From the NCBI GenBank assembly GCA_018303845.1, contig JAGVXH010000006.1, positions 1 through 52,488 of the forward strand: a stretch of 52,488 nt of DNA. The letters are read 5' to 3'. The position numbers and the translations under genes were made by a program. The stretch is from Candidatus Pacearchaeota archaeon. Lineage in GTDB: Archaea; Nanobdellota; Nanobdellia; Pacearchaeales; GW2011-AR1. The notes beneath the pieces are model-generated. The model made no database searches, was not told where the DNA came from, and saw only the letters and a program-made list of their open reading frames with translations. Positions within the stretch are counted from its first letter, which is position 1. Every line of letters starts with the position of its first letter. Below are positions 1 through 52,488 of the stretch, in pieces.

Positions 1-228
1 AGCAAACTTGCGACCCTTCTTTTTTATCTTTTCAAATATATCCCAACCAGACATATCTGGAAGCATAATATCCAACAGATACAAATCAAAATCTTTTTTA
101 GCCATACGAATACCACTCTTCCCGTTATAAGCTAGTGCCACCTCATAACCCTCACCTTCAAGAATAATTTTAACAGCACTCGCCGTATCCCGATTATCCT
201 CAATATAAAGTATCTTTTCTGCTGTCAT
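1..228 (-). CDS. CheY-like response regulator receiver, 3' end cut by window edge
   Basis: The N-terminal 76 residues of a receiver domain are visible. They begin MTAEKILYIEDNRD, with the acidic pair E10-D11 that binds Mg2+ and the phospho-acceptor D53 in YLLDIMLPDMSGW. The gene starts at the ATG at 228, preceded by GGGGGTGGGATT, and runs off the left edge, so any output domain is unknown. It is nearly identical in DNA, including the bases just upstream of the ATG, to the gene at 3849-4100. This copy keeps the phosphorylation site that the other has lost. Upstream, at 307-337, lies a copy of the locus promoter element. It probably receives phosphate from the kinases at 4124-10059 (inference from context). 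Confidence 0.88.
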   Translation of the reverse strand, partial: MTAEKILYIEDNRDTASAVKIILEGEGYEVALAYNGKSGIRMAKKDFDLYLLDIMLPDMSGWDIFEKIKKKGRKFA

Positions 229-306
229 AATCCCACCCCCTTATAGCAATTCCAACCATTTTTCCAACCAACCAGTCCATAAGCATCATAAATATGTATA
301 CAAAAA

Positions 307-337
307 AGCTTATTATAGAATAAGGCTAATATGTTCG
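307..337 (-). promoter_or_regulatory. Promoter with locus-specific element, copy C
   Basis: On the minus strand the sequence is ATATTAGCC, then TTATTC, then TATAATAAG. It matches copy B (3679-3705) at 20 of 24 aligned positions. It lies about 85 bases before the receiver gene ending at position 1 and touches the stop codon of the preceding gene. It is the most diverged copy and lacks the exact TTCG. Confidence 0.5.
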
Positions 338-684
338 AAAACTTTTTTTGATTTTCCACCCCTCATTTTCCTTACAAACTTGCTTTTCACAAAACCATAT
401 GTCTTCCCAAATAAAATCCCTCTATAAAAGGCATATGCCAAAATCACAAGGCCACAAATAATAAAGATATAAGATACAGATTTAATTCCTTCAGACAAAA
501 CAAACAGCTTCGTGCTTAAACGGATAACTTCACCAATCGCAAGAAAAAATATGGCAAAACCCATACCCATCACAACTTCTCTAAAGTCTCCTTTCGTAAT
601 CTTTCTTCCGTATCTATAAAAAAGAATCACCGCGATAAAAGCAAATGCCACAATTAAAATTTCTAAAATAATATTAAAATTCAT
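313..684 (-). CDS. Small polytopic membrane protein
   Basis: A 123-aa protein with about three hydrophobic segments (roughly residues 5-22, 38-57 and 68-90), short charged loops and a basic cytoplasm-like tail (VKSKFVRKMRGGKSKK). No family is recognised. Its ATG at 684 overlaps the end of the preceding 7-TM gene by 11 bases, and TGGGGGT lies just upstream as a ribosome binding site, so the two are probably translated together. It may be a partner of the membrane protein at 674-1381 within the sensing locus. The function is unknown. Confidence 0.72.
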   Translation of the reverse strand: MNFNIILEILIVAFAFIAVILFYRYGRKITKGDFREVVMGMGFAIFFLAIGEVIRLSTKLFVLSEGIKSVSYIFIICGLVILAYAFYRGILFGKTYGFVKSKFVRKMRGGKSKKVFEHISLIL

Positions 685-1381
685 TTTTTACCCCCATCCC
701 ATAACTTTCACTTATATCCCGAACTTTCAACGCAGAAATTACAAAACAAATAAAGGCAAACAAAATAGACAAAAGACCAAAAAACTCTAAATTAATTGCT
801 CTATCAAGTTCCATAATAAGTTGCAAAATATTACCAAACATATAAAACACAACTCCATTTAATATCCACTTAAACACCTCATCTATTCCTCCAATAAAAT
901 ACTTCCTTACAATAAATGCAAAAATAACCACAACTATATCTATAATAACAACAATCAAACCAAGACCTATATTTAGCAAACTAGCTTCCTGCAATATATT
1001 TCCCCCCACCTGAGCCAAAACCATCGGAACAAAAAACAACAACCCCGCAGCCAAACTCATTATCATTTTCCCCTTTCGGCCTGCCCCCTTCATCTGACGC
1101 ATAAAATTTTTACTTCCAATAAAAATCATTACAACACCCGCAATTAAAAACAGCTCAAAAATTATCTCTGTAATTAAACTCAAAGGGATTATTCCTATCT
1201 CCGTTATAAATTTCCAGCCCATTGAAACTATCATAAAAAAAATACCCGATTTTAGAAAAACCATTTCTTTCTTTATATCATCACCTCCAAATCTTCGATA
1301 AACAAGCATTATAATAATCACTGCCAAAACCGCCAAGGTTGGCTCTAACAACCTAAACCAAAATAATATTTCTTCCGTCAT
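674..1381 (-). CDS. Seven-TM-like membrane protein of the sensing locus
   Basis: A 235-aa protein made almost entirely of hydrophobic helices, with about seven membrane segments, short loops and a short acidic C-terminus. It begins MTEEILFWFRLLEPTLAVLA. The ATG at 1381 overlaps the TGA of the RecA-like gene upstream (ATGA), so the two are translationally coupled. The layout resembles membrane sensor modules of archaeal signalling proteins, but no named family is recognised. It may be the membrane input or anchor for the soluble RecA-like proteins and kinases encoded beside it (inference). Confidence 0.75.
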   Translation of the reverse strand: MTEEILFWFRLLEPTLAVLAVIIIMLVYRRFGGDDIKKEMVFLKSGIFFMIVSMGWKFITEIGIIPLSLITEIIFELFLIAGVVMIFIGSKNFMRQMKGAGRKGKMIMSLAAGLLFFVPMVLAQVGGNILQEASLLNIGLGLIVVIIDIVVVIFAFIVRKYFIGGIDEVFKWILNGVVFYMFGNILQLIMELDRAINLEFFGLLSILFAFICFVISALKVRDISESYGMGVKNEF

Positions 1382-1905
1382 TTCTCCTTAATCTCACTAA
1401 AAAATTGTGAAACCTCTTTAATTAAAATTTCATCTTTCCCTTTTGACGACAATACAATTACTTTTGTTTTGCTTTTAGGAGCATTTTCTAAAACACTTCT
1501 TATGAACCTCAAAACAACAGCTGCCTCATTATAGATAGTTAGCACTCTAAGTGAATCTATTATAATATATTTTTCACCTGGAATTGACTGTAAAAATTCA
1601 GAAACCGCAATCCCAATACCCGTCAAATCCTTTGGACTCCGAACAAACAAAATATTATCCGTCCTCACAACTTCTCCAACAGTATTCTTCGTAACGCAAT
1701 CAATAGTAAAAATTTTCTCAGCATTTATTTTATTTTCTGCCAAATCCCTTAGTATAGAACTAATCGGCTTAATTAAATCAATATATATAATCGGCTTGTC
1801 AATAGACTTCAATATTCCCCGTATTGTTTTCTGTATTTTTTGTGCTTCTTCAATTACTAAAACATTTTCATATCTTTTTAGATTCCTTATATTTTTCATT
1901 TTCAT
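1378..1905 (-). CDS. Degenerate RecA/KaiC-like protein lacking Walker A (paralogue 1)
   Basis: A 175-aa soluble protein. It has alternating strands and helices, a conserved TIDCV segment, an SPKDLTGIGIAVSEFL helix and a Walker-B-like strand, KYIIIDSLRVLTIYN. No GxxxxGK[ST] P-loop is present. The ATG at 1905 is chosen over a longer reading from 1995 because GGAGGT lies eight bases upstream and the longer form would overlap the previous gene. It is a paralogue of 1919-2482 and 3118-3597. The fold resembles MEDS/DUF835-type sensory domains of archaeal signalling proteins (inference). Without a P-loop it is unlikely to hydrolyse ATP and more likely senses or scaffolds. Confidence 0.75.
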   Translation of the reverse strand: MKMKNIRNLKRYENVLVIEEAQKIQKTIRGILKSIDKPIIYIDLIKPISSILRDLAENKINAEKIFTIDCVTKNTVGEVVRTDNILFVRSPKDLTGIGIAVSEFLQSIPGEKYIIIDSLRVLTIYNEAAVVLRFIRSVLENAPKSKTKVIVLSSKGKDEILIKEVSQFFSEIKEK

Positions 1906-1918
1906 TTTAACCTCCAGA

Positions 1919-2482
1919 CTAATCGGCCCCTCCAATCTCAACAACATCATCAACAAACAAACATAAGTCATTAAGTAAATCACTACTGGCATCATCTTTC
2001 AAAACAATAAAAACTCCTCTTTTTTCAAGTACCCTTATTTTTGAAATTAAATTATGGACAAACCTAACCACAGTCAATCCAGGATTATAGAGCATAAAAG
2101 TTGATAATGAATCAACAAAAACAATGTCTGAATCTGATTTAATAACCTCTCCTATAACAAGGCTTAACCTCGTTAAATCTTTTGGAGTACTTATGAAAAT
2201 TGTTTCACCAGCAACCCCTCCCTCTTCGCCGAATTCACCAGCGATACAATCAACAACCAAAATTCGTTTTCTATCAATTCCCTCTGAAGCAAATGTCTCA
2301 ATCAAACTCTTTCTAGGTTTGTTCGCAGAAACATAGCATATTTTTTCATTTTGTTTTTCAACAATCTTAACAATCTTTACCAATCTTTTAGCATATCCAA
2401 CCTTTGGCACAACTATTATAAGAACACCCTCATTAGCCATCTTCTTTTCCAGCATTTTAAAACTTATTTTTTTTTCTATCAT
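1919..2482 (-). CDS. Degenerate RecA/KaiC-like protein lacking Walker A (paralogue 2)
   Basis: A 187-aa paralogue of its downstream neighbour. It shares the order VLIIVVPK - VVDCIAGE - ISTPKDLTRLSLVIGEVI - DIVFVDSLSTFMLYN - VVRFVHNLI. The Walker-B-like FVDSL is kept and no Walker A loop exists. It is the first gene of an operon running to 313. A TATA-like CTTATAAATAAT with an upstream TTCGT (2525-2552) probably drives it. Three copies of one fold within 2.3 kb suggest a hetero-oligomer. The substrate or ligand is unknown. Confidence 0.75.
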   Translation of the reverse strand: MIEKKISFKMLEKKMANEGVLIIVVPKVGYAKRLVKIVKIVEKQNEKICYVSANKPRKSLIETFASEGIDRKRILVVDCIAGEFGEEGGVAGETIFISTPKDLTRLSLVIGEVIKSDSDIVFVDSLSTFMLYNPGLTVVRFVHNLISKIRVLEKRGVFIVLKDDASSDLLNDLCLFVDDVVEIGGAD

Positions 2483-2524
2483 TTTATTTTTATCCCATAT
2501 CCATCAATCTCTCCGAATAAGAGC

Positions 2525-2552
2525 CTATTATTTATAAGCATAATCACGAATC
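2525..2552 (-). promoter_or_regulatory. Promoter with locus-specific element, copy F
   Basis: On the minus strand ATTCGT is followed seven bases later by CTTATAAATAATAG. This matches copies A and B apart from a two-base longer spacer. It lies about 50 bases upstream of the ATG at 2482. Confidence 0.45.
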
Positions 2553-2578
2553 ACCCTTTCAAAAAATATATATTATAA

Positions 2579-3121
2579 CTAATCCTTTTTTTCTTCAAAC
2601 CTCCCTCTAACAATTCTCCGAACCTTAAACCCAATCAAAAGCCTTCTCCAAAAATCTCTAAGCAAAAATCCAAAATAAATTATACTTAACAAAAACGCAA
2701 CTCCGAGAACAACAATAGACCAATTCACCTCTTCATTCACAACATTAAAACTAGCGCTAGCTTTACCAATCGAATTTTCACCGTCCTTTATCTCAATAGT
2801 AATTGTATACAAACCAGGCTTTGAACCCCTTGGGATAACCATTGAATTGAATACAGACAGCTGTGCCTCAATATCTCTCAAGCTATCTATTCGAGCAATT
2901 AAGTTTCCTTGCTCATCAAACATTTTATACTCTAATGTCAAATCTTTCTGCTCCAAATTTTCAGGATACTCGACATTCATTTTAAAATATACCGAGTCCC
3001 CCGCAAGAACATTGGTGTATTTATCCAGAATTTCTATAGAAAGTGCAAATGCAGAAACAGCACAAGTTGAACTGATTAATAAAAATATAACAAAAATAAA
3101 TTTTTTATAAACCAATTTCAT
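2579..3121 (-). CDS. Secreted beta-sandwich protein with C-terminal membrane anchor
   Basis: A 180-aa protein. A signal peptide (about residues 1-27, MKLVYKKFIFVIFLLISSTC) is followed by an extracellular beta-sandwich of about 100 residues (VLAGDSVYFKMNVEYPEN; PGLYTITIEIKDGENS) like the Ig-like CARDB/BsuPI-type modules of archaeal surface proteins. One membrane helix (VVLGVAFLLSIIYFGFLL) and a very basic cytoplasmic tail follow. The ATG at 3121 overlaps the TGA of the RecA-like gene (ATGA). It may carry an extracellular signal to the soluble proteins of the operon (inference). Confidence 0.78.
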   Translation of the reverse strand: MKLVYKKFIFVIFLLISSTCAVSAFALSIEILDKYTNVLAGDSVYFKMNVEYPENLEQKDLTLEYKMFDEQGNLIARIDSLRDIEAQLSVFNSMVIPRGSKPGLYTITIEIKDGENSIGKASASFNVVNEEVNWSIVVLGVAFLLSIIYFGFLLRDFWRRLLIGFKVRRIVRGRFEEKKD

Positions 3122-3597
3122 TTTCCCTTAACCTCATCAAAAAAACTAAAAATCTTATTCAACAACTCTTCGCCTTTTGTCTTAGCACTAAACGCAACAA
3201 CCTCTACATCATTCTTCGACGCATACTCAGTAATGTTACGAACAAACCCCGCAACCTGATTCTCATTATTATATATCAACAATACAGACAAAGCATCAAT
3301 TATCAAAAACTTCTCTCCCAGTATTTCCTTCATGAAAGAATTAACTGCATAACTAAGATCATTCAGTTGTGTTGGAGAAATCTGCAAGACATCCTCCTCG
3401 ACCTTGCCAGAACTAACACAATCAATAAAAAATATTTTTTTCACATCAATTTTCCTTTCATCCAAAAGTTTCTTCATCCTCTTCTGATTTTTATTAAGTG
3501 ATACATAAATCCCCACACCCCCCAAAGAACGTATAGCACCAACTATTCTAGGCTGCATTTTTTCAATTGACGCAATTTCTAATTTCGATTTTACCAT
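3118..3597 (-). CDS. Degenerate RecA/KaiC-like protein lacking Walker A (paralogue 3)
   Basis: A 159-aa paralogue of the proteins at 1378-1905 and 1919-2482. It shares FFIDCVSS, SPTQLNDLSYAVNSF and the Walker-B-like KFLIIDALSVLLIYN, and has no P-loop. The first beta strand seen in the other two is short or missing. The start is uncertain: the ATG at 3597 is preferred, and a TTG at 3615 in the same frame would add six residues. Neither has a clear ribosome binding site. Promoter copy B lies about 90 bases upstream. Confidence 0.72.
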   Translation of the reverse strand: MVKSKLEIASIEKMQPRIVGAIRSLGGVGIYVSLNKNQKRMKKLLDERKIDVKKIFFIDCVSSGKVEEDVLQISPTQLNDLSYAVNSFMKEILGEKFLIIDALSVLLIYNNENQVAGFVRNITEYASKNDVEVVAFSAKTKGEELLNKIFSFFDEVKGK

Positions 3598-3841
3598 TAT
3601 ACGGTCTACAGTCAACGGCCAAAGCCTGCCACTTTCTCCAAAATCCCCTTAACCCTTCAAGCCATATCAAATAAATATACTTATTATAAGATAAGACGAA
3701 TATATACGACACACCCAAACAAACCAAACCCACCAACATTGCCAAACCAACAAACCCACCAAAACCCCAATCCGTAAAAATCCGCATGCTAATAATTAAC
3801 AAAAACCCCAAGTAATCCAACCCCGAATCAAACAAAACCAC
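3563..3841 (-). CDS. Doubtful small membrane protein ORF
   Basis: A 92-codon frame starting at GTG, with two hydrophobic stretches and no ribosome binding site. It overlaps the next gene by about 35 bases and contains promoter copy B (3679-3705), which argues that the stretch is intergenic. It is kept only because the hydrophobic segments are continuous. It is more likely not a gene. Confidence 0.22.
   Translation of the reverse strand: MVLFDSGLDYLGFLLIISMRIFTDWGFGGFVGLAMLVGLVCLGVSYIFVLSYNKYIYLIWLEGLRGFWRKWQALAVDCRPYNGKIEIRNCVN
3679..3705 (-). promoter_or_regulatory. Promoter with locus-specific element, copy B
   Basis: It matches copy A at 25 of 27 positions: ATATTCGTC, then TTATC, then TTATAATAAGT on the minus strand. 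The TATA part, cttattataag, is an 11-base palindrome. It lies upstream of the RecA-like gene ending at 3118. Confidence 0.6.
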
Positions 3842-3848
3842 AACCCAA

Positions 3849-4100
3849 TCAAGCCTTCAAAATTTTTCCAACCCTCTTAATCAAATCGGCCTTAACAAAA
3901 GGCTTAGTGATGTAATCCGAAACCCCAACTTTCTTAAGCTCTCCAACTCTCTCTTTGGATACCGGAATAGCACTCAAGAAAGCAAACTTGCGACCATTAT
4001 AAGCTAGTGTCACCTCATAACCCTCACCTTCAAGAATAATTTTAACAGCACTCGCCGTATCCCGATTATCTTCAATATAAAGTATCTTTTCTCCTGTCAT
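3849..4100 (-). CDS. Receiver-domain protein with phospho-acceptor region deleted
   Basis: An 83-aa receiver remnant, against about 120 residues for the family. Residues 1-36 match the receiver at 1-228 almost exactly, with the acidic pair E10-D11. At AYNG the protein jumps to RKFAFLSAIP, losing 36 residues (108 bases, in frame), including the phospho-acceptor D53 and the DMSGW loop. The conserved Ser (SAIP), Lys (DYITKPF) and last helix remain. The start has the same upstream sequence as the other copy (GGGGGTGGGATT) and lies 24 bases after the kinase gene. It cannot be phosphorylated in the usual way; it may be a docking or decoy protein, or a decaying duplicate. Confidence 0.82.
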   Translation of the reverse strand: MTGEKILYIEDNRDTASAVKIILEGEGYEVTLAYNGRKFAFLSAIPVSKERVGELKKVGVSDYITKPFVKADLIKRVGKILKA

Positions 4101-4123
4101 AATCCCACCCCCTTATAGCAATA

Positions 4124-7100
4124 TTAAACATTTTTCTCACCAACCTTTTCAAATAATTTATCTACGAACTCTCCTTCTTTTTCTAAAGGATTCAAAGTCT
4201 TCACAACTTCCCCTTTCTCAACAGCAATCACTCCACTTCCCTCCTTCGTCGCATTCTTACCAAGAGCAATATATTCATCAGATTTTCTATACCTAATAGG
4301 AAGTCCAATCGTAAAAGTAGAACCTTTTCCATAAACACTTTTAACACTAATCATCCCACCCTGCAACTCCAATAACTGTTTCGTAATCGAAAGCCCAAGT
4401 CCAGAGCCAGCATACTTACGAGATTGTGCCTCTCCAGTTTGATAAAATTTTTCGAATAGATGAGGAAGCTGGCTCTTTTTAATCCCAACCCCACTATCAA
4501 TTATATCAAAAAAAACAAACCCGCCCTTTTTCCTACCCTTTATCTCAATAAAACCCTTATCAGTAAACTTAATCGCATTAAGAATCAAATTATTAAATAT
4601 CTCCACTAATCTATCTCGGTCAACACTAATCTTTGGAATCTTGTGCATCTCCGTTACAATTTCTACCCCACTTTGCTCCGCCAACACCCCAAGCCCCGCA
4701 ACAACCTCCAAAGCAACCTCGCCCGCATCCACCTTACTAATATTAAGTTCAAACGTCTTAGATTGCAAACGAGAAACCTCGAGCAAATTACTAATCAATA
4801 TCTTCAACTGATTATTATTTCTCTTAATCGCCCCCATACTCTCAAACCAAGCATCCTTATCCTCCTTCTCCAACTTAAAATCCCTATCCATCAAAATTTC
4901 CAAATGCGCAGAAACAGCAGTCAAAGGCGTCTTGAGCTCATGAGAAATCATATTTAAAAAATCACTCTTCACAACATCAAGCTCTTTCAGTTCCTCATTT
5001 GACTCCCTTAAACTATCCAAAATTCTTTTCCTTTCTGTAATATCTCTCACGGTCGCCTGCAAAACATTTTTATTTTTTATTTTCATTCTTATAAGCGACA
5101 CCGTAGCAGGAAATTCCTCACCACTTAATCTCTTATGAGTCCATTCGAAAAAATTAGCACCTTCTTTCATTGCAATATTAATCATCTTCATAGCTTTCTT
5201 GGAAGACAATTCACCGTCCGACTGATACTTTGGAGATAATTGAATAGGCGTTTTAGAAACAAACTCTTTTTCATCCTTTGCTTTAAACATCTTGAATGTA
5301 GCAGGATTCCCCGCACTAAATCTCCAAGTTGGAGATTCCAAAATCATAATAGCATCTTTTGAAGATTCATACAAAGTCTTAAACTTCATCTCACTCTCTT
5401 CCAATTCCGAAGTTCTCTCCTTCACTTTCTCCTCTAATTCTTCCCTCAATTTCGCCAATTCCAATTCAGCCAATTTCTGCACCGTAATATCCTCTATGGT
5501 CTCTAATGCTCCAATAATTTTTCCATTAGAATCTCTCAAAGGCGCCGCAGTAAAATGAAGCCAAGCTCCAGACTTCCCAATAGACGGGAAAAAATCGATT
5601 CCCTCATACGCATCTTTAACTAATTCAGATTTCCGCCCCTTCCCTTTATACAACTTATAAATTTCGGAAATCTTCCCGTCCATAATTAAATCCGCCATGA
5701 CAAATCTCTTCTTCGGATAAAATGGTTTCCATTGATTTTTAGTCCCAAGCATTTTTTTAGAACTAACTCCAGTCAATACCTCCAAGACTCTATTCCAAGC
5801 AATTATCTCATGATTTTTATTTATAGCAAATTTAGCGACAGGAGACTGCTTAAAAATTTGTCTATTTCTTTCTTCGCTCTCACGCAATTCAACTTCAATC
5901 CTTTTTTTCTCAGTTATATCTTCTCCAGAACTAAGAATCCCAATAACCTTACTATCATCCCTCAAAAGAGTATTGTGCCATGAAATTAACTTTTCCTTTT
6001 TTGTTTTAGTTAAAACAAAATTTTCATAATCTCTAACAAAATGGTTCTCCCCAAGCATCAACTTATGAAAAACCCTTTTCACCTCCGCTCTCATATTCCA
6101 CGGAACAAAATTACTAAACCAATTCTTCCCAATAATCTCTTCCTGCCCAGCCTCTAATATTTCCGCACCCCTTTTATTAATCATCGTAACCTCCCCCTTT
6201 GAATTCAAATTAAGAATAATAACTCCCGCCAAATCAAGATATCTTTGAGCCTTTTCTTTCTCCTCAATTAAACTCTCTTCAATTTTCTTTTTCTCCGTCA
6301 TATCTCTAAAAATCCCCTGAATCTCAAGTCCCCCATTAGTCTGTATTAGAGAAGAGTTAATAGTCACCGGAACTCTAGTCTTTTTGTCTTTCTTCAATAT
6401 CTCAGTTTCAACACTAATTTTTTCACCCTTAGCCTGCCTCACAAATCCTTCCATAACCTTCTCCGCCTTATCTTTAGGATGCAAATCATCAGCCCTCATA
6501 CCAACAATTTCTTCTTTAGAATATCCAGTTAACTTAAGTGCCCTTTCATTACAATCAGTCAACTTCTTTGTTTTCGGATCCGCAATAAAAATAGCATCTG
6601 CAGATTCATCAAACAACTTAGAGTATTTTTTATTAATTTTCATCAACTTTAATTCCACCATCTTCATCTCGGTAATATCCTGAAAACTCCCACGAATTTT
6701 CACAATCTTCCCCTTCTTTCTAACTGGGCCCCCAATCGTTCGAACCCATTTATGGACCCCCTTCGCGCTAACCATCTCAAGCTCCAAATCATAAGAAACC
6801 CCCTTCTTTATCGCTTCCTCCAAAGCCTTCTCAATTTTTTTCCTATACTCCCCATGATAAAAACTAAGTCCCGATTTAACATTCGTCTTCTTTTTAGGGT
6901 CCAAATCATGAATCCGTGCCGTCTCTTCAGTCCAAGTCCCCTCAAGTGTCCGAGCATCAAACTCCCATCCTCCAACCAAAGCCATCTTCCCAGTCTGCCG
7001 AATCAACCTATCTTTCAATCTCATTACCTCTTCCACTCTCTTTGTCTCAATTTTATTCCTCAAACTAATTATCCCTCTAGACAAACTCTCCGCTAAACCA

Positions 7101-8440
7101 ACCAGCAACTTCACCTCTTTTTGATCAAAAACATTCTTATACCTAGAATAAATATTCATAACCAAAACCTCTTTAGAACTAACCCTAAACGGCACACAAA
7201 TAGAAGAAACGTATCCTCTCTTAATCGCTTCCTCCCTCCAAGGTTTGAACTTAGGATCTTCCAAAATATTCTTACAAACGACTACCTTCCCACTCCTTAT
7301 TGCTCTCCCAGTCGGACCACGCCCTCTTTCACTATCTTTCCAAGTTATATTCAAGTCTTTCAAGTAACCCTTCACAAAACCCGCCTGAGCGATAGCATCA
7401 ACACTTTTCCCCTCATCATGTTTCGCAACCCCAACCCAAACCATTTTGTATTTCCCAATATGCACAATAATATTACACACCCTTTCAATCAATTCAATTT
7501 CATCAACACTCCTAAGAATAGCCAAATTGGATTCAGCAATAACTCTAAGCGCACGGTTAATCCTTTCTATTTCATACTTAGAATTAACTTCATTTGTCAC
7601 GTCCCTAAAAATTTCAAGTATCGCTTTCTTCCCTTCGTAAATAATTCCAATATGTGAAACTTCCATTATCTCTCCACCCATAACTCCACGAATAATCAAA
7701 CTCTTAGACTCTCCAACCTTAACACCTTTCTTCAACGGACAATATTCACATTGCTTCTTATCATCCTTATACATCTCATAACATTTCTTCCCAACCATCC
7801 TCTTCCCAAGCCTTTCCAAAATATAATCATTCGCCCAAAGAATATTACACTTTTCGTCCACTATATCCATTCCCTCAGGAATAGACTTCATAATCAAACT
7901 AAGCTTCTCCTCACTTATTCTTAAATCCTCAACCGACTTCAAACTCTTAGTAATATCCTGCTCAGTCGTAGCAATCTCAATAATCTCCTCGTCCTCATAA
8001 ATAGGCGAATAAGTAATCCAAACATCTACCCGACCTCCGTCCTTCCGCTTTCTAATCTGACTCACTCTAAATGTAGGCTTCCCATTCCTAACAGCTTCTA
8101 TGTTCTTTCTAGCGACTTCTCTATATTCTTTATCAATAATCCTAAAAATACTTTTCCCAATCATCTCCCGTTCCTTAAATCCATAAATCCTTTCAGCTCC
8201 ATGATTCCAAGACTTAATTCTTCCATTAAAATCCTGAATAATAATCGCATCATTAGAATCCTTTATCGTTTTCTTATAATACGCCAATCTCTCCTTAATT
8301 CTCTTCATTTTTTCTTTTTCAAAAATAAACTTTTCAAAATATTCATTCTTTCCAAAATCAACCTGCAATTCTTCATCCAACTTTTTCTCTTCCTTCATAA
8401 CTTCTTTCAATTCTTCCCCCTCATCTTTTCCCCCTGACAT
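4124..8440 (-). CDS. Soluble multi-PAS/GAF sensor histidine kinase, 1438 aa
   Basis: Domains in order: an N-terminal acidic tag (KEEKKLDEELQVD); PAS about 55-165; PAS 178-292 with a Cys cluster CEYCP; GAF about 293-470; PAS about 485-600, 610-730, 740-860 and 870-1005; a coiled coil; PAS about 1030-1150; HisKA from about 1155 with the phospho-accepting His near 1167 (NMISHELKTPLTA); and an ATPase domain with N box (NNLILNAIKFTD), DSGVGI and GSGLGLSITK. No membrane segment is present, so it is cytoplasmic. It autophosphorylates and should pass phosphate to a receiver such as the one at 1-228. Its ATG overlaps the stop of the kinase gene before it (TAATG). Seven PAS domains point to several cues such as redox, small ligands or gas (inference). 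Confidence 0.95.
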   Translation of the reverse strand: MSGGKDEGEELKEVMKEEKKLDEELQVDFGKNEYFEKFIFEKEKMKRIKERLAYYKKTIKDSNDAIIIQDFNGRIKSWNHGAERIYGFKEREMIGKSIFRIIDKEYREVARKNIEAVRNGKPTFRVSQIRKRKDGGRVDVWITYSPIYEDEEIIEIATTEQDITKSLKSVEDLRISEEKLSLIMKSIPEGMDIVDEKCNILWANDYILERLGKRMVGKKCYEMYKDDKKQCEYCPLKKGVKVGESKSLIIRGVMGGEIMEVSHIGIIYEGKKAILEIFRDVTNEVNSKYEIERINRALRVIAESNLAILRSVDEIELIERVCNIIVHIGKYKMVWVGVAKHDEGKSVDAIAQAGFVKGYLKDLNITWKDSERGRGPTGRAIRSGKVVVCKNILEDPKFKPWREEAIKRGYVSSICVPFRVSSKEVLVMNIYSRYKNVFDQKEVKLLVGLAESLSRGIISLRNKIETKRVEEVMRLKDRLIRQTGKMALVGGWEFDARTLEGTWTEETARIHDLDPKKKTNVKSGLSFYHGEYRKKIEKALEEAIKKGVSYDLELEMVSAKGVHKWVRTIGGPVRKKGKIVKIRGSFQDITEMKMVELKLMKINKKYSKLFDESADAIFIADPKTKKLTDCNERALKLTGYSKEEIVGMRADDLHPKDKAEKVMEGFVRQAKGEKISVETEILKKDKKTRVPVTINSSLIQTNGGLEIQGIFRDMTEKKKIEESLIEEKEKAQRYLDLAGVIILNLNSKGEVTMINKRGAEILEAGQEEIIGKNWFSNFVPWNMRAEVKRVFHKLMLGENHFVRDYENFVLTKTKKEKLISWHNTLLRDDSKVIGILSSGEDITEKKRIEVELRESEERNRQIFKQSPVAKFAINKNHEIIAWNRVLEVLTGVSSKKMLGTKNQWKPFYPKKRFVMADLIMDGKISEIYKLYKGKGRKSELVKDAYEGIDFFPSIGKSGAWLHFTAAPLRDSNGKIIGALETIEDITVQKLAELELAKLREELEEKVKERTSELEESEMKFKTLYESSKDAIMILESPTWRFSAGNPATFKMFKAKDEKEFVSKTPIQLSPKYQSDGELSSKKAMKMINIAMKEGANFFEWTHKRLSGEEFPATVSLIRMKIKNKNVLQATVRDITERKRILDSLRESNEELKELDVVKSDFLNMISHELKTPLTAVSAHLEILMDRDFKLEKEDKDAWFESMGAIKRNNNQLKILISNLLEVSRLQSKTFELNISKVDAGEVALEVVAGLGVLAEQSGVEIVTEMHKIPKISVDRDRLVEIFNNLILNAIKFTDKGFIEIKGRKKGGFVFFDIIDSGVGIKKSQLPHLFEKFYQTGEAQSRKYAGSGLGLSITKQLLELQGGMISVKSVYGKGSTFTIGLPIRYRKSDEYIALGKNATKEGSGVIAVEKGEVVKTLNPLEKEGEFVDKLFEKVGEKNV

Positions 8441-10059
8441 TATTTAGCACCGCCTTCTTTTCTAATCCCAATTACTGCAGATTTTTCACCCTCTTTTCCA
8501 GCTCCAAAAGAAACATATTCCTTTGATTCTTTGTACTTGATAGGAAGCCTTATTGTAAAAGTAGAACCTTTCCCATAAACACTTTTAACGCTTAAATCTC
8601 CACCCTGCAATTCCAACAATTGTTTTGTTATCGGAAGCCCAAGACCAGTACCGCCATGTTTAATCGAGTTATCGCTCGCCTGATAAAATTTATCAAATAA
8701 ATGTGATATTTGCTCTTTTTTAATTCCCATACCAGTATCCGTTATATTAAACACAACAAACTCACCCTTCTTTTTGCACCCTATTCGTATATATCCCTTA
8801 TCGGTAAACTTAATTGCATTACTAAGTAAATTATTAAATACTTCAACCAACCTTTGCCTATCTACACTAACCTTAGGAACCTTATTGCATTTTTTTATAA
8901 TTTTTACCTTATCTAATTCCATCAACGCTTCTAAATCATCAATAACCTCAAAAGCCACTTTTGCTGCATCCAACTTTTCAATATTTAATTCAAGAGTTCT
9001 AGATTGGATTCTTGAGATTTCAAGTAAGTTACTAATTAACATACCTAATTGCTTATTATTTCTTTTAATCGCATATATACTCTTATTCACCTGACTATTC
9101 CCATCGCTATCAATTCTTTCATCTTCCAAAATTTCTAAATGTGCTGACATCGCAGTCAACGGAGTTTTTAATTCATGAGAAACCATATTCAAAAAATCAG
9201 TTTTAACTAAATCAAGATTTTTTAATTCTTTATTTACTTTTTCTAATTCATTAAAAAACATTTCCTCTTTCTTGGCAGTCTCGGCAAGCTTCTCCGCAGT
9301 CCCAACCAATTCCAGCCTAACCCTTTCTTTCTCTTTTTCAGTCTGAGCAAGCTTCTTCGCAGTCCCAACCAATTTTAACCTAACCCCTTCTTTCTCTTTT
9401 TCAGTCCGAGCAAGCTTCTCCGCAGTCTTAACCAACTTCAACCTAACCCTCTCTTTTTCTTTCGCAATCTTAGCAAGATTCTTTGTAACTTCAGCCAATT
9501 TCAACCTAACCCTTTCTTTTTCTTTCGCAGTACGAGCAAGCTTCTTCGCAATCCCAACCAATTTCAACCTAACCCTTTCTTTTTCCTTCGCAGTACGAGC
9601 AAGCTTCTTTGTAACTTCAACCAATTTCAACCTAACCCTTTCTTTTTCCTTCGCAGTCCGAGCAAGGTTTTCCGCAGTCTTAACCAACTTCACCCGAGTC
9701 TCCTCTTTTTCCTTCGCAGTCCGAGCAAGATCCTTCGCAGTCCCAACCAATTTCAACCTAACCCTTTCTTTCTCTTTTTCAGTCCGAGCAAGCTTCTCCG
9801 CAGTCCCAACCAACTTCAACCTAACCCTTTCTTTTTCCTTCGCAGTCCGAGCAAGCTTCTCCGCAGTCCCAACCAATTTCAACCTAGCCTCTTCTTTCTC
9901 CTCATCAGTCCGAGCAAGCCCCTTCGCAGCCTCAACCAAATTTAACCAAGCTTTTTCTTTCTTTTTTACAGACACACCTTGCTTAGAATCGACCTGTAAC
10001 TTCTCATCTAACTTCCTCTCTTCTTCCATAACCTCAGACAACTTCACCTCTTCACTCAT
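8440..10059 (-). CDS. Histidine kinase with eleven 21-residue coiled-coil repeats
   Basis: A 539-aa soluble kinase. It begins with a tag (EEERKLDEKLQVD) nearly identical to that of its neighbour at 4124-8440. Residues 34-264 are eleven copies of a 21-residue unit (KERVRLKLVGTAEKLARTAK plus E), equal to three heptads, forming a long helix. HisKA follows, with His near 295 (NMVSHELKTPLTA), then the ATPase domain (NNLLSNAIKFTD, DTGMGI, GTGLGLPITK). It has no sensor domain and no membrane helix. The kinase core is a close paralogue of the neighbour's, so the two probably pair or compete. The ATG at 10059 follows GAGGGGGT, and promoter copy A lies just upstream. Confidence 0.94.
   Translation of the reverse strand: MSEEVKLSEVMEEERKLDEKLQVDSKQGVSVKKKEKAWLNLVEAAKGLARTDEEKEEARLKLVGTAEKLARTAKEKERVRLKLVGTAEKLARTEKEKERVRLKLVGTAKDLARTAKEKEETRVKLVKTAENLARTAKEKERVRLKLVEVTKKLARTAKEKERVRLKLVGIAKKLARTAKEKERVRLKLAEVTKNLAKIAKEKERVRLKLVKTAEKLARTEKEKEGVRLKLVGTAKKLAQTEKEKERVRLELVGTAEKLAETAKKEEMFFNELEKVNKELKNLDLVKTDFLNMVSHELKTPLTAMSAHLEILEDERIDSDGNSQVNKSIYAIKRNNKQLGMLISNLLEISRIQSRTLELNIEKLDAAKVAFEVIDDLEALMELDKVKIIKKCNKVPKVSVDRQRLVEVFNNLLSNAIKFTDKGYIRIGCKKKGEFVVFNITDTGMGIKKEQISHLFDKFYQASDNSIKHGGTGLGLPITKQLLELQGGDLSVKSVYGKGSTFTIRLPIKYKESKEYVSFGAGKEGEKSAVIGIRKEGGAK
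9268..9960 (-). repeat. 63-bp coding minisatellite, 11 units
   Basis: Eleven tandem 63-base units encode the coiled-coil repeats of the kinase. Neighbouring units are very alike in DNA, the first unit is the most diverged, and the unit length keeps frame and heptad phase. This suggests recent expansion by slippage or unequal exchange. Confidence 0.9.
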
Positions 10060-10100
10060 TTTACAAAACCCCCTCTTCCATAATCACACAGGCAAAAAGA

Positions 10101-10127
10101 ACTTATTATAAGATGAGACGAACATAT
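10101..10127 (-). promoter_or_regulatory. Promoter with locus-specific element, copy A
   Basis: On the minus strand ATATGTTCGTC, then TCATC, then TTATAATAAGT. The TATA centre lies about 47 bases before the kinase ATG at 10059, predicting a leader of about 20 bases that contains its ribosome binding site. Confidence 0.6.
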
Positions 10128-10144
10128 CCAAACGTCCGACAACC

Positions 10145-13066
10145 CTAATAATTATTCCTCCTATATTTAGTAGAATCATCCTTCTTATCTTGTTCACTAG
10201 GCACAACAGATTCAGAAGACACATCCTCAATCTTATCAGTAAAAGAAGGCAAAGGCTTAAACCCAAGAGGTTTTTCCTTATCTAAACTATCGATAATAGA
10301 ATCCAATTTTTGCTTATCAAAAACCTGACTAGAAGATTTATTACTAGAAACCTTATCAAGAGAAACAAGACTCGGCAAATCTTCACGAACAATCTCTTTT
10401 TTCTCTTCAATATTTTTAGAATCTAAAACAGGATTTTTTTTCTTAAAAAAAGTTCTAAAAAATTTCTCCTTAAGCGACACCCTTTCAGGAACAACATAAG
10501 GTTTCTCTAAAACCCGATTACGATTATCAACAACATTTTTGGGAACAGGTTTCAAATACGGCCTCAACAATTCTTCATTTTTCTTCTTAGGTCTAATCCT
10601 AAAGGATTTTTTAATAGCGTCTAAAACATTAAAAAATTTAGAAGTCTTCTTCTCTATCTCCTCAAGCCCCTCGACGCCTTCCTTTATCCTCTCAAGTTTT
10701 TCCAGCCTCTTCCGACTCTCTTCCTCTCCCATCTTCTTCTCCCTTAACAAAATCCTCTCACGTTTCTCATCCTCTAATCTCTTCAATTTCAACAATTCAA
10801 CTTTCTCCTTCTCGGTTTCAATTAATTTCAATTTCAATTTCAAAGCCTCCTTCTTCCCTTCTTCCTCTTTTCTTTTCCTAGCCAAATTTCTTTCATGCAA
10901 CCTTTTCCTAATCTTACTAAAAAACATCAAAGCCCGCCTCTTCAACTCCTTTCTCCTCTTCGCACTTCTTTTTGCGAGAACCAATCTCTCAGCATCTCGC
11001 CTCTTCGCCTCATCCCTAGATTTCAAAACCTGAATCTGCTTCTCTTCTTCAAGTCTTTTAAGCTCAAGCCTTTTCGCCTCAAGTCCGAACTTTCTCTCTT
11101 TCTCTAATCTCATTTCCCTCGCCTTAAGCCCAACCCTAATCCGGCTAGAAAGACTAACAAAATAATTCGAAACATTTCTAAACATAACCTTCCGCTTCCT
11201 CTCACTAACTAACTTCTCTCTAACTCTTCTTCTCTCATTTTCCTTAGCCTCCAAAATCTCAAGTCTCTTTCTCTCCCCTGCCGCCTTCTCCTCAATAATC
11301 CTCGCCTCTTCAGCCTTCAACCTCTCAGTCCTCTGTTTTTCTTCCGCAATTTTAGCTTCGATTCTCTTAGTCTTTTCAATTTTCTCCGCTTCGACCCTCT
11401 TCCTTTTCGCCTCAACCCTCATCTCAAACATTTCCCTCTTACGCCTTTCAATCTCTTTCATTCTCATCTCCTTCTTTATTTCTTTAGCCTTAGAAATAAC
11501 TCCAAAATAAAAACGAACAAAATAATTCTTAATTTTCCTAGACTTCTCTTTAGCCCCCATAGCCCCTTTCACCTTAGACTTTTTCTTCAATCTAAATTTC
11601 TTAAAAAATTCAACAAAACAAAAAGAAGTTTTTTTCCTAGAACTCTCAGGCTCCATCAAGGCAGATCTATATTTAGGCCCTTTGGCTAAAACCCCTTTTT
11701 CCTCTTTCCTCTCCTTTCCAGCCTCCGCAATATTTTCAGAAAACCTAATCCACATTCTCTTAAACCAACCAGGACCACCACGAACTCTAACAATTCTCCT
11801 ACCAGTCTTAGGAACAATCCCATTAAATCCTCTAGATTTATCTCGCGTCTTCAAAGCCTTATACAAAAAAACAACCAAAAAAATCCCAAAAAGTCCCACA
11901 AGATAAATATAATAATTCTTCAAGTAAAAAACTATTCCAAATAAAATAGCAAATAAAATAGCAATAGCAATAGAAACCCTATATTTTCTAATCCATTTTT
12001 CTTCAACATAAAGCAAATTCTGCAACTTATTCTTCTCCCAATAAATAATAAGTCCAATAATTAGAATAGCAACAATCGTCAAGACAACAAGCCAAGACCC
12101 CTCGCCAAGTTTATCAATAACTTCTCCAGTAATAAAAGACTTTTTCTCAATCGTAAAACTTTGTGTAAACCTATTCCTGACACCCTCGCCGTAAACAATA
12201 TTCAAAACCGCAATATATTCTCCCTCAGGAATATCAAGCCCAGCATAATCCCATTTCAAAAACTGCTGCGTAGCAATCATCATTTTATCCTCAGCATGAT
12301 ACATCTCATTCCCGTCTAAATCAAGAATGGTAAAAGTCAAATTAACATTCGCAGGAATCTCTCCAAAACTATCAAAATTAATAAAAGCAGAAAGTTCACT
12401 AGAGCTCTCAATCGTAAAATCCGCCAAATCAAAAGAAACATCCAATAACTCTTCAAGCATACCGCCCTCTCCAACCTCAATCATCCTACCAGCTCTAGCA
12501 TAATAAGAATCATAAGCAACCTCAGTATAAAAATTATAAACCCCATCTTCAATAGATTTGGGCAAAAATAATTCAGAAGTTTCCGTAATCTCATCAAAAT
12601 CAGCCATATAAATCGTATCAAAACCTTCCGTCACAACCTTCCCGTCTTTAACCATCCAAAACCTAACCGTAACATCCCCATGAATCGCAGCAACACCCTT
12701 TATGTAATAAGTAAACTCAAAAAAATCCCCAGAAGCAATCGGAGACTGCACATCAATTATTTTCATATCAAATAACTTCACGCACCGATTCATCCAACAA
12801 GTTTTCGTGTCATTACAATCCCCGTCGCTATCACACTCGTAAACATAACACTTATTCTCAAAACAATACTCTCCAATCTCACAACCCGAATCATCCACAC
12901 ATTCTAATACAGCTCCACCACCTCCACCACCACCAGGGGGAACAACCGGGCTAGGCGTAACAATGTCAGCCATTATAAAAAATTCATTTTCTTCATCAAA
13001 GAAAGTGCTCTCACCAAAAACTAAAGGCAGCAACAATAAAACAAATAAGAATGTTAATCTCCTCAT
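10145..13066 (-). CDS. 973-aa membrane protein: surface Cys module, TM helices and giant charged cytoplasmic coiled coil
   Basis: A signal peptide (MRRLTFLFVLLLLPLVFG) precedes a Pro/Gly linker and a Cys-rich module of about 40 residues with eight or more Cys (CVDDSGCEIGEYC, CDSDGDCNDTKTC) like Dickkopf/EB modules. Two beta-rich extracellular domains follow, ending near residue 310, then membrane helices at about 325-345 and 360-405. The C-terminal 560 residues are extremely rich in K, R and E and are mostly predicted coiled coil (for example EAKRKRVEAEKIEKTKRIEA). The ATG overlaps the stop of the gene before it (ATGA). It could be a surface receptor or a link between envelope and cell interior. 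No family is recognised for the whole protein. Confidence 0.82.
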   Translation of the reverse strand: MRRLTFLFVLLLLPLVFGESTFFDEENEFFIMADIVTPSPVVPPGGGGGGGAVLECVDDSGCEIGEYCFENKCYVYECDSDGDCNDTKTCWMNRCVKLFDMKIIDVQSPIASGDFFEFTYYIKGVAAIHGDVTVRFWMVKDGKVVTEGFDTIYMADFDEITETSELFLPKSIEDGVYNFYTEVAYDSYYARAGRMIEVGEGGMLEELLDVSFDLADFTIESSSELSAFINFDSFGEIPANVNLTFTILDLDGNEMYHAEDKMMIATQQFLKWDYAGLDIPEGEYIAVLNIVYGEGVRNRFTQSFTIEKKSFITGEVIDKLGEGSWLVVLTIVAILIIGLIIYWEKNKLQNLLYVEEKWIRKYRVSIAIAILFAILFGIVFYLKNYYIYLVGLFGIFLVVFLYKALKTRDKSRGFNGIVPKTGRRIVRVRGGPGWFKRMWIRFSENIAEAGKERKEEKGVLAKGPKYRSALMEPESSRKKTSFCFVEFFKKFRLKKKSKVKGAMGAKEKSRKIKNYFVRFYFGVISKAKEIKKEMRMKEIERRKREMFEMRVEAKRKRVEAEKIEKTKRIEAKIAEEKQRTERLKAEEARIIEEKAAGERKRLEILEAKENERRRVREKLVSERKRKVMFRNVSNYFVSLSSRIRVGLKAREMRLEKERKFGLEAKRLELKRLEEEKQIQVLKSRDEAKRRDAERLVLAKRSAKRRKELKRRALMFFSKIRKRLHERNLARKRKEEEGKKEALKLKLKLIETEKEKVELLKLKRLEDEKRERILLREKKMGEEESRKRLEKLERIKEGVEGLEEIEKKTSKFFNVLDAIKKSFRIRPKKKNEELLRPYLKPVPKNVVDNRNRVLEKPYVVPERVSLKEKFFRTFFKKKNPVLDSKNIEEKKEIVREDLPSLVSLDKVSSNKSSSQVFDKQKLDSIIDSLDKEKPLGFKPLPSFTDKIEDVSSESVVPSEQDKKDDSTKYRRNNY

Positions 13067-14085
13067 TTAAAACATCCTCCTTCCAAACAATAAACTTCAC
13101 ATCGATTAATAGAATCAGCCCCAGCAATCAATAAATCAGAAAAATTTGTAATGTTAGCAGTTGTAGAAAAAGTTCCAGTTCCAACAATAGAAATACTATT
13201 CCCGAGTAAATCTACATTTGAAGAAATCACACAATTATGCGAGCAATCTACGTTCCAATTCCCAGAACCTGAATAAGTACAAGAGTCACTAAAAACTTCA
13301 GTCGAAGCAGTACTATTCACATCCGTGTCATTTACGTTCCCAGAAGAATCCTTCGTATGAACAGTAATAGTATAATCCGTATTTTGCGTTAATCCAGTCG
13401 CATTATAATAATTATTCGAAGTATTAATCTTCCAAATCCCATTCAGATAAACAATAGCTTCACTAAAATCACTAAAAGGATTCGTCCAATTCCAATAAAT
13501 CCAGTTATAACTACGAGATTGATTTTGTAAATTGGTTACAGAAGCAGGAGGTATAGTGTCTGTATAATTTATTCTTAACTCAACTGTATCAATATACCAT
13601 GATATAGGATCATTTCCTGTATTTCTTGCAACGCCAATAATTCTAAATTGCGATGCATTTAATTTAGTCCAACTATTTAAAATAGATGAAACATTCCAAC
13701 TACTTGTAGTATCTGAAGTAGGCGGAACTGTTCCATCATAGGATTGTATTATCTGCCAAGAAGTGCCATTATAAATTTCCAAATTTAAACCGTCATCAAT
13801 ATGCCCAGACTGATAATGCTTAAGATATATAAAAACCGAATTAATTACCCCCGTAGAAACTACAGAATTATTTATAACAAATGTCCAAACTTGATTATCC
13901 CCAGCCCACTTGGTATCAGCAGCAACGGCATAATTACCAGTCGTCGGTCCATTTGCGTTTGCAGAATTTGTAAGAGAATCCATTCCGACAGAAACAGAAT
14001 TACTTTCTGCCCACAAACTCTCTTCAGATGCCGAGATAAAACTAAAAGAAAAGAACAAAATAATTAAAAAAAATATCCTCTTCAT
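13063..14085 (-). CDS. Secreted Asn/Ser/Thr-rich surface protein with FN3-like domain
   Basis: A 340-aa protein. The start is the ATG at 14085 (MKRIFFLIILFFSFSFIS), which overlaps the stop of the upstream gene (TGATG). A longer frame would lose the clean signal peptide. Residues about 20-175 form a beta-rich domain; DTIPPASVTNLQNQS begins an FN3-like domain (about 178-265) with the usual TGLTQNTDYTITVHTKD. The C-terminal part has six or more Cys (SDSCTYSGSGNWNVDCSHNC) that could form disulfides. Many NxS/T sequons suggest glycosylation. It is the middle gene of the surface-protein operon 16571 to 10145. Confidence 0.78.
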   Translation of the reverse strand: MKRIFFLIILFFSFSFISASEESLWAESNSVSVGMDSLTNSANANGPTTGNYAVAADTKWAGDNQVWTFVINNSVVSTGVINSVFIYLKHYQSGHIDDGLNLEIYNGTSWQIIQSYDGTVPPTSDTTSSWNVSSILNSWTKLNASQFRIIGVARNTGNDPISWYIDTVELRINYTDTIPPASVTNLQNQSRSYNWIYWNWTNPFSDFSEAIVYLNGIWKINTSNNYYNATGLTQNTDYTITVHTKDSSGNVNDTDVNSTASTEVFSDSCTYSGSGNWNVDCSHNCVISSNVDLLGNSISIVGTGTFSTTANITNFSDLLIAGADSINRCEVYCLEGGCFK

Positions 14086-14876
14086 CAACAAATATACATC
14101 GTAGACGTATCTCCCTTTATTATTACGCAACTAGCATTATCATAAATTCTGTGATTAGTAACATCATTTTCAAATTTAATACCTTCAACTGTAATGTTCC
14201 CATCAAAAGTTTCTTCAACATTCGTAAAAGCAACATTCGTCATATTCCCACTCCAATAAGGATCAATCTCACTAGATACAGGAAGAGTCGTAGAATTATA
14301 AAACCCAAAAGGATTCGAATTCAAATAATAGTCCATAATCGAAAAGTCAGTTGAATTATAATAATTAAAAGAAAGTAACGTTGATAAATTTAAATAATTA
14401 TTAAAATCAAAGTCAGTTGAATTATAATAATTGAATCCTAATATTCTATTTATTGCAGGAATAGTCTGATTGTACGCCCAAGCATTATAAGTTGAGTTAT
14501 ATGTAGAACTCCAAGAGGAATTATACAAACTAAAATTACCAGACCAATAAGGATCTGTCTCGGTATAAGAACTAGTTGACCAGTTCTTAATATATCCAGT
14601 CGAGTTCCAATCTTGTATCAGACCAGTTGAGTTGTAAGCATTATAAGTTGAGTTATATGTAGAACTCCAAGAAGAATTATACAAACTAGAATTACCAGAC
14701 CAGTAAGGATCTGTCTCCACATAAGAACTAGTTGACCAGTTTTTAATATATCCAGTCGCATTCCAATCTTTTATCAGCCCAGTTGAATTATATCCATCGT
14801 AAGTTAAATTATAAGTACTTGACCAAGAGGAATTATACAAACTAAAATTACCAGACCAGTAAGGATCTGTCTCCAC
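14085..14876 (-). CDS. C-terminal fragment of the repeat surface protein
   Basis: This open stretch, 263 codons from its first Met, holds about two and a half 52-residue repeats and degenerate repeat pieces (FNYYNSTDFD). The C-terminal domain follows (VTNHRIYDNASCVIIKGDTS). It is in the same frame as the N-terminal fragment. There is no signal peptide or ribosome binding site at its first Met, so it is not an independent gene. Its TGA overlaps the ATG of the next gene. Confidence 0.5.
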   Translation of the reverse strand: METDPYWSGNFSLYNSSWSSTYNLTYDGYNSTGLIKDWNATGYIKNWSTSSYVETDPYWSGNSSLYNSSWSSTYNSTYNAYNSTGLIQDWNSTGYIKNWSTSSYTETDPYWSGNFSLYNSSWSSTYNSTYNAWAYNQTIPAINRILGFNYYNSTDFDFNNYLNLSTLLSFNYYNSTDFSIMDYYLNSNPFGFYNSTTLPVSSEIDPYWSGNMTNVAFTNVEETFDGNITVEGIKFENDVTNHRIYDNASCVIIKGDTSTMYIC

Positions 14877-15800
14877 ATAAGAACTAGTTGACCAATTCCT
14901 TATGTAACCAGTCGAGTTCCAATTCTGTTGTAACCAGTCGAGTTCCAGTTCTGTATTAGACCAGTTGAGTTGTAAGAATTGTAAGTTGAATTATAAGTCG
15001 AAGACCAAGAGGAATTATACAAACTAAAATTACCAGACCAGTAAGGATCTGTCTCCACATAAGAACTAGTTGACCAGTTCCTTATGTAACCAGTCGAGTT
15101 CCAATTCTGTATTAGCCCAGTTGAATTATATCCATCGTAAGTTGAATTATAAGTACTTGACCAAGAGGAATTATACAAACTAAAATTACCAGACCAGTAA
15201 GGATCTGTCTCAACATAAGAACTAGTCGACCAGTTCTTGATATATCCAGTCGCATTCCAATCTTTTATCAGCCCAGTTGAATTATATCCATCGTAAGTTG
15301 AATTATAAGTACTTGACCAAGAGGAATTATACAAACTAAAATTACCAGACCAGTAAGGATCCGTCTCCACATAAGAACCAGTTGACCAATTCTTAATATA
15401 TCCAGTTGCATTCCAATCTTTTATCAGCCCAGTTGAATTATATCCATCGTAAGTTAAATTATAAGTTGTTGACCAACTAGAATTATACAAACTAAAATTA
15501 CCAGACCAGTAAGGATCTGTCTCGGCATAAGAACTAGTTGACCAGTTCCTTATGTAACCAGTCGAGTTCCAGTTCTGTATCAGCCCAGTTGAGTTGTAAG
15601 TATTATAAGTTGAATTATAAGTTGTTGACCAACTAGAATTATACAAACTAAAATTACCAGACCAGTAAGGATCTGTCTCCACATAAGAACTAGTTGACCA
15701 ATTCCTTATGTAACCAGTCGAGTTCCAATTCTGTAGACCAAGAGGAATTGTACAGACTAGAATTACTAGACCAGTAAGGATCCACTTCACTAAAACTCGA
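14480..15800 (-). repeat. 156-bp tandem repeat array coding for 52-residue surface repeats
   Basis: The landmark ggatctgtctc/ggatcc recurs at 14551, 14707, 14863, 15045, 15201, 15357, 15513, 15669 and 15778. Spacing is exactly 156 bases except 182 (+26) and 109 (-47). Units differ by few bases, so the array is young or kept uniform by recombination. Confidence 0.92.
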
Positions 15801-15808
15801 CCGAGCAT
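14900..15808 (-). pseudogene. Middle, frame-shifted fragment of the repeat surface protein
   Basis: This frame (302 codons from an out-of-frame Met) holds more than five full 52-residue repeats. It enters at the 47-base deletion and leaves at the 26-base duplication, where the reading ends GYNRIGTRLVT. The first 20 or so residues are read from the wrong frame of the N-terminal part. It has no start signals of its own. Confidence 0.5.
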
Positions 15809-16571
15809 CGATACTATCGTTCAACTTACTCTCATTAAAAGTCAAAACTCCACTATTACTATAAAACCATCCAGAAACCCAAGACGAAACAGAAGCCCAC
15901 CAAGTAGAAGAATTAACATCCAAACTTCCTTCACTAATTCCCAAAATATATTTCGTATCAGCATAACTCTCATTCCAAGAAGCATTATCCCCAAGTCCAC
16001 TAGTCCGAACATCAATCGTAACATTCAACCGACTCTCATTAAACGCCAAAACGACGCCCCCCACATCACTCCCATTATACAAATAAACCCCGTCACCCTG
16101 AACCGAATTTATGTCCCCACTTCCAGCGACTCCCGTCAAATAACTTCCGTCGCCCAAAAAATAACTAGCACTTATATTATCCGCAACTTCCAAATTTCCA
16201 GACTGAATATCTGGAACATCTCGTCTCAAAAAATCACCAACCGTCAACCTTCTCCTAGGCGTCATATCACTCCCTGCAATATTAATATTCAAAAAATAAT
16301 CCTTCGAAGCATTATTGCAACTCGCCCAAGGACTTTGCTCCGTTCTCCATTCCCCCCAGTTCCCAGTAGTAAGACTAGTCGTGTTTGTAAAACAAATACT
16401 TCCTCCACTGGACGAGTCATAAACACTAAAATTAAAAATATACGTCCCAACATTAAAAGTCGTCCCAGTATAATATTGCCCCTGCCAAACAGAAACAGAA
16501 GACGCAAACACCCCGCTAGAAAAACAAATCAAAAACCCCAACCCAATTAAAACAACAAATATTTTTTTCAT
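15690..16571 (-). CDS. N-terminal fragment of the repeat surface protein, with signal peptide
   Basis: The first 270 or so residues are genuine: a signal peptide ending near ASS, a beta-rich domain (WQGQYYTGTTFNVGTYIFNFSVYD), a PRRRLTVGDFLRRD segment, and stalk-like beta repeats (GSYLTGVAGSGDINSVQGDGVYLYNGSD, given here only in part as GDGVYLYNGSD). The last 15 residues (TELELDWLHKELVN) are an out-of-frame reading after the 47-base deletion. As the sequence stands this is the only part that would be made. Promoter copy D lies just upstream, with the TATA about 33 bases before the ATG. Confidence 0.65.
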   Translation of the reverse strand: MKKIFVVLIGLGFLICFSSGVFASSVSVWQGQYYTGTTFNVGTYIFNFSVYDSSSGGSICFTNTTSLTTGNWGEWRTEQSPWASCNNASKDYFLNINIAGSDMTPRRRLTVGDFLRRDVPDIQSGNLEVADNISASYFLGDGSYLTGVAGSGDINSVQGDGVYLYNGSDVGGVVLAFNESRLNVTIDVRTSGLGDNASWNESYADTKYILGISEGSLDVNSSTWWASVSSWVSGWFYSNSGVLTFNESKLNDSIDARSSFSEVDPYWSSNSSLYNSSWSTELELDWLHKELVN

Positions 16572-16599
16572 ATTATCACAGAATACAATCTCAAAAATA

Positions 16600-16626
16600 A
16601 TATATATACAATTATGCGAACATATT
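16600..16626 (-). promoter_or_regulatory. Promoter with locus-specific element, copy D
   Basis: On the minus strand ATATGTTCG, an eight-base spacer, then TATATATAT. The first nine bases equal those of copy A. It lies directly before the surface-protein operon. Confidence 0.5.
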
Positions 16627-16689
16627 CACCATAACCCATCTCTTATAAAAAATTATTATTATACTTTCAACCCTAACATACTATAAACC

Positions 16690-17721
16690 CTAATCCAAAA
16701 CAAACCTAGAATCAATCAGCTCATCCAAATCCACAGGTTCACTAATGACACCCTTCTTCATAAAAAAATCAACAATAAATTCCCCTCTAGCATAAAGCGA
16801 AAAAGCCTTCGTCTCATTAAAAATATCTTTATTCTCCTCCCTATTCAAAATCTTAATACCTTTCAATTCTTCATTTAAATCATAAGATGTAACTCCGGTC
16901 CTTTCACTAATATAAGAACGAGACTGTTCAGGATTCTCAACCAAAAATCTCTCAGCAAGGAAAAGTCCTTCTATAACTCCTTTAACTTTTTCGGGATGGT
17001 TCTGGGCAACATCCTTTCTAACAACAAGAACATCAACGATAGAACCAGGAACATCTGCAGAACTCGCAATCAAATTATAGCCCTTAGCAATTGCCTCAGA
17101 CTGAAATGGCTCGAAAGTATGCCCAGCATCGATATAACCCAACTCCAACATTTTAAGAACCTCTGGCTCCGGAACAACTACGATATTTACATCATTTTCA
17201 TTTAATCCATTTTTTTCAAGCAAATCCAAAACGAACAAATGAGAAAAACTATTAAGCTCAGCAACACTCACTGTCCTTCCCTTTAAATTCGAAACATTCC
17301 TAACATTAGGACTCGCCATAATTACATCTCCACCATTAGAAAAATCTGAAACATAAACAACGCTGACAGGATACCCCTCTGCCGCAAGCGAAATAGCATC
17401 ACTATAAACACCAAAAAATCCATCAACCTTGCCATCTCTAAAAGCATTCAAAGAATCCATATATTCATTAAACATATTAATCTCCACATCAACCCCTTCC
17501 TCTTCAAAAAAACCATTCTCAAGCGCAAGAAAAGTATGATGAGAATAACCAGGCCAAGCATTCATAGCGATTCTAATAGGAGAATAACCCTCATGCCCAA
17601 AAACAGAATATCCAGAGAAAAAAATCCCTAAAAAAATAAAACAAAATAACAACAAAATAACAAAAACAGAAGATTTCCACCAAGAACAAACTTCTTTCTC
17701 GCAAATATGATCATCGTCCAT
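16690..17721 (-). CDS. Membrane-anchored solute-binding protein, NMT1/SsuA-like, without transporter
   Basis: A 343-aa protein with one N-terminal membrane helix (about 16-38) and a periplasmic-binding-protein type 2 fold typical of NMT1/THI5 and SsuA/TauA proteins. Features seen: IRIAMNAWPGYSHHTFLALENGFFEEEGVDVE, of which NAWPGYSHHTFLALENGFF is diagnostic; GKVDGFFGVYSDAISLAAEG; LKGRTVSVA; and PEVLKMLELGYIDAGHTFEP. No permease or ATPase gene is adjacent. It may serve a distant transporter or act as a ligand receptor for the signalling locus next to it (inference). Confidence 0.85.
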   Translation of the reverse strand: MDDDHICEKEVCSWWKSSVFVILLLFCFIFLGIFFSGYSVFGHEGYSPIRIAMNAWPGYSHHTFLALENGFFEEEGVDVEINMFNEYMDSLNAFRDGKVDGFFGVYSDAISLAAEGYPVSVVYVSDFSNGGDVIMASPNVRNVSNLKGRTVSVAELNSFSHLFVLDLLEKNGLNENDVNIVVVPEPEVLKMLELGYIDAGHTFEPFQSEAIAKGYNLIASSADVPGSIVDVLVVRKDVAQNHPEKVKGVIEGLFLAERFLVENPEQSRSYISERTGVTSYDLNEELKGIKILNREENKDIFNETKAFSLYARGEFIVDFFMKKGVISEPVDLDELIDSRFVLD

Positions 17722-17776
17722 TAGAGAAAAAAGAAAAATATAATATTAAAGATAGCCACATATATATTCGCAAAGT

Positions 17777-18382
17777 TCATTCAATCTCAAGCATCACTCC
17801 CCAACCATCACTCAATCTATCATCCACAAAATAATCCCTACTAACTCCAAGAAACTTAAAACCAAGCCTAAAAAAAAGCCTATTAACAATTGGATCTTCC
17901 AAAGCCAACCTTTCAACAATTTCCTCGTTCAACTCATCAACTCCAAATCTCTCTTTATACTTCGAAACAAAAGGAGCAGTATATCCAACTCGCCAAGGCA
18001 AATCCCTAGGCCTAGCAACTTCATCCACAACAGATTCAAGAAGATTATAAGCAACCTTAGGCCTAACAGAATCAACAGCAAAATTAACGCCATAAATCTT
18101 ATTCCCCAAAGGATTATGATTAGTAATATATCCATCAGCTGTAATCTCACTCCATGTAGGAAACCCACTCTCAGGATATCTCACAATATGCACAACTGCA
18201 ACCCCAACAACCCCTCCCTCATCAGCAGCAACCCGAACACCCTCGGGAAAAATCCTCATCCTAGACTCCCACTTATCATAACCAGCAGAAACATTCTCCT
18301 CCCACTTCCTCTGATCCAATGCAACCAAACCAGAAATATCATCCAAACTAGCAGCACGATAAACAACCCCATCGCGAATCAT
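17777..18382 (-). CDS. GNAT-family N-acetyltransferase
   Basis: A 201-aa protein with a GNAT-like N-terminus (YRAASLDDISGLVALDQRKW), central strands around VGVAVVHIV, and a C-terminal LFFRLGFKFLGVSRDYFVDD like the last part of GNAT folds. The acetyl-CoA loop Q/RxxGxG/A is not clear. Its ATG overlaps the TGA of the radical SAM gene upstream (ATGA), so the two are coupled and may act in one pathway. The substrate is unknown. Confidence 0.65.
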   Translation of the reverse strand: MIRDGVVYRAASLDDISGLVALDQRKWEENVSAGYDKWESRMRIFPEGVRVAADEGGVVGVAVVHIVRYPESGFPTWSEITADGYITNHNPLGNKIYGVNFAVDSVRPKVAYNLLESVVDEVARPRDLPWRVGYTAPFVSKYKERFGVDELNEEIVERLALEDPIVNRLFFRLGFKFLGVSRDYFVDDRLSDGWGVMLEIE

Positions 18383-19446
18383 TTTAAGCCACCAACCTTC
18401 TCATCTCTAAAACGAACCAGCGATTCCAAATCTTGAGTCTTATTAAAATTAACAAAGGCCTTCTTAAAATCCTCATCACAAAATTCACCAAACTCTTTGC
18501 AACCAAGCCCTTCCGAATCAAGACCCAAATAAAAACCAACCTTATCAGAACCAAGCCTAACAACACAAGAATCAATCTTCTCCAAAGCCGTAACAACATC
18601 AAAACCATTAGGCAAATTCTTCCCATTCGAATAAGCCTCCTTCCAAGGACCATAAAGCGCAGAACCCTTCGCAACATACATCGGATTCAAATGAATAAAA
18701 GTTGGCATACCACAAGATTTCGACAAACCATGAAGATAATCAACCGTATTCAAAACATCATCAACCATCTCCCTCCGACTAAGCCAAGGAACCGCCCCCA
18801 TCATAACATAAAACTTCACCTCAGCCAAAGCATCGCTAATACATCCGACAGCTCGTTCAAAATCCAAAACATCAATCTTCTTATTCAAACCAATCCTCCC
18901 TAAAGAATTATCATAATCACCATTCCTCACCCTCTCATCAGAAGACTCATACCCAAGAGCAACCTCAAGAGTCAAGCCATCGAGAACCTCAACAGACTTA
19001 CGTAATAAATTTGGTTCAACAAAAACTTCCCTAGACTCAACAGAAACCTTCTTCAAATTAGGAAAAACACCAATGTCCCTATGACGAACTGCCTCAGAAA
19101 ACAAATAAAACAACGCCCCTCGAGGAATCTCCTTCTGATTAAAAGCAGACCCACCATTATACATAGAAATCGTCTTAATACCCAAAGCCTCGAAACTATC
19201 TCCAAATTTTTCGAAAGCATAATCAATCTGTGCCACAAGAGAACCTTCACTAACAACTCGCCCAACAGAATAACTAGGAAGGCGGCAATGATTACATCCC
19301 TTTCCATTAATTTGCGAAGTCCTAAAGTATGGACAAAGCCCTCCCTTCAATCCAACAACACCCTCAACCCTTCGAGCATCATAACTATTCGAATTAACCT
19401 CGACAAAAAGCGGAACATCAACATCTGAAACAATAAAGTCTTTCAT
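18379..19446 (-). CDS. Radical SAM protein, RaSEA/TIGR01210- or Elp3-like
   Basis: A 355-aa protein. The start is the ATG at 19446, with a TATA box (TAATATAAAAAT) centred about 28 bases upstream, so it is probably leaderless. The Cys cluster is CPYFRTSQINGKGCNHC, an unusual Cx12Cx2C spacing. Segments ISMYNGGSAFNQKEIPRGA and VSVESREVFVEP match the layout of the archaeal TIGR01210 family (RaSEA, the radical SAM partner in archaeosine formation); FIHLNPMYVAKGSALYG lies near the C-terminus. Assignment to RaSEA is from remembered motifs. A related Elp3-like enzyme is possible. Confidence 0.6.
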   Translation of the reverse strand: MKDFIVSDVDVPLFVEVNSNSYDARRVEGVVGLKGGLCPYFRTSQINGKGCNHCRLPSYSVGRVVSEGSLVAQIDYAFEKFGDSFEALGIKTISMYNGGSAFNQKEIPRGALFYLFSEAVRHRDIGVFPNLKKVSVESREVFVEPNLLRKSVEVLDGLTLEVALGYESSDERVRNGDYDNSLGRIGLNKKIDVLDFERAVGCISDALAEVKFYVMMGAVPWLSRREMVDDVLNTVDYLHGLSKSCGMPTFIHLNPMYVAKGSALYGPWKEAYSNGKNLPNGFDVVTALEKIDSCVVRLGSDKVGFYLGLDSEGLGCKEFGEFCDEDFKKAFVNFNKTQDLESLVRFRDEKVGGLK

Positions 19447-19539
19447 CAGACAAACCACTAAACATAATTTTTATATTAAGCCACGAATAGATTAGTGCCA
19501 TAACACAAACCATATAAACAAATCCATATTCCATTTTAC

Positions 19540-19677
19540 ATGACAGACTCGATAACTCTTCTCCAAGAAATAATAGCAAAAGAAATAGAAGAAAGAAATT
19601 TCACCCAAGAACAAATAAAAAATTGCACATTAATAAATAAAATATATGACCTTCCAATCTGTTGTATGAAATTTTGA
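19540..19677 (+). CDS. Possible 45-aa protein
   Basis: The frame reads MTDSITLLQEIIAKEIEERN and continues to PICCMKF. A TATA-like catataaac is centred 25 bases before the ATG, the usual distance for leaderless genes here. It ends nine bases before the next plus-strand ORF. It is predicted helical and matches no known family. Confidence 0.4.
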   Translation: MTDSITLLQEIIAKEIEERNFTQEQIKNCTLINKIYDLPICCMKF

Positions 19678-19686
19678 GTCAATAAA

Positions 19687-20115
19687 ATGAAAGATGAATT
19701 AATAACTAATATTGCCAAAAAATTTAATTTAGAAATTAAAAAAACAAGAGATGCGTATTATGCAACTCTACCTAATTGTAAGAATATTTCTTGTGACATT
19801 GCAATTGGTCGGGATGCATTAGAATGGTACATTACTTTAATTGATACACAAATTAAAAAAAATATTTTTAAAGATTGGATGGATTATTTAGGTTACGATA
19901 AAAGTCCTGAAGAAAAACTAATTAATATAAAATATAATGATTTATTGTATTTTATTGAAAATTGGTTAAAAGCAACTGAAATAAAAACTGATTACGAAAA
20001 ATATTTTTTTAAATTATTAAAACGAAAAATATGCTATTGGAAAATAAATAATAAATGGCAAGAATTAACAATGTGTAAAATACAAAATAAAAAGAACAGC
20101 AATAGATCAAATTAA
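19687..20115 (+). CDS. Hypothetical protein of foreign composition
   Basis: A 142-aa soluble, mixed alpha/beta protein with several Cys, Trp and Tyr (KNISCDIAIGRDALEWYITL; KRKICYWKINNKWQELTMC). No family is recognised. Its codons are much richer in T and poorer in C (AAT, GAT, TTA, ATT) than neighbouring plus-strand genes such as aIF5B, which use AAC, GAC, CTA and ATC. It follows a 45-aa ORF with a nine-base gap and converges on 20120-20452. The composition suggests recent acquisition. Confidence 0.6.
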   Translation: MKDELITNIAKKFNLEIKKTRDAYYATLPNCKNISCDIAIGRDALEWYITLIDTQIKKNIFKDWMDYLGYDKSPEEKLINIKYNDLLYFIENWLKATEIKTDYEKYFFKLLKRKICYWKINNKWQELTMCKIQNKKNSNRSN

Positions 20116-20119
20116 AAAT

Positions 20120-20452
20120 CTATCTCCTAATCTCAAAACCTTCAGGAATACTAAAGCACAATATGCTAGCCATATCCCTCAAGCCATCCTCTAGAGTATG
20201 GTAAATAGCTATCTCAGGGATATCATCACGCTCTCCGATACGAAGAGCCATAGCAAGCCCAGCGTTAGAACCCTTTGGGAATAAATAGAAATCTCTATCT
20301 TGATACCCAAGATTAGGAAGATGGCCCGCTTTTTCAAAAAGTATCTTCCTCGCCGCATTAATCGAATCAGAACTAACACGGATATTATTGCACATCCAAT
20401 CATGAGATTCCTTGCTCCCAAACCCTAAATAAAAAACATCCCTCTTAATCAT
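20120..20452 (-). CDS. Hypothetical 110-aa protein
   Basis: A soluble protein starting MIKRDVFYLGFGSKESHDWMC. It has an alpha/beta pattern and a conserved-looking RDFYLFPKGSNAGLAMALRIGERDD centre (quoted in part: LFPKGSNAGLAMALRIGE). No family is recognised. It is divergent from aIF5B, with 44 bases between the start codons. Confidence 0.65.
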   Translation of the reverse strand: MIKRDVFYLGFGSKESHDWMCNNIRVSSDSINAARKILFEKAGHLPNLGYQDRDFYLFPKGSNAGLAMALRIGERDDIPEIAIYHTLEDGLRDMASILCFSIPEGFEIRR

Positions 20453-20496
20453 AAAAACAAAATTTCCTCAACCTTTAAAAATAAATCTATACTCGA
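20453..20496. promoter_or_regulatory. Divergent promoter region between hypothetical gene and aIF5B
   Basis: The 44-base gap contains ctttaaaaataaat, a TATA box centred about 20-25 bases before the two possible aIF5B ATGs (20497 and 20503), which implies a leaderless message. Confidence 0.45.
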
Positions 20497-22242
20497 ATGT
20501 ACATGACAATCCGCCAACCCATTGTAACCGTAGCGGGTCATGTAGACCACGGCAAAACAAGCTTACTAGATAAAATTAGGTGCACCTCTCTACAAGAATG
20601 TGAAGCCGGCGGAATCACCCAAAAAATCTCCTTCACAACTCTTCCAAAAGAAGACATAGAAAAACGAGCCAAAACAACTCTAGACAAATTCAAAATCCCA
20701 CTAGAAATCCCAGGACTCCTTTTTATCGACACGCCAGGTCACGCAGCATTCACAAACATCCGAAAAAGAGGCGGTTCCCTTGCAGACATCGCAATCCTAG
20801 TAATTGACATCAACGACGGGATAAGGCCACAGACTCAAGAAGTCCTTCAAATCCTAAAAGCAAACAAAACACCCTTCATCATCGCCCTAAACAAAATCGA
20901 CAACGTCGGAGGCTGGAAAACCTCCCCAAATCTCCTCTCACTTGAAGCAGTAGAAAACCAAGCAACAAACGTCAAACTAAACTTCGAAGAAAAATTCTAC
21001 ACAATAATAGGCTCGCTACATTCTCACGGAATTACAGCAGACATGTATTCCAAAATCGAAGACTTCACAAAAGCAGTCGCAATCGTCCCATGTTCAGCAA
21101 GAACAGGTGAAGGCATATCAGAAATCCTAGCAATGATAACAGCACTCTCACAAAAATTTCTAAGCAACAGAATTCAGACAAAAGAACTAGGCAAAGGAGT
21201 AATCCTCGAAGTCAAAAAAGACAAAGCAATGAACTTCCTAGAATGCATCCTCTACGACGGGAAACTATCCCAAACAGACGAAATTGCAATCGCCTCATTC
21301 GAAAAAACCATTTCCACAAAAATCCGAAATATCCAAGAAGCAAAACCATTGAACAAAGGATACGAAACAAAAACCGAAGTCAAAGCCGCAACCGGAATAA
21401 AACTCCAAATAATGTCCAAAGAAGAGATTCTACCAGGCATGCCATTCCAAGTAATAACTAACGAAAACACTCTAGAAAAAATTCAGGAAGAATTCGCCAA
21501 AGAAATATCTGAAGAAATTATATGCGACGAAACAGGAATAGTCGCAAAAGCCGACTCTCTTGGAAGTCTAGAAGCACTCCTTGTCTTACTAAAAGAAGCA
21601 AGAATCCCCGTAGTCAAAGCAGGCATCGGACCAATAACTAAAAAAGACGTATACCTAGCAAGTACACTAGAAAAAGAAGAAGACAGAATTGTATTAGGAT
21701 TCAACGTTGAAACTCAAGAAGAAATAATAAATCTCGACGAACTAAAAAAAATAAAAATCCTAACAAACGAAGTCGTATACAAACTTATCGAAGACTTAGA
21801 AAAATACCAAACAGAAAAAGTCCAAGAGATAGAAAGGAAAAAATTATCCGAACTCCCAACAATTTGCAAACTTAAAGTCTTAGATTTCTGCTTCAGAAAT
21901 TCATCCCCAGCAGTCTTCGGAGTAAAAATAGAAGCAGGAACATTAAAGGCCCACGAACGATTCATCAATCGAGACGACAAAAAAATCGGTCAAATAAAAG
22001 AAATCCAACACGAAAAAAAATCCATCAATAAAATAGAATCAGGAAAAGAAGTCGCAATTTCAATGCCAGGCGTAAACTTCGAAAGACAAATCGCCGTCGG
22101 AGAAAACCTTTACACAAACCTAGCTGAATCAGAATTTCGAAAATTCAAAGAACACAAAAACCTACTTAGCTCAGAAGAAAAATCAATCCTCCAAGAAATC
22201 GCCCAAATAAAACGAAGAGAAAACAACACCTGGGGAATCTAA
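20497..22242 (+). CDS. infB: Translation initiation factor aIF5B (IF2 family)
   Basis: A 581-aa GTPase that promotes subunit joining at the end of archaeal translation initiation. G1 is GHVDHGKTSLLDKI, G3 DTPGHAAF, G4 NKID and G5 SARTGEG. Beta-barrel domain II, the alpha/beta/alpha domain III (EIICDETGIVAKADSLGSLEALL) and the C-terminal barrel (ISMPGVNFERQIAVGENLY) follow. The length is normal for archaeal aIF5B and there is no intein. The ATG at 20503 is an alternative start two codons later. Confidence 0.97.
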   Translation: MYMTIRQPIVTVAGHVDHGKTSLLDKIRCTSLQECEAGGITQKISFTTLPKEDIEKRAKTTLDKFKIPLEIPGLLFIDTPGHAAFTNIRKRGGSLADIAILVIDINDGIRPQTQEVLQILKANKTPFIIALNKIDNVGGWKTSPNLLSLEAVENQATNVKLNFEEKFYTIIGSLHSHGITADMYSKIEDFTKAVAIVPCSARTGEGISEILAMITALSQKFLSNRIQTKELGKGVILEVKKDKAMNFLECILYDGKLSQTDEIAIASFEKTISTKIRNIQEAKPLNKGYETKTEVKAATGIKLQIMSKEEILPGMPFQVITNENTLEKIQEEFAKEISEEIICDETGIVAKADSLGSLEALLVLLKEARIPVVKAGIGPITKKDVYLASTLEKEEDRIVLGFNVETQEEIINLDELKKIKILTNEVVYKLIEDLEKYQTEKVQEIERKKLSELPTICKLKVLDFCFRNSSPAVFGVKIEAGTLKAHERFINRDDKKIGQIKEIQHEKKSINKIESGKEVAISMPGVNFERQIAVGENLYTNLAESEFRKFKEHKNLLSSEEKSILQEIAQIKRRENNTWGI

Positions 22243-22252
22243 AAACCAAAAA

Positions 22253-22648
22253 TCATTCTTTAGATATATCTCCTAAATAAGACCCCATAAAAAAAGACGC
22301 TCCCAAGACATAACTCTCCAAAGTTTCGGCAGAAATTCCTAAAGCACTCAATCCACCCAAAGACAAACACCCAGCACCTGCAAGAATATTCCTATTATTC
22401 CTATTATGATCTGCCTTCCAAAGTGCCGCACTAGCAGTAGTAAGAAACCCCGCCATGCCAACTGAATAACCAATAAATTCTCCAACAACTTCAGTACCGG
22501 CATCACTAAATGCAAATCCAGTCAAAACAGCAGCCCCAAAATCCCAATAATCACTAATCAAATCTCTAGCTGCAGACAAAGAATACTCTCCAGGGTTTTT
22601 GCAGAAATTATCCCACCCACAAATAAAATCATCAGATAAATTTCCCAT
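22253..22648 (-). CDS. Small hypothetical protein, Gly/Ala-rich helical segments
   Basis: A 131-aa protein. The start is the ATG at 22648 (MGNLSDDFICGWDNFCKNPG) because a TATA box (CTTTTATATTC) lies about 26 bases upstream; a longer frame from 22696 would run through it. Several moderately hydrophobic Gly/Ala segments (AAVLTGFAFSDAG, YSVGMAGFLTTASAALW, AGAGCLSLGGLSALGI) may be membrane helices. No family is recognised. It converges on aIF5B with ten bases between stops. Confidence 0.6.
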   Translation of the reverse strand: MGNLSDDFICGWDNFCKNPGEYSLSAARDLISDYWDFGAAVLTGFAFSDAGTEVVGEFIGYSVGMAGFLTTASAALWKADHNRNNRNILAGAGCLSLGGLSALGISAETLESYVLGASFFMGSYLGDISKE

Positions 22649-22723
22649 ATCAAGAAACAAAAAATAGAATATAAAAGCTTTATTGCAATAAATCACAACG
22701 GTAAACCTCTAACCCCCTAAAGC

Positions 22724-22873
22724 GTGTCCGTGTTTATCCGTGTCGTCCGTGCGCCATTACTTAACATCCAATTCCAAAACCGTCAAAATCCTACCCAAAA
22801 ACCCTCTCTTAAAATCAACCATCTTACCAATACCAAACAATCCTTTCCGTGAATATCCGTGCTAATCCGTGGG
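22724..22873. repeat. Two clusters of TCCGTG at about 10-base spacing
   Basis: Three TCCGTG hexamers lie at 22724-22752 and three more at 22844-22873, spaced 9-10 bases (one helical turn) within each cluster. The bases are GC-richer than the surroundings. The 282-base gap between 22648 and 22931 holds these and otherwise nothing recognisable. Confidence 0.6.
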
Positions 22874-22930
22874 TAAAATTCTCACTACCATTTCCCAAAC
22901 CAATAAAAACCCAAATCTCCAAGTCCAAGT

Positions 22931-23995
22931 ATGAAAACCAAATTCGACTCCTACATAAACACCGACATGTGCGACGGCTGCAAACTCTGCCTAAAAGGCC
23001 AAAAACTAGTCCTATTCGTCGGAGGCAAATGCTCAAGAGCCTGCTGGTATTGTTCCCTCTCAGAAGGCAGAAAAAATTCCCCACAACTCTGGGCAAACGA
23101 AAGACCTTGCAACTCAGACCAAGAAATAATTCAGGAAGCAACAGACTCAAACGCTCGCGGCGCAGGAATAACAGGCGGAGATCCAATTGCATACCTCGAC
23201 CGAACACTCTCCGCAGCCAAAGCCCTAAAATCCCACTTCAAAAAATCCTTCCACATCCACGTATACCTTCCGCTTCCCCTAGTAAACAAACCAACACTAG
23301 AAAAATTACACGAGAACATCGACGAAGTCAGATTCCATCCTTCTTTCCTAACTAATCCAGACGAAATCCTAATGCAAGAAGAAATAAAAAAAATATCCGA
23401 AGCCTCATTAATCTTCGGCAAACAAAATACAGGACTAGAAATGCCACTACTCCCAGAAAAAAAAGAAGAAATAATTTCCTTCATAAAAAAAACAGAACCA
23501 TACATTAGCTTCGTCAATCTAAACGAATTCGAAATTTCAGACACAAACTTCGACAAAGTCACAAAAGAATATTCTCTAAACGAAGACACATACACAATCT
23601 ATAAATCACTAGAAACAGGAAAAGAAATATTAAAACAATGTAAAAACCTCCCACTTAAAATACACGTCTGCACCGCCTCAACAAAAAACCATCACCAATA
23701 TGCAAACCGACTCCTACTCCACAAAATCCTACCCTACGGAACAAAAACTGACGAAGGAACCGTAATCTACTTCACAATAATCCCAGACAATATGGAAGAA
23801 ACCGTAGAGAAACTAAAAAAATATACAAAAAATTTCCACATAGATGAATCCCACAAAAGAATCCTACTAAAAAAATCAGAACTCCATAGGCTCTACAAAA
23901 CAAAAAAATTCGTAATCAATCTCTGCGAAGAACATCCAACATTCGACGCCGAAAAAATGTCATTTTGGAAATTAACCGACGAGGATTTCAATTAG
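22931..23995 (+). CDS. Radical SAM protein, COG2108-like
   Basis: A 354-aa enzyme. An N-terminal CDGCKLC pair is followed by the canonical radical SAM cluster CSRACWYC (Cx3Cx2C) near residue 35, then the SAM-binding GITGGDP. C-terminal parts are FHIHVYLPLPL, MPLLPEKKEEI and HVCTASTKNHHQY. This is the layout of archaeal COG2108 proteins, related to pyruvate formate-lyase activating enzymes, whose reaction is not established. The extra Cys could hold a second Fe-S cluster or zinc. It ends one base before the exonuclease gene, so they form an operon. Confidence 0.85.
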   Translation: MKTKFDSYINTDMCDGCKLCLKGQKLVLFVGGKCSRACWYCSLSEGRKNSPQLWANERPCNSDQEIIQEATDSNARGAGITGGDPIAYLDRTLSAAKALKSHFKKSFHIHVYLPLPLVNKPTLEKLHENIDEVRFHPSFLTNPDEILMQEEIKKISEASLIFGKQNTGLEMPLLPEKKEEIISFIKKTEPYISFVNLNEFEISDTNFDKVTKEYSLNEDTYTIYKSLETGKEILKQCKNLPLKIHVCTASTKNHHQYANRLLLHKILPYGTKTDEGTVIYFTIIPDNMEETVEKLKKYTKNFHIDESHKRILLKKSELHRLYKTKKFVINLCEEHPTFDAEKMSFWKLTDEDFN

Positions 23996-23996
23996 A

Positions 23997-24548
23997 ATGA
24001 ACCGCCTAATCATCGACACCGAAACAACCGGACTTTCCCCTAACTTCAACAAAACTCTAACTGTCGGGCTCCTCTTAATCGACGTAGAAAAAACACACCT
24101 CGACATCCTAGCCCAAAACCACATCTTCATCAAACACAAAAACTACAACATAAATCCCCAAGCCCTAAAAGTAAACGGAATAAACATAGACGAACATAAT
24201 CTCCACGCATGCCCACCATCAAAAGCCTGTTCGCAAATCAACACCTTCATCAAAAAAAATTCACTCCAAAAAACTCCAATCGTCGGACACAACATCCACT
24301 TCGACAAAGCATTCCTCAATTCACTTTTTCAACAAGGAGAAACAAAGCCCATCTTCCACGACGAATATGAAGACACAATAAAAATCTGGAAAGAACTTCA
24401 GAAAAAAGAAATTATACCCTCACACTTAAGAGCAACACTAGGAACTTTAGCAACCCACTTCGACATCGACTACGAAAAAGCCCACGACGCTTTAGCAGAT
24501 TGTAAAATCACAGCCCAAGTCTATCACGAAATGTTAAAACTAAAATAA
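23997..24548 (+). CDS. DEDDh 3'-5' exonuclease, DnaQ/PolC epsilon-like
   Basis: A 183-aa nuclease. ExoI is IDTETTGL (D and E metal ligands), ExoII GHNIHFDKAFL, and ExoIII HDALADC, with the His typical of DEDDh enzymes. It has the size of a stand-alone proofreading or RNase T/oligoribonuclease-like domain. The ATG overlaps no gene but follows the radical SAM stop by one base. The 3' 90 bases are duplicated 252 bases downstream (24711-24816). Confidence 0.92.
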   Translation: MNRLIIDTETTGLSPNFNKTLTVGLLLIDVEKTHLDILAQNHIFIKHKNYNINPQALKVNGINIDEHNLHACPPSKACSQINTFIKKNSLQKTPIVGHNIHFDKAFLNSLFQQGETKPIFHDEYEDTIKIWKELQKKEIIPSHLRATLGTLATHFDIDYEKAHDALADCKITAQVYHEMLKLK

Positions 24549-24564
24549 CAAAGTTGCCCAAGTC

Positions 24565-24641
24565 TGCAAATTAAAATTTTAGGTTCAGGCGCCCGGCTCC
24601 AAAGGAGAGAGGGCGGAACCGTTAAGAAATTTTAATTTGCA
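24565..24641 (+). ncRNA. Long nested hairpin, possible structured RNA
   Basis: A perfect 15-bp outer stem (tgcaaattaaaattt with aaattttaatttgca, 24565-24579 and 24627-24641) encloses ggttc/gaacc, then after a 3-base bulge cgccc/gggcg, then ctcc-aaa-ggag. This makes 29 base pairs in 77 bases. A second small hairpin, cgaaac-gtca-gtttcg, follows at 24649-24664. The GC-rich core stands out in this AT-rich region. Whether it is transcribed is unknown. It could be a terminator/processing structure, a small RNA, or a miniature mobile element. Confidence 0.55.
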
Positions 24642-24710
24642 TTAAATACGAAACGTCAGTTTCGCTAACTAAGTTTTGATTCCAGGGAACCTTTTTCTAA
24701 AAGGGAGCCT

Positions 24711-24800
24711 TTCGACATCGACTACGAAAAAGCCCACGACGCTTTAGCAGACTGCCAAATCACAGCCCAAGTCTATCACGAAATGTTAAAACTAAAATAA
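24711..24800 (+). pseudogene. Remnant of a second exonuclease 3' end
   Basis: Thirty codons (FDIDYEKAHDALADC onward to MLKLK and TAA) repeat the end of the gene at 23997-24548 with no start of its own. Mostly silent differences suggest it descends from a once functional paralogue or was copied by gene conversion. Confidence 0.7.
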
Positions 24801-24830
24801 CAAAATTAACCAAGTCCAGCAAAGCCCTTC

Positions 24831-24921
24831 TAATATCTAATATCTAATCTCTAATTTCTAATTTCTAATTTCTAATTTCTAATTTCTAATTTCTAATTTC
24901 TAATTTCTAATCTCTAATATC
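24831..24921. repeat. Heptamer array, 13 units of TAATTTC type
   Basis: The units run TAATATC twice, TAATCTC, TAATTTC eight times, TAATCTC, TAATATC. Variants sit at both ends and a uniform core lies in the middle, as expected from slippage. The array lies between two convergent genes, so it is outside coding and promoter sequence. No ORF crosses it sensibly. Confidence 0.95.
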
Positions 24922-24922
24922 T

Positions 24923-24941
24923 CTGAAGGCAAAGCTTTCAG
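24923..24941. terminator. Hairpin with AAA loop at the stop of the minus-strand gene
   Basis: ctgaaggc-aaa-gctttcag forms eight pairs (one G-T) with a three-base loop and covers the TGA of the gene at 24938-25375. It could end or protect either convergent transcript. Confidence 0.35.
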
Positions 24942-25375
24942 CACTTGTTCTTAATCAATCCTCTATTAAACCTAATTTCACCCTCATACTTCCGCCTATC
25001 AACACCCTCAGGAGCCATATCCAAAAATCTCTCAAAAACATCTAGTTGATCAGAATCATGCCATGGCAAATCCGCATAGTTTTCAAGAGCACGGCCCAAA
25101 GCCTTCTTCCAAACATCAACATTCCCAAACCTTAACCCAATCATTAAATTCTCCACCCCCTCTTTTACAGAAAAATATTCAACTGGGGAACCATTTTTGT
25201 CCCGAGTTTTAACTCCAAAATAAGCATCCCCCATCCTATCCAATTTCCTTCCAACCTCAGAAACCTTCCTATAAACAACCCCTTTATCAACTCCTTCAAG
25301 CAAACCCCAAAACATCGCAGCCTCCAACTTACGAATATCCTTATGCCTTTCCGCTCGACTTATAGAATCACTCAT
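24938..25375 (-). CDS. Hypothetical 145-aa helical protein
   Basis: A soluble, mostly helical protein (MSDSISRAERHKDIRKLEAA; ALGRALENYADLPWHDSDQL). No family is recognised. A TATA box (ATTTTTATAAGG) centred about 27 bases upstream marks a leaderless start at 25375. It is divergent from the small gene at 25456. Confidence 0.65.
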   Translation of the reverse strand: MSDSISRAERHKDIRKLEAAMFWGLLEGVDKGVVYRKVSEVGRKLDRMGDAYFGVKTRDKNGSPVEYFSVKEGVENLMIGLRFGNVDVWKKALGRALENYADLPWHDSDQLDVFERFLDMAPEGVDRRKYEGEIRFNRGLIKNKC

Positions 25376-25455
25376 CCGATTACAACAAACTCAAACCTTA
25401 TAAAAATTATGCCACTAGACAAAACACATTTATACTCAATTAAACACAAAAAAAC

Positions 25456-25698
25456 ATGAAACAGGACCAATATCTAATAGAAGAACTAGAAAAACTAAAA
25501 CTCCCAAAAAGCGGACTTAAAGAAATAATAGAAGAATCAACGGGTTTTATGGCAACCATATTAGGAACCCGAAAAGCTACGATGGTATTAGTAAAAGAAC
25601 TACAAGAAGAAGAAACATTCGGATACAAAGCATACGAAGCAATATACGAAGGATTAAGACATTACAACAAAAATATAAGAATCGCGCTAACTCTATAA
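25456..25698 (+). CDS. Hypothetical 80-aa helical protein
   Basis: The protein begins MKQDQYLIEELEKLKLPKSG and is helical and charged with no Cys (ATMVLVKELQEEETFGYKAY). A TATA-like cacatttatactc is centred about 24-26 bases before the ATG, so it is probably leaderless. No family is recognised. Confidence 0.6.
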   Translation: MKQDQYLIEELEKLKLPKSGLKEIIEESTGFMATILGTRKATMVLVKELQEEETFGYKAYEAIYEGLRHYNKNIRIALTL

Positions 25699-25741
25699 CC
25701 TCACCAACCCCAAACTTTAAAAACCAAAACAATCATCTCCT

Positions 25742-25802
25742 ATTACAATTATAAGCTGAGGAAAAGCTTTCAGGCTAATGACCCTCGGAAAATATAAACA
25801 AA
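25742..25802 (+). promoter_or_regulatory. Structured 5' leader of S6e
   Basis: A TATA box (actttaaaaac, about 25714-25724) predicts a start near 25745, leaving an unusually long leader of about 60 bases. In it ctgagg pairs with cctcgg across aaaagctttcaggctaatga (20 bases), and the strands CUGAGG and AAUGACC place two GA steps opposite each other, as in kink-turns. The fold is an inference. Confidence 0.35.
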
Positions 25803-26222
25803 ATGGCATTCAAAATAAACGTAGCCCACAACGGTAAAACCTTCAAAATAGAAACCGAGAACGAAGACCTAGTAGGCTATTCAATTAACGACAAAGTAGA
25901 CGGGAAAGAGTTCTCATCCGACTTAACAGGCTACGAGCTTCTAATCACAGGAACCTCTGACAAATCCGGATTCATGGGAAGAGCCGAAATAGACGGACCA
26001 GCATTGCACAAAGTTTTACTGGGCTACGGGAAAGGAATGCACAAGAGGCCAAAGGGAGAAACAAAAGTCAACCGAAAACCAAAAGGACTAAGATTAAGAA
26101 AAACAGTTCGAGGAAAAGAAATTTCTCTATTCACAGTTCAAATTAACGCAAAAGTTCTAAAAGAAGGAAGTAAAAAATTCGATTCTTTATTAGAAGCACA
26201 GCCAAAAGAAAAAACAGAATAA
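25803..26222 (+). CDS. rps6e: Ribosomal protein S6e
   Basis: A 139-aa small-subunit protein. Diagnostic parts are FKINVAHNGKTFKIE, GYELLITGTSDKSGFMGR, and the basic GMHKRPKGETKVNRKPKGLR with RKTVRGKEIS. The length is normal for archaeal S6e (about 125-140). It stands alone here with a structured leader, and has no aIF2 gamma directly behind it, although that gene follows two genes later on the same strand. Confidence 0.97.
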   Translation: MAFKINVAHNGKTFKIETENEDLVGYSINDKVDGKEFSSDLTGYELLITGTSDKSGFMGRAEIDGPALHKVLLGYGKGMHKRPKGETKVNRKPKGLRLRKTVRGKEISLFTVQINAKVLKEGSKKFDSLLEAQPKEKTE

Positions 26223-26258
26223 TCCCATAAATCTTTATAAAAAACTTAATTCTAAAAA

Positions 26259-26558
26259 TCAGCCAATTATATGAGTAATCTTTCCATCGGAAACAAAATC
26301 CGAATCTTTAACAGGCAACAAACAATCAAAATCCTCCAACCTCTTCAATAATCCAGCATTAAAATCCCCTCCACGAAGAGCAGCCAAATCATTATTAATT
26401 TCCTTAAGACTAGCCATAACAAAATCCTGCACCCTCTTCTGCTGCTCAACAATCCGAGACAGTCGACTTGAATAATATTGCATAGTAACACAATTAAGAG
26501 CCTCTTCATAACTCTTCCCCCCATCATAACTAACCATATACCAAAAAAGACTACTCAT
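26259..26558 (-). CDS. Hypothetical 99-aa helical protein
   Basis: The protein begins MSSLFWYMVSYDGGKSYEEA. A long amphipathic helix (IVEQQKRVQDFVMASLKEIN) makes a coiled-coil dimer likely. No family is recognised. A TATA-like GAATATAAAAA lies unusually close (about 16 bases) to this ATG, so the true start may be Met 8 (26537). Confidence 0.6.
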   Translation of the reverse strand: MSSLFWYMVSYDGGKSYEEALNCVTMQYYSSRLSRIVEQQKRVQDFVMASLKEINNDLAALRGGDFNAGLLKRLEDFDCLLPVKDSDFVSDGKITHIIG

Positions 26559-26655
26559 TATTTAAATTTTTATATTCTAAAAGAATAATCCACGAATAAA
26601 AACATTCTCCCACAAACTTAAAAACATTCCAACCCTCAATTACGAAGGTAACATA

Positions 26656-27285
26656 ATGCTAGAAGAACTTCCAATCCTATTCACAACAGAAGAAAATCTA
26701 ATCCTAACACTAGCCTTCTTCACGACAGTTATCATCCTCTACTCAATCTTCGTATTCTACTTCTACAGATTCCTCGCCAAGAAAAACATCATCGAACTAA
26801 ATCTCAACCAATACAACCAATATGAAAACCCAGCCCTCATTAAAATCTTCGCCGGCGTCTTCTATATAATCGAATATATAATCCTCCTACCTGTCCTAAC
26901 ATTCTTCTGGTTTGGAGTCCTAGCAATCCTAACCCTTCTCCTAGCAAAAGGTATTGCAGTAAAAACAATTCTCCTAATCGCAGCCGCACTAGTAACTTCA
27001 ATTAGAGTCACCTCGTTTGTTAGCGAAGACCTAGCAAAAGACCTGGCAAAAATGGTCCCCTTTACTCTTCTAGCAATCGCAATATCAACCGCAGGGTTCT
27101 TCGAAATCCCACTCTTTTTCTACCGAATCTCCGAAATCCCATCCCTGTTCTCAAATGTCCCATATTATCTTCTCTTCATCGTAATAATAGAACTAATCAT
27201 GAGAATTGCCGAATTCGTCCAAGCCACACTCAAGCCGTCCAACACGACGGAAAATGAAACCCTATTCGAAGAAGAAACGGAATAA
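26656..27285 (+). CDS. Polytopic membrane protein
   Basis: A 209-aa protein with about five or six membrane segments (for example LILTLAFFTTVIILYSIFVF and FWFGVLAILTLLLAKGIAV) and an acidic C-terminal tail (ENETLFEEETE). No family is recognised. It is followed 50 bases later by aIF2 gamma, so it may share the region's transcription, but a separate promoter for aIF2 gamma is likely. Confidence 0.72.
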   Translation: MLEELPILFTTEENLILTLAFFTTVIILYSIFVFYFYRFLAKKNIIELNLNQYNQYENPALIKIFAGVFYIIEYIILLPVLTFFWFGVLAILTLLLAKGIAVKTILLIAAALVTSIRVTSFVSEDLAKDLAKMVPFTLLAIAISTAGFFEIPLFFYRISEIPSLFSNVPYYLLFIVIIELIMRIAEFVQATLKPSNTTENETLFEEETE

Positions 27286-27301
27286 CTTAAAAACCCAAAA
27301 C

Positions 27302-27329
27302 AGCTAAAAGCTAATAGCTAAAAGCTAAT
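27302..27329. repeat. Heptamer repeat in the aIF2 gamma leader
   Basis: Four heptamers, agctaaa, agctaat, agctaaa, agctaat, lie directly before the ATG at 27336, between a TATA-like cttaaaaac (27287) and the gene. A change in unit number would alter leader length. Confidence 0.9.
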
Positions 27330-27335
27330 AATAAA

Positions 27336-28535
27336 ATGGAAGACATCTCAAAAATAGACACAATCAACGTAGGAATAGTTGGACACATCGACCACGGGAA
27401 AACAACCCTCCTTCAAAGACTCTCAGGAAAATGGGCAGACACACATTCAGAAGAACTTAAACGTGGAATTACAATTAAATTAGGATACGCCGATGCCATA
27501 ATACGAAACGAAGACGGGAAACTGACCATAGACAAAGAATCCAAAGGCAAGCCAATCCGATACATAACTTTTGTCGACGCGCCAGGCCACGAAATGCTAA
27601 TGGCTACAATGCTTTCAGGCGCAGCAATAATGGATGCCGCAATTTTAGTAGTCGCAGCAAACGAAGGAATAAAACCACAAACACGAGAACATCTAGTAGC
27701 ACTAAAGGCAAAAAAAATAAAAAAAATAATTATCGCCCAAAACAAAATCGACCTAGTATCAAAAGAAAACGCACTAGAAAATTATAAAGCAATAAAAGAA
27801 TTCGTCAAAGGAACAATTGCCGAAAACGCACCAATCATTCCAATCTCCGCAATCCAAGGAGTAAACATCGACAAAATCCTAAAAGAACTAATTCAAGTAG
27901 AAATAACAAAACCTTTACCAAACGAATCCCCGTTATTTCTAATTGCCCGAAGCTTCGACATCAACAAACCAGGAACCCCAATAGAAAACTTACACGGAGG
28001 AATCCTAGGCGGCGCGCTAAAATGCGGAACACTAAAAGTCGGAGACATAATAGAAATAAAACCCGGATATTCTTACAAAAAAAATAATCAACATTTCTAC
28101 AAAACAATAAAATCCAAAATCATCTCCATGCAAAAAGGCGACCACCAAATAACACAAGCATTCCCAGGAGGATCCCTAGCAATCGAAACAGAGCTAGATC
28201 CAACTCTAACAAAAGCCGACGCAATATCTGGATCAATGGCGTCCACAGAAAACTCCCTTCCAGAAATAACCGAAAATATCACAATAAAATACACACTATT
28301 CAATGAAGTCCTAGGAACCGGGAAACACGAACCAGTCCAAAACCTCAAACCAAACGAAATGCTAATGCTTTCTCTGAACACCTCAATCACTGTAGGACAA
28401 GTTATCAAAACATATGCAGACGCCATAGACCTTACCTTAAAAATACCAGTCGTCCCACTTAAAGGCGAATCCATAGGAATAGCAAGAAATCTAAACGGAC
28501 ACTGGCGACTAATCGGATTCGGAGAAATAAAATAA
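27336..28535 (+). CDS. eif2g: Translation initiation factor aIF2 gamma subunit
   Basis: A 399-aa GTPase core of the factor that brings Met-tRNAi to the ribosome. G1 is GHIDHGKTTLLQRL, switch 1 KRGITIKLGYADA, G3 DAPGHE, G4 NKID, and beta barrels II and III follow with IARSFDINKPGT and a closing GESIGIARNLNGHWRLIGFG. The zinc knuckle that usually follows LGYADA (two CxxC pairs) is absent; the stretch NEDGKLTIDKESKGKP has no Cys. The alpha and beta subunits are not in the window. Confidence 0.97.
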   Translation: MEDISKIDTINVGIVGHIDHGKTTLLQRLSGKWADTHSEELKRGITIKLGYADAIIRNEDGKLTIDKESKGKPIRYITFVDAPGHEMLMATMLSGAAIMDAAILVVAANEGIKPQTREHLVALKAKKIKKIIIAQNKIDLVSKENALENYKAIKEFVKGTIAENAPIIPISAIQGVNIDKILKELIQVEITKPLPNESPLFLIARSFDINKPGTPIENLHGGILGGALKCGTLKVGDIIEIKPGYSYKKNNQHFYKTIKSKIISMQKGDHQITQAFPGGSLAIETELDPTLTKADAISGSMASTENSLPEITENITIKYTLFNEVLGTGKHEPVQNLKPNEMLMLSLNTSITVGQVIKTYADAIDLTLKIPVVPLKGESIGIARNLNGHWRLIGFGEIK

Positions 28536-28580
28536 ACCTCACGAACAAGTTATTTAAACTCTAAACCCTCATCTCCTTTT

Positions 28581-29156
28581 ATGGCAAAAAAAGAAATAAA
28601 TCAACCAACCATAGAGGAACTCACTCCACAAAAACCATCTCAACAAACACCAAAACCTACCCCAGAAATAATCCCAACCCCACAAACTCCAATCGAATCA
28701 ACCAAAAGACTAAAACCAAAATACAAATACATAAGCGAAGAGACCATAAGCCAAATAATCAAAAAGTCCATCCCAAAACAATTCATAGCGACAAAAAGAT
28801 TCGCAGTAATTCTCGGACTAATCTTCTTAGTAATAATAGCATTGGCCCTAATCCAATTCCCCTTCAACAAACTTCTTTCAGGAGAGACAAACATAATAAT
28901 TGGAATTGGTTACCCATGGCCATTCCTAGAACTAGGAATAATGAACCCCGAAGATCCACCACTAAGACCCAAAAACCTATTCTTAGACCTAATAATCTAT
29001 CTCCTAATTTCCTACCTAATAGACATAGCAATAAATTTCATACTTGACACTAAACTAATTAAATCGAAAGAAGAACTAAAGGAAAAACCAAAAATTATGG
29101 AAACAGCAAAACCTACACTAGCAGACAAAATAACAAAAAAAATATTCGACGAATAA
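28581..29156 (+). CDS. Two-TM membrane protein with Pro/Thr-rich N-terminus
   Basis: A 191-aa protein. Residues 1-45 are Pro, Thr and Gln rich and disordered (QKPSQQTPKPTPEIIPTPQT); two membrane helices lie at about 73-95 and 135-160; the tail is charged. A TATA box (gttatttaaactc) about 29 bases upstream marks a near-leaderless start. The family is unknown. Confidence 0.68.
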   Translation: MAKKEINQPTIEELTPQKPSQQTPKPTPEIIPTPQTPIESTKRLKPKYKYISEETISQIIKKSIPKQFIATKRFAVILGLIFLVIIALALIQFPFNKLLSGETNIIIGIGYPWPFLELGIMNPEDPPLRPKNLFLDLIIYLLISYLIDIAINFILDTKLIKSKEELKEKPKIMETAKPTLADKITKKIFDE

Positions 29157-29165
29157 TCTTCCAAT

Positions 29166-29483
29166 TCACTTATCACTAAAGTGAAAACGCCCCTCAATCT
29201 CCGTAGCCATCTTATCACAAACCTTATGCACAGTCCGCGCCAAATCCCAATCCGCAGCACTAACCTCAAAAATATCTGTAGGAGCAACAACCCTAAACCC
29301 CATCGCAAACTTCTTCCGAATCCCAAGCCTCTTATACATCTTAAGCAAAATCTCAAACGAAACCTCATTATTGAGCATCCGCTTCACTTTAGGATAAAAG
29401 TTCTCAAAAAGTTCAACCACTAACTTCTGGTCAATCTCATCCAAAAAATCAAAATCTCCACTAAAACTAATCACCTGAGTCAT
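29166..29483 (-). CDS. Hypothetical 105-aa protein
   Basis: The start is Met at 29483 (MTQVISFSGDFDFLDEIDQK) because a TATA box (GTTTATATTTG) is centred 26 bases upstream; longer frames to 29528 would include the promoter. It is a soluble alpha/beta protein with KFAMGFRVVAPTDIFEVSAA in the middle. No family is recognised. Confidence 0.62.
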   Translation of the reverse strand: MTQVISFSGDFDFLDEIDQKLVVELFENFYPKVKRMLNNEVSFEILLKMYKRLGIRKKFAMGFRVVAPTDIFEVSAADWDLARTVHKVCDKMATEIEGRFHFSDK

Positions 29484-29553
29484 GTGCCCCATAAATCGCC
29501 AACAAATATAAACTTTCCTACCAACCAATTCTTATTCTAAAAAACAAAACAAC

Positions 29554-32070
29554 TTACTCCCCAACAATCTCTTCTTCAACCGGAACCCTAGACAAATCCG
29601 AAACCACATCCCCACTTGCCAAATTAATAATCCTAACACCCTGCGTCGCCCGACCCATAATCCTAATATTCTTCAAAGAAGTTCTAATCACAATCCCTTT
29701 CTTCGTAGTAACGATAACATCATCATCATCCAAAACAGACCGAGAAGTAATAACCTCTCCAGTCTTATCTGTAACACTCATATTAATAACACCCTTCCCA
29801 GCCCGACCAGTGAGCCTATAATCATCAATATCAGTCCTCTTCCCATAACCTTTCTTGGTAACAGTCAAAATAGAAAACTTTGCCCTATCCTCCATCGGCA
29901 AAACCTCTAAAGACACAACCTTATCCTCACCATCCATCTTAATTCCAGTAACCCCATAAGAAGCCCGACCCATCACACGAACCTCGTCCGATTTAAACCG
30001 AATCGCCTTACCGTTCTGAGTAACAAGCAAAATCTCTTGCCCTTCCTTCATCGGCTTAACATCAATCAAAGTATCATTAGTCTCCGCAACCTTAATCGCC
30101 TTAATCCCACCCTTCCTAGGACTAGAAAACTGCGACAACTCAATCTTCTTCACAACACCTTTCGCAGTCGCCATCATCAACAAATCATTAAATTCTTTAA
30201 CGGCCAAAACGCTCGTAACCTTCTCATCCTTCAACTGCAACAAATTAATAATCGCCTGCCCCTTCGTAGACTTAGCCGAAGACGGAACCTCGTAAGCCTT
30301 CAACCAATGAACCTTACCTTTATCAGTAAAGAACAACATATAATCGTGCGTCGAACAAGTAAGCAAATCCTTAACAAAATCATCCTCAGTCAAACCCGAA
30401 CCAATCACTCCCTTCCCGCCTCTCTTCTGCTCCTTATACTGAACTAAATCCAATCTCTTAATATAACCTTTATCAGTAATCGTCACAACAACATCCTTCT
30501 TATCAACCAAATCAGCCTCCTCAAAATCACCAGCCTGTCCAACGAGCTTCGTCTTTCTATTATCCCCATACTTCTCCTTCAGCTCTTCCAAATCCTCATG
30601 AATAATCTTCAAAATCAACTTCTCATCCCCAAGAATCTTCTTCAACTTCTCAATCAACTTCTTCAAATCCAACTCTTCGCCCTTCAACTTCTCAAATTCC
30701 AAACTAGTAATCTGATGCAACTTCATCTCCAAAATCGCCTCAACCTGAGCATCCGTCAAACCATACTTCGCCTTCAACTGTTCACCAGCTTCAACTTTTC
30801 CCTTCGCCGCCCGAATCAAACGAACAACCTCATCAATATTAGACTGAGCAACAAGCAATCCATCAACAATATGCAATCTCTTATCCGCCTTATCCAAATC
30901 AAACTCCTTCGTCTTTCGAATCACGCCCTGTCTATGCGCAACATAAACCTTAATGTATTCACGCAAAGTCAAAATCTTCGGCACACGGTCAACCAAAGCA
31001 AGCATATTCGCGTTAAACGAAACCCGAAGCTGCGTATACTTATACAACCTATTCAAAGTAAATTTAGGTTCAGCATCTTTTCTAAGCTCAATCACAACCC
31101 TAACCTTCCCCTTACTAGATTCATCCCGAATATCCGCAACATCAGGCAATTTCTTATCCCTAGTCAAATTCGCAATTTGTTCAACAAGCACAGATTTATT
31201 CACTTGATAAGGAACCTCAGTAATAATAATCTTCGTCTTATCCTTCCCTTTCCCTTCTTCAATAACAGTCTTCCCATCAAGCGTCAACTTCCCACGACCC
31301 TCAGTATAAATCGCCTTAATCTCCCCACTAACAGTCCCACCAGTCGGAAAATCAGGTGCCTTTATCGCAGCAATCAATTCCTTATCATCACATTCATTAT
31401 TATTCAAATAAGTAATAATCGCATCGCAAGTGTTATTCAAATTATGAGGAGGAATATTCGTAGCCATACCAACCGCAATACCAGAAGCTCCATTCAAGAA
31501 CAACTGTGGCAATTTCCCCGGCATAACAATCGGCTCATCCAAACTATTATCATAATTCTTCATCATAGGAACCGTATTCTTATCAATTCCCTCCATTATC
31601 TCCATCGTAATCTTCTCCATCTTCGCCTCAGTATACCTAGAAGCAGCAGCGTTATCCCCATCCATCGAACCAAAATTACCCTGACCAATAACAAGCGGAT
31701 ATCGTAAACTCCAACTCTGCGCCATTCTGACCATAGCATCATAAATAGAAGCATCTCCATGCGGATGATACTTACCCATAACGTCACCAACAATACGCCC
31801 CGACTTCTTCGTCTGCTTATTATAAAAAACACCCATTTCATTCATCCCCCACAAAATACGACGATGAACCGGCTTCAAACCATCTTCCGCCGATGGCAAA
31901 GCCCGTGCCACAATAACACTCATAGCATAATTCAAATAAGCCTCACGCATCTCGCCAGAAATCTCAGCATCAATCAATTCCTTCGCCTTAACAGAATTTC
32001 TCATCTCTTTCCGCATAGCCTCAAAATCACTAGCCTCCTTCATCGCATCTTCAACACCAGCAGCATTCAT
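29554..32070 (-). CDS. gyrA: DNA gyrase subunit A
   Basis: An 838-aa bacterial-type type IIA topoisomerase subunit that cuts and rejoins DNA. The catalytic Tyr is Y146 in AASRYTEAK. The quinolone region reads YHPHGDASIYD, with Ala where E. coli has Ser83, as in mycobacterial GyrA. The tower and coiled-coil domains are complete. The GyrA box QKRGGKG begins the C-terminal pinwheel, supporting gyrase rather than topoisomerase IV. The ATG overlaps the TGA of the zinc-ribbon gene (ATGA), last in the gyrB operon. Gyrase in archaea is known to come from bacteria by transfer. Confidence 0.97.
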   Translation of the reverse strand: MNAAGVEDAMKEASDFEAMRKEMRNSVKAKELIDAEISGEMREAYLNYAMSVIVARALPSAEDGLKPVHRRILWGMNEMGVFYNKQTKKSGRIVGDVMGKYHPHGDASIYDAMVRMAQSWSLRYPLVIGQGNFGSMDGDNAAASRYTEAKMEKITMEIMEGIDKNTVPMMKNYDNSLDEPIVMPGKLPQLFLNGASGIAVGMATNIPPHNLNNTCDAIITYLNNNECDDKELIAAIKAPDFPTGGTVSGEIKAIYTEGRGKLTLDGKTVIEEGKGKDKTKIIITEVPYQVNKSVLVEQIANLTRDKKLPDVADIRDESSKGKVRVVIELRKDAEPKFTLNRLYKYTQLRVSFNANMLALVDRVPKILTLREYIKVYVAHRQGVIRKTKEFDLDKADKRLHIVDGLLVAQSNIDEVVRLIRAAKGKVEAGEQLKAKYGLTDAQVEAILEMKLHQITSLEFEKLKGEELDLKKLIEKLKKILGDEKLILKIIHEDLEELKEKYGDNRKTKLVGQAGDFEEADLVDKKDVVVTITDKGYIKRLDLVQYKEQKRGGKGVIGSGLTEDDFVKDLLTCSTHDYMLFFTDKGKVHWLKAYEVPSSAKSTKGQAIINLLQLKDEKVTSVLAVKEFNDLLMMATAKGVVKKIELSQFSSPRKGGIKAIKVAETNDTLIDVKPMKEGQEILLVTQNGKAIRFKSDEVRVMGRASYGVTGIKMDGEDKVVSLEVLPMEDRAKFSILTVTKKGYGKRTDIDDYRLTGRAGKGVINMSVTDKTGEVITSRSVLDDDDVIVTTKKGIVIRTSLKNIRIMGRATQGVRIINLASGDVVSDLSRVPVEEEIVGE

Positions 32071-32375
32071 TTCCTCTTCACCTCCCTTTTCTTTTTAACA
32101 ACTTTCTTTTTAACAACTTTCTTAACAACTTTCTTCTTTGCCTCTCGCTTCATTTTCATTCCCTCAATAGCTCTCTTCAATTCCTCTTCACTAGTAATCA
32201 AAATCGGGAAACTCGCCGCATCAAAATCACAATCCCGACACTTCATCTTCGGAATAACTCCGAACAAATTCCCAAAACCAAAAACAAATCCAACATTTCG
32301 CGAATTACATCTAGGACAAAACGAAACTCTTATATCCTTCCCGCATCCATCCTCGCAACATTTACATTCTCCCAT
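32067..32375 (-). CDS. Zinc-ribbon protein with Lys-rich tail, inside gyrase operon
   Basis: A 102-aa protein. CKCCEDGCGKD is followed by a four-Cys ribbon, FCPRCNSRNVGF with MKCRDCDF. The tail (KKVVKKVVKKKVVKKK) is strongly basic and encoded by a short repeat. It overlaps genes on both sides by one to four bases (32375 shared; ATGA with gyrA). Such archaeal small zinc ribbons often bind nucleic acids. The role here is unknown; DNA binding near gyrase is an inference. Confidence 0.75.
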   Translation of the reverse strand: MGECKCCEDGCGKDIRVSFCPRCNSRNVGFVFGFGNLFGVIPKMKCRDCDFDAASFPILITSEEELKRAIEGMKMKREAKKKVVKKVVKKKVVKKKREVKRK

Positions 32376-32779
32376 TACAAATCAACCTCCATCAATTGTT
32401 TAACCAAACCATCTGAATTATCATATTCAATAACCCTATTAGCTAATTCTCTCAAATAAGTATTCTTTACATCACTCTTAACCGCTAAAAGTATCTCTTT
32501 ATTATTAGAAAGACAATATCCAATTTCCATTAATAATCCTTCACTCTTTCTATCTGACCTAATAATTGCAAAAAACACATCTGAATCATCAATTTTTCTA
32601 AACGCATGTTCCATTATTTCTCGCTTAGTATTATTCCCCTCAAACTTCTCTTGATTCTCTCGCAGGGTATCGTAAGAACTATGCCCCTTATCTTCCAAAA
32701 CTTTATACACTCTACCTAATTCAACACGCAACTCATCTATATTCTCTCCAGTAACAGCCTGCCCAATAAAAAACTTCAT
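32375..32779 (-). CDS. Nucleoside 2-deoxyribosyltransferase-like protein
   Basis: A 134-aa protein. The start is Met at 32779 (MKFFIGQAVTGEN), with a strong GGAGGTGA just upstream. SDVFFAIIRSDRKSEGLLME carries the catalytic-type Glu arrangement of the deoxyribosyltransferase/DNPH1 fold (SEG..MEIGY). These enzymes cleave or swap the base of deoxynucleosides or hydrolyse dNMPs. Lying between gyrB and gyrA, it may act in nucleotide salvage. The exact substrate is unknown. Confidence 0.75.
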   Translation of the reverse strand: MKFFIGQAVTGENIDELRVELGRVYKVLEDKGHSSYDTLRENQEKFEGNNTKREIMEHAFRKIDDSDVFFAIIRSDRKSEGLLMEIGYCLSNNKEILLAVKSDVKNTYLRELANRVIEYDNSDGLVKQLMEVDL

Positions 32780-32798
32780 CTCTTCACCTCCAAGCTCC

Positions 32799-32891
32799 GT
32801 GCGAAGCACAGCCCTCGTGATTGAAAATCACAACCCTCGGCGAAGCCAGCTATCGGCGAAGCCAGCCATCTGAAATTTCGCAGAAATTTCA
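32799..32891 (-). repeat. Row of five mini-hairpins with three-base loops
   Basis: Plus-strand reading: gtgc-gaa-gcac (32799-32809), gtgatt-gaa-aatcac (32817-32831), ggc-gaa-gcc (32839-32847), ggc-gaa-gcc (32855-32863), tgaaatttc-gca-gaaatttca (32871-32891, over the gyrB stop). Start-to-start spacing is 16-22 bases. Three contain GCGAAGC, known from DNA biophysics as an exceptionally stable mini-hairpin. They fill the whole gap between gyrB and the next ribosome binding site. Confidence 0.85.
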
Positions 32892-34811
32892 CAAATCCAC
32901 CTCCGCCTTATCCGCATTCTCTTCAATAAAAGCTCGTCGTGGAGCAACCGCGTCCCCCATGAGCAAACTAAAAGTCTCATCAGCCTCAACAGCATCCGCA
33001 ATCGAAACCTGCTTCAGTCTACGAGTCTTCGGATTCATCGTCGTATCCCACAACTGTTCATCATTCATTTCACCAAGACCTTTAAACCGACCAACTTCAA
33101 GTTTCCCGCCAAGCTCAGCCGATTTAGTTTTCAACTCTTCAGCATTATAAACATAATATTCCTTCATCCCTTTCTTAATTTTATAAAACGGAGCAACCGC
33201 AACAAAAATATGCCCGGCCTCAACCAACTGCGGCAAATACCTAAAAAACAACGTCAACATCAACGACTTAATATGCTGCCCATCAACATCAGCATCAGTC
33301 ATAATAATAACCTTATTGTAACGAAGCTTTGTTATATCAAAAGAATCCCCAACACCAGTCCCAATCGCCGTAATCATATTTGAAATCATCTCGCTAGAAA
33401 GCGCCCTCGACGGATTCGATTTCTCGACATTCAAAATCTTTCCACGCAAAGGCAAAATCGCCTGAGTCTCTCGGTCCCGTCCACCCTTAGCAGTACCACC
33501 AGCCGAATCACCCTCAACAATATACAATTCAGTATTCTCTTTTTTCTTCGAAGAACAATCAGCCAATTTACCAGGAAGCCCCGAACCAACACTCAATGCA
33601 TTCTTTCGTCTAACCAAATCTTTCGCCCTCTTAGCAGCTTCTCTAGCTTTTAATGCCGAAGAAGCCTTAACCAAAATCGCCTTACCAACAACGGGGTTCT
33701 CTTCCAAGAAATCAGTCAAAGCTACCGTCGCCATAGAATCAATAATTCCCTTAATCTCACTATTCCCAAGCTTAGTTTTAGTTTGCCCCTCAAACTGCGG
33801 ATCCTGCATCTTCACCGAAATCACAGCAGTAATCCCCTCTCGAACATCGTCCCCGCTAAGCTTTTGCCCTTTCTTCAAAACCCCTTTCTTTGTACCATAA
33901 TCATTAATCACCCTCGTCAACGCCGTCTTCAAACCAATAACATGCGTCCCACCCTCAATCGTATTAATCGTATTAACAAAACCCTGAATGTTCTCATTAT
34001 AAGAATCGCTATACTGAATCGCAACTTCAGCAACAGTCTTCCCCTCTTCTCTCTTAAAATAAATCGGCTTCTGATGAATCGCATTTCGCGTCTTATTCAA
34101 CCACTTAACAAACTCAACCAAACCACCCTCATAACGAAACGACTCACTCTTAATCAGCTCCTCTCTCAGGTCCTTAAAACTAATCTTCAACCCAGCATTC
34201 AAAAAACAAGTCTCTCTAAATCTCGTCGCAAGAATCTTATATTCAAAATCAAGCGTAGTAAAAATACTTTCATCTGGCATAAATGTAACCTTCGTACCAT
34301 GCTCCTCAGTCCCACAAGTTCCAATAACTTTCATATCGCCAGCCGGAACACCAATATTATAAGTCTGAGCATAAATCTTCCCAGCTTTCCGAACCTCAAC
34401 AGTCATCTCTTTAGACAAAGCTGCAACAACCGAAATCCCAACACCATGCAACCCGCCAGAAACTGCATAAGCCTTATTATCAAACTTACCACCAGCATGA
34501 AGCTTCGTAACAATAATTTCCATAGCAGGCCTCTTGTAAACAGGATGCATATCAACTGGCATTCCTCGCCCATCGTCCTCGACACTCACCGAACCATTCT
34601 TATTAATCGTAACCCGAATCTCTTCCCCCGCACCAGCCATATGCTCATCAACAGAATTGTCAACGACTTCGTAAACACAATGATGCAAACCATACTTATC
34701 AGTAGACCCAATATACATCCCAGGTCTTTTACGCACTGCCTCAAGCCCCTCTAAAACCTTAATATCTTTAGCCGCATACTCATCCTTTCCAGCAACAGAT
34801 TCATTTACCAT
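32889..34811 (-). CDS. gyrB: DNA gyrase subunit B
   Basis: A 640-aa ATPase subunit of gyrase. The start is Met at 34811 (MVNESVAGKDEYAAKDIKVL); the longer frame to 34859 would cover the TATA box (GTTTATAAAG). The GHKL ATP site has EVVDNSVDEHMAG and DDGRGMPVD with GGLHGVG; the transducer Lys region QTKTKLGN; the TOPRIM domain EGDSAGGTAKGGRDR and DADVDGQHI; and the tail FKGLGEMNDEQLWDTTMNP. It is the first gene of the operon gyrB - ribosyltransferase-like - zinc ribbon - gyrA. Confidence 0.97.
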   Translation of the reverse strand: MVNESVAGKDEYAAKDIKVLEGLEAVRKRPGMYIGSTDKYGLHHCVYEVVDNSVDEHMAGAGEEIRVTINKNGSVSVEDDGRGMPVDMHPVYKRPAMEIIVTKLHAGGKFDNKAYAVSGGLHGVGISVVAALSKEMTVEVRKAGKIYAQTYNIGVPAGDMKVIGTCGTEEHGTKVTFMPDESIFTTLDFEYKILATRFRETCFLNAGLKISFKDLREELIKSESFRYEGGLVEFVKWLNKTRNAIHQKPIYFKREEGKTVAEVAIQYSDSYNENIQGFVNTINTIEGGTHVIGLKTALTRVINDYGTKKGVLKKGQKLSGDDVREGITAVISVKMQDPQFEGQTKTKLGNSEIKGIIDSMATVALTDFLEENPVVGKAILVKASSALKAREAAKRAKDLVRRKNALSVGSGLPGKLADCSSKKKENTELYIVEGDSAGGTAKGGRDRETQAILPLRGKILNVEKSNPSRALSSEMISNMITAIGTGVGDSFDITKLRYNKVIIMTDADVDGQHIKSLMLTLFFRYLPQLVEAGHIFVAVAPFYKIKKGMKEYYVYNAEELKTKSAELGGKLEVGRFKGLGEMNDEQLWDTTMNPKTRRLKQVSIADAVEADETFSLLMGDAVAPRRAFIEENADKAEVDL

Positions 34812-34949
34812 CACAAATATTCCTCTTACACCAAAAAAACAACCTTTCTTTATAAACATTTAGGTTAAAAAATCAAAAACCAGCGTCGATGATTTTCAAA
34901 ATAAATAAAGTAAAATGTCTCAACCTAGAATACACTCATCTTGCAAAAA

Positions 34950-35180
34950 TTACTTCTTCGCAACTTCATTCCGAGCTTTCCAATCTGCCTCTCTCTTCAC
35001 TTTCTCGCTCTTAACAATATCACTTTTAACAACCCACTTAACCTTCTTAGTCAACCTTCCCATCTCCATATTCTTCCGACACTTACTAGAACAAAAATAT
35101 CTCACCGAAGAATCTTTCTGAACAACTGTAGTACCTTTCGGAAATTCATACGCCTTTTTACAAAAACTACAAACCGGCAT
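34950..35180 (-). CDS. rpl24e: Ribosomal protein L24e
   Basis: A 76-aa zinc-binding large-subunit protein. CSFCKKAYEFPKGT and RYFCSSKCRKNMEMG give the four Cys ligands. The start is Met at 35180, one base after the S28e stop and preceded by GGGGGAG; the longer frame would run into S28e. It is third in the L7Ae-S28e-L24e operon. T-rich stretches follow its end (34862-34885, minus strand TTTTTGATTTTTT). Confidence 0.95.
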   Translation of the reverse strand: MPVCSFCKKAYEFPKGTTVVQKDSSVRYFCSSKCRKNMEMGRLTKKVKWVVKSDIVKSEKVKREADWKARNEVAKK

Positions 35181-35181
35181 T

Positions 35182-35490
35182 TTATTTGCTCCCCCTCTGC
35201 GGTCTCTTTCCCATCCTTCTCGCTTCAATTTCAGTTTCACGTAACATCAAAACATCTCTCTTCTTAATAGGACCTCGAACATTTCGTCTCATAGATTTTC
35301 CCCTATTCTTACCTTGCAAAATCTTACACATAACCTGACTAACTTCTCCTCGTGTCCCACCTCGAGCAACAATAGCCTCTACAATAGCCGGAACAACACC
35401 CTCTTCAGTCAACTTCTCACTGCCCTTAGAACCAGCAGACTTCTTCTCCTGCTTACTTTCCTTTTCCTTCTTCTTATCAATTTTTGCCAT
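35182..35490 (-). CDS. rps28e: Ribosomal protein S28e with Lys-rich N-terminal extension
   Basis: A 102-aa protein. The S28e core is residues 30-102 (VEAIVARGGTRGEVSQVMCK; RNVRGPIKKRDVLMLRETE, then EARRM). The first 29 residues (MAKIDKKKEKESKQEKKSAG) are an extra charged tail; usual S28e is about 70 residues. It lies between L7Ae and L24e as in many archaea. Confidence 0.93.
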   Translation of the reverse strand: MAKIDKKKEKESKQEKKSAGSKGSEKLTEEGVVPAIVEAIVARGGTRGEVSQVMCKILQGKNRGKSMRRNVRGPIKKRDVLMLRETEIEARRMGKRPQRGSK

Positions 35491-35547
35491 TTTGTTTTTT
35501 TAATACGACACTACTTCGAGCATCTTCAATATTAAGCTGTAAGGAAA

Positions 35548-35844
35548 TTATCCCAAAGAGTTAAGCTTAGCTTCGCCTTCTTCTAACACAGCAATTGCAG
35601 CCGTAGGCCTATTAATTCCAACAGAAATTCCTAACTTCTCCTTAGAATCAGCCACGACAAACTTAACACCTTTCTCTCTACAAAGAATAGGTAAATGCTG
35701 CGTCAATTCCTTAGGGTCAATATCAGATGCAACAACAACCAACTTAGCAATTCCTCGCTCTACTGCCTTGGTCACTTCATTAACACCCTTGTCAACCTTT
35801 CCGGTCTTAGCCGCTTTCTCTACAACATCATATACCGATACCAT
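35548..35844 (-). CDS. rpl7ae: Ribosomal protein L7Ae
   Basis: A 98-aa RNA-binding protein of the large subunit, box C/D and H/ACA RNPs and RNase P; it binds kink-turns. It has GVNEVTKAVERGIAKLVVVA, DIDPKELTQHLPILCREK and a closing GINRPTAAIAVLEEG. It is some 20 residues shorter than most archaeal copies, mainly at the N-terminus. It is first in its operon, with a 62-base structured leader. Confidence 0.95.
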   Translation of the reverse strand: MVSVYDVVEKAAKTGKVDKGVNEVTKAVERGIAKLVVVASDIDPKELTQHLPILCREKGVKFVVADSKEKLGISVGINRPTAAIAVLEEGEAKLNSLG

Positions 35845-35906
35845 TTTCGTTTCCTATTTAGTTCCAACCGAGAATTTCTCCTCGCGAGCCCAGCTCGTTC
35901 ATTGGT
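35845..35906 (-). promoter_or_regulatory. Structured leader of the L7Ae operon
   Basis: A TATA box (GTTTTATAAAGTG, centred 35932) predicts a start near 35906. The leader can fold with ccaa/ttgg closing (35864-35867 and 35902-35905) around cgagc-cca-gctcg (35885-35897) and gaga-att-tctc (35870-35880). Most first genes here are leaderless, so this leader is unusual. Archaeal L7Ae is known to control its own mRNA through a leader kink-turn in some species; a clear kink-turn is not proven here. Confidence 0.45.
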
Positions 35907-35940
35907 ACAACTTAATCAAAATTTCACTTTATAAAACTTC

Positions 35941-36972
35941 CTACCCAAAAAAATTTTTCTGCCATAAAACCTCAACCTCATCCGTCCTCTCTCTTGGCTT
36001 AATATCAACATTCTCCAAATCTCTCGTCGCCAATCCAGCCTGAAACATCTTGAGTCCCAAATACCCAATCATCGCCCCATTATCCGTCAACAAATCATTC
36101 GGCGGACAAAAAAATCTAGCACCCCGTTCCTCGCACATTACCCGACACATCTCCTGCAACCTACTATTACAACCAACCCCACCACCAATTAACAATTCAT
36201 TTTTTCCCGTATGCGCAAGCGCCCTTTCCGCAACCTCAACAAGCATAGCAAAAACAGTTTCTTGCAAAGCATAAGCAATCTCCCGGTTATCAACCCCGGC
36301 CTCAATCAAACCCCGAACCTTAGTCTGAATACCTGAAAAACTAACATCCATACCCTTAACAGAATAAGGCAATTCCAATAGCCTAGGCTCTAATACCTTA
36401 TTTTTAGTTTCTAATTTCTCAAATTCTAAAGCAAGCTTTTGAATTTGCACCCCAGCCGGAAATCCAAGCCCCATACTCCTCCCAAGGCTATCAATAAAAT
36501 TTCCAACACCTAAATCAAGCGTCTCTCCAAAAATCCTAAATTTCCCACCAACAAAAGCGACAATCTGCGTATTGGCACCCGAGGCGTAAAGCATGACAGG
36601 ACTCTTAGCGCCACAAGTTTCCCCAATAACCAGATGTGCAACGCAATGATTCACCGCAATAATTGGTATACCAAGGTATACAGCTTTCTTCTTAGCAAAA
36701 CTCATTCCCTCCAGCAGACAAGGAGCAAGCCCAGGCGCGTTAGAAAAAGCAATACATTCCAAATCTTCCTCCAAAATCCCAGCCTCTTTCAAAGCTTTCT
36801 CAAAAACCATTTCACCCACCTTAGCATGATGTGCCCGAACCTCCAATGGAATCATCCCGCCTTCTTTTGTGGTATACGAATCTTTAATATTCGCCAAAAT
36901 CTTACCATCTAAACCAACAATCCCAACTCCAAAAGTATGAGCAGTAGATTCAATTCCAATAATACATTTCAT
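35941..36972 (-). CDS. kae1: Kae1/OSGEP, tRNA t6A37 synthesis protein of the KEOPS complex
   Basis: A 343-aa ASKHA-fold protein that transfers threonylcarbamoyl to A37 of tRNAs. IGIESTAHTFGVGIVG starts the domain. The metal-binding motifs are VRAHHAKV and NHCVAHL; YASGANTQIV and the C-terminal GGGVGCNSRL are phosphate and nucleotide loops. The start is Met at 36972, with a TATA (TTTTTAATATTTG) about 25 bases upstream. The Bud32 kinase often fused or adjacent in archaea is not in the window. Confidence 0.96.
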   Translation of the reverse strand: MKCIIGIESTAHTFGVGIVGLDGKILANIKDSYTTKEGGMIPLEVRAHHAKVGEMVFEKALKEAGILEEDLECIAFSNAPGLAPCLLEGMSFAKKKAVYLGIPIIAVNHCVAHLVIGETCGAKSPVMLYASGANTQIVAFVGGKFRIFGETLDLGVGNFIDSLGRSMGLGFPAGVQIQKLALEFEKLETKNKVLEPRLLELPYSVKGMDVSFSGIQTKVRGLIEAGVDNREIAYALQETVFAMLVEVAERALAHTGKNELLIGGGVGCNSRLQEMCRVMCEERGARFFCPPNDLLTDNGAMIGYLGLKMFQAGLATRDLENVDIKPRERTDEVEVLWQKNFFG

Positions 36973-37113
36973 AATTACCAAACAAAACCAAATATTAAAA
37001 ATCTTCCCAAACAAAACCAAAACACTCAAACCTCCAAAATCTAAAGTCTAATTCTTCAAAAAAACAAAAATTCCTCACATAAAGTATAAATACTAGAAAT
37101 CTTTCTTTCGAAC
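36973..37113. promoter_or_regulatory. Divergent promoters of kae1 and disA
   Basis: The 141-base gap holds a TATA for kae1 (minus, centred near 36996) and gtataaata for disA (plus, 37084-37092), each about 24-26 bases before its ATG, so both genes look leaderless. Confidence 0.5.
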
Positions 37114-38157
37114 ATGGTGATAGAAAAAGACAAAACTTTCCTAGATTTCCTAAAATTGGTATCTCCAGGAACATCCCTTAGGAATGTAATAGACGATATT
37201 TTAAGGTCCGACCTCGGAGCACTAATTGTTTTCGACTCAAAAGAATTACAAGATCAAAATCTCTTCGAGGGTGGCTTCAGAATCAACTCAAGATTTACAT
37301 CCCAAAAACTTTTCGAGCTCTGTAAGATGGACGGAGCAATAATAGTTTCCCAAGATTTAAAACGGATTCTCTACGCCAACGTCTTAATGACACCAGGGAC
37401 AACCGCAAGTTCAATAGAAACAGGAACAAGGCACAAAGCCGCAGAACGAACAGCGAAACAAGCCCACACCTTCGTAATTGCAATTTCCGAAAGAAGAAAA
37501 AAAACTACTCTATACCACGGTGCATCTAGATATTATTTAAAATCAACCGAAGAACTAATTCGAAGCATAACATCAAATCTCCAACTTCTAGAAAAACAAC
37601 GTGAAATCCTAAACGATAATCTAGCAAACCTAAACATTTTAGAAATGTCAGAATTAGTCTCAGTCAGCGATGTTTGCCAAGTGATACAACGATCGGAAAT
37701 GATTCTAAAAATATCAGAATCGATGAAAAGGAATTTCACAGAACTAGGAAAAGAAGGAAGCATAATGTATATGCGATATAGAGAAATTTTAAAAGGTGTT
37801 GAAAAAACAGAAAACGAAGTTGTAAGAGACTATACAAGTATACCATTAAAAAGAGCAAAAACCCTTCTAACAAACTTGACATTTGAAGGACTGCTAGAAA
37901 CAGAATCGATAGCGAGACTAATTGTTGAAAAATCTCTTGAAGAAACAGTCTCTCCAAAGGGATACAGATTCCTCTCACATCTAGTTCTCTCAGCAAAAGA
38001 AATGTCACAAATAATAAAATTGAATAAAAATATAGATAACATCCTAAAAGCAGATTCGTCCTCGCTAGAACCAATTCTGAAGAACAGAAGCTCCGACACA
38101 TATGAAAAAATAAGAAAACTTAGAGAACAGATATTAAACGGAAAAATAATATGTTAA
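37114..38157 (+). CDS. disA: DisA-type diadenylate cyclase
   Basis: A 347-aa enzyme that joins two ATP into cyclic di-AMP. The N-terminal DAC domain (about 1-140) has the DGA motif (D73-G74-A75, KMDGAIIVSQDL) and the nucleotide motif GTRHKAAERTAKQ (R106-H107). The linker domain spans about 150-280. The C-terminal domain resembles DisA's helix-hairpin-helix domain (KGYRFLSHLVLS), but the DNA-binding GIG turn is replaced by LKNRSSDTYEK, so binding of branched DNA may be lost. It overlaps the DHH gene by seven bases, a tight operon. DisA is a bacterial family; euryarchaeal DacZ is a different architecture. Confidence 0.93.
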   Translation: MVIEKDKTFLDFLKLVSPGTSLRNVIDDILRSDLGALIVFDSKELQDQNLFEGGFRINSRFTSQKLFELCKMDGAIIVSQDLKRILYANVLMTPGTTASSIETGTRHKAAERTAKQAHTFVIAISERRKKTTLYHGASRYYLKSTEELIRSITSNLQLLEKQREILNDNLANLNILEMSELVSVSDVCQVIQRSEMILKISESMKRNFTELGKEGSIMYMRYREILKGVEKTENEVVRDYTSIPLKRAKTLLTNLTFEGLLETESIARLIVEKSLEETVSPKGYRFLSHLVLSAKEMSQIIKLNKNIDNILKADSSSLEPILKNRSSDTYEKIRKLREQILNGKIIC

Positions 38158-39194
38158 ACGCAAACCAACTGACCCAAATCCGCGACCAACTTGAAACATC
38201 ACAAAATCCCCTTTTCTTCTACGATAACGATGTAGATGGACTCTGCTCATTTCTAATCTTAAGAAGATCTCTAGACAGAGGACGCGGCGTAACAATAAAA
38301 TCCTTCCCAGATCTAGGGGAACAATACATACAAAAAGTAGAAGAATTAAACCCAGACTTAATCATAGTCCTAGATAAGGCAGAAGTAAGCGAAAAATTTG
38401 TAGGCCATGCAAAAATCAACAATATACCAATTCTCTGGATCGATCACCACGAATCAAAAACCAGAAAAGAAATAATACAACAAACATCCTACTTCACAAC
38501 ATTTCCTTCCGCCGAACCAACTTCCTATATAGCACAAAAAATATTCAACCGCCAACAAGATATTTGGCTTTCCATAATCGGATGCATCGGGGACGTATAC
38601 TTGCCAGACTTCGCAGAAAAATTCAGCAAACAAAATCCAGATCTTCTACCTCTAAACATCAACGCCTTCACCGCACTCCAAACAACAACAATCGGCAAAA
38701 TCGCAAGGAAACTAAATTTTGGACTAATGGACACAACAACAAACATACTTGGGCTAATCAAATATCTTTTTAATTGCAATTCTCCCTACGACCTCCTCGA
38801 AGAAAACGCCTCCACAAAACAATTTCACAAAAGATCAAACCAACTAGAAGAATTCTTCCAAAAACAAATAGAAAAAGCGGAAACCCATTTCAACAAAAAT
38901 TCCAAAGTCCTCTTTTTTACCTATTCTGGTAATACATCAATGTCATCCGAAATCTCAAATAACTTAGCCTTCCGTCATCCAGACTCTCTAATTATAGTCG
39001 CCTTCCTCCGACCAGAAAAAGCCAACATCTCAGTCCGAGGGAAAAACGCACTAGAAATAACAAGAGCAGCGACAAAAGATATTCTAGGAGCAACAGGCGG
39101 TGGGCACTGCGAAGCCACAGGGGCCATGGTTCCAATTTCAGACTTCGAAAAATTTAAAGAGAACATAAAGAATCTAACGACAACTCAATATTAG
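38151..39194 (+). CDS. DHH-DHHA1 phosphoesterase, probable c-di-AMP phosphodiesterase
   Basis: A 347-aa protein. DHH domain motifs are YDNDVDGLCSFLILRRS, VLDKAEVSE and the name-giving IDHHES; the DHHA1 domain ends with GATGGGHCEATGAMV. This is the two-domain layout of GdpP/Pde2/NrnA enzymes that open c-di-AMP or digest short RNA. Fusion-like coupling with disA makes c-di-AMP or pApA the likely substrate. A RecJ/NrnA-like nanoRNase role is the main alternative. No PAS or membrane part is present, so it is cytoplasmic. Confidence 0.88.
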   Translation: MLNANQLTQIRDQLETSQNPLFFYDNDVDGLCSFLILRRSLDRGRGVTIKSFPDLGEQYIQKVEELNPDLIIVLDKAEVSEKFVGHAKINNIPILWIDHHESKTRKEIIQQTSYFTTFPSAEPTSYIAQKIFNRQQDIWLSIIGCIGDVYLPDFAEKFSKQNPDLLPLNINAFTALQTTTIGKIARKLNFGLMDTTTNILGLIKYLFNCNSPYDLLEENASTKQFHKRSNQLEEFFQKQIEKAETHFNKNSKVLFFTYSGNTSMSSEISNNLAFRHPDSLIIVAFLRPEKANISVRGKNALEITRAATKDILGATGGGHCEATGAMVPISDFEKFKENIKNLTTTQY

Positions 39195-39325
39195 AATTCA
39201 CCATTCAAAATCAAAACTCAAAGCTTTATAAATTTTATTCCTAAAATTAAACCCTAATATACTATCCTCAAAACGACAAATACTTATAAGCTCAGAAAAT
39301 TTCTTCTTGTATGGGAGGAGTGCTG

Positions 39326-41068
39326 ATGACAAAAAGATGCAAAAAAGAAACGCGTCTTTTCCCTTGTCCAAAAAAAACAAATCAACTTCCAAAAAAAACA
39401 AATTCTCATTTCAAAAATATTCCAATTCCTACATCTTCATCAAAAATACAAATTTTAGAAAATATAATAAAAGCAGAACGCAAAAAAACAGCAAATCAAA
39501 TAAAAAATTCCATAACAAAAGAAGAAAGAAAAGCGAATGTTCAAGACTGGAAAAACAAAATCGCGCCACAAAAAGAAATAATGCAAGATTTAATCTCGAC
39601 AATAATAAAAAGTCCAATGTCTCTGATAGACAAAGACATGGCCTATACATTCGACATAATGGCAGTAGAAGGTCGTGCAGAAAACGCACATGGAACATTT
39701 GAATCCCATTATCCCAATACAACAAAAACCGATGTGCTGAATGCAATAACAAAAGCAGATCCAGCCCAATTAAGAGAATACTATGCAAAAACAGGAATAC
39801 AAAAAGAATCCAAGGATTTAGTAAATTACCTAAAAGAGAATTTCACAAAAATAAAATTTCAAAATAGAGTCCAAGGATATATAGATTCTATAGTAGAATT
39901 ACAAGAAGATTGGCTCGAAGGAATAGAAAAAAACATATCTACAATAGATAAATACTCAGATTCTATAGTTTTCAAAAATAGTAAAAATGGTGCTCCAAAC
40001 AAAATGTCTTGTCTCAAAGGAATGGAAGTAAATATGTTAGCATGGTTAAGAGGAGCTTATCTTACAGCCAGCATGGACACGCTTAGAGGAATAAGAGATG
40101 AAGGATTCAAAAAATACGGAAAACAAACAGGAGGAGGAGAGGGTTATCTAATTAACATGAAAAAACTACAAGAATATGGAATAGATTTAAACGACTTATC
40201 AAAAATGAACTACAGAGGCGCACTTGAACCACTAAATAATATGCCACATGACAAAAGACTAGACATCTTAGAAAATCTTAAAATCATAACAAGAAAAAGT
40301 CTTCCCTTAGAAGACATCGCGCAAGGGGAATACACTTGGGAAAAAATAAAGACACATCCAGGCACAACAAATCTACAAAAAAATCCAGGATTTGAAGACC
40401 AATACATAAGAGAAGAAAAAGGACTCGGAGTAGGAGACGACAAAGTAATTTTCATGTGCGGGTTTCTCCCGCAAGAATTCTATAAAGATGGACATAAAAG
40501 ATCCGGAACAGAAACGGAATCAGGAATACTTGGCGGACTATCAAGCGATTTTATAGATACAGTATCAAAAAGCTCACACATCATCATGCCAGGAGGACAA
40601 GATTACATAGCCGGACTTCATTTAAATGGAAGATGGAAGAAACTTGCTCAAGATAAAAGAGTCAGAAACAGATTCGGAATAAGAGAAAACCCCGACGGAG
40701 ATTATGATTTATTAACTAAAGACCAACTGATAGCCTACACCATGGCAGGAGCAAACACAATAGGAAAAACATTACACTCTTCTCAAAGACATTTCTTTCT
40801 AGACAAACCAGGAGAAACATGCATGGTATCTGAACTCCTAAAACTTGGATACGCCCATGCCATGATACGTGGAATACCAATGGATTTAAACAATATAAGA
40901 AATTTTAAAATAAATTTAGGAAAAAACTTTGACGAAACAAAATTCACATTTGAAAGTAAACCATTAAGAGAAATAAAACCAATGCTGAACGAATGCCTAA
41001 ATCTAGTCGACACTCCAACCCAGCAACAACGAGAAGACAACCTCCGAAAATTCTATCTCCCAAACTAA
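39326..41068 (+). CDS. Large unrecognised protein, 580 aa
   Basis: The start is Met at 39326 (MTKRCKKETRLFPCPKKTNQ), with GGGAGGAG seven bases upstream; the earlier ATG at 39311 overlaps that site. A TATA (cttataagc, near 39285) predicts a short leader. The N-terminus is basic; the rest is soluble and mixed. Striking parts are VEGRAENAHGTFESHYPN, SHIIMPGGQDYIAGLHLNGR, YTMAGANTIGKTLHSSQRHF and GYAHAMIRGIPMD, which look like conserved catalytic or ligand segments with several His. No family is recognised. G is about as common as C in the coding strand, unlike neighbouring plus-strand genes. Confidence 0.78.
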   Translation: MTKRCKKETRLFPCPKKTNQLPKKTNSHFKNIPIPTSSSKIQILENIIKAERKKTANQIKNSITKEERKANVQDWKNKIAPQKEIMQDLISTIIKSPMSLIDKDMAYTFDIMAVEGRAENAHGTFESHYPNTTKTDVLNAITKADPAQLREYYAKTGIQKESKDLVNYLKENFTKIKFQNRVQGYIDSIVELQEDWLEGIEKNISTIDKYSDSIVFKNSKNGAPNKMSCLKGMEVNMLAWLRGAYLTASMDTLRGIRDEGFKKYGKQTGGGEGYLINMKKLQEYGIDLNDLSKMNYRGALEPLNNMPHDKRLDILENLKIITRKSLPLEDIAQGEYTWEKIKTHPGTTNLQKNPGFEDQYIREEKGLGVGDDKVIFMCGFLPQEFYKDGHKRSGTETESGILGGLSSDFIDTVSKSSHIIMPGGQDYIAGLHLNGRWKKLAQDKRVRNRFGIRENPDGDYDLLTKDQLIAYTMAGANTIGKTLHSSQRHFFLDKPGETCMVSELLKLGYAHAMIRGIPMDLNNIRNFKINLGKNFDETKFTFESKPLREIKPMLNECLNLVDTPTQQQREDNLRKFYLPN

Positions 41069-41328
41069 TCCAACCTACCAAAAAACAAAATAGACTTCTC
41101 TTCCAAACACAACTTTTCACAACCTCCAAAACATTCAACCCCAAAATAATCTTCGACACAAATCCCCTTTCCCTTAATATCCAAAGCCAACTCTTTCAAG
41201 GCCTCTTCTCGACTTCTAAATTCACCAGTTGGAATACTAGCCCTAAACCAAAAATCTCCAGAAACATACTCAGCCTTTAAAACTCCGCCCTCATCAAACC
41301 CAACATAAAATCCATCCCGAACGTCCAT
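41065..41328 (-). CDS. Hypothetical 87-aa protein
   Basis: A beta-strand-rich N-terminal half (MDVRDGFYVGFDEGGVLKAE; YVSGDFWFRASI), one helix (SREEALKELALDIKG) and a Cys-rich end (VECFGGCEKLCLEE). Its stop overlaps the stop of the convergent gene by four bases. The N-terminus (RDGFYVGF) resembles the RDGFFVGV strand at the end of the neighbouring protein 41370-42563. The family is unknown. Confidence 0.58.
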   Translation of the reverse strand: MDVRDGFYVGFDEGGVLKAEYVSGDFWFRASIPTGEFRSREEALKELALDIKGKGICVEDYFGVECFGGCEKLCLEEKSILFFGRLD

Positions 41329-41369
41329 CTAAAACTAAAGACCACATTTTATATAAAACTTTCTAAATA

Positions 41370-42563
41370 CTAAAAAGAAACCTTAATTTCGAACATCCCA
41401 CTCCCTATTCCCCCTTCAACATCTCCAGAAACACCAACAAAAAATCCATCTCTAATTTCTAACTCCGAACTCAATCTAAAATTTTCCACGCCACCCACAT
41501 TAGAATACTCAATCAAAACCGAAAGCTGATCTGCATCAACCTCGACAAATAACTTCCTAGAATCATCTTCTCCAGCAACCCCACCACTAACACAAAAACT
41601 CTTCCCACAAACCGCACCTCCAAATTTCTGAACATCCTCACTCTTCTCAACAAATCCATAAACTCCTTCCTTCCCCTCCAGCAACCTATTCACATCAACA
41701 CTCCCTCCAACAAAACTCCCACGTCTAGAAATATCATCACTAAAATTAAACTTACCCCTTCCCCCAAACAACTTCACCAAACCGAAATAACCCTCGCTGT
41801 CAACAAACCCATCCATAATCCCACTTCGAACAACAATTCCCAATCCAGATTCACCCTCAGAAAAGTTTCTAGAAAAACCATAAGCATCAACACCAACATT
41901 CTCTCCAGCAAAAATCCTCTTGCCTAAAACTCCGCCATAAACAACATCACCAAAAGACTTCCCCTTATTCTCAAAAGTCTCCACCTCCATTACACTATCT
42001 TCCAACCCACCAGTTCCAACATCAAGCCGACTTTTCATTTCAGAAAAAAGTTCCTTCCCCTTCGTTTCCACCCCAACATTCCCAAAACCAAAATAACCCT
42101 GATTCTTAAGCCCCCCATTCAAATACAAAACACCTTCCTCTAATTTAATCTTATCCTTAACACCCCTCTCCAAAAGTTCAACATAATAATCTAAAACCCC
42201 ACCACCCCTATTAAAATCATTAACCCTCCCAGAAACATCATGAGCAGGAGAACTCTCATTCAACTTACGCCAAAAATAATCTTTCTTCTCCACGCCATAT
42301 CCAAAATTCGCATTCCCAGATACATGATTTTCCAAAGACAAACTAGGCAAATCAGAAGAAACCTTACTCTCAGAATTAACATAAGCGACCCCATTTTCAA
42401 TCCTAACTCTCGAAGATAAACCACTTTCACCTTTCACCTCCTCAGAAATCGCAGCAACAGGACGAGCTGCCAAAACATAATTCCCATTAGAAACACCGTC
42501 ATATAGCTGCCCAGATGCAACAGAAAGCATACTTACAGCCCCAGCAATAATTTCAATCGTCAT
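41370..42563 (-). CDS. Beta-rich, Gly-rich, probably secreted protein
   Basis: A 397-aa protein starting at Met 42563 (MTIEIIAGAVSMLSVASGQL), a weak signal-like segment. The body alternates polar and hydrophobic residues in many short strands joined by Gly turns (GYFGFGNVGVETKG; SEGYFGLVKLFGGRGKFNF; RKLFVEVDADQLSVLIEYS) and ends GMFEIKVSF. This looks like a beta-barrel or long beta-sheet protein. Bacterial outer-membrane proteins have such an end with a final Phe, but archaea lack BAM machinery, so a surface beta protein is more likely. The family is unknown. Confidence 0.68.
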   Translation of the reverse strand: MTIEIIAGAVSMLSVASGQLYDGVSNGNYVLAARPVAAISEEVKGESGLSSRVRIENGVAYVNSESKVSSDLPSLSLENHVSGNANFGYGVEKKDYFWRKLNESSPAHDVSGRVNDFNRGGGVLDYYVELLERGVKDKIKLEEGVLYLNGGLKNQGYFGFGNVGVETKGKELFSEMKSRLDVGTGGLEDSVMEVETFENKGKSFGDVVYGGVLGKRIFAGENVGVDAYGFSRNFSEGESGLGIVVRSGIMDGFVDSEGYFGLVKLFGGRGKFNFSDDISRRGSFVGGSVDVNRLLEGKEGVYGFVEKSEDVQKFGGAVCGKSFCVSGGVAGEDDSRKLFVEVDADQLSVLIEYSNVGGVENFRLSSELEIRDGFFVGVSGDVEGGIGSGMFEIKVSF

Positions 42564-42639
42564 TCCGAAATGACATAGTAACATTACTTAAACCTTACTC
42601 ATCCAAAAATCTTAAAAACCATACAACTCTCCAATCCTC

Positions 42640-42678
42640 ATGACTACAAACCTAGCAATCCCAATCCAGAAAAACTAA
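42640..42678 (+). CDS. Possible 12-codon upstream ORF of deoxyhypusine synthase
   Basis: The frame is MTTNLAIPIQKN then TAA. Its ATG lies 25 bases after a TATA (cttaaaaacc, 42611-42620), so a leaderless mRNA would start on it. The synthase ATG follows 22 bases after its stop, in the same frame and with a similar start (MTTNNNP). It may be a leader peptide or chance. Confidence 0.3.
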   Translation: MTTNLAIPIQKN

Positions 42679-42699
42679 ACCTAGTCACAACTATATCTA

Positions 42700-43662
42700 A
42701 TGACAACAAACAATAACCCCGCAGAAAATATATTAAAAAAATCCGTTGAGTTCGACGGCCCATCAGTAAAAGGCTACGATTTCAACAACGGAGTAGACTT
42801 TGAAAAAATCCTAGACAGCTTCGCCACGACAGGAGCTCAAAGCACAAATCTAGCAAAAGCCTTCGACATCATAAAAGAAATGCGAGAACAAAAGGCCTTC
42901 ATCTACTTCGGCTACACATCAAGCATGGTCTCATCAGGACTAAGAGATATCTTCCGCTACCTCGTAGAGCATAAAATGGTAGACCTAATCGTAACAACTG
43001 CCGGAGCAATAGAAGAAGACTTCATAAAATGCTTCGACGATTTCAAAATTGGCTCATTTAATATGGATGGTTCAATCCTCAGAGACAAAGGACTAAACAG
43101 AATAGGAAACATGATAGTTCCAAATTCAAGGTATACCAAATTCGAAGATTGGGTCCTTCCAATTCTTGAGAAATACAAAGACGAGAAATTAACCCCAAGC
43201 AAACTAATAAACCTACTGGGAAAAGAAATTAACAATAAAGACTCAATATACTACTGGGCACACAAAAACGACATCCCAGTCTTCGCACCAGCCTTACTCG
43301 ACGGGTCCCTAGGCGACATGATCTACTTCTACAAAAATAAAAATCCTTCTTTCTCAATAGAGATAACAGACGACATGGTAGAAATGAATAATTCATCTCT
43401 AGGAAAAGAAAAAACAGGAATGCTTATTCTGGGTTCAGGTGTAGTAAAACACCACATCTGCAATGCAAACCTCTATCGAAACGGAGCCGATTACGCAGTC
43501 TACATAAACACGGCACAAGAATATGACGCCTCCGACGCAGGAGCAACTCCAGATGAAGCAATCTCATGGGGCAAAATCTCGCAAACGGCAAAATCAGTAA
43601 AAGTCCACGGAGACGCGACAATAATTTTCCCATTAATAGTAGCTAAATGCTTTAAAAAATAA
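42700..43662 (+). CDS. dys: Deoxyhypusine synthase
   Basis: A 320-aa NAD-dependent enzyme that transfers the butylamine group of spermidine to one Lys of aIF5A. FIYFGYTSSMVSSGLRD and IVTTAGAIEED form the NAD site; HKNDIPVFAPALLDGSLGD is the conserved active-site stretch including the Lys; LGSGVVKHHICNANL and ADYAVYINTAQEYDASDAGA (in part) follow. It is full length. Its presence implies hypusine or deoxyhypusine modification of aIF5A, which lies outside the window. Confidence 0.96.
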   Translation: MTTNNNPAENILKKSVEFDGPSVKGYDFNNGVDFEKILDSFATTGAQSTNLAKAFDIIKEMREQKAFIYFGYTSSMVSSGLRDIFRYLVEHKMVDLIVTTAGAIEEDFIKCFDDFKIGSFNMDGSILRDKGLNRIGNMIVPNSRYTKFEDWVLPILEKYKDEKLTPSKLINLLGKEINNKDSIYYWAHKNDIPVFAPALLDGSLGDMIYFYKNKNPSFSIEITDDMVEMNNSSLGKEKTGMLILGSGVVKHHICNANLYRNGADYAVYINTAQEYDASDAGATPDEAISWGKISQTAKSVKVHGDATIIFPLIVAKCFKK

Positions 43663-43687
43663 AAAACCTTTTTAATGCAAAAATTTC

Positions 43688-43813
43688 CTATCCCTTAATT
43701 ACCTTTAAACTGCCTTCAATGAAAAACATTCGTCTAGCAATCTCCGCAGAGTTAGAAACTCCTCGCGACTCCAAACGACGAAACATTTCTCTTGCCCGTT
43801 CCAATTTGTCCAT
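43688..43813 (-). CDS. 41-aa small protein
   Basis: It reads MDKLERAREMFRRLESRGVS and ends SLKVIKG. The ATG at 43813 has a strong GGGAGG upstream. It is helical with a helix-turn-like NSAEIARRMFF. It follows the RHH regulator gene by 43 bases on the same strand and may be its partner. No family is recognised. Confidence 0.5.
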   Translation of the reverse strand: MDKLERAREMFRRLESRGVSNSAEIARRMFFIEGSLKVIKG

Positions 43814-43856
43814 TTTTCCTCCCATTTTTTAATTATAAGGAAAAGCGACAAGCTCC

Positions 43857-44048
43857 CTACTTGCCACTCTCCAAATTCACGCCCTTTTCCTCCAGAAGCT
43901 GCATCACCGCAGTATCGACAAAATTCCTCTTAGAGGGAAACTTTATCCTCATCTTCTTATCAGAAATATAATCCCCAACAGCCTTATCCAGCCATCGACT
44001 AATCCTAACCGCCGTATCATTTCTCTTGTTACTGATTACCATAAACAT
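43857..44048 (-). CDS. Ribbon-helix-helix DNA-binding regulator
   Basis: A 63-aa protein. The start is Met at 44048, 25 bases after a TATA (CTTTTATATAG), so it is leaderless. The N-terminal strand is followed by helices DTAVRISRWLDKAVGDYI and FPSKRNFVDTAVMQLLEEKG, matching the pattern of CopG/Arc-type RHH regulators (the SKRNFVDTAV turn). It probably binds DNA as a dimer. Its target could be its own promoter. Confidence 0.68.
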   Translation of the reverse strand: MFMVISNKRNDTAVRISRWLDKAVGDYISDKKMRIKFPSKRNFVDTAVMQLLEEKGVNLESGK

Positions 44049-44099
44049 ATCATTGGTAACCAAGACTATATAAAAGTTTCTATCTAAAAAATATAAAAA

Positions 44100-44450
44100 T
44101 TAATTCAAATCTTCTATTCCTTTTCTATTGCTATTTCCTAATCTTTCAAATTTACGAAAAGCCAAAAGTTCGTAATCCAAATTTGACTGAATCAAATAAG
44201 ACTCACCACTCTCTTTTACATCTGCAACAAAATTATAAGTATTCACAAGAACTCCCTTAACAGAACAAATATTTGATGAACTAATAGAAGGAGTTCCAAA
44301 CACTCCCTTCCCATCAAACCTAGAAATCTCAATATCTTTAGCCTTAACCCCAAGCTTCTTCGCAAGAGACTTTTTCAATCCCCAATACTCAGGATCCCCT
44401 TCGCCACGAGAAAACATTCCACCAACATACTTTTCAAACCAATCAATCAT
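44100..44450 (-). CDS. Hypothetical 116-aa protein
   Basis: The start is Met at 44450 (MIDWFEKYVGGMFSRGEGDP), with a TATA (GTTTAAAAAGT) 27 bases upstream. KSLAKKLGVKAKDIEISRFD and VLVNTYNFVADVKESGESYL give an alpha/beta pattern with two Cys-free strands. The family is unknown. Confidence 0.6.
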   Translation of the reverse strand: MIDWFEKYVGGMFSRGEGDPEYWGLKKSLAKKLGVKAKDIEISRFDGKGVFGTPSISSSNICSVKGVLVNTYNFVADVKESGESYLIQSNLDYELLAFRKFERLGNSNRKGIEDLN

Positions 44451-44504
44451 AAACAAAAACAAAAAAACCACTTTTTAAACATTCACATTCTCAAGAAAAA
44501 CAAA

Positions 44505-44795
44505 TCACCAAGCAACACTCTTCGGTTCCCGCCTAACATATTCAAAATCCCCAACCAACTCAAAAACCTCAATCGAAGTCTCAATCTGATCATCAAAATA
44601 CCGAACCTGATATTCCCTCTCGTTCGCTGGATTATAAACCTCAATAATCATCTCATTCGTATCCTTATGCGCCATAAACAAAAACTGACTATCCACAATC
44701 ATCTCACTCCCATTAATAAAAAACTTATCTCCCTTCACAAGCTTACCCAAAGGCTTGCTCTGCTTTTCAATCTTCAACGCAACGAATTCTTCCAT
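44505..44795 (-). CDS. Hypothetical 96-aa protein
   Basis: The start is Met at 44795 (MEEFVALKIEKQSKPLGKLV), with a TATA (ATATTTATAAG) 27 bases upstream. It is a small beta protein with FFINGSEMIVDSQFLFMAHK and EVYNPANEREYQVRYFDDQI. The family is unknown. Confidence 0.6.
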   Translation of the reverse strand: MEEFVALKIEKQSKPLGKLVKGDKFFINGSEMIVDSQFLFMAHKDTNEMIIEVYNPANEREYQVRYFDDQIETSIEVFELVGDFEYVRREPKSVAW

Positions 44796-44846
44796 AATCA
44801 CAATAGCACTTTGCAACTTATAAATATTTACATAAACAAAAGAACA

Positions 44847-45062
44847 TTAAAAAAATTCTTTAATCAAATTCTCTATTCCGCCTACCGCCTCTAACCTCTT
44901 AACTGCATCTCGAACCTCAACAGGCACAACTGCATCATACAAACTAGACACTCTATGATTAACTTCATATCCAGTTCCAGTCAAAGATTCCTCTGCCCCA
45001 ATTTCCTTCGCCGCAACAATCATAGCCGCGACCTCTTCTATCTGCTTCACATTATATGCCAT
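44847..45062 (-). CDS. Hypothetical 71-aa helical protein
   Basis: It begins MAYNVKQIEEVAAMIVAAKE, with two or three helices, and ends VGGIENLIKEFF. A TATA (TTTTTATAAAGG) lies 26 bases upstream, so it is leaderless. The family is unknown. Confidence 0.6.
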   Translation of the reverse strand: MAYNVKQIEEVAAMIVAAKEIGAEESLTGTGYEVNHRVSSLYDAVVPVEVRDAVKRLEAVGGIENLIKEFF

Positions 45063-45112
45063 AGCAAAAAACTCATTAATTTTCCTTTATAAAAATTATT
45101 ATCCTAAACTAT

Positions 45113-46567
45113 CTAATAAGTCCGCCCAACCCAAAGAAAATACTCAGCCTTCTTGGAACAAACAACACAATGTTTACCCTTGACAGAACCCCTAGCAGAA
45201 TCAACAAATAAACTCTTTAGCCCAGGAAGAATTTCCTTTAACTTATCCTCACAAGCCTCATTTTTACAAAACGGAACCTTAACCATATTTTTATCCTTAA
45301 CAAGCCCAACAACCTCATCAATATTCTCGCCAGATTTCATCCTGCTATCTAACAATTTCTTAGCCGCATCATAAAGCTCTTTTTGCATCTCTTCCAAAAT
45401 CTCGAGCAACCTAACCTTCAAGTCTCCGAATAAAACAGACACCTTTTCACCAGAATTTCTCTTAACAACAACAACTTGCCCCTTCTCCAAATCTTTCGGC
45501 CCAACCTCAATCCTAAGTGGTATACCCTTAAGCTCCCATTCCGCAAATTTACGACCAGGAGAAACATCTGCCCTCAAATCAGATAAAGGAGCAAATTCCT
45601 TCAATTCATTTTTCAACTCCTCAACTTTCGCCAAAACTTCAGCCCTAGAATCTTCAAACAAAATAGGAACAATAACAATCTTATTCTTCGACAACTTAGG
45701 CGGAATCACTAAACCTTTATCATCCGAATGAACTGTGAACATTGTCCCAAGCATCCGTGTCGTAACCGCCCAAGTATTTTGATAAACATAATCTTCCTTC
45801 TCATCTTTGCCTAAAAACTTAATATCATACGCCTTAGAAAAATTCTGTCCATCATAATGGAAACAAGGTCCCTCAATAACTCGCCCATTAGGTAACATAT
45901 AATGAATCTTTTCCGTAGAAACAGCCCCTGCAAACTTTTCCTTCTCCGTCTTCATCCCAGCCACACCAGGCAAAGCCATCATCTCGCCAACAACTTTATC
46001 ATAAATTCCTATTATATCATTTCGCTCATTCAAAGCCTCTTCAGCACTAGCAAAAACACTATGCCCCTCATTCCATTGAAATTCTCTCGTTCTAAAAAAC
46101 GGCACAGGATTCTTAAATTCCCAACGGATAACCGAATTCCACTGATTATATCTCATCGGCAAATCATTATAACTTCGAATCCACTTAGCATACGAATCAT
46201 AAATAATCGCTTCACTCGTCGGCCGAATCGCCAACCTTTCACTAAGCTCGCTATTCCCAGCATGCGTCACCCAAGCAACCTCAGGAGCAAACCCTTCAAC
46301 ATGATCCGCTTCCTTCAACAACAAGCTCTCAGGAATCAGCATAGGAAAACTCACATTCTCAACACCAGACTCCCTAAACAAATCATCCGTCGCCCGAACA
46401 AACTTATCCCAAATCCACTGCGACTTCGGCCTAAAAACGATACAGCCAGAAACCTTCGTATAATCCGCAAGCTCCGCCTTAATCATCAACTGTTGATACC
46501 ATTCACTAAAATCATCTTCCTTCTTAACAGTAAGCCCTTCCTTCGAAATCTTCGTACTCTCAACCAT
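45113..46567 (-). CDS. proS: Prolyl-tRNA synthetase, archaeal/eukaryotic type
   Basis: A 484-aa class II synthetase. The start is Met at 46567, with a TATA (ATTTTATAAG) 26 bases upstream. Motif 1 is FPMLIPESLL; motif 2 FRTREFQWNEGHSVF; Pro recognition RPTSEAIIYDSYAKW; motif 3 and the anticodon domain KGIPLRIEVGPKDLEKGQ. The C-terminal zinc domain has CKNEACEDKL with GKHCVVCSKKA and the typical end GRTY. It is full length, with no editing insertion. Confidence 0.96.
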   Translation of the reverse strand: MVESTKISKEGLTVKKEDDFSEWYQQLMIKAELADYTKVSGCIVFRPKSQWIWDKFVRATDDLFRESGVENVSFPMLIPESLLLKEADHVEGFAPEVAWVTHAGNSELSERLAIRPTSEAIIYDSYAKWIRSYNDLPMRYNQWNSVIRWEFKNPVPFFRTREFQWNEGHSVFASAEEALNERNDIIGIYDKVVGEMMALPGVAGMKTEKEKFAGAVSTEKIHYMLPNGRVIEGPCFHYDGQNFSKAYDIKFLGKDEKEDYVYQNTWAVTTRMLGTMFTVHSDDKGLVIPPKLSKNKIVIVPILFEDSRAEVLAKVEELKNELKEFAPLSDLRADVSPGRKFAEWELKGIPLRIEVGPKDLEKGQVVVVKRNSGEKVSVLFGDLKVRLLEILEEMQKELYDAAKKLLDSRMKSGENIDEVVGLVKDKNMVKVPFCKNEACEDKLKEILPGLKSLFVDSARGSVKGKHCVVCSKKAEYFLWVGRTY

Positions 46568-46644
46568 GCCAATCAAAAGCAAACCCTAACTTATAAAATT
46601 AACTAACCCCAAAACTTAAATCCAGAAAACCCTAACAAAATATA

Positions 46645-47334
46645 ATGGAACGCCTTCAAAAAATCATAGCCAACTCCGGCTACTGCTCAAGACGAAAAGC
46701 CGAAGAACTTCTCGAACAAGGAAAAGTAACCCTAAACGGCATTCCAGCAAAACTAGGCGACAAAGCAACGCCAGAAGACAATATAACAATAAACGGCAAA
46801 CCTATAAACACAACAGAAAAAAACCGATACTTCATCCTCAACAAACCCAAAGAAATTCTCGTAACAAAAACCGATCCAAAAAACCGCCGAACAATCTACA
46901 ACCTAAAAGCCATTTCAAATCTAGGACTAAACTTAAACTACGTAGGCAGATTAGACGCCATGTCAGAGGGACTCTTAATCCTAACAAACGACGGCGACCT
47001 AATCCAAAAACTAACCCACCCAAAACACGACATAACAAAAACTTACCAACTCCGAACCGATCCAGTAATAACAAAACAACACATCACAGACCTAAAAGAA
47101 GGTATACTTATCGACGAAAGAAAATTTTTCGCAGAAATCACAAACAAAAATAACAACACCTTCCACATATCAATTAGCGAAGGCAGAAACAGAATAATCA
47201 GAAGAGTCCTAGAAAAATTAAACTACAAAATCTTCGAACTTAAAAGAATCCAAATTGCAAACATAAAACTTGGAGACTTACAACCAGGCGAAATAAAAGA
47301 AATATCAAAAGAAGATATTCTTAATTTAAAATAA
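46645..47334 (+). CDS. RsuA/RluB-family rRNA pseudouridine synthase
   Basis: A 229-aa protein. An S4 RNA-binding domain (MERLQKIIANSGYCSRRKAE) precedes the catalytic domain, with the active Asp in YVGRLDAMSEGLLILTNDG and the conserved ISISEGRNRIIRRVLEKLN. The family is bacterial and uncommon in archaea, so transfer is likely. A TATA-like aacttaaatcc 26 bases before the ATG suggests a leaderless gene. Which rRNA site it modifies cannot be told. Confidence 0.92.
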   Translation: MERLQKIIANSGYCSRRKAEELLEQGKVTLNGIPAKLGDKATPEDNITINGKPINTTEKNRYFILNKPKEILVTKTDPKNRRTIYNLKAISNLGLNLNYVGRLDAMSEGLLILTNDGDLIQKLTHPKHDITKTYQLRTDPVITKQHITDLKEGILIDERKFFAEITNKNNNTFHISISEGRNRIIRRVLEKLNYKIFELKRIQIANIKLGDLQPGEIKEISKEDILNLK

Positions 47335-47341
47335 CAAAAAA
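47329..47341 (-). terminator. T-run terminator after tRNA-Arg
   Basis: On the minus strand the tRNA is followed directly by TTTTTTGTTATTTT, the usual archaeal T-rich stop signal. Confidence 0.5.
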
Positions 47342-47413
47342 CGAGCTCGGGAAGAATTGAACTCCCATCCCCAGGGCCGAAACCTGGTATTCTATCCATT
47401 AAACTACGAGCTC
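47342..47413 (-). tRNA. tRNA-Arg (anticodon TCG)
   Basis: Seventy-two bases with a full cloverleaf: acceptor GAGCTCG/CGAGCTC with discriminator G; D arm GTTT/GAAT with GG in the loop; anticodon stem CCAGG/CCTGG with loop TTTCGGC (anticodon TCG, reads CGA); T arm GGGAG/CTTCC with loop TTCAATT. There is no intron and CCA is not encoded. A TATA (CTTATAAAATC) lies about 32 bases upstream and a T run follows. Confidence 0.95.
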
Positions 47414-47474
47414 ATCGATAACATAACAATTTAATCTGATTTTATAAGATTAACTACTAACCCAAATCAAATCA

Positions 47475-48884
47475 CTATAATTTCCCACTGCCAATTAAAT
47501 TCTTAATAGAACTTATCTCAACGAAACTAGCCCCATGCTCAACTCCATAATTCCCAGCCAAAACAACAACCAAATCCTCCTCCGAAAAATCCGCCCTCTT
47601 AAGCAAAGTCCCAAGCGACAACCCAACAAAATCATCCCCCATAGTTTCCTTATCCATATACGCCGAATAAACCCCATAAGATAAAGCAAGTTTCCGAACA
47701 ACCATTTCATCATAGCACTCACAAAAAATCAATTTATCCCCTCGAAAAGCCGACAAATACCGCGCTGTCCGACCACTTGTACTATCACAAACAATCGCCC
47801 GAATCTTCAACTGAGAAGAAGCCAAAACCGCCATCTTCGCCAAAAAAGAAACAATCTCATTACTACCACTTAAAACCGCAAAACGATTAACCTCCTCAAA
47901 CTCCTTCTCAACCTCAAAAGCAATTTTAGACATCATCTTAATCGTCTCAATGGGATACTTCCCAGCAGTTGTCTCATCGCTAGTCATAATCGCATCAGCT
48001 CCAAGTCGAATCGCGTTAGCAACATCACTAACCTCTGCACGAGTCGGACGCGGAGACTCACACATCGACTGCATCATTTGAGTCGCAACAATAACAGGTT
48101 TCCGTCGACGAATACAAGCTTTAATCAAATTACTCTGTGCAAAAGGAACCTTCTCAATGGGAATCTCAACAGCCAAATCACCACGAGCAACCATTACAGC
48201 ATAAGCCTCATCTAAAATATCTTCAATATTATCAAGCCCTTCCTGATTTTCAATCTTCGCAACAACTCCCGTCTTCCCGCCAAACTTCGCAATAATCTCC
48301 TTAACGCCCAAGACATCCGCCTTATTCCTAACAAAAGAATGTGCAATAAAATCAATTCCATTCTCAGCAGCATATTGAATATACTCAATATCTTTAGGAA
48401 TCAGCGATGGATAATTCAAAGAAACATTCGGAACATTAACACTTTTCTTATTTTTAATAACACCATCATTCAAAACTCGCGCAACCAAAACCCCATCAAT
48501 CTTTTCCTCAATCCTCAATTCAACTTTTGCATCGTCCAAATACATTAGCGACCCAACCGGAACATCCGTGACAAACCCATCATAATTAACTAAAACAACA
48601 TCTTTCATCCCAGCCTTATCGGAAAACCTAATAATATCTCCGAACTTAACAGCAATTTCTTTTTCCAAATTCATAACTCGAACCTCGGGTCCCTTTGTAT
48701 CAATCATAATCGCAATTTTTTTAGACACTGCACGAATATTGGCAACAACTTTCTTCGAATCCTCCAAACTCTGATGCGCCGTATTAAGCCTCATCACATT
48801 AACGCCCGACTTGTACAACTCTCGCAGAAATTCCACGTCACAGCGAAGGTCCGATATCGTAGCCACAATCTTAGTTTTTTTCAT
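47475..48884 (-). CDS. pyk: Pyruvate kinase
   Basis: A 469-aa enzyme that makes ATP and pyruvate from phosphoenolpyruvate and ADP. The start is Met at 48884 (MKKTKIVATI) rather than TTG at 48890; a TATA (TTTTATAAAGG) lies just upstream. Motifs: MRLNTAH, MIDTKGPEVR, VVAKIENQEG, MVARGDLAVEI with ATQMMQSM, and MTSDETTAGKYPIETI. A C-terminal domain (IVCDSTSGRTARYLSAFRGD) is present. It is the only central-metabolism enzyme in the window and suggests at least the lower half of glycolysis. Confidence 0.97.
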   Translation of the reverse strand: MKKTKIVATISDLRCDVEFLRELYKSGVNVMRLNTAHQSLEDSKKVVANIRAVSKKIAIMIDTKGPEVRVMNLEKEIAVKFGDIIRFSDKAGMKDVVLVNYDGFVTDVPVGSLMYLDDAKVELRIEEKIDGVLVARVLNDGVIKNKKSVNVPNVSLNYPSLIPKDIEYIQYAAENGIDFIAHSFVRNKADVLGVKEIIAKFGGKTGVVAKIENQEGLDNIEDILDEAYAVMVARGDLAVEIPIEKVPFAQSNLIKACIRRRKPVIVATQMMQSMCESPRPTRAEVSDVANAIRLGADAIMTSDETTAGKYPIETIKMMSKIAFEVEKEFEEVNRFAVLSGSNEIVSFLAKMAVLASSQLKIRAIVCDSTSGRTARYLSAFRGDKLIFCECYDEMVVRKLALSYGVYSAYMDKETMGDDFVGLSLGTLLKRADFSEEDLVVVLAGNYGVEHGASFVEISSIKNLIGSGKL

Positions 48885-48958
48885 ATCCAAAAAACTTTTA
48901 TTCCCTTTATAAAACTAGGCACTACAAATAAATAAAAACAAAGACAATAAAGAGCATT
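48885..48958. promoter_or_regulatory. Divergent promoter of pyruvate kinase and a small gene
   Basis: ctttataaaac (48906-48916) can serve as a TATA in both directions. It is about 26 bases from the pyruvate kinase start, and the plus-strand gene begins 45 bases away. Confidence 0.4.
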
Positions 48959-49165
48959 ATGAAAACACCCCAAATAGACCTCATCAAAAAAAATTCTCTA
49001 GTCTTCATATGCCAAAATCTTCCATACGAAAAAACAATATTAGAAGAAAACGGATTTTGTCAAGAAACAAATCCAAGTTGCAAATACTACGAAACAAAAA
49101 CATCAATATGTAAGAAAAAAACCTATACACCGACAAAATCTCTTTTAGAATATTTTACCGACTAA
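48959..49165 (+). CDS. 68-aa Cys-containing small protein
   Basis: It begins MKTPQIDLIKKNSLVFICQN and has five Cys (FICQNL, NGFCQETNPSCKYYETK, SICKKK). This could be a small metal-binding fold. The family is unknown. Its end overlaps the convergent zinc-cluster gene by 11 bases. Confidence 0.6.
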   Translation: MKTPQIDLIKKNSLVFICQNLPYEKTILEENGFCQETNPSCKYYETKTSICKKKTYTPTKSLLEYFTD

Positions 49166-50552
49166 AAACCCTCTCCAAAACCTTACCACTTTTCTCCATC
49201 CCCAAACATTTTGCACAAACCTTACTCCCATCAAGCGCAACTCCAAAAAACTTTTCCTCGCACATCCCATGACACCGAAGGCAAGCCCTCAAACAAGAAA
49301 CACATCTATCCTCACCTGAGACACAATCCTTCCTCAAATGCGTAGCGCAAACCACCCCCGAACACCCTAAACACATCTTCACGCATGCCTTGCATAACTT
49401 CCTGCCACAAACCTTACAAATCCTCCTTAAACATTTCACACAAAACATCCCACCACATTCTCCGCATTTTTCCAAACAATCCTCACAACAAATATGCCCA
49501 TTCTCACAAAGATTAATTCTAGCCAAACTCTTCCCACAACCTTCACAATCCAAACCACTAAAACTTTTAGTCAAAGGATCATAATTAACTTCAATAAATC
49601 TTTTTGAATTACCTTGTCCCTCCAAACAAATCTTAAAAGAATAAACAGGATAATAAATCACCGTCGTATTCACAAGTTTCCTATCAACATTTAAACTATG
49701 TTTATGCATCGCATCCCGAATCGTCATTTCCTTTTCACGCTCCACCGTAGCCATAGCCTCATCATTTCCAGCCTTCACTAAACTACCTTTTAATCTCTCA
49801 ATTTTCTTCCTCAAAACATCCCTATTCTTTTCCTCGCAACTTCTAAGTTCCAACTCAACCTCACGAATTTTCTCCAACTTTCCATTTAAATCTCCACCTA
49901 ATTCCTTCAACGCCTTATCATAATGTTCTCCTATCCTCACAATTTCAATCTCCGCCTTCTTTTTCAAAACTAAACTAACCTCTTCCAGTTTCTCTCTAGC
50001 CAAATCAACAACTCTCTCTTTTGCAACCAAATAATCTCGCTTAACTTTTTCGTTATCTATAGACAAATTCTTTCCGTCTACCACGGTATACCCATTCAAA
50101 TCCCCCTCCACAACTTTTCCCTCATGAATATAAATCTCACTCACCACCCTCTCCGATTCATTCAAATAATTAAAACTAGTAACAAAACTAAATCTAGAAA
50201 AAAAATTATTCTTATATCCTTTCGTCAAACTCGCAATTTCACAATTCTTCAACCCAATTCTTTTTCTAATCTCAGCCTCGGAATTCACATCAAAATCAAT
50301 CCTCAAAAGCGTAGCCTTTCCAGATCCTTCTAAATACTTCATCATAGCAACAAGCATTAAACTGCCCTTCCCAACAAACTCCACTTCTTGATTACTATGC
50401 TCAACAAAACTAAGTCTATACGGAGAACTCTTCCCAAACAAATCCTCAAACCCCTTAGGAACCTTATTCACAACTAACACTTCCCCATCCCAAGCCATCT
50501 CACATTTCAGATTTTTAAAAAACTCCTCTGCAAACTTCTTTATTTGATTCAT
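49155..50552 (-). CDS. Coiled-coil protein with C-terminal multi-zinc Cys cluster
   Basis: A 465-aa protein. Residues 1-175 form a mixed domain; about 175-275 are coiled coil (KIREVELELRSCEEKNRDVL); about 335-450 hold a dense Cys array (CEGCGKSL, LCENGHICCEDCLEKCGECG, CVKCLRRICKVCGRKLCKAC, CLGCSGVVCATH, RCVSCLRACLRCHGMC, CAKCLG), enough for five or six zinc sites in RING/B-box/zinc-ribbon style. No P-loop or catalytic motif is seen. It could bind nucleic acid or proteins; a ubiquitin-like ligase role is possible but unsupported. No named family is recognised. Confidence 0.78.
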   Translation of the reverse strand: MNQIKKFAEEFFKNLKCEMAWDGEVLVVNKVPKGFEDLFGKSSPYRLSFVEHSNQEVEFVGKGSLMLVAMMKYLEGSGKATLLRIDFDVNSEAEIRKRIGLKNCEIASLTKGYKNNFFSRFSFVTSFNYLNESERVVSEIYIHEGKVVEGDLNGYTVVDGKNLSIDNEKVKRDYLVAKERVVDLAREKLEEVSLVLKKKAEIEIVRIGEHYDKALKELGGDLNGKLEKIREVELELRSCEEKNRDVLRKKIERLKGSLVKAGNDEAMATVEREKEMTIRDAMHKHSLNVDRKLVNTTVIYYPVYSFKICLEGQGNSKRFIEVNYDPLTKSFSGLDCEGCGKSLARINLCENGHICCEDCLEKCGECGGMFCVKCLRRICKVCGRKLCKACVKMCLGCSGVVCATHLRKDCVSGEDRCVSCLRACLRCHGMCEEKFFGVALDGSKVCAKCLGMEKSGKVLERVFSR

Positions 50553-50583
50553 CTCAAAAAACCATCAATCCACTTTAAGAATA

Positions 50584-50661
50584 TTATTGTGATAAAAACA
50601 ATTCCGCTTCTTCCATATTTAAACTATCAAACGTATCCTCTCTCAAAACAAAAACCTTCAT
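50584..50661 (-). CDS. Possible 25-aa acidic peptide
   Basis: The frame is MKVFVLREDTFDSLNMEEAE to FLSQ and TAA, starting eight bases after the upstream stop with GAGAAGG before its ATG. It fills most of the gap between two genes of one strand. It is too short to judge. Confidence 0.3.
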   Translation of the reverse strand: MKVFVLREDTFDSLNMEEAELFLSQ

Positions 50662-50668
50662 AGCCTTC

Positions 50669-52354
50669 TCAGATTCCCTTCCGTTTCCTTCTTCCTAAAG
50701 CAAAAAACAAAATTACTAAAATAATCAAAATCAACCAAAACCAAAACCCATCACTAATTCCACCGCTCGAAACCTCAAACCAAACCGAACCACCAGTCAC
50801 CCTCTCCTCATGTTTAACATTTACATACAAAATATAATTCCCATCTTCAAAATCCAAAGGAACCCTAAATGTCTTCGGCAAAACAAGTTGCGTATCAATA
50901 ATCCCAGCTTCATCTTCCAAAAACAAAACCTCACCATCTTCGCCTTTCAAAAAATAAGAAATCACGACATTTCGTCGTTTCGGCTCACCCAAATTTACAA
51001 TATCAACCTCAACAACCAAATAATCTCCAGGTGCAACAATCTCGCCCCCCTGCACAATCTCCACATCAACATCAAATAACCCATGCATCGACTCAACAAA
51101 AACCGAAAGCAAAACCTCTTTAGAGACCCCATTCCCTCTAAAAAACAACTTTCCCAAATAATTATCTACGGAAACATTCTCCCCAACAGAAATATCAATA
51201 TAAACACTTTTTGTCTCACCAGGATCTAAAACAATATTCCGGTAATCATCCAAAATCAACAAACCCTCAAGCCCACTGCTTAAAACCTCAACGCTCAAAA
51301 CAGCATCTCCTTCATTCTTTAAAAGAATCTCCCGCGTTTTAATCTCGCCCTGCCGAACCGAAACACTCATCTTCTCATAATCAACAACAAGCATTCCCCT
51401 ATCAACCCCATCGTAAGAACTAGCACTAAAAGAACCACCTCCTCCTCCACCTCCGCCTCCACCAGAAGAACTCCCCCCATCACTAACAGGTGCAACATAA
51501 CTTTCCTGTACCAAAAAAGAACCAGACTCCAAAGCTACAAAAGTCAAAACACCACCAACATAACTTTTATTCATACAAATCTCAGGAGAACAAACAGCCC
51601 CATCTTTCAAAAGCCTTGGAGCAATCATCCCCAAGTCATAAAAATAAATCCTAGAAGAAACATTAAAATTCGGAAGCGAACTCAAATTCACACCAACAAA
51701 TCCTTTCGCCATCTTAACATTCGCATCCAAATCAACAACACCATCACTATTATTTGAATCATTCACCACATTAATCACATCATTAAATTCAATCTTCCCA
51801 AAAGCAATCTGCTCCAAAACGACATCGCTTAAATTCTGTAACTCCTCAAAACTATAATCATTAAAATCACTAGAACTCCCTCCAGAACTTCCCTTGTAAT
51901 TATTATATCGAATCTCCAATAAAAAAGGATCAATACTAAACCAAACATCCTCATGAGAAACCCCGTAAACATTTTGCGCATAAAGATTAATCACATGACC
52001 TCCTGCACTCAAAAAAAGCTCCGTAGGAAAACTGATAGAAGCATTCAAGCCATTATCAACATTATACCAAAGATAACTAGAATACCCAACTAAATAATCC
52101 AAAAAAACCCTATTCCAAATATATGTCTCATTTCGTGGACTAACAATACTCAAAGCAGGAAAATTCACAACAGCAATAGCCATAGAAACATTACTATTAA
52201 CAGCCTCACCAGTAACAATTATATTTCCAGTAATAATATCTCCAGAATCAGATGCATTCACCAAAAACGTCTCAGGATATGTTTTCAATATTTCACAAGA
52301 CCCAAAAGAACAAAATAAAATCAGAATCAGCAAAAGCCATTTACCATTTACCAT
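50669..52354 (-). CDS. Surface protein with signal peptide, Gly-rich hinge and C-terminal membrane anchor
   Basis: A 561-aa protein. A signal peptide (KWLLLILILFCSFGSC) leads to several beta-sandwich domains, with a GGSSSGGGGGGGGGGS hinge near residue 300. NEW1/CARDB-like beta domains follow (DYEKMSVSVRQGEIKTREIL; VAPGDYLVVEVDIVNLGEPK), then a membrane helix (FWFWLILIILVILFFAL) and a basic end GRRKRKGI. Many NxS/T sites are present. It is the layout of archaeal cell-surface proteins. The start codon sits inside a heptamer repeat (52337-52357); only the ATG at 52354 leads into this frame. Confidence 0.8.
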   Translation of the reverse strand: MVNGKWLLLILILFCSFGSCEILKTYPETFLVNASDSGDIITGNIIVTGEAVNSNVSMAIAVVNFPALSIVSPRNETYIWNRVFLDYLVGYSSYLWYNVDNGLNASISFPTELFLSAGGHVINLYAQNVYGVSHEDVWFSIDPFLLEIRYNNYKGSSGGSSSDFNDYSFEELQNLSDVVLEQIAFGKIEFNDVINVVNDSNNSDGVVDLDANVKMAKGFVGVNLSSLPNFNVSSRIYFYDLGMIAPRLLKDGAVCSPEICMNKSYVGGVLTFVALESGSFLVQESYVAPVSDGGSSSGGGGGGGGGGSFSASSYDGVDRGMLVVDYEKMSVSVRQGEIKTREILLKNEGDAVLSVEVLSSGLEGLLILDDYRNIVLDPGETKSVYIDISVGENVSVDNYLGKLFFRGNGVSKEVLLSVFVESMHGLFDVDVEIVQGGEIVAPGDYLVVEVDIVNLGEPKRRNVVISYFLKGEDGEVLFLEDEAGIIDTQLVLPKTFRVPLDFEDGNYILYVNVKHEERVTGGSVWFEVSSGGISDGFWFWLILIILVILFFALGRRKRKGI

Positions 52355-52357
52355 TTA
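52337..52357. repeat. Heptamer repeat over the start codon
   Basis: Three copies of ccattta plus four bases (GGTAAAT on the coding strand) give several ATGs in a row at the start of the gene ending at 50669. The other ATGs in the run end within a few codons. Confidence 0.85.
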
Positions 52358-52361
52358 CCAT

Positions 52362-52488
52362 CTACTTCCTGCCACCTCGCGGAAAACTCTTCTTCCAAGC
52401 AAACCAAACCAAAACCAAAACCAAAACTACAACCAAAACCCATACCCAGAAATAAGACTTCTGAGGAACCTCTACCTCAGGCTTAGGC
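52362..52488 (-). CDS. C-terminal end of another membrane-anchored surface protein (cut by window edge)
   Basis: The last 41 codons are visible: a Pro/Glu stretch (PKPEVEVPQKS), a membrane helix of Val/Leu/Trp (FWVWVLVVVLVLVLVWFAW) and a basic end KKSFPRGGRK. It is the same anchor layout as the next gene, which starts eight bases after its stop, so the two are co-transcribed. Confidence 0.7.
   Translation of the reverse strand, partial: PKPEVEVPQKSYFWVWVLVVVLVLVLVWFAWKKSFPRGGRK

Follow-up and report, generated by a model that had tools for sequence, protein, structure and literature searches.

DisA is usually treated as a bacterial DNA-checkpoint enzyme, an octameric assembly in which the synthesis of c-di-AMP is inhibited by branched DNA. 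The solved structures from Thermotoga maritima (3c1y) and Mycobacterium (9y4s, 7y0d) share a common layout, with a diadenylate cyclase (DAC) domain followed by a linker and C-terminal helices. In the two bacterial loci compared here, disA adjoins radA, yacL or ispD. The archaeal cyclase classes that have been named are DacV to DacZ, all of them other than DisA (PMC6741144), and one of these, DacZ (CdaZ), carries a non-DisA part at its N-terminus and the DAC domain at its C-terminus. A literature search that combined DPANN names with DisA or with diadenylate cyclase turned up no discussion of an archaeal DisA, though a mention in print may exist. Among the DHH phosphoesterases, NrnA, CnpB, Pde2 and GdpP combine DHH and DHHA1 domains with a GGGH motif, while archaea have RecJ, RecJ2 and GAN, as well as a DHH pAp phosphatase of known structure (8a8k). 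The DHH pApase of Pyrococcus yayanosii is specific for pAp, and leaves both c-di-AMP and pApA uncut (PMC8268124).

The window, meaning the whole stretch of 52,488 nucleotides that was analysed, is an entire contig of a Candidatus Pacearchaeota archaeon (GCA_018303845.1) with a genome of 1.09 Mb that is 80% complete. It carries a disA gene that, in contrast to the two bacterial ones, adjoins a gene for a DHH/DHHA1 phosphoesterase. A preliminary description of this locus had proposed that the two genes form a compact module for the synthesis and breakdown of c-di-AMP.

DisA and its C-terminal domain

The disA gene (37114–38157; this and all other features of the pair are on the forward strand) encodes a protein of 347 aa that, judged by its sequence, is a DisA homologue by descent. 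It scores 304.9 bits against the family model NF010009 (cut-off 201), and Pfam searches place both the DAC catalytic domain (residues 26–136, 37189–37521; PF02457, 83 bits) and the DisA linker or spine domain (residues 142–270, 37537–37923; PF10635, 87.4 bits) well over their cut-offs. Its relatives in the PDB are the DisA proteins of Thermotoga maritima and mycobacteria, and in a fold search the solved DisA structures match the AlphaFold model (mean pLDDT 90.3) over its full length, with TM-scores of 0.75–0.86. The family assignment is therefore as first described, and so is the distinction from DacZ, with which the protein has a DAC domain in common: it reaches 14.9 bits against a DacZ cut-off of 430, and that identity was rejected.

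Both catalytic motifs had been described as intact, and the alignment agrees. The first, K71-M72-D73-G74-A75, includes the DGA motif (37330–37338); the second, GTRHK at residues 104–108 (37423–37437), is the RHR motif with K as its third residue. The residues D73, G74, R106 and H107 are conserved in all 80 Pacearchaeales DisA proteins that were aligned. In the third RHR position 65 of them have K, 11 have Q and 4 have R, so that K is what this group normally has, setting it apart from bacterial DisA. Given these motifs and the fold, the DAC domain would convert two ATP to c-di-AMP. A TATA-box-like element, TATAAATA (37085–37092), can be read in the sequence, centred some 26 nt upstream of the disA start codon, a position that would be compatible with a leaderless disA transcript.

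The C-terminal HhH domain (residues 294–341, 37993–38136) is degenerate. Where the bacterial protein has the GIG turn, the window DisA has KNRSS (near residues 323–327) plus a two-residue deletion, bearing out the earlier report that the turn is gone. The bacterial EGIG hairpin has lost both of its E-G residues in 80/80 Pacearchaeales proteins, so the whole order shares the change and it is not peculiar to a single sequence; a lone G is left at the hairpin site in 22 of the 80. A C-terminal HhH domain with the GhG hairpin for branched DNA was found neither in the window DisA nor in any of the 80 members of the order. In the window model, residues 315–341 form a single continuous helix, compared with the helix-turn-helix of DisA. 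The loss of the EGIG hairpin suggests that DNA binding has probably been lost throughout the Pacearchaeales. With its HhH tip lacking the hairpin, the enzyme is probably blind to DNA junctions, and must then have some other form of control. The view of the preliminary description, that the window DisA acts without DNA scanning, is a reasonable one, and homology to DisA should not be taken as proof of a DNA-scanning DisA. An archaeal DisA that lacks the DNA-binding turn across an entire order would represent a natural experiment, parting cyclase activity from DNA scanning.

In an even draw of 371 genomes across the phylum, DisA was found in 61, of which 60 belong to the Pacearchaeales, the order of the window; it is also present in 33 of 56 relatives. 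A phylogeny had been called for in the preliminary description. In a quick tree, with SH-aLRT support only and seven sequences on the bacterial side, the DisA proteins of the order form one group apart from the bacterial ones, and the DHH-linked members sit on early archaeal branches. DisA appears to be ancestral to the Pacearchaeales. The archaeal host was also correctly identified, as the close named relatives are MAGs of Candidatus Pacearchaeota or Nanoarchaeota. Contamination by a bacterial contig was considered and rejected, since the genes flanking disA are archaeal (Kae1/TsaD-like, deoxyhypusine synthase) and the locus occurs in many independent MAGs. Elsewhere in the window there is a DNA gyrase subunit B-like frame (32889–34859, 656 aa), along with ribosomal-protein-like and TsaD-like genes. 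Two MAG records, titled bacterium and Patescibacteria (L067, L088), bear the DisA locus of the Pacearchaeales; both are probably archaea under a wrong label. In another genome (G016; L091/L022) an in-frame TAA splits DisA into frames of 169 and 191 aa, reflecting either a pseudogene or an assembly error. The sole carrier outside the order (G110) belongs to another family of the class, and its DisA retains the hairpin, AIKSIGNKKAKAI. Its gene (L184:4101–5111) lies directly 3' of an ion-channel-like gene with a weak match to PF00520 (Ion_trans), the two together spanning L184:3389–5111, and is 193 kb away from the DHH gene.

The DHH/DHHA1 protein

The second gene (38151–39194) also encodes 347 aa, and its description as a DHH-DHHA1 phosphoesterase holds: the protein matches PF01368 with 36.9 bits (cut-off 28.1), and DHHA1 with 24.7 bits, just below the cut-off of 25.9. 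Motifs I–IV of the superfamily are present, together with GGGH. In the alignment, D25, D27, D29 and G30 of motif I (D25-x-D27-x-D29-G30, 38223–38240) are invariant, as are D98-H99-H100 of motif III (38442–38450) and G317, G318 and H319 of the GGGH motif (residues 316–319, 39096–39107). The last of these is shared with NrnA, CnpB, Pde2 and GdpP, and the DxDxDG form of motif I with archaeal RecJ, RecJ2 and GAN.

The best PDB profile matches are archaeal RecJ-type proteins, and a profile search extended to E 10 returned no chain named NrnA or GdpP, and one named only 'DHH family'. By fold, RecJ-Cdc45 of Methanothermobacter and RecJ2 rank first. The archaeal pAp phosphatase 8a8k, with the same DHH/DHHA1 layout, is of the same size class and fits the length of the protein best (target TM-score 0.71–0.73, with 16% of residues identical once the folds are aligned). 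The fold match to NrnA/Pde2 is weaker, 8iu7 giving query TM-scores of 0.43–0.50 against about 0.6–0.7 for RecJ. In a small tree, which with its few references and long branches can serve only as a guide, NrnA and GdpP fall together (support 96/91) and apart from the window protein, and the window family is also distinct from RecJ.

A canonical RecJ or GAN identity was rejected: the protein scores 50.2 bits against a cut-off of 360 for RecJ_archaeal and 17.7 against 850 for GAN, and separate RecJ proteins occur in the same genomes. It is also some 100 aa shorter than archaeal RecJ, RecJ2 and GAN. Grouping with RecJ/GAN had been named beforehand as an outcome that would count against the module; by profile and fold the DHH protein is indeed nearest to archaeal RecJ, yet it forms a family of its own. 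None of the five DHH proteins in the source genome is visibly of the NrnA or GdpP type. The protein at C3:69694 of this genome, considered as an NrnA-type rival enzyme, was set aside, as it reads like a manganese-dependent pyrophosphatase (DHHA2 type). A search for literature on the structures 7BHI and 9R7O found none.

Linkage of the two genes and its interpretation

The end of disA and the start of the DHH gene share seven bases, ATGTTAA (38151–38157), with the DHH ATG at 38151, exactly the overlap that had been reported, and the two genes are probably co-transcribed. Just past the pair lies a frame of 585 aa (39311–41068) with no Pfam match. The synteny survey proposed at the outset finds the linkage to be recurrent. 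Among the best 80 named DisA loci, 76 have enough downstream DNA, and 60 of these carry a DHH gene on the same strand downstream of disA, in 50 as the very next gene and in 10 slightly further on, while 16 are without it; in many of the genomes the two genes overlap or stand only a few bases apart. As these loci come from close kin they overstate linkage, and the even sample is preferred: here 31 of the 61 DisA genomes are linked (26 directly, 5 within 2 kb), another 26 have the DHH gene elsewhere or on a different contig, and 4 have none, with presence scored at E 1e-60. The adjacency is far above chance. It has been retained in 55/77 cases, compared with 31/76 for the upstream pair and 32/74 for DHH–ProRS, and it survives changes of the flanking genes, with Kae1/TsaD upstream in the genus of the window and, in other genomes, either deoxyhypusine synthase or a PLP decarboxylase. 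That the pair outlasts its neighbours in this way favours a benefit of some kind from linkage. There are about 8–12 linkage changes on the DisA tree, most of them readable as losses, and the genes are probably an ancestral pair that has recurred widely and been lost repeatedly.

The DHH family has a far wider distribution than its neighbour. At E 1e-60 it occurs in 303 of the 371 genomes, against 61 with DisA and 105 with any DAC domain; in at least 198 genomes, then, the DHH gene is present but no DAC was detected. It is found in 57 of the 61 DisA genomes and in 246 of the 310 others. The locus is retained without DisA in G019, G020, G022, G024 and G032, among others, and in several DisA-less genomes the order runs deoxyhypusine synthase, PLP decarboxylase, DHH, ProRS, DisA being cleanly missing. 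The catalytic motifs are equally well kept whether or not the genome has DisA. A protein so much commoner than DisA cannot serve solely to destroy its signal, and adjacency alone is not sufficient to name it a c-di-AMP phosphodiesterase.

The reading we favour, with confidence that goes about halfway, is that the archaeal DisA is probably blind to DNA and is transcribed together with a general DHH/DHHA1 phosphoesterase of greater age. The ancestor of the Pacearchaeales would have had a DisA-family cyclase whose gene immediately preceded the DHH/DHHA1 gene carried by most Nanoarchaeia, and the product of the latter would be a housekeeping enzyme that acts on short nucleic acids or on small by-products of nucleotide type. 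Where it is co-expressed with DisA, this enzyme would probably also clear c-di-AMP or its first product, pApA, as a side task. Three observations tell against this: about half of the DisA genomes in the even sample are unlinked to DHH, the archaeal DHH pApase of comparable size cuts neither c-di-AMP nor pApA (PMC8268124), and a common receptor domain is scarce in these genomes (see below).

It is also quite possible, if short of an even chance, that the DHH protein is unrelated to c-di-AMP, being a class-wide housekeeping nanoRNase, pAp phosphatase or RecJ-like enzyme to which disA is an inherited neighbour. In its favour, the DHH family occurs in the 198 or more genomes without a DAC gene, and locus and motifs are unchanged where DisA is missing; the 8–12 linkage changes, the closest folds (RecJ and 8a8k) and the inactivity of the archaeal pApase on c-di-AMP (PMC8268124) also point this way. 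The persistence of the adjacency through many flank changes, and the overlap or close spacing of the genes in many genomes, are harder to reconcile with it.

The module as first proposed, with a dedicated synthase and phosphodiesterase, is improbable. What stands is the overlapping, recurrent pair with a true DisA, and both the compact overlap and the more frequent occurrence of DHH in DisA genomes would agree with the proposal, but the phosphodiesterase half was rejected as the main reading given the spread of DHH far beyond any DAC. The separation from NrnA and GdpP in the tree (long branches notwithstanding) and the profile search to E 10 weigh against it as well. Very improbably, the terminal helix at the end of archaeal DisA could be a new element for binding a partner, and might for instance dock the DHH protein onto the DisA assembly so that both work as one complex. 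The C-terminal tail (LREQ...GK) is retained across most of the order where GIG is lost, but a similar tail occurs in DisAs unlinked to DHH. In one genome from another family of the class (G064, L187:1197–4863) a DacZ-like cyclase gene precedes a member of this DHH family by a few genes, possibly an independent association.

Signalling context

The TrkA_C (RCK_C) domain was not found in the source genome at its 80% completeness, while 13 of 14 control genomes have one, and it is found in just 5 of the 56 relatives. No standard c-di-AMP target is thus known here, which counts against the favoured reading of a DisA with a general phosphoesterase. As for the receptor search that had been suggested, CBS proteins are present and would be the first candidates, with five matches in three proteins, one of them IMP-dehydrogenase-like by reading. 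A broader scenario, which we consider unlikely, is that DisA in the Pacearchaeales changed from a DNA-integrity sensor into a c-di-AMP synthase that works independently of DNA and answers to a new control input, together with an uncharacterised DHH lineage coupled to it and degrading c-di-AMP or pApA and operating without the usual RCK_C receptors in archaea of small genome size.

The source genome also encodes a second diadenylate cyclase (L002:1432–2025, equal to G000:C6:4379–4972), a protein of 197 aa with a DAC domain and a hydrophobic C-terminal hairpin. A gene of the MgtC family lies directly 3' of it, and many other genomes in the order have similar frames, about 195–216 aa long.
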